This document shows positions 1 to 56,382 of a stretch of 56,382 nucleotides of DNA, in pieces. The stretch's first letter is position 1, and every line of letters begins with the position of its first letter. This stretch comes from Chitinophagales bacterium. Lineage in GTDB: Bacteria; Bacteroidota; Bacteroidia; Chitinophagales; Chitinophagaceae. A program made the position numbers and the translations under genes. Location of the stretch: NCBI GenBank assembly GCA_030832645.1, contig JAURIR010000006.1:1-56382 (forward strand). Reading direction: 5' to 3'. A model generated the notes under the pieces. It worked only from the letters and a program-made list of their open reading frames with translations. It made no database searches and had not been told where the DNA came from.

Positions 1-1004
1 GTTTTCCTGCTTTTTAAAAAGGTGGTTTCAATGGCAGCAAATTCGAGATGACATTCGATGAACATCTCGTTCTCCTCGAGTTTCGCTTCTGATCTTCCGT
101 ATTGAACACCGTCAACATAATACCAAATCATTTGTGCGATTTGTTTCGACAGGTTGAGTTGGGGATCCTTTGATAGTTGGTATCCATAGATTCCAATCGA
201 TTGTAAGCGATCGCTCATACCCGCGAATTTCATCAATGTGCAGGCTTCTTCACCGTTGAAACCATTCGGACTGCTTCCGTCCCAAAAAGTGGCAGCACCA
301 AGGGCAGCTACATCAAACATCATCATGTCGCTGCTTCTTAAAGCGGGTTCCATTTCCTCTATTTCTTCTTTCACTTTTCCCAAACGAAAACAATCAAACC
401 TGAGTTTGTCCATTGTTTCCAACATATGTGGATGCACATAATAACTTTGAAACCCGATATGATTATAATGTTTAATAAAATTTGGCTCTCCTGTTAAAAG
501 CTCCATGAGGAAATTTTTTGATCGAACAGGATTATCCAGCGATAGATCGATGTAGGCGTCTACACCTGTTACCTCAATAATTTTTTTCATTTCCCTGTAC
601 GCCTCGTATACCGCTATACTCAAGTCGTGCGATCCGCCGATCAATAAAAAAATCTTGTTGTTTTTGATGACTTCACTTGCAACTGTTTTGATGGCTGCAT
701 AGGTATCGGCATGCGTGGCGCCGGTGCGTATATTTCCAATGTCTGCAATGGAAATTTGTTTGTGCCAATAGTACAATGAGTAAAATTGTTTGCGAACTGC
801 ATCAAGACCCGCATTTCCCAATTGTCCATCCCCCCTCAGATCCTCGCAAGTGGCAATAACGATATCAATATCCTGTAAATCCGGAAACTCGTCTTGGTAT
901 ATAGAAATTGATTTACCCATCTGTCCTTCCTTCAACTCTTCGTCGTTTAAAATGACCGCAAGATCCAATGGCTCAAGGAAATCTGTCAGACTTTGAAATG
1001 CCAT
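1..1004 (-). CDS. Arginase/formiminoglutamase-fold protein, probably not a functional ureohydrolase (partial)
   Basis: The gene starts at ATG 1004 and runs off the left edge, so the C-terminus is missing. The translation (starting MAFQSLTDFLEP) follows the ureohydrolase (arginase/agmatinase) fold. A GGSHD motif at about 654-640 matches the first metal-binding motif. The next two are degenerate. The usual DAHxD reads DAYID, with Tyr for a metal His, and the usual SxDxDxxDP region reads FDVAALG, so the second Asp and the DP are gone. True arginases bind two Mn ions through these residues, so I infer a pseudoenzyme or a changed activity. It is divergent from pheS with a 108-bp gap. Alternative: a divergent formimidoylglutamase of Bacteroidota type. 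The fold is fairly sure; the function is not. Confidence 0.8.
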   Translation of the reverse strand, partial: MAFQSLTDFLEPLDLAVILNDEELKEGQMGKSISIYQDEFPDLQDIDIVIATCEDLRGDGQLGNAGLDAVRKQFYSLYYWHKQISIADIGNIRTGATHADTYAAIKTVASEVIKNNKIFLLIGGSHDLSIAVYEAYREMKKIIEVTGVDAYIDLSLDNPVRSKNFLMELLTGEPNFIKHYNHIGFQSYYVHPHMLETMDKLRFDCFRLGKVKEEIEEMEPALRSSDMMMFDVAALGAATFWDGSSPNGFNGEEACTLMKFAGMSDRLQSIGIYGYQLSKDPQLNLSKQIAQMIWYYVDGVQYGRSEAKLEENEMFIECHLEFAAIETTFLKSRK

Positions 1005-1020
1005 GTTCAAAATATTTCAG

Positions 1021-1028
1021 CAAACCTA
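1021..1028 (-). promoter_or_regulatory. -7 element of the arginase-like gene
   Basis: Minus strand TAGGTTTG, an exact match to the Bacteroidota consensus TAnnTTTG, ending 16 nt before ATG 1004. No convincing -33 box was located. Confidence 0.5.
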
Positions 1029-1100
1029 CTTAATCTTATGATAATCGCAGATCCCATAAAAACAACCAATCGCACCTTTCAGCAGAACAAAGTGATTTGC

Positions 1101-1108
1101 TATCTTCG
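1101..1108 (+). promoter_or_regulatory. -7 element of pheS
   Basis: TATCTTCG (TAnnTTCG variant) ends only 4 nt before the chosen pheS start at 1113. If used, the mRNA would begin at or next to the start codon. It also argues against the longer in-frame ORF from 993. Confidence 0.5.
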
Positions 1109-1112
1109 TGGC

Positions 1113-2141
1113 ATGGAAGAAATTCTCGGCAGGATAGCCAACCATACCAATGAAATCAACTCTTTTGTTGCTGCTGATGCAGATGCACTCGAACAGTTCA
1201 GAATTAAATTTCTTGGTGTAAAAGGAATCATCAAAGGCATGATGGGTGAAATACAGCATATACCTGTAGATCAAAAAAAGTCGTTCGGACAAACCATGAA
1301 TGCATTCAAGCAATTGGCAGAGGATAAATATGCAGCCGAGAAAGAAAGAATTTCATCCTCTTCTACTGCGTCCGCTTTTACGATGGATGCAACCTTGCCC
1401 GGTATTCCGATTGCATCCGGAAGCAGGCATCCGGTTACACTCATGCGCAACAGAATTGTCGAAATCTTTGAACGCCTTTCCTTTACCGTAGCAGAGGGTC
1501 CAGAAATAGAAGACGATTGGCATAATTTCACTGCGTTGAACCTCGACGAAAATCATCCGGCGAGAGATATGCAGGATACATTTTATTTATCTACTGATCC
1601 AGCTATACTTCTTCGAACACATACCAGCAATGTGCAAATCAGGGAGATGGAAAAACAGCAGCCTCCCATCCGAATCATTTGTCCTGGCCGTGTATACCGC
1701 AACGAAACCATCAGTGCAAGATCGCATTGCTTCTTTCATCAGGTGGAGGGATTGTATATAGATGAGCATGTATCCTTTGCTGATCTAAAGCAAACGCTTT
1801 ACTTTTTTGTAAAAGAGATGTTTGGGGAAGATGTAAAAGTCAGGTTCCGCCCAAGTTATTTTCCTTTTACAGAACCCAGTGCTGAAATGGACATCAGTTG
1901 CATGTTGTGTCACGGTGATGGATGTGCGGTTTGTAAAAGAACAGGGTGGCTGGAGATTCTAGGCTGCGGAATGGTGCATCCTAACGTATTGAGTAATTGT
2001 GGAATCGATCCAACTAAATACACCGGATTTGCATTCGGTATGGGTGTAGAACGCCCTGCATTGCTCAAATACGGTATCACCGATATCAGGTTGTTCAGCG
2101 ATAACGACGTTCGCTTTTTAGAACAATTCCGGGGAGCTTAA
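1113..2141 (+). CDS. pheS: Phenylalanyl-tRNA synthetase alpha subunit
   Basis: Catalytic alpha chain of the (alpha-beta)2 enzyme that charges tRNA-Phe in the cytoplasm. The 342 residues carry class II synthetase signatures: motif 2 around FRPSYFPFTEPSAEMD, then GCGMVHPNVL, and motif 3 FAFGMGVERPALLKYGI near the C-terminus. The N-terminal coiled-coil region and length are normal. The ORF is open from 993, but those 40 extra residues lie across the divergent promoter region and do not look like PheS, so I chose MEEILGR at 1113. pheT is not adjacent. The SDR gene follows after 10 bp and is probably cotranscribed. Confidence 0.97.
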   Translation: MEEILGRIANHTNEINSFVAADADALEQFRIKFLGVKGIIKGMMGEIQHIPVDQKKSFGQTMNAFKQLAEDKYAAEKERISSSSTASAFTMDATLPGIPIASGSRHPVTLMRNRIVEIFERLSFTVAEGPEIEDDWHNFTALNLDENHPARDMQDTFYLSTDPAILLRTHTSNVQIREMEKQQPPIRIICPGRVYRNETISARSHCFFHQVEGLYIDEHVSFADLKQTLYFFVKEMFGEDVKVRFRPSYFPFTEPSAEMDISCMLCHGDGCAVCKRTGWLEILGCGMVHPNVLSNCGIDPTKYTGFAFGMGVERPALLKYGITDIRLFSDNDVRFLEQFRGA

Positions 2142-2151
2142 TTCCTCCTTC

Positions 2152-3141
2152 ATGAAAAAAATATTTATCACAGGTGCTTCTGGTTTGTTGGGATCTTATC
2201 TCATAAAAGATTTATTGAAGCAAGAGAACCTGCAATTGATCTCGTTGTATCGTTCGCAGAAATCCAGTTTATTAACCGAGGAAGAGATTGCTCGCGTACA
2301 ATGGATTCAGGGAGATCTTTTGGATGTTGACTTGCTAATGGAAGCGATGCAAGGTTGTTCGCAGGTTTATCATTGCGCAGGATTGGTTTCTTTCAATCCT
2401 TCGCGTGCTGGAGATTTGATGAAAATCAATGTGGAAGGAACAGCGAATATGGTCAATGTGGCGTTGGCAACTGGGATACAGAAATTTGTGCATGTTAGTT
2501 CAGTGGCCGCGATCGGCAGAAAGCGAAACAATCAAACAGTTGTTGAAACATTGAAATGGGACGAAGCGGCCAATCCATCTGTTTATGGAAAGAGTAAGTA
2601 TTTGGGTGAAATGGAAGTATGGAGGGCGATGGGAGAGGGACTTCAAACAGTGATTGTGAATCCGGTAATTATTCTAGGAAAGGGCGATTGGCACGAGGGA
2701 TCGTGTGCAACTTTTAAAAAGGCCTATGATGAATTTCCTTGGTATACCGAAGGGATCAGTGGATTTGTTGATGCTGCAGATGTATCGAAGGCCATGATTG
2801 GGTTGATGGAAAGTGAAATAGAAGGGGAGCGATTCATTGTTTCTGGAGAAAACGTATCGTACAGAGACGTATTTAATAAGATGGCAGATGGCTTTGGGAA
2901 AAAAAGACCATCGATGAAAGTGACGCCGTTCCTTGCCGCGCTGGTATGGAGACTCATCCGAATCAAAAGTAAATTTACAGGTGAAGAGCCTTTGCTAACG
3001 AAGGAAACTGCTGAAACAGCCCAACAGAAAGTATATTTCAACAGCGATAAATTATTGAAGGCACTTCCAGGTTTTCGATACACTCCCATTCACGATACCA
3101 TTAAGGAGAGCTGTGAATTTTATTTGAACAGATATTGTTGA
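2152..3141 (+). CDS. NAD(P)-dependent epimerase/reductase (extended SDR)
   Basis: A 329-residue extended short-chain dehydrogenase. The N-terminal Rossmann motif TGASGLLG (residues 7-14) binds the dinucleotide, and VYGKSK supplies the catalytic YxxxK. The HVSSVAAIG segment holds the usual Ser. Overall it resembles dihydroflavonol-4-reductase/3-beta-HSD-type proteins of Bacteroidota; the substrate cannot be read from the sequence. It lies 10 bp after pheS, so cotranscription is likely, though I see no functional link. Confidence 0.85.
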   Translation: MKKIFITGASGLLGSYLIKDLLKQENLQLISLYRSQKSSLLTEEEIARVQWIQGDLLDVDLLMEAMQGCSQVYHCAGLVSFNPSRAGDLMKINVEGTANMVNVALATGIQKFVHVSSVAAIGRKRNNQTVVETLKWDEAANPSVYGKSKYLGEMEVWRAMGEGLQTVIVNPVIILGKGDWHEGSCATFKKAYDEFPWYTEGISGFVDAADVSKAMIGLMESEIEGERFIVSGENVSYRDVFNKMADGFGKKRPSMKVTPFLAALVWRLIRIKSKFTGEEPLLTKETAETAQQKVYFNSDKLLKALPGFRYTPIHDTIKESCEFYLNRYC

Positions 3142-3159
3142 ATCAAGCGAAAGAGAGAC

Positions 3160-3357
3160 AAGGGAGAAGGGAGGAGGTACAAAAGCCGAGGTCGCTATTT
3201 TAAATTTTTACATTACATATTGGTAAGCAATCAAGCGCTTTTTAAGTAATAACTATAAAAAGGTTTTTATCAAGCAATAAGCGCAACCACACTTAATAGT
3301 TTAACCCTTCCCCCTCCTCCCTTATCCCTCCTCCCTATCTCCTCCTCCCTTATCCCT
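3160..3357. repeat. Purine/pyrimidine-rich inverted and direct repeats between convergent genes
   Basis: The plus strand has AAGGGAGAAGGGAGGAGG at 3160-3177. Two direct copies of CCTCCTCCCTTATCCCT follow at 3313-3329 and 3341-3357, 28 bp apart, and each is the reverse complement of the first segment apart from one base. The second copy contains the lpxD stop codon. The G-runs on the minus strand could form G-quadruplexes or, with the left arm, a long hairpin ending both convergent transcripts. The AT-rich stretch between the arms shows nothing else clear. Confidence 0.7.
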
Positions 3358-4309
3358 TTTCTCTAGTTTCTCTCTTATAAAACTCCCATAACTCAGGAAC
3401 TCTCTTGATCCAAACCATCTCTTTCATTTTAACTCCGGCATCTATTGCAGGAACGCCCCAAACCGATTGATTTGGTTCAACATCTTTGAATACTCCGCTC
3501 ATTGGTTTGATAATGGTTCCTTTTCCAACGTTGGTGGTTTTACCAATACCCACCATGCCCCATAACACCACATCGTCCTCCAGGGTGCAGGCTCCGGCGA
3601 TAGCGCAGTTGGCTGCAATCAGGCAATTCCTCCCAATAACCACATCGTGACCGATATGATTCAGGTTATCGATTTTTGTCCCTTGCCTTATAACGGTATC
3701 GTGTGTAACACCGCGGTCGATGCTGCAATTGGAGCCAATGTCTACATGGTCTTCGATCACTACTCTGCCACAACTGTCCATTTTCTTGTAGGTGACCTCA
3801 CGGTTCTTTTTCCCGTTGTAATAAAAGGCATCCGAGCCAATAACGCTTCCTGATTGAATGTTTACATGGTCTCCAATGATGCAATGATCCAGGATGGTTA
3901 CATGGGGTTGGATGATGCAATTTTTGCCGATGATTACATGATCTCCGATAAATACATTTGGAGCGATATAGCTGCTTTCGTGAATTGTTGCAGAAGATGA
4001 AATCATTTTGTTGGATGGACGAAACGGACGAAAATGTTGCACAATAGTTAAGTAAGCTTCAAACGGTTGATCAACGACCAACAATATCTTATCATTCGGA
4101 TGATCGGTGTATTGATCGATAATGATAAATGATGCAGCGGATTCAAAACATGTTTTGTAATATTTTGGATGATCTACAAAAACGATATCACCCTTTTCAA
4201 CTTTGTGTATTTCATTGATTCCCTCCGCCAAAGCATGTGCATCACCATGAATAGATGCATTGATCAACGTAGCAATTTCTTTGATTGAGATTGGAGTTGG
4301 AAACTTCAT
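3350..4309 (-). CDS. lpxD: LpxD-type UDP-3-O-acylglucosamine N-acyltransferase
   Basis: Member of the LpxD family, which N-acylates UDP-3-O-acyl-GlcN in lipid A synthesis. About 319 residues. The N-terminal domain (MKFPTPISIKEIATLI) is followed by hexapeptide repeats forming a left-handed beta-helix. NHIGHDVVIG carries the conserved His region, followed by AANCAIAG. I chose ATG 4309: the ORF is open to a TTG at 4327, but that TTG lies inside the promoter element. Bacteroidota often carry a second LpxD-like paralogue, and this may be that one rather than the housekeeping enzyme. Its last codons (Glu-Lys-Gly-stop) lie in the purine-rich repeat. Confidence 0.85.
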   Translation of the reverse strand: MKFPTPISIKEIATLINASIHGDAHALAEGINEIHKVEKGDIVFVDHPKYYKTCFESAASFIIIDQYTDHPNDKILLVVDQPFEAYLTIVQHFRPFRPSNKMISSSATIHESSYIAPNVFIGDHVIIGKNCIIQPHVTILDHCIIGDHVNIQSGSVIGSDAFYYNGKKNREVTYKKMDSCGRVVIEDHVDIGSNCSIDRGVTHDTVIRQGTKIDNLNHIGHDVVIGRNCLIAANCAIAGACTLEDDVVLWGMVGIGKTTNVGKGTIIKPMSGVFKDVEPNQSVWGVPAIDAGVKMKEMVWIKRVPELWEFYKRETREKG

Positions 4310-4324
4310 GCGTAAAAATTTTAT

Positions 4325-4332
4325 CAAAGATA
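4325..4332 (-). promoter_or_regulatory. -7 element of lpxD
   Basis: Minus strand TATCTTTG, an exact TAnnTTTG match, 15 nt before ATG 4309. It overlaps the rejected TTG start. Confidence 0.55.
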
Positions 4333-4479
4333 GTCGATGAGTAATCGATACATTTTTGATTTTTACGTGTATCGCTATAGACTCATTTGCTTTCAGTAAT
4401 TCACATATTAAAAAAAAATGTGAATAAAATAATTGTGAAAAAATTTCTTGTAAATAAAATATATGTATAATATTGTGAA

Positions 4480-4545
4480 GGGAATAACATTCCCGGTACT
4501 TATTAACCCATCTATATATCAGCGCCCGGTTTCCACCGGGCGCTG
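4480..4545 (-). ncRNA. Candidate structured RNA element, copy A
   Basis: In the 324-bp gap between lpxD and yicC. It comprises a perfect 6-bp hairpin (4480-4494, loop AAC), one nucleotide, the motif GTACTTATTAACCCAT (4496-4511), then a perfect 11-bp GC-rich stem with a 4-nt loop (4520-4545) followed by TACTTTTAT. The same hairpin, one purine and motif recur at 19604-19646 with a different stem sequence, which suggests structured RNA. Copy B indicates the minus strand as the RNA strand. The 4520-4545 hairpin could also end plus-strand transcripts. The rest of the gap (4333-4470) is very AT-rich with nothing else recognised. Confidence 0.4.
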
Positions 4546-4633
4546 TACTTTTATACCATTCAATCTTTTGAAATTCAGTGCTGGTGTGGCTTTCAGCAAA
4601 AATAATTCACTTACATTGCAGTAAATATATCGT

Positions 4634-5512
4634 ATGCTTAGATCAATGACAGGGTATGGAAGAGCAGAAAAGACCATTGGAGAAAAACTCCTGATGGTTG
4701 AAATTCGCTCCCTAAATGGCAAACAAATCGATCTTTTGCTAAAAATCCCCCCTCCCTTGAAACCTTTTGAATTCGATATTCGAAACTTGATCAACGAACA
4801 ATTGCTCAGGGGAAGTATTGAATGTACCATTACGATGAAATTGAATGGAACAGCCAAACCATCTTCCATCAATTTGGATTTAGTAAAAGCATACTTCAAT
4901 CAATTGAATGCGTTGGCAAGTGAATTAAAAGCAGATGATCATCAATTGCTTGCATCCATTTTACGATTGCCGGATGTTGTTGCTTCTTCTACAGAAGTGA
5001 TCAACGAAGAGGAGTGGGATGTATTAAAAAATACATTGATAGAGGCCATCGAAATGCTAAATAAACACCGCATCGAAGAGGGCAACTCATTGGAAAAAGA
5101 TTTGCGCTTGCGCATTTCCAATATCGAGGCGTTGCAAAAAAGAGTACTTCAACTTGAGCCCTTGCGCAAAGAAAAAATGCGCGAACAGCTATTAAAACTT
5201 CTTCAAGAACAGGTGAATAAAGAAGTAGGTGTAGATATGAATCGATTTGAACAGGAATTAATTTATTACATCGAAAAAATCGACCTCACCGAAGAGCAGG
5301 TCAGGCTCTCTAACCATTGCTCTTACTTCCTCTCCCTGTTGGAAGAGAAAGACATCAACAAAGGCAGAAAATTATCCTTTCTCCTACAGGAAATCGGTAG
5401 GGAAATCAACACCACAGGGTCCAAAGCCTACGACGCCACCATCCAAAAATGCGTAGTAGAAATGAAAGACGAGCTGGAAAAGGCAAAAGAACAGGTGCTG
5501 AATGCACTATAG
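4634..5512 (+). CDS. YicC family endoribonuclease
   Basis: A 292-residue YicC/DUF1732 protein; the family has been shown to have endoribonuclease activity. Diagnostic features are the N-terminal MLRSMTGYGRAE, the VEIRSLNGKQ segment, and a C-terminal block GRKLSFLLQEIGREINTTGS followed by KA, the most conserved part of the family. The middle is helical and charged. gldH begins 22 bp after its stop, with a promoter element in between. Length and both ends are normal. Confidence 0.92.
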   Translation: MLRSMTGYGRAEKTIGEKLLMVEIRSLNGKQIDLLLKIPPPLKPFEFDIRNLINEQLLRGSIECTITMKLNGTAKPSSINLDLVKAYFNQLNALASELKADDHQLLASILRLPDVVASSTEVINEEEWDVLKNTLIEAIEMLNKHRIEEGNSLEKDLRLRISNIEALQKRVLQLEPLRKEKMREQLLKLLQEQVNKEVGVDMNRFEQELIYYIEKIDLTEEQVRLSNHCSYFLSLLEEKDINKGRKLSFLLQEIGREINTTGSKAYDATIQKCVVEMKDELEKAKEQVLNAL

Positions 5513-5522
5513 ACAAGTTGAC

Positions 5523-5530
5523 TACCTTTG
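5523..5530 (+). promoter_or_regulatory. -7 element of gldH
   Basis: TACCTTTG, an exact TAnnTTTG match, ends 4 nt before the gldH ATG at 5535. This fixes the start there rather than at the in-frame ATG at 5502, which lies inside yicC. Confidence 0.55.
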
Positions 5531-5534
5531 CACC

Positions 5535-6002
5535 ATGTTATTCAAGAAACTCCTGATCCCCTTATTTCTGACAGGTTTCCTGGGATGCAAGGAAACGGGA
5601 CTCTTCCAGCAGGTAGTCTTTTTCCCTGAACAGTCGTGGAGCTATGCCAACAAGCCCCTCTTTCATTTTCAGATTTCAGATACCAGCGCCAGTTACCGCG
5701 TCTTCCTGGTCCTTCGCCATACAGATGCCTACGAATACAGTAATATATGGGTAAAGCTCAATAGCCAACTACCTGGTGATTCCATGTCCCATAGCGATCG
5801 TTTCAATATACCCCTGGCCAACGAGAAACAATGGTTGGGTACGGGCATCGACGACCTCTTTGATCATAGGGTATTACTCTATCCACAACCGGTTACATTC
5901 AAGAAGTCTGGAGAATACTCTATAGAAATAGGTCAAGATATGAGAGTCGATCCATTGAATCATGTAATGAATGTCGGACTCAGACTGGAAAAAGTCAACT
6001 GA
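5535..6002 (+). CDS. gldH: Gliding motility lipoprotein GldH
   Basis: A 155-residue lipoprotein of the GldH family, needed for gliding in Flavobacterium and placed at the cell envelope. The signal peptide MLFKKLLIPLFLTGFLGC ends in a lipobox with Cys18. The mature part shows the family pattern: an aromatic FFPEQSWSY, PLFHFQI, LVLRHTDAYEYSNIW, and a late GEYSIEIGQDMR segment. Two-component genes follow immediately, with the histidine kinase starting 1 bp after its stop, so they may be transcribed together. In many relatives gldH sits next to the RicT/PSP1 gene; here that gene is 8 kb away. Confidence 0.9.
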   Translation: MLFKKLLIPLFLTGFLGCKETGLFQQVVFFPEQSWSYANKPLFHFQISDTSASYRVFLVLRHTDAYEYSNIWVKLNSQLPGDSMSHSDRFNIPLANEKQWLGTGIDDLFDHRVLLYPQPVTFKKSGEYSIEIGQDMRVDPLNHVMNVGLRLEKVN

Positions 6003-6003
6003 T

Positions 6004-6999
6004 ATGCGGAATCTATTTGATAAAGTTCCCCTCAAATTTGTTGTTTACACCTTTTGGATTCTACTAACCTATATGGTTGCAGCCCTTGCATGGTGGTATA
6101 TTGAATTGGATCAGCAAAACGACTTGATGCTGGCTTTCCAAAAAGAAAACCTTCAAAAAATTGGTCAACTGACTCCTCAAATGCTAGCAATGGTGGAAGA
6201 CGAACACAGTCGCAATGCAAAGCAATATATTGGAGAAGGCCTCACGTTTCTGGGATTTACACTGCTGGGTGCCATTTTTCTATTTGTAGCGGTTCGTCGC
6301 CAAATCCGATACCATCTCCAGCAAAAAAACTTCATGATGGCGGTTACACACGAATTGAAAACCCCCATTGCAGTTACCAAGCTGAGCTTGGAAACACTGA
6401 AGAGACATCAATTGGAGGAAAGTAAAAAGACTAAGATTATCAACGAAGCCATCAACGAAACCGAACGGCTAGACAATCTCTGTAATAATATATTGCTGAG
6501 CTCACAGTTAGACGCTGGAGGGTACCAGTTAACAAAAAATCTTTTTAATTTATCAGATGTAGTGCTGCAATCGGTCGATGCTTTCAAAAAGCGATACCCC
6601 GATAGGGCGTTTACCCACAACATTGATCACGACCTTTTTTGTTATGGGGAAGAATTCCTGATCAAATTGGTTATCAACAATATACTGGGAAATGCTGTTA
6701 AGTATACGCAAGGAGAGAGTCCAATTGAGGTGGATTGCAAATCGGATGGCGGACAAATAGAAATACTGGTAAAAGACATCGGAGAGGGAATCCCAGATCC
6801 GTTGAAAACTAAAATCTTTGAACGGTTCTATCGCTTAGAGGATGAGCGAACCCGCAAATCGAAGGGAACAGGATTGGGCCTGTACTTAAGCAATCAAATC
6901 ATAAAGGATCACGATGGTAAAATCTATGTAAAAAACAATTCCCCCAAAGGAAGTGTTTTTACCATCCAACTTCCCAAACCTATTGAACATGGCGGATAA
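6004..6999 (+). CDS. Sensor histidine kinase (two transmembrane segments)
   Basis: A 331-residue membrane kinase. Two hydrophobic segments, at about residues 11-33 and 82-98, flank a short (about 50-residue) periplasmic loop too small for a typical sensor domain. The H-box MAVTHELKTPIA carries phospho-acceptor His116. The ATPase domain has the N-box NNILGNAVKY, G1 DIGEGIPD, F-box and G2 GTGLGLYL. The start ATG 6004 is 1 bp after the gldH stop. The response-regulator gene overlaps its 3' end by 11 bp. It resembles the small RprX-type kinases of Bacteroidota; the signal is unknown. Confidence 0.93.
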   Translation: MRNLFDKVPLKFVVYTFWILLTYMVAALAWWYIELDQQNDLMLAFQKENLQKIGQLTPQMLAMVEDEHSRNAKQYIGEGLTFLGFTLLGAIFLFVAVRRQIRYHLQQKNFMMAVTHELKTPIAVTKLSLETLKRHQLEESKKTKIINEAINETERLDNLCNNILLSSQLDAGGYQLTKNLFNLSDVVLQSVDAFKKRYPDRAFTHNIDHDLFCYGEEFLIKLVINNILGNAVKYTQGESPIEVDCKSDGGQIEILVKDIGEGIPDPLKTKIFERFYRLEDERTRKSKGTGLGLYLSNQIIKDHDGKIYVKNNSPKGSVFTIQLPKPIEHGG

Positions 7000-7693
7000 G
7001 AATGCATCTATATTATTGGTGGAGGACGAGGAGAATCTTCAGGAAGCCCTGAAACTAAACCTTGAACTGGAAGGGTACGAAGTAACCTGTGCAAGCGATG
7101 GTGCCGCGGCATTGAAGAAAGTGCAAGGAGAACATTATGATCTTATCCTATTAGACGTGATGCTGCCGGAAGTGGATGGTTTTGAAGTGTGCCAGAACAT
7201 TCGTTTACACAACCTCGAAACTCCTATTCTTATGCTCAGTGCAAGAGCCGGAAGCGCGGATAGAGTAACAGGACTCAAGAAAGGTGCAGATGATTATTTG
7301 ACAAAACCTTTCAATTTAGAAGAGTTATTACTGCGAGTTGAAAAACTAATTGAGAAGAGTAAGAAACTGGCCGATCGATCCAGCATAACGGATGCGGTTG
7401 AATTCGGAGGAAATACAATTGATTTCAAATCACAGAAGGCAATCAATGTAAGAGGGGAGGAAATTCAACTCAGCAAGAAAGAAATCATGTTACTCAAGTT
7501 GATGATGGAGTACAAGAACGAAGTAGTTTCAAGAGAAAAAATACTTCAAGCAGTATGGGGCTATCAGGTGTTTCCTACCACCCGAACCATCGATAATTTT
7601 ATTCTCAATTTTAGAAAGTACTTCGAAGCTGATCCTAAAAACCCCAAGCACTTCCATTCTGTAAGAAGTGTTGGTTATCGTTTCAGCATGTAA
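6989..7693 (+). CDS. OmpR-family response regulator
   Basis: A 234-residue DNA-binding regulator and the cognate partner of the overlapping kinase. The receiver domain has the acidic pocket VEDEEN (residues 11-16), phospho-acceptor Asp56 in LILLDVMLP, and Lys106 in LTKPF. A C-terminal winged helix (FPTTRTIDNFILNFRKYF to VRSVGYRF) is typical of OmpR/PhoB. I chose ATG 6989 (MADKNAS); the ORF is open further upstream inside the kinase gene. Its stop directly abuts the stop of the convergent SDR gene, leaving no room for a terminator. Confidence 0.95.
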   Translation: MADKNASILLVEDEENLQEALKLNLELEGYEVTCASDGAAALKKVQGEHYDLILLDVMLPEVDGFEVCQNIRLHNLETPILMLSARAGSADRVTGLKKGADDYLTKPFNLEELLLRVEKLIEKSKKLADRSSITDAVEFGGNTIDFKSQKAINVRGEEIQLSKKEIMLLKLMMEYKNEVVSREKILQAVWGYQVFPTTRTIDNFILNFRKYFEADPKNPKHFHSVRSVGYRFSM

Positions 7694-8392
7694 TTATAAA
7701 TCGCCCAATTGCGGCCTGATCACAATATCTTCTACACATGCTTGCGCAGAAAGTTCACTGGCTGCAACGATCATTTTTGATACATCGTCTGCCTCCAATA
7801 TTCTTTTTGGATCAATATTCATTCCGTCCCAGGAAGGGGTAAGAGTTGCACCTGGATAGATGCTGGTGACTTTTATATGGAAGGGTTTTAGCTCTTCTCT
7901 TAAATTTTTACTGAAACCATCCAACGCCCATTTGCTGATGCTATACGAACCTCCGTTTGGATATGCCTGCAACGAAGCAATTGAACACATATTGAAAATA
8001 TGTCCTGATTTTCTTTTGATCATCGAAGCTACGAGTGCCCTGGTTAGATGATAAGCAGAATATACATTTACGTTCATCATCTTCTCCAACTGTCCATCCG
8101 GTTCATTATAGGTAGCGCCCGGCTCGTAGATCCCGGTATTATTGATTAAAATATCAATTTCATTGGTTGCATTCAAAACATGGGTAGCAAATGATTTGGC
8201 TTCTTCTGCCTGAGACAAATCGGCATTGAAACTGCTGATGCTGATTGAATATTTCTGCATCAGGCTTTGTTGCCACGCAAGCGTTTTATCCATGTTCCTT
8301 GAGCATAAAAATAAATTTGCACCTTTTGCAGCAAAATGCTCTGCAATCGACTTTCCAATACCCCTTGATGCTCCGGTAATTACAACATTCAT
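7694..8392 (-). CDS. Short-chain dehydrogenase/reductase
   Basis: A classical SDR of 232 residues. TGASRGIGKSIA near the N-terminus is the cofactor motif, NNTG is the structural motif, CSIAS carries the catalytic Ser, and YSISK is the catalytic YxxxK. ELKPFHIKVTSIYPGA is typical of 3-oxoacyl reductase-like members. The substrate is not predictable. Divergent from the yjjG-like gene; a TAACTTTA element at 8406-8413, 13 nt before its ATG, may be its promoter. Confidence 0.9.
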   Translation of the reverse strand: MNVVITGASRGIGKSIAEHFAAKGANLFLCSRNMDKTLAWQQSLMQKYSISISSFNADLSQAEEAKSFATHVLNATNEIDILINNTGIYEPGATYNEPDGQLEKMMNVNVYSAYHLTRALVASMIKRKSGHIFNMCSIASLQAYPNGGSYSISKWALDGFSKNLREELKPFHIKVTSIYPGATLTPSWDGMNIDPKRILEADDVSKMIVAASELSAQACVEDIVIRPQLGDL

Positions 8393-8461
8393 AAGTCCTT
8401 TTTTGTAAAGTTAATGGAAAGCCAAGAATGAGAATCTGTATAAACTCATCTTCCCTTCCAT

Positions 8462-8469
8462 TACTTTTG
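8462..8469 (+). promoter_or_regulatory. -7 element of the yjjG-like gene
   Basis: TACTTTTG, an exact TAnnTTTG match, ending 7 nt before ATG 8477. Confidence 0.5.
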
Positions 8470-8476
8470 TACCTCC

Positions 8477-9181
8477 ATGGCAAAGAAATACGAACAAATC
8501 TTCTTCGATCTCGATCATACTCTATGGGATTTCGAGACCAATTCTCATCAAACATTGCACGATCTCTACCTGGAGATGAAATTGGATGAAAAAACAACGA
8601 GTGATTTTGAACACTTCCATCAAACCTATCATCACCACAATGCCATATTCTGGGAACGTTTCAGAAAAGGATATATCAACCGCGAAGAATTGCGCTGGAA
8701 GCGCATGTGGAGAACGTTGGTCGACTACAAAATCAGCGATGAAGCATTGGCCAAAAAAATGAGTGAACGTTATCTGGAGATTTTACCCACCAAAACCCAT
8801 CTTTTTCCTCATTGCATCGAAGTATTGACCTACTTGCAAGAGAAAAAATATCCGATGCATCTCATCACCAACGGATTCGAAAAGACGCAACATCAAAAAA
8901 TAAAGAACAGTCACATTGATCACTTCTTTAAGGAAGTTATTACCTCAGAACAGGCAGGTATCATGAAGCCCCATGCTGCCATTTTTGAATACGCGTTGAA
9001 AGTAACCGAATCATCTGCTGAAAAAGCTATCATGATTGGGGATACACTTGAAGTAGACATCTTGGGTGCAAAGAATGCTGGAATAGACAGCGCATATTTT
9101 AATCCTGCACAACCGCCTACTAAGGAAATAAAACCAACCTACGTGTTGAATAGTCTAATTGAATTGAAAAATATTCTTTGA
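8477..9181 (+). CDS. HAD-superfamily YjjG-type pyrimidine nucleotidase
   Basis: A 234-residue haloacid-dehalogenase phosphatase of the YjjG group, which dephosphorylates (non-canonical) pyrimidine nucleotides. Motif I is FFDLDHTLWDF with nucleophile Asp11 and Asp13; motif II is HLITNGFEKTQ; the motif III Lys lies in GIMKPHAAIF; motif IV is MIGDTLEVDILGAKNAG. A helical cap domain lies between motifs I and II. Convergent with psd, 1 bp between stops. Confidence 0.88.
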   Translation: MAKKYEQIFFDLDHTLWDFETNSHQTLHDLYLEMKLDEKTTSDFEHFHQTYHHHNAIFWERFRKGYINREELRWKRMWRTLVDYKISDEALAKKMSERYLEILPTKTHLFPHCIEVLTYLQEKKYPMHLITNGFEKTQHQKIKNSHIDHFFKEVITSEQAGIMKPHAAIFEYALKVTESSAEKAIMIGDTLEVDILGAKNAGIDSAYFNPAQPPTKEIKPTYVLNSLIELKNIL

Positions 9182-9182
9182 G

Positions 9183-9839
9183 TTAGTATTTCGCCAAAAC
9201 CGAAATACCGTTTTTTACCGAATCACCGATCTTAACTTCCGGCTTGGCATCGAGTGGAAGTAACAAGTCTACTCTGCTGCCAAATTTGATGAAGCCAAGC
9301 TCTGCATTTTGCTTTACTTCTTTGCCTACTTCTGCATAATTGACAATTCTTCTCGCCAATGCTCCAGCAATTTGTTTCACCAGCACAGTTGCTTTGCTGT
9401 TTTTCAATACAATGCTGTGGCGCTCGTTTTCGGTAGAGGATTTCGGATCCCATGCCACCAAATATTTCCCAGGATGATATTTGCTGTAAATAACACTACC
9501 GTTCATTGGATAGCGGTTTACATGAACATTGGCAGGGCTCATGAAAACCGATATCTGAAGTCTTTTTTCGTGAAAATATTCATCATCAAACACCTCTTCA
9601 ATTACTACCACTTTTCCATCTGCAGGAGAAACGATTTCGTTCTCTCCGTAATGAAACGTTCTGTTGGGTATGCGAAAAAAAGAAACGATGAAAAGTAGAA
9701 AAAAAACGAGGACGGTATCTATAACGTACTGTACAATCACCCAATTATTCCCGATAAATGTTGCAGACAAATATCTTAACAGCGCAACAAAAAATAGTGT
9801 GATTACTATAGTTGGTATACCTTCTTTGTGGATTCGCAT
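9183..9839 (-). CDS. psd: Phosphatidylserine decarboxylase (archaeal-type/PSD-A)
   Basis: Converts phosphatidylserine to phosphatidylethanolamine at the membrane, the last step of the pathway that begins with CdsA (13.4 kb). The 218 residues have an N-terminal pair of hydrophobic segments, the VSPADGKVV motif, FMSPANVHVNRYPMNG, and the self-cleavage motif IKFGSRVDLLLP, where the Ser would become the pyruvoyl group. The start is ATG 9839 (MRIHKEG). The ORF continues up to 9920 but would overlap the upstream gene and cross the promoter element at 9857-9864. The short form is normal for PSD-A. Confidence 0.92.
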   Translation of the reverse strand: MRIHKEGIPTIVITLFFVALLRYLSATFIGNNWVIVQYVIDTVLVFFLLFIVSFFRIPNRTFHYGENEIVSPADGKVVVIEEVFDDEYFHEKRLQISVFMSPANVHVNRYPMNGSVIYSKYHPGKYLVAWDPKSSTENERHSIVLKNSKATVLVKQIAGALARRIVNYAEVGKEVKQNAELGFIKFGSRVDLLLPLDAKPEVKIGDSVKNGISVLAKY

Positions 9840-9856
9840 TGTTGTTAAATTGGTTG

Positions 9857-9864
9857 CGAAGGTA
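9857..9864 (-). promoter_or_regulatory. -7 element of psd
   Basis: Minus strand TACCTTCG, 17 nt before the psd ATG at 9839, in the short gap after the upstream gene's stop at 9881. Confidence 0.45.
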
Positions 9865-9880
9865 ACGAATCTCAAGTCTT

Positions 9881-10969
9881 TTATATATTGATCTTCCTTC
9901 TTCTGGCAGCTACTTTCCATTCGCCTGTTACTGCTTCGTTCTGCACTTGATGCAATGATTCATGCAGTGCTACAGTTGGACAAATATGATACGGTATGCC
10001 AATTAAGATATCTCCTGGTTTGAATGAATGATCCATACCTGCTTCCAATACAAGGTGCTCCTCACTTTGTGAAATTGGTTTTAACGATGGATGCGAGGGG
10101 AAGAAAATCCTTTTTGAAATTTCATTCTCAGAGGCAATCGCCTTATGACCCAAGTCTACACATATTCTATCAGGCGCCGGAAGTGAAATGACTCTTGTCA
10201 GCACCTTTACGGCGGGCTCAAAATCTTGCTCAGAACAGATCGTAGCATAGCCTTTGTCCCAAAATATATTGGTACCGGGACTGCATTCTCTATCGGGTTT
10301 CTTGCAGTGAATAGAAAAGCTGGGAGAGCCTCCGGCAATGATGATAGGAGAAGGGAATCCTTTTGCTTTTATTTCGTCTATCAAATCATACACTTGAGAG
10401 AAACCCTCGTTACATGCTTTTTCTCTCTCAGCATAATCTAGTTGGCGATGATGTCCGTCGTATGCATGCAACCCCTTGAAGTGGAGTCCGGGCGTTTGAT
10501 GAATGGATGCAATTAATTCCATCGCTCCATCGTTTGCGAGTATTCCAGTTCTATTCATGCCTACGTTGAGATCAATGTATACTTCAATAGTGGACTGGTG
10601 TTGATTGAAATAATTTCCGATAGCAGCTGCAGAACTGATATGATCAATTACACATGCAAATTTTGATGCAGGATAGGATTGTGTAAGTTGGTAGAGTCGC
10701 TCAATTTTTGGTCCAACTGGTTGATAGGCCAGTAAAATATCCTTCGCATTGTTGCTGGCAAGTAATTCTGCTTCGGCAATAGTAGCACATTTAAATTTTG
10801 ATATGCCTGCATGGATCATCATTTGGATACCCTCTGCTGTCTTGTGCGTTTTGATATGTGGACGCAGACGATCAACATCTCCGACCATTCGTATCATTTC
10901 TTGAATATTTTTTTTAACAACAGCAGGATCTACTAATAAGCACGGTGAGTCGAGTTCAGTAAATTGCAT
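9881..10969 (-). CDS. PLP enzyme of the D-serine dehydratase / D-threonine aldolase family
   Basis: A 362-residue fold-type III PLP enzyme. The N-terminal alanine-racemase-like barrel has RPHIKTHKT (residues 36-44) with the PLP lysine. The C-terminal domain contains YHICPTVALHE with His328 and Cys330. Eukaryotic-type D-serine dehydratases bind Zn through His-x-Cys, while the characterised D-threonine aldolase uses His-x-Asp with Mn, so I lean to D-serine dehydratase-like chemistry. The ridA gene is 5 bp upstream in the same operon. RidA removes the reactive enamines released by such dehydratases, which supports the assignment. Confidence 0.82.
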   Translation of the reverse strand: MQFTELDSPCLLVDPAVVKKNIQEMIRMVGDVDRLRPHIKTHKTAEGIQMMIHAGISKFKCATIAEAELLASNNAKDILLAYQPVGPKIERLYQLTQSYPASKFACVIDHISSAAAIGNYFNQHQSTIEVYIDLNVGMNRTGILANDGAMELIASIHQTPGLHFKGLHAYDGHHRQLDYAEREKACNEGFSQVYDLIDEIKAKGFPSPIIIAGGSPSFSIHCKKPDRECSPGTNIFWDKGYATICSEQDFEPAVKVLTRVISLPAPDRICVDLGHKAIASENEISKRIFFPSHPSLKPISQSEEHLVLEAGMDHSFKPGDILIGIPYHICPTVALHESLHQVQNEAVTGEWKVAARRRKINI

Positions 10970-10974
10970 GAATA

Positions 10975-11436
10975 TTATTTTAATTCAAAAATCGCTTCTA
11001 TTTCAACAGGAACATGATCTGGTAAGGATCCCATTCCAACTGCACTGCGTGCACCCACGCCAGCATCTTCTCCCCAAATTTCTCTGAACAATTCGCTGCA
11101 GCCATTGATCACTATTGGATGTTCTGCATATTCAGGAACGGCATTTACCATGCCCAATATTTTTACTACGCGTTTGATCTTATCCAAACTTCCATATTCG
11201 TTTATCAGGGTTTTTAAAATACAGAGGCCCACATTTCTTGCAACTGCTTTTGCTTCTTCTGTATTCATGTTCAATCCAACTTTCCCTTTGATTCTATCTC
11301 CTTTTGTATCAAATGGAACATGTCCTGATGTATAAACCATCTTTTCGATTGCAATACACGACTTATAAATTCCTTTTGATCCAGACGGTTGTGGCATGGT
11401 GTCTGTTAGTGCGTTGAATTTTTCCTGTGGGCTCAT
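10975..11436 (-). CDS. RidA family enamine/imine deaminase
   Basis: A 153-residue member of the RidA/YjgF/UK114 superfamily, trimeric enzymes that hydrolyse reactive enamines formed by PLP enzymes. The conserved GARSAVG carries the Arg that binds the substrate carboxylate; SGHVPFDTKGD and the C-terminal VPVEIEAIFEL also match. The length is that of the longer RidA subgroup. It lies immediately upstream (5-bp gap) of the D-serine dehydratase-like gene, so the two proteins probably act together on 2-aminoacrylate. Confidence 0.88.
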   Translation of the reverse strand: MSPQEKFNALTDTMPQPSGSKGIYKSCIAIEKMVYTSGHVPFDTKGDRIKGKVGLNMNTEEAKAVARNVGLCILKTLINEYGSLDKIKRVVKILGMVNAVPEYAEHPIVINGCSELFREIWGEDAGVGARSAVGMGSLPDHVPVEIEAIFELK

Positions 11437-11474
11437 TTTCTTTTTTAGTTTACCTAGTGATTGATGTTGGTTGA

Positions 11475-11497
11475 CAGTTAACTGTTAACCGTTAACT
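11475..11497. repeat. GTTAAC-type interspersed repeat, copy 1
   Basis: Contains AACTGTTAACCGTTAACT (11480-11497), which recurs exactly at 19568-19585. Built from GTTAAC/GTTAACC half-sites. It overlaps the 3' end of dus and supplies its stop codon and last residues (T-V-N-S). Confidence 0.65.
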
Positions 11498-12467
11498 CAA
11501 AGCTCGAAACTCCTTTCAAGGTTTCTTCAATTTCTTCCACACTGTTCGCAGTTACCAGTTTGTTTCTGATTGGTTTGATATTGGGGATTCCTTTTAAATA
11601 ATTTCCATAGTGCCTCCGCATCTCAAGAATGCCCAATTTAGCTCCTTTCCATGCCATGGAGGTACGAAGGTGGTGCATGATTACCTCTATTCTTTCTTCC
11701 AATGTTGGAGGAGCCAACTTTTCTCCCGTAGAAAAATAATGTTTTACTTCCCTGAAGAACCACGGGTAACCAATGGCTGCTCTGCCAATCATGATACCAT
11801 CCACGCCGTATTTATTTTTATACTCCAATGCTTTTTCGGGAGAGTCTACATCGCCATTACCAAAAATTGGAATGGTAATCCTGGGGTGTTCTTTCACTTT
11901 TGCAATCCAACTCCAATCGGCATCTCCCTTATACAATTGGCTTCTTGTTCTGCCGTGAATGGAAAGTGCCTGTACACCTATATCCTGTAATCTTTCTGCT
12001 ACTTCCAAAATATTGATGCTATCGAAATCCCATCCCAGTCTTGTTTTCACCGTAACTGGAACTGCCGAAGATTTGATCACTGCCTTTGTCAATCGAACCA
12101 TCAAATCAATGTCTTTCAATACGGCAGCACCTGCTCCTTTGCATACTACTTTCTTCACAGGGCATCCAAAATTGATGTCGAGTAAATCCGGATGAACGGT
12201 ATTTACGATCTCCGCACTGATCGACATCGCTTCTTCATCGCCTCCAAAAATCTGGATGCCAACAGGACGCTCCTCTTCAAAAATGTCTAGTTTCTGTCTG
12301 CTTTTGATGGCATCGCGAATCAATCCTTCGCTGCTGATAAACTCTGTGAACATAAGATCGGCTCCGTTCTTTTTGCAAACGGCACGAAAAGGAGGATCGC
12401 TCACATCTTCCATGGGTGCTAGCAAGAGCGGAAAATCGGGTAATGTTATGTTGCCTATCTTTATCAT
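11478..12467 (-). CDS. dusB: tRNA-dihydrouridine synthase
   Basis: An FMN-dependent enzyme reducing uridines in the tRNA D-loop. The 329-residue TIM barrel has APMEDVSDPPFR near the N-terminus, TEFISSEGL, QIFGGDE, and the catalytic-Cys signature DINFGCPVKKVVCKGAGA, then HGRTRSQLYKGDADW and GNGDV. It resembles the DusB group. The last few residues (ELTVNS) are encoded by the GTTAAC repeat and are probably not ancestral. ridA follows downstream after a 41-bp gap. Divergent from the CPBP protease gene. Confidence 0.95.
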   Translation of the reverse strand: MIKIGNITLPDFPLLLAPMEDVSDPPFRAVCKKNGADLMFTEFISSEGLIRDAIKSRQKLDIFEEERPVGIQIFGGDEEAMSISAEIVNTVHPDLLDINFGCPVKKVVCKGAGAAVLKDIDLMVRLTKAVIKSSAVPVTVKTRLGWDFDSINILEVAERLQDIGVQALSIHGRTRSQLYKGDADWSWIAKVKEHPRITIPIFGNGDVDSPEKALEYKNKYGVDGIMIGRAAIGYPWFFREVKHYFSTGEKLAPPTLEERIEVIMHHLRTSMAWKGAKLGILEMRRHYGNYLKGIPNIKPIRNKLVTANSVEEIEETLKGVSSFELTVNS

Positions 12468-12477
12468 CAGAACTGCG

Positions 12478-12485
12478 CAAAGTTA
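12478..12485 (-). promoter_or_regulatory. -7 element of dus
   Basis: Minus strand TAACTTTG, an exact TAnnTTTG match, 10 nt before ATG 12467. Confidence 0.5.
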
Positions 12486-12524
12486 CAAACTTGGCGACTC
12501 TTGTTTCGTTAAATAAGATACAGT

Positions 12525-13424
12525 ATGATGAATGAGCAAAACAAGTTGGGGATCAACGAAAAAGCTGGATTGTTTCTGTTGATTGCTTTTATGGGGGTTG
12601 GTTTGGCCCTTGGCAGCACGCTTTCTCTTTTGGTTTGGAGAGCAATGGGAGGAAAGGGATTGACAGACATGCAACTTGCACTATCCAATAGTTCGTATAT
12701 CAACTTTATACGCTTAACACAAACAGTACTGGCAGCTTGTATCTTTTTTTTCTCTTCCTTGTTAGCTGTGAGGATGGTGAGTAAAAAACCCTTTACCTAT
12801 ATCGGGTTTACTGCAGGTTTAGAATTGAAAACAATTCTATGGGGATGCTTGTTGATGGGCGTTACCATTGTGTTATCCGGTTCATTGGCTACATTGAATG
12901 AAATGATTCCGCTCTCTGAGTCATTGAAAATTTATTTCAAGTCGATGGAAGATGCCTATAGCAGCCAGGTTGACTTGATGTCTAAAATGACAGGCATCAA
13001 TGATTTAGTAGTGTCGCTGTTGGTGATGGCCTTGGCTCCCGCACTCTTTGAGGAAGTATTTTTCCGTGGAGGATTTCAAAATATGATGTTCAGGGCCACC
13101 GGTAAGATGTGGACCAGCATTTTGGTTACTTCCTTGCTGTTCAGTGCAATTCATTTTTCGTTTTATGGATTTTTATCAAGAATAGCACTGTCAATAGTAT
13201 TGGGACTTTTATATGCGTATACCCAAAACATTTGGATGGCCATCATTCCGCATTTTCTGAACAATGCATTGGGTGTTATTCAAATCTATTATCTGAGAAT
13301 GAAGGGTTTGCCACTTTCAGAAGGTACCGAAGACAAATATCCTTTGTGGTGGGCACTCATATCGTTGACTGCATTGGTGATACTTTTTCGGTATTTTAAA
13401 AAATCACTCGATGGCATTCGATAA
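12525..13424 (+). CDS. CPBP (CAAX/Rce1-type) intramembrane metalloprotease
   Basis: A 299-residue integral membrane protein with about eight hydrophobic segments. The ABI/CPBP motifs are all present: EEVFFRG with Glu176, Glu177 and Arg181; FSAIH with His210; and HFLNN with His243 and Asn247. These are the presumed metal and catalytic residues of the Rce1 fold. The substrate is unknown; bacterial members often act in envelope processes. It overlaps cdsA by 14 bp, so the two are translationally coupled. Confidence 0.9.
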   Translation: MMNEQNKLGINEKAGLFLLIAFMGVGLALGSTLSLLVWRAMGGKGLTDMQLALSNSSYINFIRLTQTVLAACIFFFSSLLAVRMVSKKPFTYIGFTAGLELKTILWGCLLMGVTIVLSGSLATLNEMIPLSESLKIYFKSMEDAYSSQVDLMSKMTGINDLVVSLLVMALAPALFEEVFFRGGFQNMMFRATGKMWTSILVTSLLFSAIHFSFYGFLSRIALSIVLGLLYAYTQNIWMAIIPHFLNNALGVIQIYYLRMKGLPLSEGTEDKYPLWWALISLTALVILFRYFKKSLDGIR

Positions 13425-14304
13425 GAACGTATTTGCAACCAGAGCAAAAACTGCCATCGTATATGCAGCAGTAATGTTGGTGGGATTGCTTTGGAATGAA
13501 TGGAGTTTTTTTATTTTATTTTCCATCGTTCATGCAGGAGCATGGAAGGAATATTTAGCACTATCAGAAAAAACCATTCCACTTTTCCAGCTTCAACCTT
13601 GGTGGAAGAATATTCATTTCCCTTTGATGGGATGGGGGCTCATGCTGATGGCAACTTCAGATGTGGTGCACATTGGAGGACTTACATTTTCAATGGCAGG
13701 TGAATGGATAGTAAGAATAACATTGGTTGTACTATTGTTGCATCTGCTGGTGGAGAGAAAATTTCGTCAAACAGCTGTAATAGTTCATGCAAAAGGGTTG
13801 CTATATATTTCTGTTTCTTTAGCGTTGTTAATGAATATACGAAGCGGATGGTTATGGAACAGCGATCATAGTACCAGTGTCATTGCAAAAATGCTTTCTA
13901 CCTTCAGTGGTCAGGTAATTACGTTGTTGATTGTTTTTGGTATTTGGATCAATGATACCATGGCGTATATCATGGGCTCTTTGATTGGTAAAACTCCACT
14001 CTCAAAATGGTCGCCCAAGAAAACCTGGGAGGGAACTATTGGCGGAATTGTTTTAAGTGTTGGATTGATCAATTTAATCGCAGCACTTGCATGGAATGCT
14101 TCTATAGAAGTTTTCTGTATTTCATTGCTCACCGCCATTGCAGGCACATTCGGTGATTTGTACGAAAGTAAATTGAAACGCAATGCGGGTGTAAAAGACA
14201 GTGGAACGATTATGCCGGGTCACGGGGGGTTCCTTGATCGTTTCGATTCAATTTTATTTGCTTCCCCTGCGGTCTGGGTCCTCTGTTATCTCTTTTATCG
14301 CTAG
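13411..14304 (+). CDS. cdsA: Phosphatidate cytidylyltransferase
   Basis: Makes CDP-diacylglycerol from phosphatidate and CTP at the inner membrane, the precursor of all phospholipids. 297 residues with several membrane spans. The signature near the C-terminus is present: KDSGTIMPGHGGFLDRFDSI, preceded by SPKKTWEGTIGG and FGDLYESKLKR. The start overlaps the CPBP gene. Its last 95 bp, which encode part of the signature, also encode the RicT tail on the other strand. Confidence 0.95.
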   Translation: MAFDKNVFATRAKTAIVYAAVMLVGLLWNEWSFFILFSIVHAGAWKEYLALSEKTIPLFQLQPWWKNIHFPLMGWGLMLMATSDVVHIGGLTFSMAGEWIVRITLVVLLLHLLVERKFRQTAVIVHAKGLLYISVSLALLMNIRSGWLWNSDHSTSVIAKMLSTFSGQVITLLIVFGIWINDTMAYIMGSLIGKTPLSKWSPKKTWEGTIGGIVLSVGLINLIAALAWNASIEVFCISLLTAIAGTFGDLYESKLKRNAGVKDSGTIMPGHGGFLDRFDSILFASPAVWVLCYLFYR

Positions 14305-15544
14305 GTTTATTAAGCTGTGGTCTTGTTCCTTGTGCTTCGTCTCTTGTTGCTTTTTGTGGTCTTGCCTGTGGCTGTTGCCTTCTCATCCCTTGTCCTCCGT
14401 CTCTTGACCCTTGCTGTTGTCCTCTTGCTCCTTTTCTTCTCTGTGCATTTCTTTCCAACGACCTCAAGCTGATTTGTCCAACTACGTCAACAAACTGCGG
14501 TTCGGGTTCTTTTGTTTTTGATACGGATGCAACTTCTTCTGTTTCCAGTTCCTCGGGTTGAATGCCTTTGCTATTGAGGGCTTTGATTTTTTTCACTGTT
14601 TCAATCGACAATGGGTATTGCTTGTTGCTATCCGGCAATGTATACCACATCAGATTTTTAAAAATATCTTTCTTGATCAGTTGTGCATTGCCTTTTGCAG
14701 TGTGCAACACATCGGCATGATCAGGAAAATGTTGCAATGCATCTAAATAGGTATCCAATTCATAGTTCAAGCAGCACTTCAATCTTCCACACTGCCCACT
14801 TAATTTGGTTTGATTGATGCTCAGGTTTTGATAACGAGCCATGGCGGTGGTAACGCTTTTGAATTCGTTCAACCAACTGCTGCAGCACAATTCTCTGCCG
14901 CAACTTCCTATTCCGCCTACTTTTGCGGCTTCTTGTCTGGCACCAATTTGTTTCATTTCCACTTTCACCTTGAAATCACTGGCATATAATTTGATGAGTT
15001 CTCTGAAATCAACTCGGTCTTCTGCAGTATAAAAAAATGTTGCTTTTCGACCGTCTGCTTGAATTTCTACTTCGCATATTTTCATCACCAGTTTCAATTG
15101 TTTGGCAATTGCTCTGGATCGGGCCAGGACTTCTTTTTCTCTTGACTTACTTTCTTGCCATTTCTGGATATCAACTTCTGTAGATCTGCGAAGAATTTTT
15201 TTGATCTCTGCACTGTCTTCGGGAATTCTTTTTTTCTTCAGCTGCATGCGAACCAATTCGCCACTTAGATTGACCGTACCCACATCGAATCCGCTTACAC
15301 CTTCAACACTTACTATTTCGCCTTTATTGAAGTGATGAAGTGTGGTGTTTTTGAAATAATCTTTTCTGCTACCGTTGTTGAAACTGATTTCTACGATTCT
15401 GCAGGAAACTGCTGGGTCGGAAAAAGGGAGATTGGCCAGCCAATCGTGCACATTTAACCTATTGCAACCACCGCTGCTGCACCCGCCGTTGCTGTTGCAA
15501 CCGCTTGGTTTACCGTCTTTTGTTCCACATGAGCCGCATCCCAT
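14210..15544 (-). CDS. ricT: RicT/PSP1-domain protein with a disordered tail overlapping cdsA
   Basis: A 444-residue PSP1 (YaaT/RicT-type) protein. In Bacillus RicT works in an Fe-S complex that promotes RNA maturation with RNase Y. A Cys-rich N-terminus (MGCGSCGTKDGKPSGC and more) and the core clusters CGRELCCSSW and CGRLKCCLNYE are visible, all plausible cluster ligands. From about residue 360 the protein becomes low complexity, rich in Arg, Gln, Gly and Pro. The last 31 codons lie antisense to the conserved end of cdsA, which suggests the original stop was lost. holB lies 167 bp upstream on the same strand. Confidence 0.9.
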   Translation of the reverse strand: MGCGSCGTKDGKPSGCNSNGGCSSGGCNRLNVHDWLANLPFSDPAVSCRIVEISFNNGSRKDYFKNTTLHHFNKGEIVSVEGVSGFDVGTVNLSGELVRMQLKKKRIPEDSAEIKKILRRSTEVDIQKWQESKSREKEVLARSRAIAKQLKLVMKICEVEIQADGRKATFFYTAEDRVDFRELIKLYASDFKVKVEMKQIGARQEAAKVGGIGSCGRELCCSSWLNEFKSVTTAMARYQNLSINQTKLSGQCGRLKCCLNYELDTYLDALQHFPDHADVLHTAKGNAQLIKKDIFKNLMWYTLPDSNKQYPLSIETVKKIKALNSKGIQPEELETEEVASVSKTKEPEPQFVDVVGQISLRSLERNAQRRKGARGQQQGSRDGGQGMRRQQPQARPQKATRDEAQGTRPQLNKPSDKRDNRGPRPQGKQIKLNRNDQGTPRDPA

Positions 15545-15559
15545 AAATAAAATTTTACC

Positions 15560-15574
15560 TGGAATTGAATTCCA
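15560..15574. repeat. 15-bp perfect palindrome upstream of ricT
   Basis: TGGAATTGAATTCCA, symmetrical around 15567, lies 16 bp before the ricT start. It could be an operator or a short RNA hairpin in the 5' leader. The rest of the holB-ricT gap (15575-15711) shows nothing recognisable. Confidence 0.3.
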
Positions 15575-15711
15575 TTTTTAAGTCCAGTAATAAAAGAGGG
15601 GGAGGTTTGAGGAAGTTACTCGTTTGACATCTCACTTTTCAATCCACACGTATATATGTTAGGTGCAAAGGGCATCTTATGGCAAACCAAATCCCGCACA
15701 ATTCTTTTTCA

Positions 15712-16842
15712 CTAGTTTACCAAAATTACCGATTTATCCTTAATAATATGGTAAAATTTGATGCTCAGGGCCATGAAAAGCATCTTTGGGTTGGCATTGC
15801 GTTCTATGTAATAGATCGATTTATTGAGCTCATCCACCATTGCTTGAATCTGTGGAGTGTCTGCTAATTTGATCAAACGAGATGCAAAATCAATTTCATC
15901 TGCTGCAACATCTTTGGGAGTTTCGTTATTGGCCATGTAAACTGAAATAGACAGTAAATGGATGAAAAATCCGATGAATTGTTTTTGTTTTTCTCTACCC
16001 AGTTTACTGACTTCCTCAACCCATTTCACTTGTGCAGGTGGACCGTTTTTTAAGATTGCATTGAGCCATTCTCTCAAAAGTTCCTGCCAATTTTCGTCTG
16101 CTTGTTGCAGTAGGTGTAGCGCATCCCGTAGGTTTCCCTGTGCCAGAGGAGCTATTACTGCTGCTTTTTCTTTGGGAACTTGTCGGTGTTCAATCAACCA
16201 GGATTGAATTTCGCTGGAAGACAATCGATTGATTTTTACCAATTGTGTTCTCGATAATATAGTTGGAAGAATTTTAGATTCGTCTTCCGCCACCAGAATG
16301 AACAAGGTGTTGGGAGCAGGCTCCTCGATCACTTTTAATAACTTATTTCCTGAAGTGCCCAAATATTCGGGCATCCATTGAATTAAAATTTTATATCCGC
16401 TTTCAAAACTTTTTAGGCTGAGTTTCCTGATAATGTCTTCGCATTCGTGTGCAGTAATATTTCCCTGTTTGTTTTCTGCATCCAACGATTGAAGCCAGTC
16501 GAATGCATTCCCGTAAGGCATTTCAGCGTTGAAGGTTCTCCAATCTTCTATGAAGTCATTACAAACCGGCTTCTCAATTCCTGTTCTTGTAATGGTAGGG
16601 AAAGAAAAATGAATGTCGGGGTGAACCAATCCAGCAGCTTTTTTACACGATGCACAGGTACCACAGGCATCTTCTTTTTTATTTTCACATACAATGTATT
16701 GGGCAAGTGCATTGGCGAGCTGAAGCGCCCCACTTCCCTCTTTGCCTAAAAACAGCAGGGCATGGCTCAAGCGGTTGTTAGCCACCATTTGAACCAGTTT
16801 TTCTTTCACTTCTTTTTGCCCGGGGATTGCTGAAAAAAGCAT
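15712..16842 (-). CDS. holB: DNA polymerase III delta-prime subunit
   Basis: A clamp-loader subunit of 376 residues. It starts MLFSAIPGQKEVKEKL and has an AAA+ fold with a degenerate P-loop (GKEGSGAL, no GK[ST]), as expected for delta-prime, which does not bind ATP. A zinc-type cluster CGTCASCKKA follows, then EEPAPNTLFILVAED and the sensor-like TILSRTQLVKI. The start is ATG 16842; the in-frame extension to 16863 crosses a TACCTTTA element (16847-16854, minus strand) that lies 4 nt from this ATG. Confidence 0.9.
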   Translation of the reverse strand: MLFSAIPGQKEVKEKLVQMVANNRLSHALLFLGKEGSGALQLANALAQYIVCENKKEDACGTCASCKKAAGLVHPDIHFSFPTITRTGIEKPVCNDFIEDWRTFNAEMPYGNAFDWLQSLDAENKQGNITAHECEDIIRKLSLKSFESGYKILIQWMPEYLGTSGNKLLKVIEEPAPNTLFILVAEDESKILPTILSRTQLVKINRLSSSEIQSWLIEHRQVPKEKAAVIAPLAQGNLRDALHLLQQADENWQELLREWLNAILKNGPPAQVKWVEEVSKLGREKQKQFIGFFIHLLSISVYMANNETPKDVAADEIDFASRLIKLADTPQIQAMVDELNKSIYYIERNANPKMLFMALSIKFYHIIKDKSVILVN

Positions 16843-16906
16843 GTTGTAAAGGTAAATGAACAAATATGATTGAGCAGTGTTAATTTAGTAGTACAAATTG
16901 AACATC

Positions 16907-17422
16907 ATGAGATTATTCATCATTCCTCTTATCGCATTATTTATGGGCGCAGGATCTATTCACAAGTTCAAGGTTCCTTCTATCGATGGTGGAACCATTG
17001 ATTTTTCAAAGTTCAAAGGAAAGAAAATTTTGGTAGTGAATACCGCTTCCAAGTGTGGATATACTCCTCAGTATGCAGACCTCGAAAAGCTATACGAGCA
17101 ATATAAAACTAAGTTGGTGATCGTTGGATTCCCTGCCAATAATTTTGGTGCACAGGAGCCTGGTACCAATGCAGAGATCAATGCATTCTGTCAAAAAAAT
17201 TACGGAGTTACATTTACCATGGCAGAAAAAGTTTCTGTAAAGGGAGACGATACTCATCCATTGTTCAAATGGCTGACATCAAAAGCGGAGAATGGAGTAA
17301 TGGATGCAGAAATCAAGTGGAATTTCACCAAGTTCTTACTGGATGAAAAAGGTCAGCTCATCAATGTATATCCGAGTAAAGTAAATCCTCTCGACGAAGA
17401 AATCACCAAGCATTTGAAATAG
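16907..17422 (+). CDS. Glutathione peroxidase-family thiol peroxidase (exported)
   Basis: 171 residues. The N-terminal hydrophobic segment MRLFIIPLIALFMGAGS looks like a signal peptide or anchor, so the enzyme probably acts in the periplasm. The peroxidatic residue is Cys50 in NTASKCGYT. The rest of the catalytic tetrad is visible: Gln in NNFGAQEPG, and Trp and Asn in KWNFTKFL. Such bacterial GPx proteins usually use thioredoxin rather than glutathione. I chose ATG 16907 over the TTG at 16898 because it gives a cleaner signal peptide. Confidence 0.92.
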   Translation: MRLFIIPLIALFMGAGSIHKFKVPSIDGGTIDFSKFKGKKILVVNTASKCGYTPQYADLEKLYEQYKTKLVIVGFPANNFGAQEPGTNAEINAFCQKNYGVTFTMAEKVSVKGDDTHPLFKWLTSKAENGVMDAEIKWNFTKFLLDEKGQLINVYPSKVNPLDEEITKHLK

Positions 17423-17430
17423 TAGAATAT

Positions 17431-18129
17431 TCAAATAGTATATGCAAGGCTGCAAATGGAAACAGATGCAGCCTTGTTTTTTAAGAGGAGGTTTGCACAG
17501 GCCTCTGCGGAAGCGCCAGTAGTAATTACATCATCCACTAACAAAATATGTTTGCTGTGAACTAGCGAAGAGTCTTTGATTTGAAAAACCTCTGCAACAT
17601 TTTCCCATCTTTCTATTCTTGATTTTTTTGTTTGTGTAGCTGTATTCTCTAGTCGATACAATACATCGTCGCGGAATTGATTGGTAACGACAGCAGCGAT
17701 ACCTGTACAAAGCAAACTTGCTTGATTATAACCTCTTGCATATTCTTTTTTAGGATGCAATGGCATAGGCAGGATGAGTTCAATGGGATGATGCAAAAAA
17801 AAATCTTTCATTGCTTCTCCCATCAGCGAACCCATATAGATACCAAGTGATGAGGCATTGTTGTATTTGATTTGATGAACAATGCGTTGCAACGGACTGT
17901 CTGGTATATAATAGAAAATGCTGAATGCTTTTTGAATAGGTGTTCTTCCCCAAAAAATTTTTTCGATTGCATTGTTATTGATGTGTTGGAATCCGGTGTA
18001 GGGTAGCGAAGACAAGCAGTTGGTACATACCATTTGCACTGAATCAACATGATCAGAAGAACAACCCGCACATACATGTGGAAAGAAAAGATGCGAAAGA
18101 GCATCCATGCATGAAGAAGCAAACGACAT
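17431..18129 (-). CDS. comF: ComF family protein (PRTase fold)
   Basis: A 232-residue ComF/GntX homologue; the family is linked to DNA uptake and ssDNA handling. The N-terminal zinc ribbon has Cys20, Cys23, Cys35 and Cys38. The C-terminal phosphoribosyltransferase domain has PMPLHPKKEYARGYNQ and the PRPP loop LLVDDVITTGAS. It follows radA after 4 bp, so both are probably one operon serving recombination and DNA uptake. Confidence 0.92.
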   Translation of the reverse strand: MSFASSCMDALSHLFFPHVCAGCSSDHVDSVQMVCTNCLSSLPYTGFQHINNNAIEKIFWGRTPIQKAFSIFYYIPDSPLQRIVHQIKYNNASSLGIYMGSLMGEAMKDFFLHHPIELILPMPLHPKKEYARGYNQASLLCTGIAAVVTNQFRDDVLYRLENTATQTKKSRIERWENVAEVFQIKDSSLVHSKHILLVDDVITTGASAEACANLLLKNKAASVSICSLAYTI

Positions 18130-18133
18130 TCGA

Positions 18134-19495
18134 TTACTTGAAAATAGTTCTGTATACTTCTTCGATCAGCGCAACAGATTGTACCTTGATGCCCTTGTGT
18201 TTTTCGGCTGTTCTGTTGTATTTACTGATGATGATATTCTCAAACCCGAGTTTTTCGGCTTCCGAGATTCGCTGATCCACGCGGTTCACGGCTCTGATCT
18301 CTCCGCTGAGTCCTACTTCCCCTGCAAAGCAGATCTTTTGGGAGAGGGGCACGTCTTCGTAGGAGCTGAGAAGGGCAAAGACCATGGCCAAATCGATGGC
18401 AGGGTCTTCGATTTTCAATCCACCTGCAATGTTTACAAATACATCTTTGGTGCCGAAGTGAAATCCACCTCTTTTTTCTAATACTGCCAGTAGCAATTGC
18501 AATCTTCTTAGATCAAATCCGCTTGCTGTTCGTTGAGGTGTTCCATAAACAGATGGAGTAACCAATGCTTGCACTTCTATCAACAAAGGTCTCAATCCTT
18601 CCATGGTTGCACCGATAGCAATACCACTTAATTGTTCTTCTTTTTGGTTGATTAAAATATCAGAAGGATTGGTAACAGGTTTCATTCCTGTTCCGGTCAT
18701 TTCATAAATACCCAATTCAGCTGTAGAACCAAATCTGTTTTTCGTTGTTCGTAAAATTCTATAAGCATAATGTTGATCGCCTTCAAATTGCAATACAGTA
18801 TCTACCATGTGTTCCAATAATTTTGGACCAGCGATGCTGCCATCTTTTGTAATATGTCCGATCAGAAAAACAGGTGTTTGAGTTTCTTTTGCAAAGCGTT
18901 GAAATTCTGACGTGCATTCTCTGATTTGCGAAATCGTTCCGGGCGACGAATCGATATACGATGATTGCAATGTTTGAATGGAGTCGATGATAACGAGTTG
19001 CGGTTGAATTTTTTTAATCTCTTGAAACACGCTCTGGGTGGATGTTTCGGTTAATAAGAAAAAATCATCGTGTGCAATATTGATTCTGTTTGCACGCATT
19101 TTAATTTGTTGTTCGCTTTCTTCTCCGCTGATATAAAGTACACGAAGTTCGTTCATCATCAATGCATCTTGAAGAAACAGCGTTGATTTACCAATGCCCG
19201 GTTCACCTGCTACGAGAACTAAACTTCCAGGAACAATTCCACCTCCCAATACTCTATTGAGTTCATCGTCTTTTGTGATGATGCGTTGTTTTTCTTCGCT
19301 TGCAATTTCATTTAGCACAACCGATTTTGATTGACCTGCTGGAATGGATTTCCAATTTTCTTTGGCTGATTTTTCTTTGTGAATGATTTCTTCGGTGAAG
19401 GTGTTCCATTCATTGCATGCAGGACATTTACCAACCCACTTAGCAGATTCGTATCCGCAACTTTTACAAAAAAACGCTTTTTTGATTTTGCTCAT
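18134..19495 (-). CDS. radA: DNA repair protein RadA
   Basis: A 453-residue RecA-like branch-migration helicase. The N-terminal zinc finger has Cys10, Cys13, Cys24 and Cys27. The ATPase core has Walker A GEPGIGKST, Walker B LVIIDSIQT, and the RadA-specific KNRFGS. The C-terminal Lon-protease-like domain includes FVNIAGGLKIEDPAIDLA and GEVGLSGEIR. It is the first gene of the radA-comF pair; the long upstream region carries repeat and RNA elements. Confidence 0.97.
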   Translation of the reverse strand: MSKIKKAFFCKSCGYESAKWVGKCPACNEWNTFTEEIIHKEKSAKENWKSIPAGQSKSVVLNEIASEEKQRIITKDDELNRVLGGGIVPGSLVLVAGEPGIGKSTLFLQDALMMNELRVLYISGEESEQQIKMRANRINIAHDDFFLLTETSTQSVFQEIKKIQPQLVIIDSIQTLQSSYIDSSPGTISQIRECTSEFQRFAKETQTPVFLIGHITKDGSIAGPKLLEHMVDTVLQFEGDQHYAYRILRTTKNRFGSTAELGIYEMTGTGMKPVTNPSDILINQKEEQLSGIAIGATMEGLRPLLIEVQALVTPSVYGTPQRTASGFDLRRLQLLLAVLEKRGGFHFGTKDVFVNIAGGLKIEDPAIDLAMVFALLSSYEDVPLSQKICFAGEVGLSGEIRAVNRVDQRISEAEKLGFENIIISKYNRTAEKHKGIKVQSVALIEEVYRTIFK

Positions 19496-19567
19496 GAAGT
19501 GAAGTTAACGCGCAGTATTTTTTTTATTGTTGTAAATAACAGTGAAAGAGGGTTTTTTTTAACTGAG

Positions 19568-19597
19568 AACTGTTAACCGTTAACTGTTAACGGTTAA
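19568..19597. repeat. GTTAAC-type interspersed repeat, copy 2, with perfect palindrome
   Basis: AACTGTTAACCGTTAACT (19568-19585) matches copy 1 at 11480-11497 exactly. Here it extends into a 25-bp palindrome at 19573-19597: 12-bp arms TTAACCGTTAAC and GTTAACGGTTAA around a single T. Confidence 0.7.
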
Positions 19598-19646
19598 AAA
19601 ACCAAAGGGCCAGCAGACGCCGACCCTTTAGTACTTACTAACCCAT
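19596..19646 (-). ncRNA. Candidate structured RNA element, copy B, with terminator-like end
   Basis: Read on the minus strand: the motif ATGGGTTAGTAAGTAC (19646-19631), one nucleotide, then an 11-bp hairpin with AAAGGGTCGGC and GCTGGCCCTTT as arms and GTCT as loop (19629-19604), then GG and six Ts. The stem is complete only on this strand, where two positions are G-U wobbles; on the plus strand they become A-C mismatches. That indicates a minus-strand RNA ending in an intrinsic terminator. The motif also occurs in copy A (4496-4511). Confidence 0.45.
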
Positions 19647-19982
19647 TAAATTCTTGCACTAAATTACAAATTGCCGCCACAGTACAAAATAATTTTTTGG
19701 GGTTGTTGAAAACTTTTCACCCTTATTTTAGGTGATTTTGACTCCAAAAAACGGATTTTTCATCTTGTAAAAAGCTGTAAATCAACAACTTGAAATTTTA
19801 CATCCTTTCAGCCTAGTTTTCCCCTCCAGGAAAAAAATGATTTTATGCAGTTAATATATTAATAACTTTTATAATATATAATAGATGAATGTAACAAGCA
19901 AGAATTAATACAAAAATGACATGTTCATCTTTATAACTCGCAATGAATTAATTAGTTAAACAAGAATTTTTAGGAGGCGTCA
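19647..19982. other. AT-rich intergenic DNA upstream of the susC promoter
   Basis: About 340 bp with no credible ORF. It is rich in A/T runs. AGGAGG at 19972-19977 looks like a Shine-Dalgarno sequence but precedes no accepted start. No tRNA or riboswitch pattern was recognised. Confidence 0.4.
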
Positions 19983-20013
19983 TTGCCCAAAAGTGAATTA
20001 TTTGTTATATTCG
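19983..20013 (+). promoter_or_regulatory. Promoter of the susC operon
   Basis: TTG (19983-19985), 20 bp, then TATATTCG (20006-20013): a good Bacteroidota -33/-7 arrangement. It predicts a leader of about 30 nt before ATG 20052. Confidence 0.55.
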
Positions 20014-20051
20014 CGACAAGACAAATTAGAATTACAACAAAAATTAATTGC

Positions 20052-23000
20052 ATGAGAAAAAAACTCCTACTTGGTTTTTGTGCGATGGCATTCTTCGCAA
20101 TGTCCTCTTTTGCACAAAATGTTGTGAAAGGAAAAGTTTCCGGTGCAGACGGTGCTCCTGTTGCAGGCGCTTCCGTTAAAGTAGTTGGAAGTACCTCAGG
20201 TACCTCTACTGCAGCCGATGGAACTTTCTCTCTTTCCGTAAGCGATCTCAACAAAACGTTGGAGATCACTTCAGTTGGATTTGAGAAATTGACAGTTCGT
20301 GCTGGATCCAATCTCTCCAATCTACAACTCTCTGCCTCTTCCGCAGGTTTGCAGGAAGTGGTAGTAACTTCTCTTGGTATTAGAAAAGAGAAGAAGCAGC
20401 TTGTGTACGCTGTATCAGAAGTAAAAGCTGAGCAGTTACAACAAAAAGCTGAACCAGACGTATTGCGTGCCCTTTCTGGTAAGGTACCAGGGGTTGATAT
20501 CACCGGCGGTGGTGGTGCACCTGGTCAATCTACAAAGATCAACTTAAGAGGTAATACCTCTTTCTCTGCTGTGAACCAGCCGTTGATTGTAGTAGATGGA
20601 ATTCCTTTCGATAACAGTGTAAACAACTCTGTTGGTTTCGATCAGGGAACTACCTTCTCTAACCGTTTATATGACATCGATCCAAATACGATCGAGTCAA
20701 TGACCGTGTTGAAAGGTATCTCTGCATCTGCACTTTACGGACAGCGTGCTGCAAACGGTGTTGTATTGATTACTACTAAGAGCGGTGCTAAATCTAGAAA
20801 AGGATTGGAAGTAAGCTACTCTGCATCTTACAACGCTGAGCAGATTTCTTCTCTACCTGATTATCAGAATGCATACGGACAGGGTTCTAACCAGAACTAC
20901 AACGGTGCCTTCATTGGTAACTGGGGTGCTCCTTTCGCTGACCAGGCAAGAAAAGTGAACGAAGCTTCTGGCGGACTTTTGAAATATCCTGAAATTTTGA
21001 AAGTACCAACTCAGTTGAAAATCCGTTATCCAGGCTTGTTCCCTGATGTGCCAGACGAGATCGATTACAAAGCATACGATTTGTTGAATGCGTTCTTCAG
21101 AACCGGTAACATGGTGGAGAACAGTGTGAACGTAAACGGTGGTGATGGTAAAAACAATATCAACGTTACAGCCAGCCGCATGTACAACACCGGTATTCTT
21201 CCTAATTCAAATACAGGAAGAACATCTGTAAGCGTAGGTGGTAATTCACAATTGGCAAATGGTTTCAGAGTATCTGGAAGCATTAACTATGTAAATACAT
21301 CACAACAGAATCCTAAGTCGGGTGCTAGTGCCTTCAACGACTACGGTGGAGGAACAGGCGGATCAATTTTTGATCGTCTATTCTATTTCCCAAGAAGCTT
21401 CCCGCTTGGTAGCATGCCTTTCGAGGATCCTAATACTGGCGGTAACATATTCTATCGTGCTACAGACAATCCATTGTGGACTGCCAAATACAACTTGTTT
21501 AATTCCAATGTAAATCGTGTGTTCGGTAACTTCAGTGCCGCTTACGATCTTACTAAATCGTTGGAATTGAGCTTCAAAGGTGGTTTGAACAGCTACACTG
21601 ATTTCCAAAAGCAAATCACACGTCCTGGTGGTAACTCTGGCGGTGGTATCGGTAACGTATGGGAGTCTACTACAAGAAATACTGAAAAGAACTTTCAATT
21701 GTTGTTGACCACTAAATCTATCAAATTGATGGATAACCTCGATTTCAATGGAATCGCGGGTGTGGAAGCAAACGAAAGAAAGTACTATAATAACTACCAA
21801 TACGGTGTTGGTTTCATTGTACCAGACATTTACAAATTGACCAATACTTCTCAACAGGCTGTTTATTCAGACTACGACAGAAATCAGCGCATCTTGGGTG
21901 CTTTCGGTCGTTTGAACTTCTCTTACAACAACTACTTGTTCTTGGAATTGACTGGTCGTAACGACTGGACTTCAACGCTACCAGTTGATAACAGAAGTTA
22001 TTTCTATCCAAGTGCCGGTTTGAGCTTTGTGTTTACAGACGCGTTGAACTTGAAGAGCGATGTGCTCTCTTATGGTAAATTGCGTGTAAACTTTGCCGAA
22101 ACCAAGCGCGATGTACCTCCTTATCAGTTGTTGACAACATACAACGTTACTTCTCCTTCTTATTTGACTCCTGCAGGTTCAACTGTTTACTCTTCTTCTT
22201 TGAGTGATGCGTTGAAGAACAGTGCGTTGAAGCCAGAAGGTGTAAAGGAGTTTGAAGTAGGTTCTGAATTGAACTTCTTCAACGGAAGATTGAAATTTGA
22301 TCTCACTTATTATAGAAAGACTTCAAAAGACAACTTCGTTACCAAGCGTATTCCTGTAACTTCTGGTTTTTCTACCTTGGCAATCAACGCGGGTAGCATC
22401 AGAAACGTAGGTTATGAGGCTGGTGTTGAAATTGTTCCAGTGAAAACAAAGAGTGGGTTCACTTGGTCTATCTTCTCTGCATTTAACATGATTCGTTCTG
22501 AAGTACTTTCTACAGACGACCAAGGTGCTGATATCATCACTGGTAACGGTGCTCCCGTAGCAAACGTTCAGCGTGTGGGTCAACCATTCGGTATGTTGTA
22601 TGGTTTGGCTTCTGCAAGAGACGAGCAAGGTAATCGTTTGATTTGGCCTGGTCAGGGTGGAAACGGCGGTAAGCACATTTACAAAGATGTAGATGATGTT
22701 TTCGGTAATCCAAACTTGGACTTCAAATTAGGTGTAACCAATACATTGACTTATAAGAACGTTAGCTTCTCAGCATTGTTAGACTGGTGGCAAGGTGGAG
22801 ACATGTACTCTATCACAGCTGCATCTCTATTGTTGCGCGGACAGCTTGCAAATTCTGTAGATCGTGAAGGTTTGTACGTAATTCCAGGTGTATACGGTGA
22901 TCCTGATAACAAGGTTGCATTGAAAGATGCAAATGGCAAGACCATCAAGAATACAACCAGTATCTCTGCATTCGACTACTATTTCTCTGATGGTTTCGGT

Positions 23001-23291
23001 GCTTATGGTCCAGACGATACCAACTTGTACGATCGTACAACGTTCAGATTGAGAGAGGTGAACTTGGGGTATAACATTCCTAAGAAGTTGTTGACAAAGA
23101 CTCCATTTGGTAGCATCAATGTAAGCTTCAGCGGAAGAAACCTTTGGTTCTATTGTCCAAACATGCTCCCTGGTTTGAATCTTGATCCAGAAGTACTTAG
23201 TGACGTATCTACTTCAAACATTCAAGGTATAGATTTGGGTGCTGCACCAAGTACACGTCGTTATGGTGTAAACCTTAGATTCACTTTCTAA
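20052..23291 (+). CDS. SusC/RagA-family TonB-dependent outer membrane transporter
   Basis: A 1079-residue SusC-type porin that imports large nutrients captured by its SusD partner, powered by TonB. The order is: signal peptide (MRKKLLLGFCAMAFFAMSSFA), a carboxypeptidase-regulatory-like domain (about 25-100, VKGKVSGADGAPVAGASVKV), the plug (LQEVVVTSLGIRKEK, NLRGNTSF, VVDGIPFDNS), and a beta-barrel ending in the aromatic YGVNLRFTF. I chose ATG 20052; the ORF is open from TTG 19983 but that would bury the signal peptide. Codon use is noticeably more uniform than in neighbours (many GGT, AAC, TTC), suggesting high expression. No glycosidase or regulator is adjacent, so the substrate is open. Confidence 0.96.
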   Translation: MRKKLLLGFCAMAFFAMSSFAQNVVKGKVSGADGAPVAGASVKVVGSTSGTSTAADGTFSLSVSDLNKTLEITSVGFEKLTVRAGSNLSNLQLSASSAGLQEVVVTSLGIRKEKKQLVYAVSEVKAEQLQQKAEPDVLRALSGKVPGVDITGGGGAPGQSTKINLRGNTSFSAVNQPLIVVDGIPFDNSVNNSVGFDQGTTFSNRLYDIDPNTIESMTVLKGISASALYGQRAANGVVLITTKSGAKSRKGLEVSYSASYNAEQISSLPDYQNAYGQGSNQNYNGAFIGNWGAPFADQARKVNEASGGLLKYPEILKVPTQLKIRYPGLFPDVPDEIDYKAYDLLNAFFRTGNMVENSVNVNGGDGKNNINVTASRMYNTGILPNSNTGRTSVSVGGNSQLANGFRVSGSINYVNTSQQNPKSGASAFNDYGGGTGGSIFDRLFYFPRSFPLGSMPFEDPNTGGNIFYRATDNPLWTAKYNLFNSNVNRVFGNFSAAYDLTKSLELSFKGGLNSYTDFQKQITRPGGNSGGGIGNVWESTTRNTEKNFQLLLTTKSIKLMDNLDFNGIAGVEANERKYYNNYQYGVGFIVPDIYKLTNTSQQAVYSDYDRNQRILGAFGRLNFSYNNYLFLELTGRNDWTSTLPVDNRSYFYPSAGLSFVFTDALNLKSDVLSYGKLRVNFAETKRDVPPYQLLTTYNVTSPSYLTPAGSTVYSSSLSDALKNSALKPEGVKEFEVGSELNFFNGRLKFDLTYYRKTSKDNFVTKRIPVTSGFSTLAINAGSIRNVGYEAGVEIVPVKTKSGFTWSIFSAFNMIRSEVLSTDDQGADIITGNGAPVANVQRVGQPFGMLYGLASARDEQGNRLIWPGQGGNGGKHIYKDVDDVFGNPNLDFKLGVTNTLTYKNVSFSALLDWWQGGDMYSITAASLLLRGQLANSVDREGLYVIPGVYGDPDNKVALKDANGKTIKNTTSISAFDYYFSDGFGAYGPDDTNLYDRTTFRLREVNLGYNIPKKLLTKTPFGSINVSFSGRNLWFYCPNMLPGLNLDPEVLSDVSTSNIQGIDLGAAPSTRRYGVNLRFTF

Positions 23292-23319
23292 TTCGTGAAC
23301 CACTTAAAACGATCAAAAG

Positions 23320-25017
23320 ATGAAAAATAAAATGAAAAATATAAATAAGTGGATCGCTGGTGTATCATTGGCGGTTGTAATCTCTTTCGCATCATGTACG
23401 AAAGATTCCAACCTCTTTGATCTCGACATCAACGTGGATCCAAACAATCCTACGAAGGGTTCGGTAAAATTACTTTTACCAGAAGCTGAACGCAGAATGG
23501 CGAACTGGCTCAACGGCCTAGTACAAACCCAAATGGGTGCTGTTGGACAAATCTCTGCCAGTGATTCTTACGGCTACGGTGCCAACGGTTTCTACGGAAG
23601 CTGGTCTAGTTTTTACACTGGATGGGGCAAAGACGTAGATGAAATCATCAAAGCTGCAACTGAAGCCGGCAACAAACCATATTTGGGTGTTGCACAAGCA
23701 ATGAAGGCCTATGGTTTTGTTACCATGGTTGATTTGTTCGGTACTTGTCCTTATACCGAGGCATTTGGTGGTAACCTAGCTGAGCAGAATATCAATCCAA
23801 AATTTGATGCAGGTAAAGATATTTACGCTGCTTGTTACAAATTGTTGGATGACGCTACTGCAAACTTAAATGCCGCTTCTTCTATCTCTATCAGTCCAGA
23901 TATCTTCTACAGCGGTAGCAAGGCAAACTGGATCAGATTTGTGAATACACTTCGTTTGAAGATGAAAATCACTGAGAGAAGAGTTAATCCAAACTCTAAA
24001 GCGGATATCCAAGCTGCATTGACTGCAACAGGCGGATTGGTTACTGGTACTGCCAATGATTTTACATGGAAGTACGGTAGTCAAATTTCTCCTGAATTGC
24101 GTCACCCTTGGTATACTGCTGGTTATCTATCTCAAATGGATTTCACGTATGTTGAAGTTGATATGATGTGGAAGATGTTCTTGAAAAAAGATCCACGCTT
24201 CCCATTCTATTACAAGCGCCAAACAAGCTATTTGTTGAATCCAAACAATCCAACAGATAAAGGTGCTACACCTGTTCAAGGTGCTTACTTGGTATACGAG
24301 AACTCTGCATGGGAACAAGGTGTTGCTGCCGGTGTACTTTCTCGTACAAAGGCGGATACCCAATTCCTTGCTGGTTTCTTCGGTAGATACCGTGGTGACC
24401 AAGCCGGTGTTCCTCAAGACCAAGACTACAGAACTGCACCAGGTGTTTATCCTGCAGCTGGTTTGTACGACGATAGAAACGGAGCTCCTGTATTGTTGCG
24501 CTCAGGTGGCGGCAACAAAGGACGCGGCGACGGTATTTCTCCTTTCATGACTAGCTGGATGGTTAAATTCTGGCAAGCAGAAGCAGAATTGGCATATAGC
24601 TTTGGTGATCCTCGCGCAACAGCGGAAGCTGCTGTAAGAGAGCACATCGCCTATGTAGCTGCTTTCGGTGCATCAAAAGATGCAAATGCAAAAGCTCCTG
24701 CAGCTGCCGATGTTACAGCCTATGTGAATGCATTCTTGGCTGATTACGACGCTGCTCCAACTGCCGAAGCTAAAATCAATGCTGTATTGTATCAGGCTTG
24801 GATCGCAGGTTGGGGTAATGGTTTTGAAGCATACAATGCTATGCGTAGAACCGGATATCCTACTGGCTTGAAACCACCGATCACGTTGTACAGTCAATTT
24901 GCACTTCGTTGGCCAGTTCCAGCAACTGAAGGTGCTTTGAATCCTAATGCTCCATCTCCACTTCCAGTTTACTTCACTGAGCCTGTGTTCTGGGATGTAG
25001 TAAAATTCAAATTCTAA
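23320..25017 (+). CDS. SusD/RagB-family nutrient-binding lipoprotein
   Basis: A 565-residue outer-membrane lipoprotein that acts as the lid over the SusC-type channel. The signal peptide ends VVISFASC with lipobox Cys26. The mature part begins in the SusD-like manner: LDINVDPNNPTKGS, then the helical TPR-like region (LGVAQAMKAYGFVTMVDLFG, YKLLDDATANL, KANWIRFVNTLRLKMKI). The C-terminus (EPVFWDVVKFKF) is typical. It follows susC by 28 bp and shares its codon bias, so one highly expressed operon is likely. It resembles the SusD-like type 2 group. Confidence 0.94.
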   Translation: MKNKMKNINKWIAGVSLAVVISFASCTKDSNLFDLDINVDPNNPTKGSVKLLLPEAERRMANWLNGLVQTQMGAVGQISASDSYGYGANGFYGSWSSFYTGWGKDVDEIIKAATEAGNKPYLGVAQAMKAYGFVTMVDLFGTCPYTEAFGGNLAEQNINPKFDAGKDIYAACYKLLDDATANLNAASSISISPDIFYSGSKANWIRFVNTLRLKMKITERRVNPNSKADIQAALTATGGLVTGTANDFTWKYGSQISPELRHPWYTAGYLSQMDFTYVEVDMMWKMFLKKDPRFPFYYKRQTSYLLNPNNPTDKGATPVQGAYLVYENSAWEQGVAAGVLSRTKADTQFLAGFFGRYRGDQAGVPQDQDYRTAPGVYPAAGLYDDRNGAPVLLRSGGGNKGRGDGISPFMTSWMVKFWQAEAELAYSFGDPRATAEAAVREHIAYVAAFGASKDANAKAPAAADVTAYVNAFLADYDAAPTAEAKINAVLYQAWIAGWGNGFEAYNAMRRTGYPTGLKPPITLYSQFALRWPVPATEGALNPNAPSPLPVYFTEPVFWDVVKFKF

Positions 25018-25035
25018 TCTTCAAAAAGTTAAAAC

Positions 25036-25644
25036 ATGAAAAGAATGATGAAATATATCGCGGTTCTCTTGATGTTGACGACAGTATTTACATCTTGTCG
25101 CAAAGAAGAGTTGAACCCAGTTGCCACTCCTGAACCAGGTGTTTGGGGTCAAGGTAAATTACTTTCAGGTTCGTTTTTAGCTGGAAACGACGCAGGATCC
25201 ACTGTAAACATGCAGTTGAAATGGATCGATGTGAACCGTAAGCTAACAATGACCAAGCAAGAGATCTTTATAACCTTTACAGAGGCCTATACAGATAAGA
25301 ACGGTAACCCGGCTACTGCCAACCATGGTACTAAGTCTTTTGCAGTACAAGATTGCAAGGGAAATAACGAACCAGTTGCCTTCTCTATCACAGCCGCTCA
25401 AGTATACAACTTGTTCAAGTCTAACAAGTTTGACTACGGAAAAGGTTCTGTTGATGTGTTCGGTGCCGCTCGTCCAGACGGTAAGCGTTTCACTACAAAA
25501 GATAAGTTTGTAATGAGCTGGGCGTTTACAAGTTCAGAAGGACTTGTTTACAAATGGTGGTCAGTTTCAGTAGTAAACGGTGAGGTATATGTAAGCCAAC
25601 CCGATATTGCTGCTAACGCATCTGTTACCTGGTCTCCAAAATAA
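25036..25644 (+). CDS. Putative lipoprotein of the SusCD operon
   Basis: I do not recognise the family. The 202 residues begin with a lipoprotein signal peptide ending TTVFTSC (Cys21), followed by a Pro-rich linker (LNPVATPEPGVWG) and a domain predicted mostly beta-strand with many aromatic residues. It lies 18 bp after the SusD gene and before a strong terminator, so it is the third gene of the operon. By analogy with SusE/SusF-type proteins it may be a surface-exposed binding or accessory lipoprotein; that is inference from position only. Confidence 0.8.
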   Translation: MKRMMKYIAVLLMLTTVFTSCRKEELNPVATPEPGVWGQGKLLSGSFLAGNDAGSTVNMQLKWIDVNRKLTMTKQEIFITFTEAYTDKNGNPATANHGTKSFAVQDCKGNNEPVAFSITAAQVYNLFKSNKFDYGKGSVDVFGAARPDGKRFTTKDKFVMSWAFTSSEGLVYKWWSVSVVNGEVYVSQPDIAANASVTWSPK

Positions 25645-25667
25645 ATGTTCAATTGCATTTAACATAT

Positions 25668-25704
25668 ATTGGGAATAAACACTGTTTATTCCCAATTTTG
25701 TTTT
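25668..25704 (+). terminator. Intrinsic terminator of the SusCD operon
   Basis: A perfect inverted repeat TTGGGAATAAAC / GTTTATTCCCAA with loop ACT (25669-25695; an outer A-T extends it), followed by TTTTGTTTT. It lies 24 bp after the third gene's stop. Confidence 0.85.
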
Positions 25705-25716
25705 AGTACATACCTC

Positions 25717-27006
25717 ATGCATTTCCTACAAAGAAATATCGTTCTGTTTTTGATGAGTCTGCTCGCGCTTTCATCCGTTGCGCAACAGAAAATAACATAT
25801 GCTGAACATATTCGACCTATACTTCAACAGCATTGTATCAGTTGTCACCGTCCGAATGATATTGGTCCCTTTTCTCTTTTAACCTACGAAGATGCAGCTC
25901 CACGCGCAGGGTTTATTGAACATGTAACCTCCACGAAATACATGCCCCCATGGAGAGCCGACAGCTCCTTCAGTCATTTTAAAAATGAAAACCTGCTTTC
26001 TGAAAATGAAATTGCATTGATCAAGCGTTGGGTGGAAGACGGTAGAGAAAAAGGAAAGATCAAGAAAAATGAAAAAGCAGTACAACCGGAAAACCCTTCA
26101 TTGATTACTTCCACATCTAATGAAGTCGAACTGAAGCGATTCTCCATGAAAAATGCTTACTTAATTCCCGGAAACAGTAAAGAGCAATTCAGGTATTTTC
26201 ATATTTCCTTTGATAACAAAGAACCCCTGTATGTAACGAGTATTCGTTTTATTCCAGGCAATAAAAAACTGGTGCATCATAGCAGGGTCATGACAGATAC
26301 TACGTTGTCGTTGTCGGGTATAGATGGCATGTCTGCCGACGATACCGCTACCTATGCATTTCAATCAAAACCACTCTCTGATCCATTTTTATTTGGATGG
26401 GTTCCCGGAAACAACCGCATTCAATTTCCTGCACAAACAGCAAAGACATTCTATCCTCATACCGACCTGCTCTTGAATATTCATTATGCTCCGTCTCCGG
26501 TTCAGGAGAAAGATTCATCGATGGTTGAAATTGGTTTCTTGAAAACTCCACAACAACGAGAAATCAAAACCATCACCATCACAGAAGAAGCTATTTCCAA
26601 TCCGCCTTTCTTTATCAAAGCGGAAAGAACAGCGAAGTTCTACATGAAATACGATCCATTGGAGGAAGATATTTCGTTGATTTCCATCATGCCCCATATG
26701 CACCTCTTGGGTAAAAGTTTCAGGGCCTTTGCCATCACACCGGATGGTGAGTTGGTTAAATTGATTCATATTCCTGCGTGGGATTTCAATTGGCAAATGT
26801 CTTATACCTACCCACGTTATGTAAAACTTCCAAAAGGCACCATCATCTATGCAGAAGGAGAGTACGACAATACCTCAAAAAATCCCCGCAATCCCTATCA
26901 ACCTGCAAAAGATATTGGCCTCGGATGGGGAACCAAAGATGAAATGATGAACCTTGTTCTCTATTTTGTTAAGTACCAGGAGGGGGATGAAAATGTCATC
27001 CTTTAA
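25717..27006 (+). CDS. Exported haem c / copper type II monooxygenase-like protein
   Basis: A 429-residue exported protein starting MHFLQRNIVLFLMSLLALSS. CISCH (about residue 40) is a c-type haem site in a planctomycete-type cytochrome segment (HIRPILQQHCISCHRPNDIG). The rest resembles copper type II ascorbate-dependent monooxygenases (DBH/PHM): KKLVHHSRVM in the first copper domain, and PHMHLLGKSF, WDFNWQMSY, LPKGTIIYAEGEYDN and DEMM in the second, where HxH and Met would hold the second copper. The substrate is unknown. The ORF is open from 25669, but that lies in the terminator. Its stop shares TTAA with the convergent thioredoxin-fold gene, possibly a partner. Confidence 0.8.
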   Translation: MHFLQRNIVLFLMSLLALSSVAQQKITYAEHIRPILQQHCISCHRPNDIGPFSLLTYEDAAPRAGFIEHVTSTKYMPPWRADSSFSHFKNENLLSENEIALIKRWVEDGREKGKIKKNEKAVQPENPSLITSTSNEVELKRFSMKNAYLIPGNSKEQFRYFHISFDNKEPLYVTSIRFIPGNKKLVHHSRVMTDTTLSLSGIDGMSADDTATYAFQSKPLSDPFLFGWVPGNNRIQFPAQTAKTFYPHTDLLLNIHYAPSPVQEKDSSMVEIGFLKTPQQREIKTITITEEAISNPPFFIKAERTAKFYMKYDPLEEDISLISIMPHMHLLGKSFRAFAITPDGELVKLIHIPAWDFNWQMSYTYPRYVKLPKGTIIYAEGEYDNTSKNPRNPYQPAKDIGLGWGTKDEMMNLVLYFVKYQEGDENVIL

Positions 27007-27464
27007 GGAGTGGGCTTTCCTGTTTCGATAAAGCAACCAACAGGTTGTACAAACGGACGTAGAATTGATTGTCTATTAAGCGCTTGAGTAACCGCATCGT
27101 CTAAATAATGTTCTGTAATCTGCATCCTGTTTTGCCCTAAGCTATAATACCAGTTGTCTATTGCTCCATGGTAAAGAACCTCGTCCTTCTCGGTCAGTAA
27201 AAAAACTTCAGGAGTAACAGTGGCATTGAGTTGTTTGGAAAGCTTATACTGTTTATCCAACCGCACCGCTGTTGTGAGTTGGTAGTGCTGAAGAAAGTCG
27301 CGGACTTCTTTTTTAGAGGAGTTGTTCGCGGGGAATACCAGTACTACCTCGATGTTTTTTTGCTTGGCAGACAGTGTAAACTGCTGGATATAGGCTGTGT
27401 ATTGCTGGCTTATAGGGCAGGTGGTAGCAAGAAAAAAGTAGACTTTGAGTGCGAGGAGTTTCAT
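27003..27464 (-). CDS. Thioredoxin-fold (redoxin/AhpC-TSA-like) protein
   Basis: About 153 residues with a thioredoxin-like fold: the N-terminal strand LALKVYFFLATTCPISQQY contains a single-Cys CPIS motif, followed by VVLVFPANNSSKKEVRDFL, the cis-Pro region ATVTPEVFLLTEKDEVLYHG and a C-terminal CFIE. It has no obvious signal peptide. In some Bacteroidota and Planctomycetes a redoxin domain is fused to a haem/copper monooxygenase-like protein; here the two are separate convergent genes. Start ATG 27464; a TAACTTTA element lies at 27482-27489. Confidence 0.7.
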   Translation of the reverse strand: MKLLALKVYFFLATTCPISQQYTAYIQQFTLSAKQKNIEVVLVFPANNSSKKEVRDFLQHYQLTTAVRLDKQYKLSKQLNATVTPEVFLLTEKDEVLYHGAIDNWYYSLGQNRMQITEHYLDDAVTQALNRQSILRPFVQPVGCFIETGKPTP

Positions 27465-27495
27465 GAATATCAACTTCTCGTTAAAGTTAATTCAT

Positions 27496-29043
27496 TCAGA
27501 GACGAATTTCTTCTCCTTCCTGATCGAAGAAGTGGAATTCTGTAAGATGATAGGTAGTGTCTTCGGAAATTTGAAGCTTGATTTTGTAACGCCAAGACCA
27601 TTTGCGCTTGATGGAAATGAATCCTTTGGTGAGGTACGCATACAAAATTGGATGCACCATCACTTTGAGCGTTTTGTGTTTCTGCTCATGGAGATAACTG
27701 ATGTTCTTTTCGATTTCATCCTCCAACACAAGGGTAGAAGATATTTTGCCAGTACCTTGGCAGGAAGGACATTGTTCCTGTGTGTTGATGTTCATTTCAG
27801 GTTTCATGCGCTGACGTGTCAACTGCATGAGTCCAAATTTTGAAATTGCCAACACCGCATGTTTAGCCCGGTCTTGTTTCATGAACTGTTCCATCGCTTC
27901 ATGAAGTTTCTTCTTGTTTTCAGGAAGTTTCATGTCGATGAAGTCTACTACAATGATGCCTCCGAGATCTCTCAATCTCATCTGGCGGGCTATTTCTTCT
28001 GCGGCCTCCAAATTAGTTTGCAAGGCATTTTCTTCTTGGTTGTTACTTACACTTTTATATCCGCTGTTTACATCGATTACGTGCAAGGCTTCGGTATGCT
28101 CAATGATCAGATAAGCACCGCTGGGCAGGTTGACTGTTTTGCCAAACGTACCTTTTACTTGCTTTGTAATACCGGTATGATCAAAGACGGTTCCACTTCC
28201 ACTGTACAGCGAAAGGATGTTCACTTTGTCTGGAGCAATTTTTTGTAAATAGGATTTTATTTCGGCGAACAATTGTTTGTCGTTGACGACTATTTTATTG
28301 AAATCAGCATTCAATAAATCGCGTAATATGCTTGTCGTTTTGGTTTGCTCACTCAATATTTTTTGAGGGGCTACCGCTGCACTCAGATTATGTTGTATTG
28401 CCTTCCACTTATCAAACAACATATTGAGGTCTTCGTGCAATTCTGCTGTGTTTTTTCCTTCGGCAGCAGTTCTCACGATGACACCAAAATTTTTTGGCTT
28501 GATGGCTTCAATAATTTTTTGCAGTCTTTTTCTTTCTTCTCCAGAATGGATTTTTCTGGAAATGGCAATGATATCGTTGAAAGGGGTGATCACCACAAAT
28601 CTTCCCGGTAGTGAGATTTCACAGCTCAATCTTGGTCCCTTTGCCGCAATGGGTTCCTTCAAAATCTGAACCAGCACATTGGGTTTTTGCCCCAGTACTT
28701 CGTTGATTTTTCCTGTTTTTACAATTTCAGGCTCCACGTTGAACGTGGAAAAATCCTGCTGACTTTGAACAGGGGTATTGATGGAAATTTGAGTGAATTT
28801 CAAAAGTGATTTGGCATAGGGGCTCAAATCGGTATAATGAAGGAATGCATCTTTTTCGAATCCGACGTCTACAAATGCTGCGTTCAAACCCGGGATTAAT
28901 TTCTTCACCTTACCCAAATAGAGGTCGCCTACAGCAAAACTGGCGTCGATTTTTTCGTTGTGCAGCTCGACCAGCTTTTTGTCTTCCAACAAGGCAATTT
29001 GTACGCCTTGGGCGGATGCGTTTATGACGAGTTCCTTATTCAC
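27496..29043 (-). CDS. rng: Ribonuclease E/G family endoribonuclease
   Basis: A 515-residue RNase G-type enzyme for rRNA and mRNA processing. The S1-like domain is at the N-terminus (AVGDLYLGKVKKLIPGLNAA). The catalytic Asp residues lie in VIDVNSG and GGIIVVDFIDM. The Zn-link CPSCQGTGK is near the C-terminus. The start is GTG 29043 (M-N-K-E-L). There is no long RNase E-type scaffold tail. The neighbourhood (small basic protein, TPR protein, HU, mutY) is the conserved Bacteroidota arrangement. Confidence 0.95.
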   Translation of the reverse strand: MNKELVINASAQGVQIALLEDKKLVELHNEKIDASFAVGDLYLGKVKKLIPGLNAAFVDVGFEKDAFLHYTDLSPYAKSLLKFTQISINTPVQSQQDFSTFNVEPEIVKTGKINEVLGQKPNVLVQILKEPIAAKGPRLSCEISLPGRFVVITPFNDIIAISRKIHSGEERKRLQKIIEAIKPKNFGVIVRTAAEGKNTAELHEDLNMLFDKWKAIQHNLSAAVAPQKILSEQTKTTSILRDLLNADFNKIVVNDKQLFAEIKSYLQKIAPDKVNILSLYSGSGTVFDHTGITKQVKGTFGKTVNLPSGAYLIIEHTEALHVIDVNSGYKSVSNNQEENALQTNLEAAEEIARQMRLRDLGGIIVVDFIDMKLPENKKKLHEAMEQFMKQDRAKHAVLAISKFGLMQLTRQRMKPEMNINTQEQCPSCQGTGKISSTLVLEDEIEKNISYLHEQKHKTLKVMVHPILYAYLTKGFISIKRKWSWRYKIKLQISEDTTYHLTEFHFFDQEGEEIRL

Positions 29044-29142
29044 GTGTGAAGAAACAAATTAAATAAGCAATGCAGTATATGCTGTAAACGATGTTTACTG
29101 CATACAGAGCCTGACGAATGGATAATTAGAAATAAGGAGGGA

Positions 29143-29238
29143 CTACTTCTTACCTTTCTTATGACGGTTTTTTCTCAACCTCTTTTTACGTTTGTGGGTT
29201 GCGATTTTATGACGTTTTCTTTTTTTACCGCAAGGCAT
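29143..29238 (-). CDS. Small basic ribosomal-type protein (AURKAIP1/COX24 domain)
   Basis: A 31-residue protein, MPCGKKRKRHKIATHKRKKR then LRKNRHKKGKK, about 60% Lys+Arg+His. It matches the AURKAIP1/COX24 motif of mitochondrial ribosomal protein mS38 and its short Bacteroidota homologues, so it is probably a small-subunit ribosomal component. It lies between the TPR gene (25 bp upstream) and rng (about 100 bp downstream). It is short enough to be missed by routine gene calling. Confidence 0.85.
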   Translation of the reverse strand: MPCGKKRKRHKIATHKRKKRLRKNRHKKGKK

Positions 29239-29263
29239 GTTTAATTAGTTTAATTGTTATTAA

Positions 29264-30112
29264 TTATTTTAATGAGTTTATTTTTTCTTCCAGTGCTTTT
29301 ACGAGATCGGGGTTTTTCACTTTCGATAATCCTCTCTCGTACCATTCAACCGCCTCTTTTTTCTTTCCGTCCCTTTCGTATACCTCTGCAAGCAGAAAAA
29401 TTGCCTCTGTATTTTCGGGGTCTAGCGAAACAACTTTTTTAAATCGTTCGATCGCCTTGTCGTTTTGTCCTGATATCAATCCTCCATATCCGAGCATAAA
29501 CTGTGCGAATACATTGGAGGGGTTTTTCTCGACCACCTTTCGGATGTTCAAAATTCCTTCCATTGGGGCACCTTCGGCACCGAAGAAGAATGTGCTACCC
29601 TGGCCAACAATAGTTGAATCGTTGTTGGGGTTTAGCTGAAGCGATCTTTTAAAGAGCTCGTTGGACTGGTTCGCCATCCAAGATTTGAGTCCAGGGTCTG
29701 AGATCCCTCTGAGTTCCTCCAACATTGAATGGGCGGCAAAGTTCAGGCTTTTTTCAGAATTCTCCAATTTAGCTTTCTCTCCCAGGTAGTAGATATAAGG
29801 AGCGAAGGCATGAGCGCTGTCTCTCCAGAAATTAGAGAGGGCCTGGAAGTTCTGCTGTTTTTGGGTTACCAGGTCGCCACGGGTAATGGCATCCTGCAAG
29901 GAGGTGAGGTAGGCAGATTGGGTAGGTGTCAGGTCTTTTTTCAGTTCAGACAGGTACTGTTCAAAATCAAATTTCGAAGGGGCAGCAGGTTGGCTATTGG
30001 CAGCCGGCTGCTCTTTATGCGTGTGGGGGGGAGTAAATTTTCCAAAAACGAACAATCCGAATAGTAAAACGGCTCCTGCGGTAACTACGTACCACTGCTG
30101 TTTTTTAAGCAT
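29264..30112 (-). CDS. Membrane-anchored TPR protein
   Basis: 282 residues. An N-terminal membrane anchor (YVVTAGAVLLFGLFVFGKF) is followed by a low-complexity Pro/Ala/His linker and then tetratricopeptide repeats, clearest near the C-terminus (AIERFKKVVSLDPENTEAIF and AVEWYERGLSKV). The repeat region probably sits in the periplasm as a protein-interaction scaffold. It lies between the HU-type gene and the small ribosomal-type gene, an arrangement I recall as common in Bacteroidota. No specific function can be read. Confidence 0.85.
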   Translation of the reverse strand: MLKKQQWYVVTAGAVLLFGLFVFGKFTPPHTHKEQPAANSQPAAPSKFDFEQYLSELKKDLTPTQSAYLTSLQDAITRGDLVTQKQQNFQALSNFWRDSAHAFAPYIYYLGEKAKLENSEKSLNFAAHSMLEELRGISDPGLKSWMANQSNELFKRSLQLNPNNDSTIVGQGSTFFFGAEGAPMEGILNIRKVVEKNPSNVFAQFMLGYGGLISGQNDKAIERFKKVVSLDPENTEAIFLLAEVYERDGKKKEAVEWYERGLSKVKNPDLVKALEEKINSLK

Positions 30113-30143
30113 GCATCAATATTTAGTGGGGCAAAGGTAGGCG

Positions 30144-30467
30144 CTAGTTCATTTCATCTGCACCTTCATCTTTGATAACGGTGTCAATTCCGAGTTTTTT
30201 AACATCCTGCATGAACTCCTTTGCCGGTTTGAATGCGGGAATGAAATGTTCTGGAATCTGAACGGCAGTGTTGCGTTTGATATTTCTACCGATTTTGGCA
30301 GCGCGCTTCTTGGTAATGAACGAACCAAATCCTCTCACGTAAATGTTTTCACCTTTTGCAAGAGAAGACTTCACTTCCTTAAACATTGTCTCAAGTGTAA
30401 CCAATACATCTACTTTGGGAATATTGGTTTTCTCAGATATTTTATTGATCAAGTCTGCTTTTCTCAT
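30144..30467 (-). CDS. HU/IHF-family DNA-binding protein
   Basis: A 107-residue nucleoid protein. It begins MRKADLINKISEKTNIPK, and has the dimer core GENIYVRGFGSF, the DNA-binding arm RNIKRNTAVQIPEHFIPAFK and PAKEFMQDV. It is about 15 residues longer than standard HU, with an acidic tail (IKDEGADEMN). Divergent from mutY across a 147-bp gap. Confidence 0.93.
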   Translation of the reverse strand: MRKADLINKISEKTNIPKVDVLVTLETMFKEVKSSLAKGENIYVRGFGSFITKKRAAKIGRNIKRNTAVQIPEHFIPAFKPAKEFMQDVKKLGIDTVIKDEGADEMN

Positions 30468-30614
30468 AACGTATTTTAAGTTTTGGCTTTTTAAAATTTA
30501 ATTTTGACAAGCGTTCCAAAACTCACTCATTATCAATTGATAAAGCATATGCTGCTTGCCTCTATCTTAAAGTTGGGTTATTTTTTTCTAATCACCAAAA
30601 AAATACCTACATAA

Positions 30615-31676
30615 GTGGTTGAAAAACAGGTGAAAACGTGGTTTAGAAGGTCGCTTTTTCAGTGGAATTTGAAGAAAAACGACAGAAAAATGCCGTGGAA
30701 AGGGGTCAAGGATCCCTATAAAATATGGCTCAGCGAGGTTATGCTCCAGCAAACCAGGGTTGAGCAGGGGATGGGGTATTATAGCAGATTCCTGGAAAGG
30801 TTTCCCACGGTGGATATTCTTGCAAAATCACCTGATAATCAGGTATTTAAGTTGTGGGAAGGACTGGGATATTACTCGAGATGCCGAAATTTAATTGCAA
30901 CTGCCCAAAAAGTCAGTTTTGAGCTGGGAGGACGATTTCCGAATACCAGGGAGGGACTTTTGTCTCTCAAAGGGGTTGGCCCTTATACAGCCGCAGCCAT
31001 CGGTTCATTCGCATTTGGCTTGCCGTTGGCGGTGGTGGATGGAAATGTTTTCAGGGTACTGGCCAGAATATTTGGTATCCATGAGCCCATCGACCAGCCC
31101 AAAGGGAAAAAGATGCTTGAGTCGCTGGCACAAGAGTTGCTGGATGAGAAGAATTCCGCCATTTACAACCAGGCAATCATGGATTTTGGTGCGGTTGTAT
31201 GCAAGCCACAGCAACCTTTGTGCAAAGGATGCCCTTTTCAAAAAAAATGTATCGCCAATCAGCAAAGTTTTCAAGCAGTTCTTCCGCGCAAGTCGAAAAA
31301 AACCAAGATCAGAAATCGGTACATGTATTACTTGCAACTGGAATCAAAGGGTAAGCAACTGGTGAGGGAGCGGGCAGGCAAGGATATTTGGCAAGGGTTG
31401 TTTGAATTCATCTTACTTGAGCACGACGAGCCCCTGGATGAGAAATACCTGCACACGCTTTCGCATTGGGGCATAAAAACAACAAAATTAAAAAAGGAGA
31501 TGCTTGGACTCTCCGAAGAAATCGTGCATCAACTCTCTCATCAAAAAATTCATTGCAGGATCCTTCGTGTTAACATCGATCAACAAATCGATCTTGAAGG
31601 CTATCAATGGAAGAGTAAAACTGCCATTCGGCAACTTCCCTTTCCTCGTTTGATTACGAGATACCTGGGTTGGTAG
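30615..31676 (+). CDS. mutY: A/G-specific adenine glycosylase
   Basis: Removes adenine mispaired with 8-oxoG or G. The 353 residues contain the catalytic Glu41 in WLSEVMLQQTRV, the HhH motif LKGVGPYTAAAIG, catalytic Asp142 in AVVDGNVFR, and a [4Fe-4S] cluster with Cys196, Cys203, Cys206 and Cys212 (C-x6-C-x2-C-x5-C). The C-terminal NUDIX-like domain for 8-oxoG recognition follows. The start is GTG 30615; no ATG fits. In many Bacteroidota mutY is followed by ssb and then gldE; ssb is absent here. Confidence 0.95.
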   Translation: MVEKQVKTWFRRSLFQWNLKKNDRKMPWKGVKDPYKIWLSEVMLQQTRVEQGMGYYSRFLERFPTVDILAKSPDNQVFKLWEGLGYYSRCRNLIATAQKVSFELGGRFPNTREGLLSLKGVGPYTAAAIGSFAFGLPLAVVDGNVFRVLARIFGIHEPIDQPKGKKMLESLAQELLDEKNSAIYNQAIMDFGAVVCKPQQPLCKGCPFQKKCIANQQSFQAVLPRKSKKTKIRNRYMYYLQLESKGKQLVRERAGKDIWQGLFEFILLEHDEPLDEKYLHTLSHWGIKTTKLKKEMLGLSEEIVHQLSHQKIHCRILRVNIDQQIDLEGYQWKSKTAIRQLPFPRLITRYLGW

Positions 31677-31705
31677 CATTCCCTGTACATCCCTTTCATT
31701 TTATG

Positions 31706-31713
31706 TATTTTTG
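31706..31713 (+). promoter_or_regulatory. -7 element of gldE
   Basis: TATTTTTG, an exact TAnnTTTG match, ending 5 nt before ATG 31719. Confidence 0.5.
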
Positions 31714-31718
31714 AAGCA

Positions 31719-32984
31719 ATGATTCTTCTGACCATTTTGTTGCTGGCTTCTGTTTTGATGCTGTTCATGAACTCTGGTGCGGAGATTGCATTTTTTTCTT
31801 TGGGGTATAAAGACCTAGGCAATCTTCGGTCCAAGCAATATCCTGCAACAGAGCGAATTGTTCAACTCTTGAGAGAGCCACGTTTACTGCTTTCCTCCAT
31901 GTTGGTAGGGAATATGGTTTTTCGATTACTTATCATCTTGTTGTGTAATTACCTCATCACTGAGAAATCTTTTCCGGAATTGGCAGGAATTTTTCTCTTT
32001 GTATTCAGGATGGTAGTGGCAATGGTAGTACTGATTTTATTCGGAGAACTCTTGCCCAAAGTATGGGCCTCCAATAACAATATTCGCTTTGCTTTTTATT
32101 CTTCCTATTTTGTATGGATTAATTTTTTGATCTTTCGCGGTATCGGTAAATCGATGGCAGGTATTTCAGAAAAAGTAGAAAAAGCATTGGGCAAGAACAA
32201 CGATGTGCATGCACGGCTCGAACAAATTGATCAAGCGATCACACTCAGTGCAGAGGAAGGAGCTTCCGAAGAAGAAAAAAATATTTTAAAAGGTATTGCA
32301 CAGTTTGGCAATGTTACTGTGAGGAGGGCCATGAAAAGTAGATTAGATGTGCAGGGCATTGAAGAAAAGACAAGCTTCCAAGAATTAAAACAAAAAGTGG
32401 AAGAACAACAATACTCACGATTTCCTGTATACAAAGAGAGTCTTGATACAATTCTTGGCATGCTACATTCTAAAGACTTGCTGCCGCACCTTGAAAAAGG
32501 AAATGAATTTGACTGGAAGACACTGATTCGTCCTGCGTTCTTTATTCACGAACAAATGTTGGTGGAAGATTTGTTGAGAGCGTTTCAATCAAAAAGAACA
32601 CACTTTGCTATCGTAGTGGATGAATTTGGAGGAACAGATGGAATCATAACCTTGGAGGATATTCTTGAAGAAATTGTGGGAGAAATCCGCGACGAATACG
32701 ACGAGGAAGAATCCGTAAATGTGCGCATCGATGAATTCAATTATATTTTTGAAGGAAAGATCATGATCAATGAAGCCTGTAAGATCATGAATCTTCCCAA
32801 TAGGGTATTTGATCCGATCAGAGGCGAAAGCGAAACCATTGCAGGATTGGTTTTAGAATTGGCAGGTGAAATACCAAAAGCCAATCAGGCATTAGTGGCG
32901 CAAGACTTTACCTTTACCGTTTTGGAAGTATCCATGAATAGGATACAAAAAGTAAAAATCACCATATCTATTCAGCAAAACTGA
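31719..32984 (+). CDS. gldE: Gliding motility protein GldE (CBS/CorC-type membrane protein)
   Basis: 421 residues. An N-terminal CNNM/DUF21-like membrane domain with three to four spans (from MILLTILLLASVLMLFM) is followed by a CBS pair (RRAMKSRLDVQGIEE, then SRFPVYKESLDTILGMLHSK and FAIVVDEFGGTDGIITLEDI) and a CorC_HlyC domain. Homologues support gliding in Flavobacterium, where GldE can partly compensate for GldD. gldD follows after 3 bp. The family is related to ion (Mg/Co) transport proteins. Confidence 0.92.
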   Translation: MILLTILLLASVLMLFMNSGAEIAFFSLGYKDLGNLRSKQYPATERIVQLLREPRLLLSSMLVGNMVFRLLIILLCNYLITEKSFPELAGIFLFVFRMVVAMVVLILFGELLPKVWASNNNIRFAFYSSYFVWINFLIFRGIGKSMAGISEKVEKALGKNNDVHARLEQIDQAITLSAEEGASEEEKNILKGIAQFGNVTVRRAMKSRLDVQGIEEKTSFQELKQKVEEQQYSRFPVYKESLDTILGMLHSKDLLPHLEKGNEFDWKTLIRPAFFIHEQMLVEDLLRAFQSKRTHFAIVVDEFGGTDGIITLEDILEEIVGEIRDEYDEEESVNVRIDEFNYIFEGKIMINEACKIMNLPNRVFDPIRGESETIAGLVLELAGEIPKANQALVAQDFTFTVLEVSMNRIQKVKITISIQQN

Positions 32985-32987
32985 CAG

Positions 32988-33620
32988 ATGTCTACAAAAA
33001 CTATTTTCTTTTCAATTATTTTTCTTGTTCTGTTGCTCTCCTGTAACAGTCCTTTTACTCCTAAACCCAAAGGATATTTCAAGATAGACTTCCCGCAACA
33101 TTCTTATCAAACTTTTAATGAGCCAGGATTTCCCTACAGTTTTGAATATCCTTCCTATGCTACTATTTCAAAGCAAGTAGATTCTTCCGGACAGCAACCT
33201 TATTGGTTGAATATTGAATTCAACCAATTCAACGGAAAGATTTATCTCAGTTACAAATCCGTCAACGGATATTCAGTGTATAAAATCAAAACCCAACAGG
33301 GTTATAAGGATTCTCTCTCTAAAAATAGTTTTGATCAATTGCGCGACGAGGCTTTCAATATGACCTATAAGCATACCATCAAGGCATCTGGGATTGTAGA
33401 TTCATTTTTCAGGAACAAACCCGGATATGCTGGCATGTATTTTTATGTGGCGGGGAATGCCGCAACTTCCAAACAATTTTTTGTGACCGATTCGGTCAAA
33501 CATTTTTTGCGGGGCGCACTTTATTTTGATGCTACACCCAACGAAGATTCTATCCGAGTGGTAAGCGATTTTTTAGAGGCGGATGTAAAGCACCTGATTC
33601 AGACTCTTACATGGAAATAG
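32988..33620 (+). CDS. gldD: Gliding motility lipoprotein GldD
   Basis: A 210-residue lipoprotein with a signal peptide ending LVLLLSC (Cys19). The mature protein starts with the family pattern PKPKGYFKIDFP, then PGFPYSFEYPSYA and WLNIEFNQFNGKIYLSY. Required for gliding in Flavobacterium. It lies directly after gldE, the conserved pairing. Its last 14 bp overlap the convergent argH gene. Confidence 0.94.
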   Translation: MSTKTIFFSIIFLVLLLSCNSPFTPKPKGYFKIDFPQHSYQTFNEPGFPYSFEYPSYATISKQVDSSGQQPYWLNIEFNQFNGKIYLSYKSVNGYSVYKIKTQQGYKDSLSKNSFDQLRDEAFNMTYKHTIKASGIVDSFFRNKPGYAGMYFYVAGNAATSKQFFVTDSVKHFLRGALYFDATPNEDSIRVVSDFLEADVKHLIQTLTWK

Positions 33621-34911
33621 TGGATGCAATTTTCTTCATCTCTTTTTCAATTTCATCGTTGCATAAATTTCCGATACTGCCCTCGTGGGTATGATGGAGG
33701 GGCTGTGATGCATCAAAATAGAAGCTACCTTCATTGATCATATTTCCTACCTGTGCATAGGCATCTCTGAAGGGAACTCCCTTGTTTACGAGCTCATTTA
33801 CTTTTTCAACACTGAATAGATAAGTGTATTTTTTGTCTTGTAAAATATGTTTATTGACCGATAGCGCACTCAGCATTACCTGCATTAATTGAAGGCAGCT
33901 ACGCAATTCTTCGATAGCCGGGAAGATGATTTCTTTTGTCAATTGCATCTCTCTGTGGTATCCAGAGGGTAAATTATTGGTCAATAAAGTTAGTTCGTTG
34001 GGTATGGATTGAATTCGGTTGCATTTGCCACGAATCAATTCAAATACGTCAGGATTTTTTTTGTGCGGCATGATGCTGCTTCCTGTGGTGAGTTCTTCCG
34101 GAAAAGAGATGAATCCAAAATTCTGACTTACATACAAACAACTGTCCATCGACAATCTGCTCAAGCTGGCTGCAATAGATGACAATGCGAATGCAACAAG
34201 TTTTTCTGTCTTTCCCCTGCTCATCTGTGCATATACAGAGTTATAATTAAGTGTTTGAAATTTAAGGAGCTCTGTAGTTCTTTTTCTATTGAGTGGAAAG
34301 GAGGAGCCGTATCCAGCACCGCTGCCAAGTGGATTCTTATTTGCAACATGAAAGGCAGCAGACAGGTATTCCATGTCGTCTACTAGACTCTCTGCGTATG
34401 CACCTAGCCAGAGTCCAACAGACGAAGGCATAGCAATTTGAAGATGAGTATAGCCAGGAATCAAGTCGTCTTTGTGCTGGTTACTTTTTTGAATCAAGAG
34501 ATCAAATAATTTCAAGACATCTTCTTTGATTTCCAGAATGGCAGAGCGTAGGTATAATTTGATATCAACTGCAACCTGATCGTTTCTGCTTCTGCCGGTA
34601 TGAATCATCTTGCCAGCGTCTCCGATTTCATTGGTAAGCATCCATTCGATTTGTGAATGCACATCTTCCATTGTATTGTCAATATGAAATTCACCTTTCA
34701 AAATGGCTTCTTGTATTTTCTTTAATCCACGGATGGCGTTGTCTGCATCCTTGTTACTCATCAATCCTTGTTCTGCTAACATGGTAACATGTGCGATGGA
34801 TCCCTCCACATCGAATCTTGCTAACAGTATATCAAAATTCCTATCGTTGCCAACCGTGAAATCTTCGATGATTGTAGAAGTGGACGTTGTATCTTTTTTC
34901 CAGAGTTTCAT
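33607..34911 (-). CDS. argH: Argininosuccinate lyase
   Basis: The final step, argininosuccinate to arginine plus fumarate. The 434-residue fumarase-superfamily enzyme has HTGRSRNDQVAVD, the TH of GYTHLQIA and the signature GSSIMPHKKNPD with the catalytic Ser. It is the last gene of the leftward operon, 9 bp after argE. It overlaps gldD by 14 bp tail to tail. Confidence 0.96.
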   Translation of the reverse strand: MKLWKKDTTSTSTIIEDFTVGNDRNFDILLARFDVEGSIAHVTMLAEQGLMSNKDADNAIRGLKKIQEAILKGEFHIDNTMEDVHSQIEWMLTNEIGDAGKMIHTGRSRNDQVAVDIKLYLRSAILEIKEDVLKLFDLLIQKSNQHKDDLIPGYTHLQIAMPSSVGLWLGAYAESLVDDMEYLSAAFHVANKNPLGSGAGYGSSFPLNRKRTTELLKFQTLNYNSVYAQMSRGKTEKLVAFALSSIAASLSRLSMDSCLYVSQNFGFISFPEELTTGSSIMPHKKNPDVFELIRGKCNRIQSIPNELTLLTNNLPSGYHREMQLTKEIIFPAIEELRSCLQLMQVMLSALSVNKHILQDKKYTYLFSVEKVNELVNKGVPFRDAYAQVGNMINEGSFYFDASQPLHHTHEGSIGNLCNDEIEKEMKKIASTISM

Positions 34912-34920
34912 AATAAGATA

Positions 34921-36030
34921 TTAAACAGCTCTATAGATTGATGCAGTTTCCTCCAACAGATGAACAAGGGTTTCAATACCCTGTTCAATTTCTGTTGTAT
35001 AAATATACTCATCTGCGGTGTGACTTCTTGCAGAATCACCCGGACCGATCTTCAACGCAGGGAAATTCATCAATGCTTTATCGCTTGTAGTAGGTGATCC
35101 GTAATGAGGTAATCCTAGTTTCTTTCCTGCTTTTACAATGGGGTGGTCAAGTGGAATGAGGGTTGATTTCAAACGAAAACTTCTAGGGGTTACTTCGCTT
35201 TTCAGTTGTTGTTTTAAGAGGTGAAGAATCTCTTCGAAACTATACAATTCATTTACTCGAATATCAACGACAAATTTGCAGCTGGAGGGTATAACATTGT
35301 GTGCCTTGTTCTCTGTTTCAATCACTGTTACCTTGGCGGTTGTCTTTCCTGTGAGTTCAGAAATCTTATCAAATTCCAGCTGGTTGATTGTCTGAATATC
35401 CTGCAATGCAATGGCAATGGCATTGACACCCTCTTCTCTTGCGGCATGCCCCGCAATGCCTTTGGCAAGTGCATCTACAACCAAGAGTCCTCTTTCTGCA
35501 ACAGCCATCTGCATTCTGGTAGGTTCTCCAACCAATGCACCCACGATGCTGCTTCCTTTTAGCTGCGATTGGAAATTGCTGTCGTTCAAGAGCAATTCCA
35601 CTCCATTCTTACCCGATATTTCCTCCTCAGCCGTTGCGGCGAGTATCAAATTAAAGGGCAATGATTCATTCGAATAGAAATGAATGAAGGCGGCAATCAG
35701 CGAAACCAATGGTCCACCTGCATCGTTACTGCCCAATCCAATGATCTTTCCGTTTTCTTCGATGGGAGTAAACGGATCGTTCGTAAATCCTTTTACTGGT
35801 TTTACAGTATCGTGATGAGAGTTTAAGAGGATGCTTGGTTTGGATGAATCGAAGTAATTGTTGAATGCATACACATTGTTCATTAATCTATTGGTAGAAA
35901 TAGATTTTCCCTGCAGAAATATTTCAATAAGATCCGCTACTTCCTTCTCTTCTTTACTGAACGAAGGAGTGGCGATCATTTCTTTCAGCAGCCTTATTGC
36001 ATCTTGTTGAATAGTGTGAAGTGTAGACAT
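34921..36030 (-). CDS. argE: N-acylornithine/N-acylcitrulline deacylase (M20 peptidase family)
   Basis: A metal-dependent amidohydrolase of 369 residues that removes the N-acyl group in arginine synthesis. Metal motifs are visible: LNSHHDTVKP, GSNDAGGP, TAEEEISGKNG and GEPTRMQMAVAERG. Because the pathway here uses an N-acylornithine carbamoyltransferase, the expected substrate is N-acetyl- or N-succinylcitrulline. I chose ATG 36030 (MSTLHTI), 13 bp after the argB stop; the ORF extends to 36072 inside argB. Confidence 0.87.
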   Translation of the reverse strand: MSTLHTIQQDAIRLLKEMIATPSFSKEEKEVADLIEIFLQGKSISTNRLMNNVYAFNNYFDSSKPSILLNSHHDTVKPVKGFTNDPFTPIEENGKIIGLGSNDAGGPLVSLIAAFIHFYSNESLPFNLILAATAEEEISGKNGVELLLNDSNFQSQLKGSSIVGALVGEPTRMQMAVAERGLLVVDALAKGIAGHAAREEGVNAIAIALQDIQTINQLEFDKISELTGKTTAKVTVIETENKAHNVIPSSCKFVVDIRVNELYSFEEILHLLKQQLKSEVTPRSFRLKSTLIPLDHPIVKAGKKLGLPHYGSPTTSDKALMNFPALKIGPGDSARSHTADEYIYTTEIEQGIETLVHLLEETASIYRAV

Positions 36031-36043
36031 CCTATTGTATTTA

Positions 36044-36823
36044 TCAACTGATGGTTGTTCCGCTTTTTCCATTGATCAATTCGCTCAATTCCATGGCATC
36101 TCCAATGATTACCTTTGATACGCCCGATGAAATAGCTGCAAATGCATTATCCAGTTTTGGGATCATTCCTGCAAAAATGGAATGCTGCTCCTTCAACTGC
36201 TGGTAAAGAGCTTGATCAATAGTTGGAATGACTGAATGCTCGTCGTTTACATCTTTAAGCACACCTTTTTTCTCAAAAGAATATACCAGGGTAGTGGCAG
36301 CGTGCTTTGACATGGCCTTCGCAATTTCCTGTGCAATCGTATCTGCATTGGTGTTCAACAGTTGTCCTGATTCATCTTGTGTAATGGGCGCGATAATTAT
36401 ATTGAGATTGTTCTGCAAAAGAGAAAGCAGTAAATCTGTTTGTACTTGATCCACATCTCCCACAAAGCCAAAATCGATGTTAGGATGTTTTCTTTTGTGT
36501 GCAATGATTATTGAAGCATCTGCTCCGCATATACCTATAGAGGGGGAAGCCAATGCGTTCAATTGTGCTACAAGTTGTTTATTGATCCAACCTGCGTAGA
36601 CCATTGTAACAACTTTTAGTGTTTCCTGATCGGTGATTCTTCTTCCATCAACCATTTGTTGTGGAATGGAAAGATCTGCAGCCAGTTTGGTGGCTATTTT
36701 TCCTCCTCCGTGAACAAGGATTTTTTTTCCTTGAATGCGTGCAAAGGCTGCAAGGAAAGTTTTCAGATTCGATGCATCGTCTATGATACTGCCACCGACT
36801 TTTATGATATAAAGTGGTTCCAT
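36044..36823 (-). CDS. argB: N-acetyl(succinyl)glutamate kinase
   Basis: A 259-residue amino-acid-kinase-fold enzyme phosphorylating N-acylglutamate. YIIKVGGSIID and VHGGGK are the ATP/substrate loops, GRRITDQETL binds the acylglutamate, and NTNADTIAQEIAKAM and MIPKLDNAFAAI follow. It lies 5 bp after the carbamoyltransferase gene. Bacteroidota enzymes of this type may use N-succinylglutamate. Confidence 0.93.
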   Translation of the reverse strand: MEPLYIIKVGGSIIDDASNLKTFLAAFARIQGKKILVHGGGKIATKLAADLSIPQQMVDGRRITDQETLKVVTMVYAGWINKQLVAQLNALASPSIGICGADASIIIAHKRKHPNIDFGFVGDVDQVQTDLLLSLLQNNLNIIIAPITQDESGQLLNTNADTIAQEIAKAMSKHAATTLVYSFEKKGVLKDVNDEHSVIPTIDQALYQQLKEQHSIFAGMIPKLDNAFAAISSGVSKVIIGDAMELSELINGKSGTTIS

Positions 36824-36828
36824 GATTT

Positions 36829-37794
36829 TTATTTATGCTGTTTGAGCATGGACGCGATTACTGCTTGTGCTGCCCATACTCTGTTGGATGCTTGTTGGGT
36901 GATAATACTATTTGGTCCATCCAGTATTTCATCAGGAAGTTCAACATTTCGTCGAACAGGAAGGCAATGCATCACTTTTGCCCGATTGGTTTTTTCTAAT
37001 TTTTTATTACTGAGCATCCATTCTCCCTCATAGGCAGGCATTGTGCCGTATTGCTGAACTGCACTCCAATTCTTTACGTAGATGAAATCAGCGTCTTGCA
37101 AAGCTGCATCTTGGTCGTATACAATAGTAGCACCCTTTGTAAACTGTTCGTCGAGTTCATAGCCTTTCGGATGGGTGATAACAAAATCAGCCTCTCCCCA
37201 TGCATTAGTCCATTGCGCAAAGCTATTGGCTACACATTGTGGCAAAGGTTTTACGTGAGGTGCCCAGCTCAAAACGATCCGGGGTTTTTTATTCAAGCTG
37301 ATTGTTTTGATGGTTTCATGAATCGTAATCAAATCGGCGAAACTTTGTAGGGGATGAAGTGTTGCGCTTTCCAAGCTGATCACTGGAATGCCGGCATATT
37401 TTATAAATTGATGAATGATGTGCTCGCTGTAATCTGCAGTACGGTCTTTTAGTCCTGGAAAGGTCCTCACTGCAAGTATGTCGAAATAATTTCCCAAGAT
37501 GGGTGCAGCATCCTTCACATGCTCTACGGTAGTTCCGTTCATGATTGCACCGTCTTCAAATTCCAATGCCCATCCTTCTGCTCCAACATTGAACACAACT
37601 GCTTCCATTCCCAATTGTTGTGCAGCAACTTGTGTACTCAATCGTGTACGCATACTTGGATTCATGAACAGGCATCCAATTTTCTTGTGTTTGCCCAATT
37701 GTTCGTCTTTCCATGGCGTTGCTTTATACTCCAAAGCCATCTCGATGAGCCCGGGAATAGAATGTACGTCGTTTGCAGATAGAAATTGTTTCAT
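36829..37794 (-). CDS. argF': N-succinyl(acetyl)ornithine carbamoyltransferase
   Basis: A 321-residue transcarbamylase of the unusual Bacteroidota/Xanthomonas branch. It carbamoylates an N-acylated ornithine rather than free ornithine. SMRTRLSTQ is the carbamoyl-phosphate loop (the STRTR equivalent) and HCLPVRRN is the C-terminal substrate loop. Residue 90, in NGTTVEHV, is Val. In the Xanthomonas acetylornithine enzyme this position is Glu92 and in the Bacteroides fragilis succinylornithine enzyme Pro90; as I recall, replacing the Glu by small or hydrophobic residues switches preference to succinylornithine. I therefore favour succinylornithine. Confidence 0.93.
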   Translation of the reverse strand: MKQFLSANDVHSIPGLIEMALEYKATPWKDEQLGKHKKIGCLFMNPSMRTRLSTQVAAQQLGMEAVVFNVGAEGWALEFEDGAIMNGTTVEHVKDAAPILGNYFDILAVRTFPGLKDRTADYSEHIIHQFIKYAGIPVISLESATLHPLQSFADLITIHETIKTISLNKKPRIVLSWAPHVKPLPQCVANSFAQWTNAWGEADFVITHPKGYELDEQFTKGATIVYDQDAALQDADFIYVKNWSAVQQYGTMPAYEGEWMLSNKKLEKTNRAKVMHCLPVRRNVELPDEILDGPNSIITQQASNRVWAAQAVIASMLKQHK

Positions 37795-37801
37795 GATGCA
37801 A

Positions 37802-38947
37802 TTAGTCTTGGTAATTATTGATAGCCAGTGAAAGTTTCTCTATGAAATAGGCTGCATCCTCCATTGTAAGTGCCAGCGAAGGCAGTAATCTGATCACATT
37901 GGGTTTTGCTTCCCCGGTAAATATTTTATGTTTGAAAAGAAGATCTTTTTTAAGATTTTTCAAATGATCTGGGACGTCGAATCCGATCATCAGTCCTTTT
38001 CCTCTTACACCCGATATGGATGGAATCGATTTCAGGGAAGAGAGTAGAAACTCGCCTACTTTTTCTGCATTGCTCATCAAATCTTCTTTTTTCATCACTT
38101 CCAAAACTGCCAGTGCAGCTGCGCAAGCCAAGTGGTTACCACCGAAAGTGGTTCCCAACATGCCGTGTTTTGATTTCAAGGCAGGAGAGATGATGATGCC
38201 GCCGATGGGAAATCCATTGCCCATACCTTTTGCCATTGAGTAGATATCGGCCTCTACACCCGCATCATCGTGACTGAAAAATTTTCCTGATCTGCCATAG
38301 CCGCATTGAACACTGTCTGCAATGTATATTGCACCGTATTGGTTGCAGTTTTTTCTTATAGATAATAAGAAGCTATTATCTGCAACGTTGATGCCGCCAA
38401 CCCCTTGAATACCTTCGATGATTACTGCAGCAATTTCATGCCCTTGGGTGTTGAATGTTTCTTCCAGTGCTGCTACATCGTTGAATGGTAAGAAAATAAT
38501 ATTTTCTGTTTCGTTAACCGGAGCAAGGATAGCAGGGTTGTCTGTTGCAGCAACCGCAAGAGAAGTTCTGCCGTGAAATGATTTTTTGAAGGCGATGATT
38601 TTTTTTCTTCCCGTATGAAAAGATGCCAGTTTCAATGCATTCTCATTGGCTTCTGCTCCTGAATTACAAAGGAATAATTGGTATTCTTTTTTTCCGGATA
38701 CTTCACCCAATGTATGCGCCAATTCTTCTTGAATTGGAATTTTTATCGAGTTGGAATAAAATGCAATTTTTTTTATTTGTTCCTCTATACGATGAACCCA
38801 ATGCGGATGTGTATGTCCGATGCTGATCACCGCATGCCCACCATACAGGTCGAGGTATTCATTTTGACGATCATCCCAAACCCTCGATCCTTTGGCATGC
38901 GTGATGTTGATGTCGTTGATAGGGTATACGTCAAATAGTTTCATCAC
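37802..38947 (-). CDS. argD: Acetyl/succinylornithine aminotransferase
   Basis: A 381-residue class III PLP aminotransferase forming N-acylornithine. DLYGGHAVISIGHTHP is near the N-terminus, FLCNSGAEANENALKLA is the PLP phosphate region, SFHGRTSLA follows, and the PLP lysine is probably in the YSMAKGMGNGFPIG segment. It starts MMKLFDVYP; the second Met is an equally possible start. It lies 7 bp upstream of the carbamoyltransferase gene. Confidence 0.94.
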   Translation of the reverse strand: MMKLFDVYPINDINITHAKGSRVWDDRQNEYLDLYGGHAVISIGHTHPHWVHRIEEQIKKIAFYSNSIKIPIQEELAHTLGEVSGKKEYQLFLCNSGAEANENALKLASFHTGRKKIIAFKKSFHGRTSLAVAATDNPAILAPVNETENIIFLPFNDVAALEETFNTQGHEIAAVIIEGIQGVGGINVADNSFLLSIRKNCNQYGAIYIADSVQCGYGRSGKFFSHDDAGVEADIYSMAKGMGNGFPIGGIIISPALKSKHGMLGTTFGGNHLACAAALAVLEVMKKEDLMSNAEKVGEFLLSSLKSIPSISGVRGKGLMIGFDVPDHLKNLKKDLLFKHKIFTGEAKPNVIRLLPSLALTMEDAAYFIEKLSLAINNYQD

Positions 38948-38955
38948 TTTAATAT

Positions 38956-39936
38956 TTAAAAAGCACTTGCTTTAAGTTGGAGTCCTTCGGTTTGCTCAAG
39001 ACCAAACATGATATTCATATTTTGAACAGCTTGTCCGCTTGCGCCTTTCAACAAATTATCCAGTGCAGTATGAACGACCAATTTATCATTGGCCTGCTCT
39101 AAAAAAATCACAGCTTTGTTAGTATTGATAACTTGTTTCAAGGCAATTTGTTTTTCCGAAACCACAGTAAATGGGTGCTCACTATAATATTCTTTGTACA
39201 ATGCAATTGCTTGTTCAATGGAATGTGTGGAACTGAGTGTGGAAGAAGCAAAAATTCCTCTGGTGAAATCTCCTCTCCATGGAACAAAGTGAACAGAGGC
39301 TTTTGCTGAACTCAGTTGATGCAGCGACTGATGAATTTCGCCAAGATGTTGATGTGTCAGCGTTTTGTAGGCTTGAATATTGTTTGCCCTCCATGAAAAA
39401 TGGCTGGTGGCACTAAGGGATTGACCTGCTCCAGTTGATCCAGTAATAGCGGTTGTATACACATCGTTCACCAACCCTTTTGAGGCCAGCGGAAGCAATC
39501 CCAATTGAATGGCTGTTGCAAAGCAACCAGGATTGGCAATATTCTTTGCAGATGCGATTTGTTGAAAATTCAATTCAGGCAGACCGTACACAAATTTTCT
39601 ATTTTGAAAGTTTGCATTGGACTCCAGGCGAAAATCGTTCGCCAGATCTATAATATTGATCTGTTCTGAAATTGTATTTTCTTGTAAAAACTTGGATGAT
39701 TCGCCATGACCAAGACAGAGAAACAATACATCTATGTTTTGGTCAATGCTATCTGTAAATTGTAATGTGGTAGATCCGAGAAGGTCTTCGTGCACTTGAT
39801 GGACTGGATTTCCTGCATTACTCTTGCTATGAACAAAAGAGATTTCAACACGGGGATGATGTAACAATAGACGGATCAGTTCACCTCCTGTGTATCCTGC
39901 TCCACCAATGATTCCTACTTTGATGGTTGCTTTCAT
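38956..39936 (-). CDS. argC: N-acyl-gamma-glutamyl-phosphate reductase
   Basis: A 326-residue NADPH-dependent semialdehyde-forming enzyme. GIIGGAGYTGGELIRLL is the Rossmann motif with the ArgC signature, ANPGCFATAIQLGLLPL carries the catalytic Cys, and HFVPWRGDFTRGI is the substrate region. Its ATG overlaps the argG stop (ATGA), implying translational coupling. Confidence 0.96.
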   Translation of the reverse strand: MKATIKVGIIGGAGYTGGELIRLLLHHPRVEISFVHSKSNAGNPVHQVHEDLLGSTTLQFTDSIDQNIDVLFLCLGHGESSKFLQENTISEQINIIDLANDFRLESNANFQNRKFVYGLPELNFQQIASAKNIANPGCFATAIQLGLLPLASKGLVNDVYTTAITGSTGAGQSLSATSHFSWRANNIQAYKTLTHQHLGEIHQSLHQLSSAKASVHFVPWRGDFTRGIFASSTLSSTHSIEQAIALYKEYYSEHPFTVVSEKQIALKQVINTNKAVIFLEQANDKLVVHTALDNLLKGASGQAVQNMNIMFGLEQTEGLQLKASAF

Positions 39937-41141
39937 AGTGAATCTTTTTTATTTTGCTTTTGAACAGCATTCCAGATACTGGTTTGGTTTCCGAAGATCT
40001 TGCTGAAGCCTCTTACATCATCACCAGTAAAGCCTGTATTCATTTCACCGTACTTTCCAAATTTACTGTTCATCAAATCAAACGGTGATTCGATGCCGAT
40101 GATTTGGAACCTATAGGGTTGAAGCTGAACATATACATTTCCTGTTACGTTTTCTTGTGAGTGTTCAAGATAGGCTTCAATGTCTCTCATCACAGGGTCG
40201 AGTATTTGTCCTTCGTGCAACCAATTCCCGTAAAACTGAGAGAGGGTATCTTTCCATTGCAGCTGCCATTTTGTGAGCACGTGTTTCTCCAGTGCGTGAT
40301 GTGATTTTAAGATTACCATAGGTGCTGCTGCTTCAAAGCCAACTCTTCCTTTGATACCGATAATTGTATCGCCTACATGCACATCTCTTCCAATTCCAAA
40401 TGGACCCGCCAATGTTTGTAAGTATTGAATCGCCTTGGATGGATGATCAAAAACTTTCTCATTGATTCCTTTCAACTCACCTTTCTCAAAACGAAGGACT
40501 ACTTCTTCTGGATCCTGTTTGGTTACCTGTGTAGGCCAAGCCGATTCAGGGAGCATTCCTTTAGATGAAAGTGTTTCCTTTCCGCCCACGCTGGTTCCCC
40601 AGAGTCCTTTGTTAATAGAGTACATCGCCTTTTCTGCATTCATTTGAACTCCTTTTGATTGGAGGTATTGAATTTCTTCTTCTCTACTGAGTTGCAAATC
40701 GCGAATGGGAGTGATGATCTCAACACCTGGGATCATGATATGGAAGACCATGTCGAAACGAACTTGATCGTTTCCTGCTCCAGTGCTTCCATGGGCAACT
40801 GCATCTGCACCAAGTTGTTGAACATGTTCTGCAATATGGATCGCCTGGCTCAATCTCTCAGCACTTACGCTCAATGGATAGGTATTGTTTTTTAAAACGT
40901 TTCCGTAAATCAGGTATTTAATGATACGATCATAATAGGATGAAACAGCATTCACAGAAGTATGAGAAGTGACACCTAATTTCTTTGCATGCTCCTCGAT
41001 TTTCTTTAACTCCTCTTCGCTGAAACCACCTGTATTTACGATGATGCTGTGTACTTCGTATCCTTTTTCTTCAGAAAGATATTTTACACAAAACGTTGTA
41101 TCCAATCCACCACTGAATCCCAATACAATTTTCTTTGGCAT
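39933..41141 (-). CDS. argG: Argininosuccinate synthase
   Basis: A 402-residue ATP-dependent ligase of citrulline and aspartate. LGFSGGLDTTFCVKYL is the P-loop of the N-type PPi synthetases; AHGSTGAGNDQVRFD is the citrulline/aspartate binding motif. It is the second gene of the operon, 10 bp after the GNAT gene, and overlaps argC by 4 bp. Placing argG ahead of argC is a common Bacteroidota order. Confidence 0.96.
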   Translation of the reverse strand: MPKKIVLGFSGGLDTTFCVKYLSEEKGYEVHSIIVNTGGFSEEELKKIEEHAKKLGVTSHTSVNAVSSYYDRIIKYLIYGNVLKNNTYPLSVSAERLSQAIHIAEHVQQLGADAVAHGSTGAGNDQVRFDMVFHIMIPGVEIITPIRDLQLSREEEIQYLQSKGVQMNAEKAMYSINKGLWGTSVGGKETLSSKGMLPESAWPTQVTKQDPEEVVLRFEKGELKGINEKVFDHPSKAIQYLQTLAGPFGIGRDVHVGDTIIGIKGRVGFEAAAPMVILKSHHALEKHVLTKWQLQWKDTLSQFYGNWLHEGQILDPVMRDIEAYLEHSQENVTGNVYVQLQPYRFQIIGIESPFDLMNSKFGKYGEMNTGFTGDDVRGFSKIFGNQTSIWNAVQKQNKKDSL

Positions 41142-41151
41142 GTTCTGAGTT

Positions 41152-41856
41152 TTAGATGTTGATTAAAGACAGCAACACTCCCACAATGGATTTTCCGTTG
41201 TTATCTTTTTTGGTAAATGACTTGAGAAAATTCAATCGTTTAAAGTTGAAAAGTCTTTCAAATCCTTTTTTATTTTCTTCGAAATATTGTGTTGTTTCTT
41301 CTGGAGTATAATGATCTTTCGGATCGTATAACATGGCTGTGCACATACAGTTTTTTCTTTCCTTGCTCATCAGTATATCATAGTTCACACAGCTTTTGCA
41401 TCCTGCCCAGAAGTCTTCGTCTTGAGTAAGTTCTGAATAAGTAACTGGCTCGTAACCCAGTTCAGAATTGATTTTCATTACTGCCAGCCCTGTAGTTAAA
41501 CCAAAAATCTTTGCATCAGGATAGGTGGTTCTGCTCAGTTCAAAAATTTTCTTTTTGATCAGCTTAGCCAATCCACCTTTTCTCAAACTTGGTTTTACGA
41601 TGAGTCCGGAGTTGGCAACATACGCTCCGTGGCTCCAGGTTTCAATGTAGCAAAATCCTGCCCATTCGCCTTTTTCTGAAGTTGCCACTACGGCTTTGCC
41701 CTCGCTCATTTTCTTGCGTACATAGTCGGGGCTCCTTTTGGCAATACCCGTACCACGGGCTTTTGCGGATTCCTCCATTTCTGTACAGATTTCGTCGGCA
41801 AACTTGAAATCTGCTTCACTGGCTACGTATATATTATAGTGTTTTTGTTCTTCCAT
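41152..41856 (-). CDS. GNAT acetyltransferase at the head of the arg operon, candidate N-acylglutamate synthase
   Basis: A 234-residue protein with a GNAT fold: the strand KAVVATSEKGEWAGFCYIE, the acyl-CoA loop LRKGGLAKLIKK, and LTTGLAVMKINSELGYEPV. A Cys cluster follows (GCKSC and NCMC), which may bind a metal or sense something. The operon contains no classical ArgA or ArgJ, yet needs an N-acylglutamate; first position in the operon makes this the natural candidate. Whether acetyl- or succinyl-CoA is used cannot be read. A 320-bp leader lies upstream. Confidence 0.8.
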   Translation of the reverse strand: MEEQKHYNIYVASEADFKFADEICTEMEESAKARGTGIAKRSPDYVRKKMSEGKAVVATSEKGEWAGFCYIETWSHGAYVANSGLIVKPSLRKGGLAKLIKKKIFELSRTTYPDAKIFGLTTGLAVMKINSELGYEPVTYSELTQDEDFWAGCKSCVNYDILMSKERKNCMCTAMLYDPKDHYTPEETTQYFEENKKGFERLFNFKRLNFLKSFTKKDNNGKSIVGVLLSLINI

Positions 41857-41952
41857 TTTTACATGATGAATTGAAATGAATGGTATCCGGATCCCTTTGA
41901 AATCAAGAGGAACCAGGTTATCGAATCAATCGCTGTGAGGGTGTAGTAACTA

Positions 41953-42081
41953 TCAACGTCGTACCAAAAATGGAATCGGTCGGCGTAAAAAAACTGTAGC
42001 GCTTGGTACAGTAAAAACCCAACGCGTGGAAGCGGCAGGAGCCGTTTCTGCTATTGTTGAAGGGGTTAGGTTTTTTTTCAT
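41953..42081 (-). CDS. Possible leader peptide upstream of the arg operon
   Basis: A 42-codon ORF, MKKNLTPSTIAETAPAASTR at the start, ending LRRPIPFLVRR. Five Arg codons, four of them in the last 12 residues (CGC CGA and CGA CGT just before TGA). It lies in the 320-bp leader of the arginine operon, about 95 bp before the GNAT gene. A possible -7 element, TATGTTTA, lies at 42124-42131 on the minus strand. It may be a regulatory leader peptide or chance. Confidence 0.25.
   Translation of the reverse strand: MKKNLTPSTIAETAPAASTRWVFTVPSATVFLRRPIPFLVRR
41961..42012 (-). promoter_or_regulatory. Mutually exclusive stems in the arg operon leader
   Basis: Minus strand: ACTGTA and TACAGT with an 8-nt loop (42012-41993) followed by seven Ts resembles a weak intrinsic terminator. 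GTACCAA, within that hairpin (42009-42003), can instead pair with TTGGTAC at 41967-41961. The two stems cannot coexist, which is the layout of an attenuator. The stem is short and AU-rich, so this is tentative. Confidence 0.25.
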
Positions 42082-42176
42082 TTCTCTGTGTCTAAGAAAT
42101 TAATAAAAATTGTGAACTGCAAATAAACATATTTTTTTCTAAAAATGGCCTAAATATGTTTGAATCCTTTCGAGGA

Positions 42177-42941
42177 TCAGCGCGGGTTGGGAACTATGGA
42201 TCCTGCATGAACGGCCTGACATATATCGTTGATGAGCCCTGGATCTTTCTCAATAGCATTTCCGACTACAATCATATCAGCACCAGCTTTACAATTGGTA
42301 TAGGCTTTTTCGGGATGAAGTATTCCTCCTCCAACAATCAAAGGAATTTGGGTGTGTGAGGAAACTGCTTGAATCATTGATTCTTTGATGGGGTGTTTTG
42401 CACCACTTCCCGCATCCATGTACAATAATTTAAGTCCGAGCATTTCCCCTGCCAAAGCAGTGCAAAGTGCTATCTCGTTTTTATCACTCGGAATGGGGTT
42501 GGCATTGCTAATGTAGGAAACTGTTGTGGGTGCACCACCGTCTATCAACATATAACCGGTTGGGATCACTTCCAGTCCACTCTTTTTAACGGCTGGAGCA
42601 GAGATGACATGTTGGCCAATAAGCAACTCAGGATTTCTGCCGGAAATCAACGACAAATAGAGAAGCGCATCAGCATAGGGCGTGATTTGCGAGGGGCTAC
42701 CCGGAAAGAGCAATACAGGTATATCGCAGGAAGCTTTGATGTGTTGAACAAGCTCGTCTAAGTGATCACTCACTACCAAACTACCACCAACAAAAATGAA
42801 ATCAACTTTCGATGAAGTACACAATGCAATCAATTCATCTGCTTTCTTCAAAGAAGTTTTATCAGGGTCTACAAGAACAGTAAATGCTTTCTTGTTTTCA
42901 CTTTTTAATTGGACTATTTTACCATAGGTTGACGTGAGCAT
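42177..42941 (-). CDS. Geranylgeranylglyceryl-phosphate synthase family protein
   Basis: A 254-residue (beta/alpha)8 prenyltransferase of the GGGPS/PcrB family. VLVDPDKTSLKKADELI and FVGGSLVVSDHLD bind glycerol-1-phosphate and Mg; LLFPGSPSQIT, YMLIDGGAPTTV, LLYMDAGSGAKHPI, PLIVGGGI and AGADMIVVGN complete the barrel. Best known from archaeal ether-lipid synthesis; Bacteroidota carry a bacterial branch of unknown physiological role. It is upstream of the arg operon on the same strand but separated by a long leader. Confidence 0.92.
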   Translation of the reverse strand: MLTSTYGKIVQLKSENKKAFTVLVDPDKTSLKKADELIALCTSSKVDFIFVGGSLVVSDHLDELVQHIKASCDIPVLLFPGSPSQITPYADALLYLSLISGRNPELLIGQHVISAPAVKKSGLEVIPTGYMLIDGGAPTTVSYISNANPIPSDKNEIALCTALAGEMLGLKLLYMDAGSGAKHPIKESMIQAVSSHTQIPLIVGGGILHPEKAYTNCKAGADMIVVGNAIEKDPGLINDICQAVHAGSIVPNPR

Positions 42942-43151
42942 GTGTGGGGTCTTCTAGTGCAAATGTGCGAAAAACTTTGCTAGAAATCATGAAAAATCGG
43001 GCCTTTCATCAAATTAAGTAATTCAGGTCATTTCACGCGATGTTTCTGGGTCATTTAACATCCTATTTATTTTTCTCTATTTGACCAAAATTTTTTTTAC
43101 CAAAAAAGTGCAAAAAATAGCAAATTCAATCCCCTTGCGGATTGTTGTAGT

Positions 43152-43170
43152 TATCAACAGGGTGTTGATA
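43152..43170. promoter_or_regulatory. Palindromic operator-like site upstream of nrdJ
   Basis: TATCAACA-GGG-TGTTGATA, a perfect 8-bp inverted repeat with a 3-bp spacer, ending 8 bp before the -33 box of the nrdJ promoter. It does not resemble the NrdR box. Probably a regulator site. Confidence 0.45.
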
Positions 43171-43178
43171 TTTAAGGG

Positions 43179-43209
43179 TTTGAAAAGACAGTGAGCGGGG
43201 ATATTTTCG
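43179..43209 (+). promoter_or_regulatory. Promoter of nrdJ
   Basis: TTTG (43179-43182), 19 bp, TATTTTCG (43202-43209): a near-ideal Bacteroidota promoter. It is flanked by the inverted repeat GACAGT (43187-43192) / ACTGTC (43213-43218). The leader is about 50 nt to ATG 43264. Elsewhere in the 322-bp gap I see A/T-rich DNA and no B12-riboswitch signature. Confidence 0.6.
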
Positions 43210-43263
43210 TTGACTGTCCAAAAACAAAAAAACAGTTCATAAAAACATTACATACGACGCAAT

Positions 43264-46200
43264 ATGCCCAACAAAACCAGCACTAAGAATCCAGGACTAA
43301 AATTCCAAAGACAATTCACCAATGACAATGTGAATGTTGTTGAAATGTTCGAGTACGATTACAGAACATCCGTCATCAGAAATCCAACTGGTGAGGTAGT
43401 ATTTGAAATGACCAATGTGGAAGTTCCAAAGCAATGGAGTCAGATTGCCACTGATATCCTCGCTCAAAAATATTTTAGGAAAGCAGGTGTTCCACAACCC
43501 GATGGTTCATTGGGAAGAGAAACTTCTGCAAAGCAGGTGGCACACCGTATGGCCAATTGCTGGAGGGTGTGGGGAGAGCGTTATGGATATTTTGCTTCTT
43601 CACAGGATGCCCAAATTTTCTACGAAGAGTTGGTGTATTGTATTTTGAATCAGGCATGCGTTCCTAATTCACCTCAGTGGTTCAATACCGGTTTGCACGA
43701 AAGCTACGGTATCAAAGGAAAACCACAAGGGCATTATTATGTTGATCAAAACGATGGACAGTTAAAGAAGTCAACTTCTGCATACGAGCGTCCACAACCA
43801 CATGCATGTTTCATATTGAGTGTAGACGATGATTTGGTGAACGAAGGTGGCATCATGGATTTGTGGGTACGTGAAGCAAGAATTTTCAAATACGGTTCTG
43901 GTGTTGGAACCAACTTCTCCAATTTACGTGGAGAAGGTGAAAAGCTCAGCGGTGGGGGTACATCCTCTGGATTGATGAGCTTCTTAAAAATTGGCGACCG
44001 TGCAGCCGGAGCAATCAAGAGCGGTGGAACCACTCGTCGTGCTGCCAAAATGGTTTGCTTGGATTTGGATCATCCTGAAATTGAAACCTTCATCGATTGG
44101 AAAGTAGAAGAAGAGAAGAAAGTGGCAGCATTGATTGCTGCTGGATATTCCAGCGATTACGAAGGCGAAGCATATCGCACAGTTAGTGGACAGAACTCCA
44201 ACAACTCTGTAAGAATTCCAAATGAATTTTTTGAAAAATTAGCAAAAGGTGAAGATTGGGAATTGACTGGAAGAATGGATGGTAGAGTGATGAAGAAGAT
44301 TTCAGCCAAAGCATTGTGGGATAAAATTGCTTATGCTGCATGGCGTTGTGCTGATCCAGGAACACAATACGATACCACCATTAATGAGTGGCATACTTGT
44401 CCGAAAGGAGGAAGAATCAGAGCCTCCAATCCTTGCAGTGAGTACATGTTCCTAGATAACACAGCATGTAACCTTGCTTCTGCCAATCTTAGGAAGTTCT
44501 TCAACGAAAGCGATAACAGCTTTGATGTAAAAGGTTTCGAATACACCGTTCGTCTTTGGACAACTGTATTGGAAATTTCAGTTTTGATGGCGCAGTTTCC
44601 AAGTAAGGAAGTTGCACAACTTAGTTACGACTATCGTACACTAGGTTTGGGCTATGCGAACCTCGGAAGTATGTTGATGGTAAGTGGCATTCCTTACGAC
44701 AGCGAAGAGGCAAGAGGAATTGCAGGAGCGATCACTGCTATCATGACCGGTATTTCTTATAAAACATCTGCAGAGATTGCAGGTATCTTGGGAGCCTTCC
44801 CTCGTTACGATGAGAACAAGGAAGACATGATGCGTGTAATGAGAAACCACCGTGCTGCTGCATACGATGCAGAAGATGCATATGTGGGATTGAGCATCAC
44901 TCCTCAAGGAATCAACGCAAAGGATTGTCCTGATTACTTGCTGAAAGCAGCTTGCAAAGCTTGGGACGATGCGGTGGAGTACGGAGAGAAATATGGATAC
45001 CGCAATGCACAGACTACTGTAATTGCACCAACAGGAACCATTGGGTTGGTAATGGATTGCGATACAACCGGTGTAGAGCCTGATTTTGCATTGGTAAAAT
45101 TCAAAAAACTTTCTGGTGGTGGATACTTTAAAATCATCAACCAGTCAGTACCTCAGGCATTGGCGAATTTAAAATATAGCGAAGCTGAGCAAGATGCTAT
45201 TATTAAATACGCAGTAGGTGCTGCAAGTTTTGCAGGTGCTCCATTCATCAACCATCAAACATTGAGCGAGAAAGGTTTCATTGCCGATGAAATCAAGAAA
45301 TTAGATGAAGCAGTAATTTCTGCTTTTGAAGTTGGTTTCGTTTTCAATGTATATACACTTGGTGAAGAGTGTTTGCAGCGTTTAGGTTTCAAGCCCGAAC
45401 AATATTTCAATTTCGATTGGAGCTTATTGAAGGCTCTTGGATTCACAGGTGCTGAAATTGATGCAGCGAATGATTATGTATGTGGAACAATGACCATCGA
45501 AGGCGCACCACATTTGAAAGAGGAGCACTATCCGGTATTTGATTGTGCCAACAAGTGCGGTAAGAAAGGAGAGCGTTACATCCATCCGCATGGACACATC
45601 CGTATGATGGCGGCTACACAGCCATTCATAAGTGGAGCGATTTCTAAAACAATCAACCTTCCGAACGAAGCCAATATCAATGAAATCGCAGATTGTTATC
45701 ATTTGAGTTGGGAACTTGGATTGAAAGCATGTGCATTGTACCGTGATGGATCCAAGCTCAGTCAGCCGCTCAGTAATAAGAGCGATAGCAAAGCCGACGA
45801 AGAAACAGCAAACGAATCAACCGACAGCCAATTCATTGATGTAGGAAAACTTACTGTAGATGAATTGCTGGATGAATTACAAAAGAGAATGCAAGCTTCT
45901 CCTGATACCAAGTTGAAGCGTCAGTTATCCAGAATCGTTGAACGTAAATCACTTCCTGCAAAGAGAAGAGGCTTTACACAGAAAGCGAGAATCAACGGCC
46001 AAACTATTTTCTTGCGTACGGGTGAATTCGATGATAATACATTGGGTGAGATCTTCATCGATCTTGCAAAAGAAGGATCTACCTTGCGCAGCTTGATGAA
46101 CTGTTTTGCCATTGCAGTGTCTGTTGGTTTGCAATACGGTGTACCATTGGAAGAGTTTGTAGAGAAGTTTGTGTTCACCAAGTTTGAACCAGCCGGTATG

Positions 46201-46581
46201 GTAGATCATCCAAATATCAAATCAACAACTTCCATCGTAGACTTTGTATTCCGTTGCTTGGCATACGAATACCTCGATAGAACTGATTTGGTACATGTAT
46301 TGGACAGACCCGAAGTAATGAATACTGGCAACGATGAATGGGATGATCAACCCGAAAGCAAGCCAGAGTTGTCGGATGTGAGAGTGATTGCTTCTTCTGC
46401 AGTTCCTGCACCCAAACCACAAAAAACATCTGTTGCAGTAAAAGCGGATAACAGCACACAAGAATACATGAAGAGTATGCAAAGTGATGCACCCGCTTGT
46501 AACACTTGCGGACACATCACAGTGAGAAGCGGCACTTGTTACAAATGCTTGAATTGTGGCAATAGCATGGGTTGCAGTTAA
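43264..46581 (+). CDS. nrdJ: Vitamin B12-dependent (class II) ribonucleotide reductase
   Basis: A 1105-residue enzyme that makes deoxynucleotides using adenosylcobalamin. The ten-stranded barrel carries ACVPNSPQWFNTGLH, GSGVGTNFSNLRG, SNPCSEYMFLDNTACNLASA (active-site region) and IAPTGTIGLVMDCDTTGVEP. After the core come a charged linker (about 850-880) and a TSCPD-type domain (LRSLMNCFAIAVSVGLQYG). The C-terminal tail has two Cys pairs and ends CLNCGNSMGCS, likely for re-reduction or metal binding. Activity does not require oxygen, fitting microaerobic tolerance. No nrdA/B is in the window. Confidence 0.96.
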   Translation: MPNKTSTKNPGLKFQRQFTNDNVNVVEMFEYDYRTSVIRNPTGEVVFEMTNVEVPKQWSQIATDILAQKYFRKAGVPQPDGSLGRETSAKQVAHRMANCWRVWGERYGYFASSQDAQIFYEELVYCILNQACVPNSPQWFNTGLHESYGIKGKPQGHYYVDQNDGQLKKSTSAYERPQPHACFILSVDDDLVNEGGIMDLWVREARIFKYGSGVGTNFSNLRGEGEKLSGGGTSSGLMSFLKIGDRAAGAIKSGGTTRRAAKMVCLDLDHPEIETFIDWKVEEEKKVAALIAAGYSSDYEGEAYRTVSGQNSNNSVRIPNEFFEKLAKGEDWELTGRMDGRVMKKISAKALWDKIAYAAWRCADPGTQYDTTINEWHTCPKGGRIRASNPCSEYMFLDNTACNLASANLRKFFNESDNSFDVKGFEYTVRLWTTVLEISVLMAQFPSKEVAQLSYDYRTLGLGYANLGSMLMVSGIPYDSEEARGIAGAITAIMTGISYKTSAEIAGILGAFPRYDENKEDMMRVMRNHRAAAYDAEDAYVGLSITPQGINAKDCPDYLLKAACKAWDDAVEYGEKYGYRNAQTTVIAPTGTIGLVMDCDTTGVEPDFALVKFKKLSGGGYFKIINQSVPQALANLKYSEAEQDAIIKYAVGAASFAGAPFINHQTLSEKGFIADEIKKLDEAVISAFEVGFVFNVYTLGEECLQRLGFKPEQYFNFDWSLLKALGFTGAEIDAANDYVCGTMTIEGAPHLKEEHYPVFDCANKCGKKGERYIHPHGHIRMMAATQPFISGAISKTINLPNEANINEIADCYHLSWELGLKACALYRDGSKLSQPLSNKSDSKADEETANESTDSQFIDVGKLTVDELLDELQKRMQASPDTKLKRQLSRIVERKSLPAKRRGFTQKARINGQTIFLRTGEFDDNTLGEIFIDLAKEGSTLRSLMNCFAIAVSVGLQYGVPLEEFVEKFVFTKFEPAGMVDHPNIKSTTSIVDFVFRCLAYEYLDRTDLVHVLDRPEVMNTGNDEWDDQPESKPELSDVRVIASSAVPAPKPQKTSVAVKADNSTQEYMKSMQSDAPACNTCGHITVRSGTCYKCLNCGNSMGCS

Positions 46582-46590
46582 TAGAAATCA

Positions 46591-47070
46591 GTGAAGCTAA
46601 AAATAAGTTATCAAAAAGGAAAGGTACTGCAGGCTCTGCGGTACCATTTCATTTCTATGAGGGAGATCAAAATCTTGATCATCCTAGTCAATGTTTTTGC
46701 ATTGTTTGCTGCAGTAATGTTTTCCATGGAAATGATTTCTCCATTGCCCTTTTTGATGAGTTCCGTACTTTGGATATCAATGATGGTCGCCTTTTGGATA
46801 TGGCTGCCTGCATTGATTTATAGAAAGAGTAAAACTTTTCAAGATCAGTTTGAAGTGTCTATCGAAGAACAGCACTTCTTTATTGAAACATCAAGTGGAA
46901 AGAAATCGTGGGCATGGAGAGAATTCAACCGCTATTACGAAACCCCTGGATTTTTTCATTTGTATTTTGATGCAAAAAGTTTTTTTCTTGTTCCCAAGGA
47001 TGCTTTCCATTCGCAAGAGGAATTGGAGAAAGCACGAGAAATTTTTCGGAATAATATTGGTAGAAACTAG
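46591..47070 (+). CDS. Small membrane protein with YcxB-like domain
   Basis: 159 residues, starting at GTG 46591 (KLKISYQKGKVLQALRYHF), 9 bp after the nrdJ stop. Two hydrophobic segments (about 27-45 and 52-72) are followed by a soluble domain of the YcxB type (FEVSIEEQHFFIETSSGKK, WREFNRYYETPGFFHLYF). The N-terminal segment before the first span is conserved in Bacteroidota relatives as I remember them, which supports the GTG start over the internal ATG. Function unknown. Its stop shares CTAG with the convergent GNAT gene. Confidence 0.75.
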   Translation: MKLKISYQKGKVLQALRYHFISMREIKILIILVNVFALFAAVMFSMEMISPLPFLMSSVLWISMMVAFWIWLPALIYRKSKTFQDQFEVSIEEQHFFIETSSGKKSWAWREFNRYYETPGFFHLYFDAKSFFLVPKDAFHSQEELEKAREIFRNNIGRN

Positions 47071-47498
47071 ATGAGGTTCTTCCTCATTTCCACATGGGGG
47101 AGGGTGACTTCAATAAATTCATCACCGTAGGTGGAGTAACCTATCTTTTCATAGAACGACTCGGCCGTTTTTCTAGCATGCATGGTTATGGTCTTGAATC
47201 CTGCATCTCTGGCAACATGTTCGGCAAATTGCATGATGGCGTGCCCAATACCGTTTCTTTGCATTTTTTGATGCACCGCCATCTGGCGAAGCTTACACAA
47301 AGTGGGTGAAATTTTTGTGAGAATACAGCAGGCAACGAGGTCGTCGTCTTCGAATGCACCGATCAATATATCATCTTTCTCATTTTTCAGGTCCTCCTCC
47401 GTAAAATGAAGGCCAAGTGGTTTGCGGAGGATGTCCATCCTCAATTGAACCATTTGTTCATACGCTGGAGATCCGTGATCGATGATCTTGATTGGCAT
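47067..47498 (-). CDS. GNAT family N-acetyltransferase
   Basis: A 143-residue acetyltransferase. QMAVHQKMQRNGIGHAIMQF is the acetyl-CoA loop (QxxGxG/A type), followed by TMHARKTAESFYEKIGYSTY, typical of the fold. Overall it resembles ElaA/PhnO-type proteins. I chose ATG 47498 (MPIKIIDHG); a longer in-frame ORF to 47540 starts with an unlikely polar segment. Substrate unknown. Confidence 0.82.
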   Translation of the reverse strand: MPIKIIDHGSPAYEQMVQLRMDILRKPLGLHFTEEDLKNEKDDILIGAFEDDDLVACCILTKISPTLCKLRQMAVHQKMQRNGIGHAIMQFAEHVARDAGFKTITMHARKTAESFYEKIGYSTYGDEFIEVTLPHVEMRKNLI

Positions 47499-47686
47499 GC
47501 TACAAATTAAATTATTTCTTCCTGTATTCGTAGAATTCAATTTCTTTTAAATCTTTTTTAGCAAATAAGTCGGATTATCCAGTGGTTGGTTTGTTTATAA
47601 TTGATTATCAACGAGTTGCATCTGTTTAATCTTCTAAATAATTTTTCACAAACCTTCAACAGATTATGTTTTTATTCCAAATAGTT

Positions 47687-47694
47687 TATTTTTG
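47687..47694 (+). promoter_or_regulatory. -7 element of acpP
   Basis: TATTTTTG, an exact TAnnTTTG match, 25 nt before ATG 47720. Confidence 0.55.
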
Positions 47695-47719
47695 CACCCA
47701 CAAACTAAAATAACAAACC

Positions 47720-47956
47720 ATGTCAGACATTGCAACAAGAGTAAAGAAAATTATTGTTGACAAATTAGGAGTAGATGAGAACGAGGTAAGCTCAGAAGCA
47801 TCTTTCACTAATGATCTTGGAGCTGATTCATTGGATACAGTGGAATTGATCATGGAATTCGAAAAGGAATTCAATATTTCAATCCCTGATGAGCAAGCTG
47901 AAACCATCACTACTGTTGGTCAGGCGATCACTTATCTAGAGGAGCATTCTAAGTAA
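47720..47956 (+). CDS. acpP: Acyl carrier protein
   Basis: The 78-residue acidic carrier of growing fatty acids. Ser37 in [15 protein letters not shown] receives the 4'-phosphopantetheine arm. fabF follows 29 bp later and rnc after that, the usual Bacteroidota acpP-fabF-rnc cluster. Confidence 0.98.
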
Positions 47957-47985
47957 GGGAACCCTTTCCTTTCTTGCTATCACAT

Positions 47986-49236
47986 ATGGAACTAAAAAGA
48001 GTTGTCGTCACCGGAATGGGTGCCATCACCCCCATCGGCAATACCGCAGAAGCGTATTGGGAGGGATTGTTGAATGGTACACCTGGTGCCAATAACATCA
48101 CTCTTTTTGATGCCTCCAAATTCAAAACACAGTTCGCCTGTGAGGTCAAAGGTTTCGATCCAGTAGCATACCTCGATAAAAAAGAGGCACGCAAAGTTGA
48201 TCGATTCACCCAACTCGCCCTTGTATCTAGTGATGAAGCCATCAAAGACGCTGGTATTTCCAAAGAAAATGTCAATCCGGATCGTGTTGGTGTTATCTTT
48301 TCAAGTGGTATCGGTGGACTACTTACTTTTCAGGAAGAAGTAATGGCCTATGCAAAAGGCGATGGAACACCTCGTTTCAACCCTTTCTTCATCCCCAAAA
48401 TGATTTTGGATATAGCTGCAGGCCATATCTCCATGCGACATGGATTCAGGGGTCCAAATTTTGCGGTAGTGAGTGCATGTGCATCTTCAACCCATGGAAT
48501 ACTGGAAGCTTTCAATTACATCCGTCTTGGAAAAGCAGATGCAATTGTTGCCGGAGGAAGCGAGGCAGTGATTTGTGATGCGGGTGTTGCGGGTTTCAAT
48601 GCCATGAAAGCGTTGAGTGAGCGCAACGATGATCCTACCACTGCGTCTCGACCATTTGATAAGGATCGAGATGGGTTTGTAATGGGCGAAGGAAGCGGTG
48701 CCGTTGTATTGGAAGAACTGGAGCACGCAGTAAAGCGCGGTGCAAAAATTTATGCAGAGATCGTAGGAGGTGGAGCGACTGCAGACGCTTATCATATTAC
48801 AGCACCTCATCCTGAAGGGTTGGGCGCATTGAATGTGATGCGTGTTGCATTGGAAGAAGCAGGTCTCCAACCGAGTGATATTGATTACATCAATGTTCAT
48901 GGTACTTCAACACCATTGGGAGATATTGCTGAAACCAAGGCAATTCTGCAAGTATTTGGGGAGCATGCGTACAACCTGAACATCAGCTCTACAAAATCGA
49001 TGACAGGACATTTATTGGGTGCTGCAGGAGCCATTGAAACCATAGCTTGCATCAATGCAGTAGTACACGATTGTGTACCTCCAACCATCAATCATTTTAC
49101 TGACGACGATCAACTCGATCCCAAACTCAATTTTACTTTCTGGAAGCCTCAAAAAAGAACCGTGAGGGCTGCTCTCAATAATACGTTTGGATTTGGCGGT
49201 CATAATGCATCTATCATTGTAAAGAAGTATCTTTAA
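47986..49236 (+). CDS. fabF: Beta-ketoacyl-ACP synthase II
   Basis: A 416-residue elongation condensing enzyme. The Cys-His-His triad is visible: Cys165 in VVSACASSTHG, His in NVHGTSTPLGD and His in KSMTGHLLGAAGA. The C-terminal GFGGHNASIIVKK is also typical. The start is ATG 47986 (MELKRVVVTG); a few in-frame residues upstream are rejected. Confidence 0.97.
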   Translation: MELKRVVVTGMGAITPIGNTAEAYWEGLLNGTPGANNITLFDASKFKTQFACEVKGFDPVAYLDKKEARKVDRFTQLALVSSDEAIKDAGISKENVNPDRVGVIFSSGIGGLLTFQEEVMAYAKGDGTPRFNPFFIPKMILDIAAGHISMRHGFRGPNFAVVSACASSTHGILEAFNYIRLGKADAIVAGGSEAVICDAGVAGFNAMKALSERNDDPTTASRPFDKDRDGFVMGEGSGAVVLEELEHAVKRGAKIYAEIVGGGATADAYHITAPHPEGLGALNVMRVALEEAGLQPSDIDYINVHGTSTPLGDIAETKAILQVFGEHAYNLNISSTKSMTGHLLGAAGAIETIACINAVVHDCVPPTINHFTDDDQLDPKLNFTFWKPQKRTVRAALNNTFGFGGHNASIIVKKYL

Positions 49237-49288
49237 AGAACTCTGAAGCAACAATTGATGTTGTTTCTTTAACGAAAGACCACATTGG

Positions 49289-49999
49289 GTGCTGTTTAGA
49301 CTTTATTATATTTTCAGTAATCGGAATCGAAAAGAATTTTTGACTCATCTCGTCAATCTGCTTGGATTCAGTCCTGGTAGAATTAGTTTATACATCGCTG
49401 CCCTTTCTCATCGTTCCGTCAAGGAAAAAGCAACCGATAACAACGAGCGACTTGAATATTTAGGAGATGCAATTCTTGGTGGAATCATCGCAGATTTCCT
49501 CTTCATGAAGTACCCCTACAAGGGAGAGGGGTTTCTTACAGAAATGAGGAGCAAGATGGTAAACCGTCAAATGTTGAATGATATTGCTATTCGCATGGGA
49601 TTGAAAAAAATCACTTCCTACAACAAACAAGATAGTTCGTTAAAGTCGAGTCAGATTTTTGGCAATGCCCTGGAAGCCTTGGTGGGAGCAATTTATATCG
49701 ATAAGGGGTACAAAGCAACCAAGCGATGGGTATTCAAGAAAATAATCATTCCTCATCTTTTTATGGATGACTTGGAGCAAATAGAAATCAATCAAAAAAA
49801 TAAATTGTACAGTTGGGCGAATAAATCCGGCAAACTTCTGGAGTTTGAAACCATTGATGAAAAAATGGAAAATGGAAGAAGATTATTTACCGTTGGTGCA
49901 ATCATAGACGGCGAGGTACTCGCAGAGGGAAGAGCGTTTAATAAAAAAGATGCAGGTCAAATTGCAGCGCAAAATGCGGTTGAAAAATTAAATCTTTAG
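49289..49999 (+). CDS. rnc: Ribonuclease III
   Basis: A 236-residue double-strand-specific endoribonuclease. The signature NNERLEYLGDAILG and the second acidic motif NALEALVGAIYIDKG form the Mg site. The C-terminal dsRBD ends NKKDAGQIAAQNAVEKLN. It appears to start at GTG 49289, 52 bp after fabF; no ATG fits. Last gene of the acpP-fabF-rnc cluster. Confidence 0.95.
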   Translation: MLFRLYYIFSNRNRKEFLTHLVNLLGFSPGRISLYIAALSHRSVKEKATDNNERLEYLGDAILGGIIADFLFMKYPYKGEGFLTEMRSKMVNRQMLNDIAIRMGLKKITSYNKQDSSLKSSQIFGNALEALVGAIYIDKGYKATKRWVFKKIIIPHLFMDDLEQIEINQKNKLYSWANKSGKLLEFETIDEKMENGRRLFTVGAIIDGEVLAEGRAFNKKDAGQIAAQNAVEKLNL

Positions 50000-50003
50000 G
50001 GTA

Positions 50004-50405
50004 TTAACTAATCTCCTGGCACAGTTCAATCAATACACCATTGGTGCATTTCGGATGTAGAAATACAATCCACTTATTATCGGCACCTTTTTTGGGAGTT
50101 TCGTTGATGAATTCAAATCCTTTTTCCTTCAACTCCTTAATTTTTTCATGGATGTCCATAACTGCAAAGGCAATATGGTGGATTCCTTCCCCTTTTTTAT
50201 GGATGAATTTTGAAATGACTCCTTCCGGATCCATTCCCTCCAATAATTCAATTTTACTTTCTCCTGATTGGAAAAATGCTGTTTTTACTTTTTCGGACGC
50301 TACTTCTTCCACTCTATAACAAGGAGTATCCAATAGCTTTTCAAAGAGTGGAATAGAGGTCGCCAGCGAGTTCACTGCAATGGCTATATGGTCAATTTTA
50401 TGCAT
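50004..50405 (-). CDS. mce: Methylmalonyl-CoA epimerase
   Basis: A 133-residue vicinal-oxygen-chelate protein interconverting (R)- and (S)-methylmalonyl-CoA, linking propionate and succinyl-CoA metabolism. HKIDHIAIAVNSL gives the first metal His, IELLEG a Glu, GIHHIAFAVMDI the second His and LIELCQ the last Glu. It acts with the B12-dependent mutase, which is not in the window. A TACTTTTA element (50413-50420, minus strand) may be its promoter. Confidence 0.93.
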   Translation of the reverse strand: MHKIDHIAIAVNSLATSIPLFEKLLDTPCYRVEEVASEKVKTAFFQSGESKIELLEGMDPEGVISKFIHKKGEGIHHIAFAVMDIHEKIKELKEKGFEFINETPKKGADNKWIVFLHPKCTNGVLIELCQEIS

Positions 50406-50447
50406 TGTTTAATAAAAGTACTACTCATTTGTTAAACGAGTATATGC

Positions 50448-50455
50448 TAACTTTG
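50448..50455 (+). promoter_or_regulatory. -7 element of the iscA-like gene
   Basis: TAACTTTG, an exact TAnnTTTG match, 17 nt before ATG 50473; a TTTG at 50428-50431 may be the -33 box. It is interleaved with the divergent mce promoter in a 67-bp gap. Confidence 0.5.
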
Positions 50456-50472
50456 TACTTCACTATTCGATT

Positions 50473-50823
50473 ATGGTAGAAGCGAATGTAATGTCAGGAA
50501 TATACATCAGTGAGAAAGCCAAGGAAAGGGTTACTCAATTGCTCTCGGAAGAGGGAAGGGGGGCTGATTATTTTGTGCGTGTAAGCGTAGTGAGCGGAGG
50601 CTGTTCGGGTCTTACCTATAAAATGGACTTTGACAATGAAGTAAAGCAGGGTGATCAGGTTTTTGAAGACAAAGGAATGAAACTGGTTACCGATCGAAAG
50701 AGTATACTTTACCTTTTTAATACGACGCTTGATTTTTCTGATGGATTGGCCGGCAAAGGTTTTTATTTTAACAATCCCAATGCCAACCGCACCTGTGCCT
50801 GCGGCGAGAGTTTCTCTGTTTAG
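50473..50823 (+). CDS. Iron-sulfur cluster assembly/carrier protein, IscA/SufA/ErpA type
   Basis: A 116-residue A-type Fe-S carrier. The three conserved Cys are present: one in VSGGCSGLTYKMDF and two in the C-terminal CACGESF. The start may be ATG 50473 or the later Met (50491, MSGIYIS), which matches the family N-terminus better. Its stop TAG overlaps the convergent T9SS gene's stop. No other suf or isc gene is adjacent. Confidence 0.93.
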   Translation: MVEANVMSGIYISEKAKERVTQLLSEEGRGADYFVRVSVVSGGCSGLTYKMDFDNEVKQGDQVFEDKGMKLVTDRKSILYLFNTTLDFSDGLAGKGFYFNNPNANRTCACGESFSV

Positions 50824-53084
50824 TTTTTTATGAAGGCCTGTGATTGAAAACCGCCTTTGAGCCCTATTACCATTCTGTAAATACCTTTATTTAGAGATGA
50901 TACATCTACTTCGTATACATCACTGATTTTTTTATACGGAACGGCAATTTTTTTTCCGCTCATATCTATTGTCCATAAAGATAAAACTGCTTCGGATACA
51001 CCTGATAAGTAAATAAGGTAGTTAGATGGATTTGGAAAGACACTTGTGTAGTATTTTACTGATCGGATGTATACAATATTCGAATAGTAGTACGTGCCAT
51101 TTTTTTGAATTGCTTTGATTCTAAAAAATGAAAATACTTTTTGATCGTCTTTAAGTTCTTTTATATACGATTCATTTGTATTTCCGGAAATTGTCCCGAT
51201 GGAGTCTATATTTTTAAATTTTTTCCCCTCGATACTTGCTTCAATGATATATTCTATTGTTGTTTCATTGCTGTCAAATTCCCAGCGTAAAAGTGATTTC
51301 CCGTTTTGAATGATATTGTTTAATTGAAAAAGTTGTTTTGCCAATGCAATTTGATGTACAATTCCAAAGCTGTACAAACTGCTTGTAAGTGTTGAAGTTG
51401 TTTGAACAGTATTGGGCACGCTGTTATTGCTGTTGAGTGGAAGCATTTCCCATTGGCAGGAATCGTTCAGTCGAACTATATAGATGGTTCCATTCAAATC
51501 TTTTGTATTATTTCTATTGCTAAAATGAATGGCGTATAGGACATTTCCAGAATCTTTTTTCAAGTTTTGTATATGCCAATACTCATTCTGGCTGACCGTT
51601 TTTACTGGGAACTTTATCCCTATTGAATCCAGTTTGGGCGCATTATCAAAGTATTCGATCTTGATACGTTTTTCACCGAATCCTTTTACCTCAACTGGTG
51701 CATAACGAAGGTTTTTTCCTATCGGAAAAGGCATTGGGTTTAGATTTGATGCTTCAAATACAAGGGGCCCATTGATAAACGAACTGTCGTTACCTGAAAT
51801 GAACTTGCCTTTGAATAGTACTGTATGCAATGAATCCGTTTTTAATATACCCTTCAGTAGTTTGAGTGAATCTGTAATTTGAAGCGGTTGTTCAAGGTAT
51901 ACATTTCCAATTTTGTTAACGGTGAGTGAACGAATGGATGGAGGAATAGCATTCCCGCACATTTGATCATTCAACCCATTGAATTCAAAGGAAGTAAGGC
52001 TGTCTATATTTAAACGGGAGGCTCTAAGACATCCTTTACTGCTATCTGTTGTTATTCCCTCTGGATGTGCAGTAGTTAGCGTGCAGAAGGAATCAATCGT
52101 TATCGATTTACTTGTTTTGATATAAAAAGTATCAAGGTTTAAGCTGGTAGTTGGTTGTATTCTTATGGCACTATTCAGTATTTCAATGTTTGATTCAACT
52201 TTCATAAAACCTGCCCCCAGAACAACATTCTTGAAATTATTTCCTACGGAGAATGTCCCCTTTACACTGATCAGACTAGAATCTCCGCCTAGAATGCAAT
52301 CTCTGGAAATGGAATCCTGTATTGTTGGACTCAACGAAACATTTCCTTTGATACCTAGGTTTCCATTGATTATTATAGATGCGTTGAGAGATGATGTGAA
52401 AGAGGTATTTTCACCCACGATTAAATCTCCCTCAATGAGCAAGGGGCTAGAGCCAGATCCACTGTATGATTTTTTAGATGATTGAGATGAACTTAGTACA
52501 AGACTTCCAAATTTTCTTCCCGAAAGTGATAATGTATATCCGCTGTTTCCCGGTACATCAAACTCCACAATCCCTTTTTTGTTACTGGAATCAATTTCCA
52601 ATTTTGAGATGACATATGAATTTCCTCTCAGCGTCCTGTGGACGTAGGTTCCACCGTTCATGATGTATATACTGCCATTTAATGAAAAGATATTACCGCT
52701 TGAAGCACCGCTGCTATTGATGAAAAAAGCATTTTTCCCTAGCATGATGTTTTTACTGTTTGATTGAATTATAAAGGCCAATGGCAATTTGTTACTCGTT
52801 GGAATTTCAACGGTAATCTTAAAATTTTCATCTGGACGTATACTCAATGATTGAATGCGAACAGAGTCTGTTCCATTGATCAGGATCTTAAACGACCTAT
52901 TTACTTTGCTATTGTCAATCAATACTTCGTCGAGACTAAGCGGTACTCCGTCTGGGTACCAATTTTTTGCAGTGTTCCACAAGCTGTCTCCTGCTTCTCC
53001 ATCCCATTTTTTCTGTGTTTGCCCGCTACAAGCGAATGACACACAAACAAGAATCATCATCCCCACCCACCTCTCCATATCCAT
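50820..53084 (-). CDS. Exported protein with T9SS type A sorting domain
   Basis: About 754 residues: a signal peptide (WVGMMILVCVSFACSG), a region starting WDGEAGDSLWNTAKNWYPDG that often opens repeat-rich adhesin-like surface proteins, and a long central part of beta-solenoid-like strands rich in Ser, Asn and Ile. A short fibronectin-like stretch (LLRWEFDSNETTIEYIIEAS) follows. The C-terminal sorting domain has VFPNPSNYLIYL, GIYRMVIGLKG and ends AFIKN. Such cargo is exported by the type IX system that includes the gliding proteins. No enzymatic motif seen. MDMERW (53084) or MERW (53078) is the start. Confidence 0.85.
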   Translation of the reverse strand: MDMERWVGMMILVCVSFACSGQTQKKWDGEAGDSLWNTAKNWYPDGVPLSLDEVLIDNSKVNRSFKILINGTDSVRIQSLSIRPDENFKITVEIPTSNKLPLAFIIQSNSKNIMLGKNAFFINSSGASSGNIFSLNGSIYIMNGGTYVHRTLRGNSYVISKLEIDSSNKKGIVEFDVPGNSGYTLSLSGRKFGSLVLSSSQSSKKSYSGSGSSPLLIEGDLIVGENTSFTSSLNASIIINGNLGIKGNVSLSPTIQDSISRDCILGGDSSLISVKGTFSVGNNFKNVVLGAGFMKVESNIEILNSAIRIQPTTSLNLDTFYIKTSKSITIDSFCTLTTAHPEGITTDSSKGCLRASRLNIDSLTSFEFNGLNDQMCGNAIPPSIRSLTVNKIGNVYLEQPLQITDSLKLLKGILKTDSLHTVLFKGKFISGNDSSFINGPLVFEASNLNPMPFPIGKNLRYAPVEVKGFGEKRIKIEYFDNAPKLDSIGIKFPVKTVSQNEYWHIQNLKKDSGNVLYAIHFSNRNNTKDLNGTIYIVRLNDSCQWEMLPLNSNNSVPNTVQTTSTLTSSLYSFGIVHQIALAKQLFQLNNIIQNGKSLLRWEFDSNETTIEYIIEASIEGKKFKNIDSIGTISGNTNESYIKELKDDQKVFSFFRIKAIQKNGTYYYSNIVYIRSVKYYTSVFPNPSNYLIYLSGVSEAVLSLWTIDMSGKKIAVPYKKISDVYEVDVSSLNKGIYRMVIGLKGGFQSQAFIKN

Positions 53085-53169
53085 CGTTTGAATAAGCAAA
53101 TTAAGATCGCATCAAAAAAAATAATCTGGTTTTATCACTTTATTTGAACGTAATTTTCTCGACTTCATG

Positions 53170-53177
53170 TAATCTTG
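53170..53177 (+). promoter_or_regulatory. -7 element of gldF
   Basis: TAATCTTG (one mismatch to TAnnTTTG), 9 nt before ATG 53187. It overlaps the alternative TTG start at 53175. Confidence 0.4.
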
Positions 53178-53186
53178 CAGAGTAAT

Positions 53187-53912
53187 ATGTGGACGGTTAT
53201 CAGAAAAGAATGGAATCAGTTTTTTGCAGGTTGGATGGGATACCTGACCATTGCTGTATTCTTATTGGTTTCAGGTAGTATGATTTTTTTTGTACCAGAA
53301 ACCAATCTCTTAGACGGCGGGTATGCTACCCTGGATTCCTTTTTTGAACTTGCTCCATTGCTCTTATTGATTTTGGTGCCAGCAATCACCATGAGAAGCT
53401 TTAGTGATGAATACCGACAGGGGACTTTCGAATTGTTGAGAACATTACCCGTTAACCATATCCAGTTGGTAGTAGGGAAATTCATATCGACACTGTTGAT
53501 TGTGCTTGTTGCATTGTCAGGGACTTTGGTATATGTTTTTTCTATGGAATATCTTTCCTTAGGCGGCATGGATGTAGGAGAGGTATTGGGCTCTTATATA
53601 GGGTTGATTCTGCTAACGGCAGTTTATGTAGCCATTGGAATTTATATAAGCAGTATAACGTTGAATGCACTAGCTTCTTTTATGTTGACAGCCTTTCTTT
53701 GTTTTATGAGTTACTATGTATTTTCTTTTTTTACAACTCTTTCAATCGCCGGAGAAAATATTGGTTACTTTATTTCTTTGATGGGAGTAAAGTATCACTA
53801 TGAAAATATCAGTAAAGGATATATTGCATGGAATGATTTGGTGTATTTTATTTCGATGTCTAGTCTCTTTATCTATCAATCGATCCTATACATAAGCCAA
53901 AAAAAGAATTGA
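53187..53912 (+). CDS. gldF: Gliding ABC transporter permease GldF
   Basis: A 241-residue membrane permease with six hydrophobic segments. It begins MWTVIRKEWNQFFAGWMGYL and has the ABC-2 pattern PAITMRSFSDEYRQGTFELL and RTLPVNHIQLVVGKF. In Flavobacterium it forms an ABC transporter with GldA and GldG needed for gliding. gldG is fused in overlap. gldA is not in the window. The alternative TTG at 53175 adds four residues. Confidence 0.92.
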   Translation: MWTVIRKEWNQFFAGWMGYLTIAVFLLVSGSMIFFVPETNLLDGGYATLDSFFELAPLLLLILVPAITMRSFSDEYRQGTFELLRTLPVNHIQLVVGKFISTLLIVLVALSGTLVYVFSMEYLSLGGMDVGEVLGSYIGLILLTAVYVAIGIYISSITLNALASFMLTAFLCFMSYYVFSFFTTLSIAGENIGYFISLMGVKYHYENISKGYIAWNDLVYFISMSSLFIYQSILYISQKKN

Positions 53913-55621
53913 ATAAGCAAAAACTATATTATCATTGGATTATTGGAGTTGCACTTGTGTTGCTTTTAAATAGTGCCTTTTCGTTTTTACATATAGGGGT
54001 TGATTTAACAGAGGATAAACGGTATACACTTACTGCTTCTTCATTGGATTATGTAAAAAATATTTCTACTCCTTTGGAGTTGACTGTTTATTTAGAGGGA
54101 GAGATGCCAATGGGTTTCAAGCGACTTGCAAGTGCTGCCGAAAATATAGCCACCGCATACAATAGAATCAGTAACGGTAACTTTTCGATTAAATTTGAAA
54201 AACCTGGTGAAGGTCTTTCCGATAGTTTGAAAGCAGTTCTTTATGACTCTTTGCAAAAAATAGGAATTCATCCCACCAATGTCAAGGCACAAGGGGATGA
54301 CCAGGATCAATTGCAGGAAACGTTGATTTTCCCTGGGGCTGTGCTCAGTAGCCCCACTGGCCAAATCGGAATTGATTTTATTGAAGGGCAGAACAGTATG
54401 GATGGATTAACTGCCTTGAACAATGCGGCATCTCAAATGGAGTATAAAATAACCAAGGCCATCAAGGTGCTCACCCGTGATACATTCCCGCTGATTGGGT
54501 ATTTAACTGGGAACGATGAGCCGCTCGATTACAGTGTATATGATCTCATAGAAAATGTCGTTAAAAAGGAATACCGATTCAGTATTCTTCCTATTGACAG
54601 CATCTCTTTCATACCTGCTGATTTTCAAATTATACTCATCAATCAACCGCACCAATCATTCAAGGAGCAACAAAAATTGATGATCGATCAATACATCATG
54701 CATGGCGGTAAAGTGATATGGGCATTGGATTACCTTTTTGCAAGTATGGATAGTCTCCAAAAAAGTAATGGTTCTTTTGTTGCGTTTGATATGGGGCTGA
54801 ACTTAGATGATCAATTATTTAAGTACGGTGTACGTATCAACCGCGATTTGGTGCAGGATCTTGAGTCTGATCAGGTTCCTTCTATTGTTGGAAATATGGG
54901 AGGGAAACCTCAAATTCAACTGTTGCCTTGGCCATATGCACCTTTGGTGAGAGACCGTGGATATCATCCCATTTCGAGAAATCTAGATAAGGTGCTAACC
55001 TCTTTTCCTCAATCCATTGACACTGTATCGGTAAAAGGTGTTTCAACTGCTGTTTTACTTTCTTCTTCAGAATACGGACGAAAACTGCCCACGCCAGTAT
55101 TGGTTGAGTGGAAGTCAATCAAATCTGAGGGGGATCTAAAAGATTTCACTACTGCACATATTCCTACAGCTGTATTATTGGAGGGTAATTTTTCTTCTGC
55201 ATATAAAAACAGGATTTCCGGCGAGCAAGCTTCTGTATGGATGAAAAATACGGGTAGTCAATTTTTAGAAGCAGCAAATACCTCTACTGAAATGATTGTT
55301 ATTTCAGATGGAGATATATTTCTCAATCCTGTGAGTGATTCAGATGGCCCTTTGGCAATGGGATCAAATAGGTATACCCGAATACAATATGCAAATAAAG
55401 AGTTTTTGAAAAATTGTCTCTTTTATCTCTCCGATGGCAAGGAGTTACTCGCTTCCAGAGCTAAAAATTTTCAACTTCGCTTGTTGAATAAAGAGATTTT
55501 GAAGGAGGATAAATCCATTTGGAGATGGATAAATCTGTTAGGCCCACTATTACTGCCATTATTGATATCTTTTTTGGTTAAATTCTATCGCAAACGAAAG
55601 TATTCTTCACCGCTTTTATAG
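53909..55621 (+). CDS. gldG: Gliding ABC transporter substrate-binding protein GldG
   Basis: A 570-residue protein. An N-terminal membrane span (HWIIGVALVLLLNSAFSFL) is followed by DLTEDKRYTLT, the signature of the GldG/IFT52-like family, then a large periplasmic domain and a C-terminal span (LLGPLLLPLLISFLVKF) before a basic tail. The start is TTG 53909, in TTGA shared with the gldF stop; no ATG fits. Translational coupling with gldF is likely. Confidence 0.93.
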   Translation: MNKQKLYYHWIIGVALVLLLNSAFSFLHIGVDLTEDKRYTLTASSLDYVKNISTPLELTVYLEGEMPMGFKRLASAAENIATAYNRISNGNFSIKFEKPGEGLSDSLKAVLYDSLQKIGIHPTNVKAQGDDQDQLQETLIFPGAVLSSPTGQIGIDFIEGQNSMDGLTALNNAASQMEYKITKAIKVLTRDTFPLIGYLTGNDEPLDYSVYDLIENVVKKEYRFSILPIDSISFIPADFQIILINQPHQSFKEQQKLMIDQYIMHGGKVIWALDYLFASMDSLQKSNGSFVAFDMGLNLDDQLFKYGVRINRDLVQDLESDQVPSIVGNMGGKPQIQLLPWPYAPLVRDRGYHPISRNLDKVLTSFPQSIDTVSVKGVSTAVLLSSSEYGRKLPTPVLVEWKSIKSEGDLKDFTTAHIPTAVLLEGNFSSAYKNRISGEQASVWMKNTGSQFLEAANTSTEMIVISDGDIFLNPVSDSDGPLAMGSNRYTRIQYANKEFLKNCLFYLSDGKELLASRAKNFQLRLLNKEILKEDKSIWRWINLLGPLLLPLLISFLVKFYRKRKYSSPLL

Positions 55622-55639
55622 TCGACTTTATAGTTTGAT

Positions 55640-55647
55640 TATCTTTG
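55640..55647 (+). promoter_or_regulatory. -7 element of the TerC-family gene
   Basis: TATCTTTG, an exact TAnnTTTG match, 20 nt before ATG 55668. Confidence 0.55.
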
Positions 55648-55667
55648 TTCCACTTTAATTGAATACT

Positions 55668-56382
55668 ATGTCGGTGGATCAAATCACGTATTTGACTTTT
55701 GGCCTTGTTTTAGTGGTGGCATTGCTGTTGGATTTGGGTTTGATGAGCAAGAAAAATGCAGTTATTAGCGTTAAGAAAGCATTTTTTCAAACATTGTTTT
55801 GGGTGGGACTTTCGGTGGCATTTGCTATTTTCTTATGGTTTGAGAAAACACCTTTAACGGCCACAAAGTATTTCACTGCCTATTTAATGGAGTGGTCGTT
55901 AAGTATTGATAATATTTTTGTCTTCATACTCATTTTTTCTTTTTTTAAAGTAGAGGAAATCGATGCCGGAAGAGCCCTTTTGATAGGCATCTTATTAGCA
56001 ATTGTTTTTCGCATCATCTTCATCGCAATTGGTATTGAGATCATTGATCGCTTCCATTGGATCCTCTATATTTTTGGTGTCTTTCTGGTGTATACAGGGT
56101 ACACCTTATTCTTTAAAAAAGACGATGCAGAGTTTGATCCTGGGGAAACAAAAATTTACAAATTCATCAACAGATTCTTTCGTGTTACTCTGATTGAGCC
56201 GAAGGGTCGGTATTTTGTCAATCTTCATGGCAAAATTTATTTCACCACTCTTGCAGTGGTAGTGATGATTCTAGCATCAGTTGACGTAGCATTTGCATTG
56301 GATTCTATTCCAACCGTAGTATCATTGGTTCGTCAAGATCCTACGATTGATTTTTCGGCCGACGCTATCCTAGTAATTTACT
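55668..56382 (+). CDS. TerC/Alx family membrane protein (partial)
   Basis: The first 238 residues are present; the gene runs off the right edge. Several transmembrane segments and the two family motifs are visible: EWSLSIDNIFVFILIF and ASVDVAFALDSIPTVV, whose Asp residues line the proposed metal path. Members are metal-ion (manganese) exporters or tellurite-resistance-associated proteins. It lies 46 bp after gldG but has its own promoter element. Confidence 0.93.
   Translation, partial: MSVDQITYLTFGLVLVVALLLDLGLMSKKNAVISVKKAFFQTLFWVGLSVAFAIFLWFEKTPLTATKYFTAYLMEWSLSIDNIFVFILIFSFFKVEEIDAGRALLIGILLAIVFRIIFIAIGIEIIDRFHWILYIFGVFLVYTGYTLFFKKDDAEFDPGETKIYKFINRFFRVTLIEPKGRYFVNLHGKIYFTTLAVVVMILASVDVAFALDSIPTVVSLVRQDPTIDFSADAILVIY

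Follow-up and report, generated by a model that had tools for sequence, protein, structure and literature searches.

The window, i.e. the whole stretch of 56,382 bp analysed here (contig JAURIR010000006.1 of a Chitinophagales bacterium), harbors a minus-strand run of eight genes with the 5′–3′ order argA2, argG, argC, argD, carbamoyltransferase gene, argB, argE-like gene and argH (Table 1). Neighboring genes of the run are 5–10 bp apart, with a gap of 10 bp between argA2 and argG, or overlap, as is the case for two pairs (4 and 29 bp). All seven partners of argA2 were identified with NCBIfam and Pfam models, with argD, the carbamoyltransferase and the argE-like product scoring under their NCBIfam cut-offs, so the operon does contain every step of arginine synthesis except a known N-acylglutamate synthase, as had been claimed in an earlier note made from the sequence of the window. 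The argD candidate of Bacteroides was rated by GapMind with moderate confidence only (PMC7311316; this and the other papers cited are represented here by excerpts). No known RNA family was detected at the gathering threshold within positions 33000–43300.

Table 1 Genes of the arginine operon and other genes of the window mentioned in the text
Gene or product	Position	Strand	Model matches and remarks
Gliding lipoprotein GldD	32988..33620	+	Operon neighbor
argH, argininosuccinate lyase	33607..34911	-	TIGR00838 above cut-off
argE-like M20 deacylase, likely N-succinylcitrulline desuccinylase	34921..36072	-	TIGR01910 128.7 bits, below cut-off; PF01546
argB, N-acylglutamate kinase	36044..36823	-	TIGR00761 above cut-off
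N-succinylornithine-type carbamoyltransferase (SOTCase)	36829..37794	-	NF003384 283.3 bits, just below cut-off 288; specificity positions V/P/E
argD-type class III aminotransferase	37802..38947	-	TIGR00707 340.9 bits, below cut-off 410; PF00202
argC, N-acyl-gamma-glutamyl-phosphate reductase	38956..39936	-	TIGR01850 above cut-off
argG, argininosuccinate synthase	39933..41141	-	TIGR00032 270.4 bits, cut-off 268.2
argA2, GNAT-fold N-acylglutamate (probably N-succinylglutamate) synthase, predicted	41152..41856	-	234 aa; invariant C153, C156, C170, C172
PcrB family protein	42177..42941	-	Operon neighbor
Class II B12-dependent ribonucleotide reductase	43264..46581	+	Operon neighbor
Second, ordinary GNAT acetyltransferase	47067..47540	-	PF13673, PF00583; unmatched by the ArgA2 search of the genome

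The argA2 ORF is a real one, as its 234 codons read open and the opposite (plus) strand is full of stops. Its product has no match in NCBIfam or Pfam at an E-value of 0.001 and is thus recognized neither as classical ArgA, defined by TIGR01890 and by amino-acid-kinase plus GNAT domains, nor as ArgJ, defined by TIGR00120 over its cut-off. At E ≤ 0.01 a weak match to PF00583 is present in 33 of the 35 aligned family members including the window protein, the score of which (16.9) is under the gathering score of 20.7. The gene was described in the earlier note as a GNAT gene with an acyl-CoA loop at the head of the operon, and it is indeed the first gene of the minus-strand run, the loop RxxGxA being located at R92–A97; R92 is conserved in all 81 distinct homologues, and G95 and A97 in 80 of them each.

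The AlphaFold2 model of the argA2 protein, built from a 35-row alignment, has a mean pLDDT of 89.9 and a pTM of 0.78. When it was searched against the PDB with Foldseek, the top match was N-acetylglutamate synthase 2r8v from N. gonorrhoeae (E 2.1e-9). VIA-align also ranked 2r8v first (Z 17.5, rmsd 2.8, 152 aligned residues) and 5yge, which according to its title is ArgA complexed with AceCoA and glutamate, second (Z 17.1, rmsd 2.5, 144 aligned residues), followed by 9cr5, Ard1 and others with Z of about 16, rows differing by less than 1 Z being considered ties. The predicted fold, common to the model and N-acetylglutamate synthases, is no proof of the reaction. No solved structure was found within the ArgA2 family, the best sequence match to solved proteins being a generic GNAT (E 2e-4).

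The distribution of the gene was analysed in a survey set of 296 genomes drawn from the phylum, with the window genome included, 124 of which possess ArgA2. A search of the set with the acetylornithine-carbamoyltransferase model, in which matches of at least 204 bits were listed, left the range from 255 down to 240 bits empty; the 145 genomes with higher scores are defined as acylornithine-type by model score, their specificity residues having been read for part of them only, and five matches listed just under the gap do not carry the motif. ArgA2 is present in 124 of the 145 genomes with such a carbamoyltransferase (> 255 bits) and in none of the 151 others (Fisher 9e-62, related genomes treated as independent). 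With the window carbamoyltransferase as a query (E ≤ 1e-60), 111 genomes were found, all of them among the 124 with ArgA2.

A total of 155 ArgA2 loci were examined, some of which duplicate one genome, and two with less than 300 bp of room were left out. In 129 of the remaining 153 loci argG adjoins ArgA2, and the same is true for 77 of 78 loci with room from named genomes; the seven partner genes follow in the order of the window in 43 of the 59 named loci whose downstream flank is 9 kb or longer. The named-genome scan covers the best 80 of at least 588 loci, among which 80 there is no Bacteroides or Caldithrix sequence, and tblastn matches shorter than 60 residues as well as loci L001–L031 were left out of one locus set. 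Presence of homologues in 124 genomes together with the adjacency of argG places the gene and its operon link far beyond chance. Loci with no argG nearby number 23 among the 153; they comprise six second copies and 17 cases of ArgA2 standing apart (some read with short flanks), so the co-occurrence with the carbamoyltransferase goes beyond adjacency. In thirteen genomes whose acylornithine-type carbamoyltransferase is diverged, ArgA2 stands away from detectable arg genes (L206–L217 and L078). Three genomes encode an in-frame ArgA2–ArgG fusion (L074:9075-9629, L075:8395-8952 and L076:8960-9496, 588 aa from the chosen start).

ArgJ was detected in 120 of the 296 genomes at E ≤ 1e-40 (119 over the cut-off) and occurs together with ArgA2 in a single genome, G285 (Fisher 5e-39, related genomes treated as independent); no ArgJ was found in 26 ArgA2 genomes which were searched separately and do not include G285. 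The earlier note had named a separate ArgA or ArgJ elsewhere in the genome as evidence against its assignment. Searches for these two families in the window genome (2.2 Mb, 93% complete, 6% contamination) revealed no match for ArgJ, and the ArgA model TIGR01890 matched only the ArgB kinase, below the cut-off.

Nine PF00583 GNAT matches are located elsewhere in the window genome, one of them being the second GNAT of the window, and a short unconventional synthase among these nine is conceivable. The window protein might then acylate a target other than glutamate, such as a protein or another amine, and thereby regulate the operon, with another GNAT making N-acylglutamate, and its invariant cysteine cluster, described below, could be regulatory. 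This is very improbable, considering that ArgA2 and ArgJ overlap in one genome only, that ArgA2–ArgG fusions exist, and that mutants in the Bacteroides family member BT3761 need arginine (PMC9026213; also PMC7311316). Position at the operon head, fold matches, co-occurrence and the negative searches for ArgA and ArgJ give good support to N-acylglutamate synthase as the predicted activity, which was the assignment proposed at the outset.

The assignment is not new, as the family has already been described. As late as 2015 the succinylating enzyme was listed as unidentified (PMC4490483), and BT3761 was later assigned as a probable N-succinylglutamate synthase on the basis of mutant fitness and genome context, with pathway fitness data coming from Bacteroides, Echinicola and Pedobacter and with succinylated intermediates apparently used by most Bacteroidetes (PMC7311316). 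The name ArgA2 was given to BT3761 in PMC9026213, where it was also mentioned that the gene sits within Bacteroidetes arginine operons and that its fitness defect is rescued by arginine. The Caldithrix member Cabys_1732 was called an N-acetylglutamate synthase with reference to unpublished results (PMC5317091). No succinyl-CoA assay of an ArgA2 family member was found in the open-licence literature. From its position in the operon and from the distribution of the family we infer that the window gene is an orthologue of BT3761 (Q8A1A5); it is an ordinary ArgA2, probably succinyl-CoA dependent, and would carry out the opening step of a route that most Bacteroidetes appear to use (PMC7311316).

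As to the acyl group, the best solved relative of the window carbamoyltransferase is 1js1 from B. fragilis (E 7.7e-90), the best entry for an acetylornithine enzyme having an E-value of 3.4e-54. Enzymes specific to acetylornithine carry Glu92, Asn185 and Lys302 (AOTCase numbering), and those specific to succinylornithine have A/S/P/V/Q, P and V/I/E at these positions (PMC4581275). The window enzyme reads V, P and E, i.e. the succinylornithine set, which agrees with the premise of the earlier note that it uses succinylornithine. Out of 104 distinct carbamoyltransferase sequences from ArgA2-bearing loci or genomes, with the window included, 95 carry the complete succinyl set, and Glu does not occur at the first position of any of the 104. 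Of the nine misfits, four deviate at the first position (G, T, T and I), three have A at the second, one has K at the third and the last is truncated. An acetyl-type contrast group was expected in the 13 ArgA2 genomes not found with the window carbamoyltransferase as a query, and was not obtained: all 13 possess a diverged enzyme whose residues were read and which has no Glu at the first position, so no donor-specific residues of ArgA2 could be derived.

Alternatively, the window protein may be an N-acetylglutamate synthase which uses acetyl-CoA as a donor, with the pathway running at least partly on acetylated intermediates. The nearest folds of the argA2 model belong to acetyl enzymes, and the Caldithrix report (PMC5317091) is a counterpoint to the succinyl donor, since it suggests that acetyl-CoA may serve some or all members of the family. 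Despite that, this alternative is considered unlikely, as succinyl-type residues are found in the carbamoyltransferase both of the window and of most of the ArgA2-associated sequences, and ArgB of B. fragilis is a succinylglutamate kinase (PMC7311316). The window gene is therefore very likely to encode an N-succinylglutamate synthase, a prediction that follows from the fold, the motif, the operon, the co-occurrence with the carbamoyltransferase and the searches in which neither ArgA nor ArgJ was found.

The cysteine cluster pointed out in the earlier note consists of GCKSC (residues 152–156) and NCMC (residues 169–172), which together form the motif CxxC-x13-CxC (C153, C156, C170, C172), situated in the model between helix 147–153 and strand 173–177. 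The four cysteines are identical in all 81 distinct homologues, in all 35 rows of the working alignment and in all 88 representatives (an 80% identity set drawn from 186 sequences), including six divergent second copies, and the remaining cysteines vary, C24 being found in 53 and C69 in 73 of the 81 homologues. These second copies (L068–L073), five of which have no arg genes nearby and one of which is located beside an M20 deacylase, have residues unlike those of the main group at positions 39, 45, 69, 81, 119, 129 and 135.

Judging by the alignments, the Cys4 motif is a family hallmark of ArgA2, and its invariance is explained by a structural site no less well than by a redox or metal switch. 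Redox sites often hold CxxC and CxC pairs. Their presence in ArgA2 is thus compatible with a redox or iron-sulfur switch instead of a structural zinc site, and redox control had been raised in the earlier note; such a switch is possible, if doubtful, given that the cysteines are kept in every representative and even in the divergent second copies. A structural zinc knuckle would be the simplest reading of the motif and is somewhat favored here, whichever reaction the protein catalyses. No earlier report linking zinc or cysteines to a GNAT N-acetylglutamate synthase was found in the literature searched, and the motif is not mentioned in the excerpts of PMC7311316, PMC9026213 and PMC5317091, so within this literature it appears to be unreported. 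Its invariance makes the metal question easy to test.

On the basis of these data we infer glutamate as the acceptor, succinyl-CoA as the donor, the roles of individual residues and the zinc as follows. ArgA2, a single-domain GNAT of Bacteroidota, would succinylate the amino group of L-glutamate with succinyl-CoA as the donor; the N-succinylglutamate formed would be processed by ArgB, ArgC, ArgD, the succinylornithine carbamoyltransferase and the desuccinylase to citrulline, and the latter would be converted to arginine by ArgG and ArgH. The CoA moiety is expected to lie on the RxxGxA loop, and the likeliest carboxylate binders are the invariant basic residues R34, R41 and K49 in the stretch 31–49. 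Residues 139–172 are predicted to be an insert between strands 136–138 and 173–177, which were assigned in this analysis as β6 and β7 by the GNAT convention, and the Cys4 motif carried by this insert could coordinate a structural zinc and give support to the acceptor side.

No ArgA2 was detected in 21 of the 145 genomes with an acylornithine-type carbamoyltransferase. They were expected to be of the acetyl type, which is not what their carbamoyltransferase residues indicate: the first position is occupied by A (18 genomes), P, Q or T, the second by P and the third by V in all 21, so 20 of them fit the succinyl set, with G281 (T) being the misfit. It was this lack of acetyl-type residues that led to protein X, a P-loop protein of about 350 residues encoded between argG and argC (loci L281–L302, e.g. 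L281:1498-2574; operons L273, L274, L276, L277 and L279). Profile A3, which left out row L278 of alignment A2 as a wrong-frame ORF, finds protein X at E < 1e-150 in 22 of the 296 genomes, namely in all 21 without ArgA2 and in G089, which has ArgA2 too and is one of the thirteen genomes with a diverged carbamoyltransferase mentioned above. The order argG–X–argC on one strand is found in all 22, and either ArgA2 or protein X is present in each of the 145 genomes. G281 possesses ArgJ in addition to protein X and the acylornithine-type carbamoyltransferase. Remote relatives (E 1e-19 to 1e-26) were found in six further genomes, five of which have ArgA2, and two genomes with protein X carry such a relative as an additional copy; the alignment of protein X consists of the 22 strong matches, with eight remote ones left out.

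At E ≤ 0.01, 18 of the 22 sequences match PF07755 (DUF1611), with the best E-value of 1.1e-4, and the gathering score is not reached (five scores of 16.8–21.6 vs 25). The AlphaFold model of protein X (pLDDT 88.6, pTM 0.87) is similar to 2g0t (Z 17.5), the DUF1611 structure 2obn (Z 15.6) and 7xrj, titled N-acetyltransferase DgcN-25328 (Z 14.8), and the alignments begin at residues 58, 84 and 61 of the model, respectively, ahead of the P-loop domain. Other P-loop enzymes (CTP synthase, dethiobiotin synthetase and ApbC) reach comparable scores with alignments confined to the P-loop domain, and FtsY/SRP GTPases are ranked first by plain Foldseek. The overall fold of the model agrees with that of the solved DUF1611/DgcN proteins. 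DgcN itself is presumably a DUF1611 member acetylating D-glutamate, in agreement with the PDB title of 7xrj. It belongs to the D-glutamate pathway (PMC12363236, PMC10845958), and dgcN genes have been noted in Rhodothermia and Bacteroidia (PMC12363236), some of which may be X-like genes.

Protein X is a strong candidate for a second N-acylglutamate synthase, unrelated to the first. No link of a DUF1611/DgcN-type protein to arginine was found in the literature searched, within which the presence of protein X in place of ArgA2 also appears to be unreported. It is quite probable that the succinyl-type first step is filled in this phylum by two unrelated enzymes, one being ArgA2, a Cys4 and possibly zinc-bearing GNAT, and the other, where ArgA2 is missing, the DgcN-like P-loop protein whose gene lies between argG and argC. 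If so, the latter would be an N-succinyl- (or N-acetyl-) L-glutamate synthase of a novel type and gives a reason to re-examine the DgcN-like genes of the phylum which may be read as belonging to D-glutamate catabolism. New to a specialist would be the invariant Cys4 motif and the displacement of ArgA2 by protein X.

Compared with known systems, the window gene is closest to the ArgA2/BT3761 family. BT3761 is a GNAT gene of a Bacteroidetes arginine operon with argG next to it by locus number (BT3760), and Cabys_1732 of Caldithrix has the argA–G–C order, both as described in the excerpts of PMC9026213, PMC7311316 and PMC5317091 and both as in the window. The family co-occurs with N-succinylornithine carbamoyltransferase where ArgA and ArgJ are missing, which is the case for the window as well, and no difference between the window gene and the family is known from a comparison that did not include the BT3761 sequence itself. 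Classical N-acetylglutamate synthases, represented by 2r8v from N. gonorrhoeae and the short ArgA 5yge, have the GNAT fold, predicted for ArgA2, and the proposed acceptor in common with it; they share 12–16% identity with ArgA2, which differs in the Cys4 insert and the probable succinyl donor, as well as in lacking the further domain carried by 2r8v. The DgcN/DUF1611 proteins (7xrj, 2obn and 2g0t) are fold relatives of protein X, which is not encoded in the window and takes the place of ArgA2 in 21 genomes; their P-loop fold is unrelated to the GNAT fold of ArgA2.
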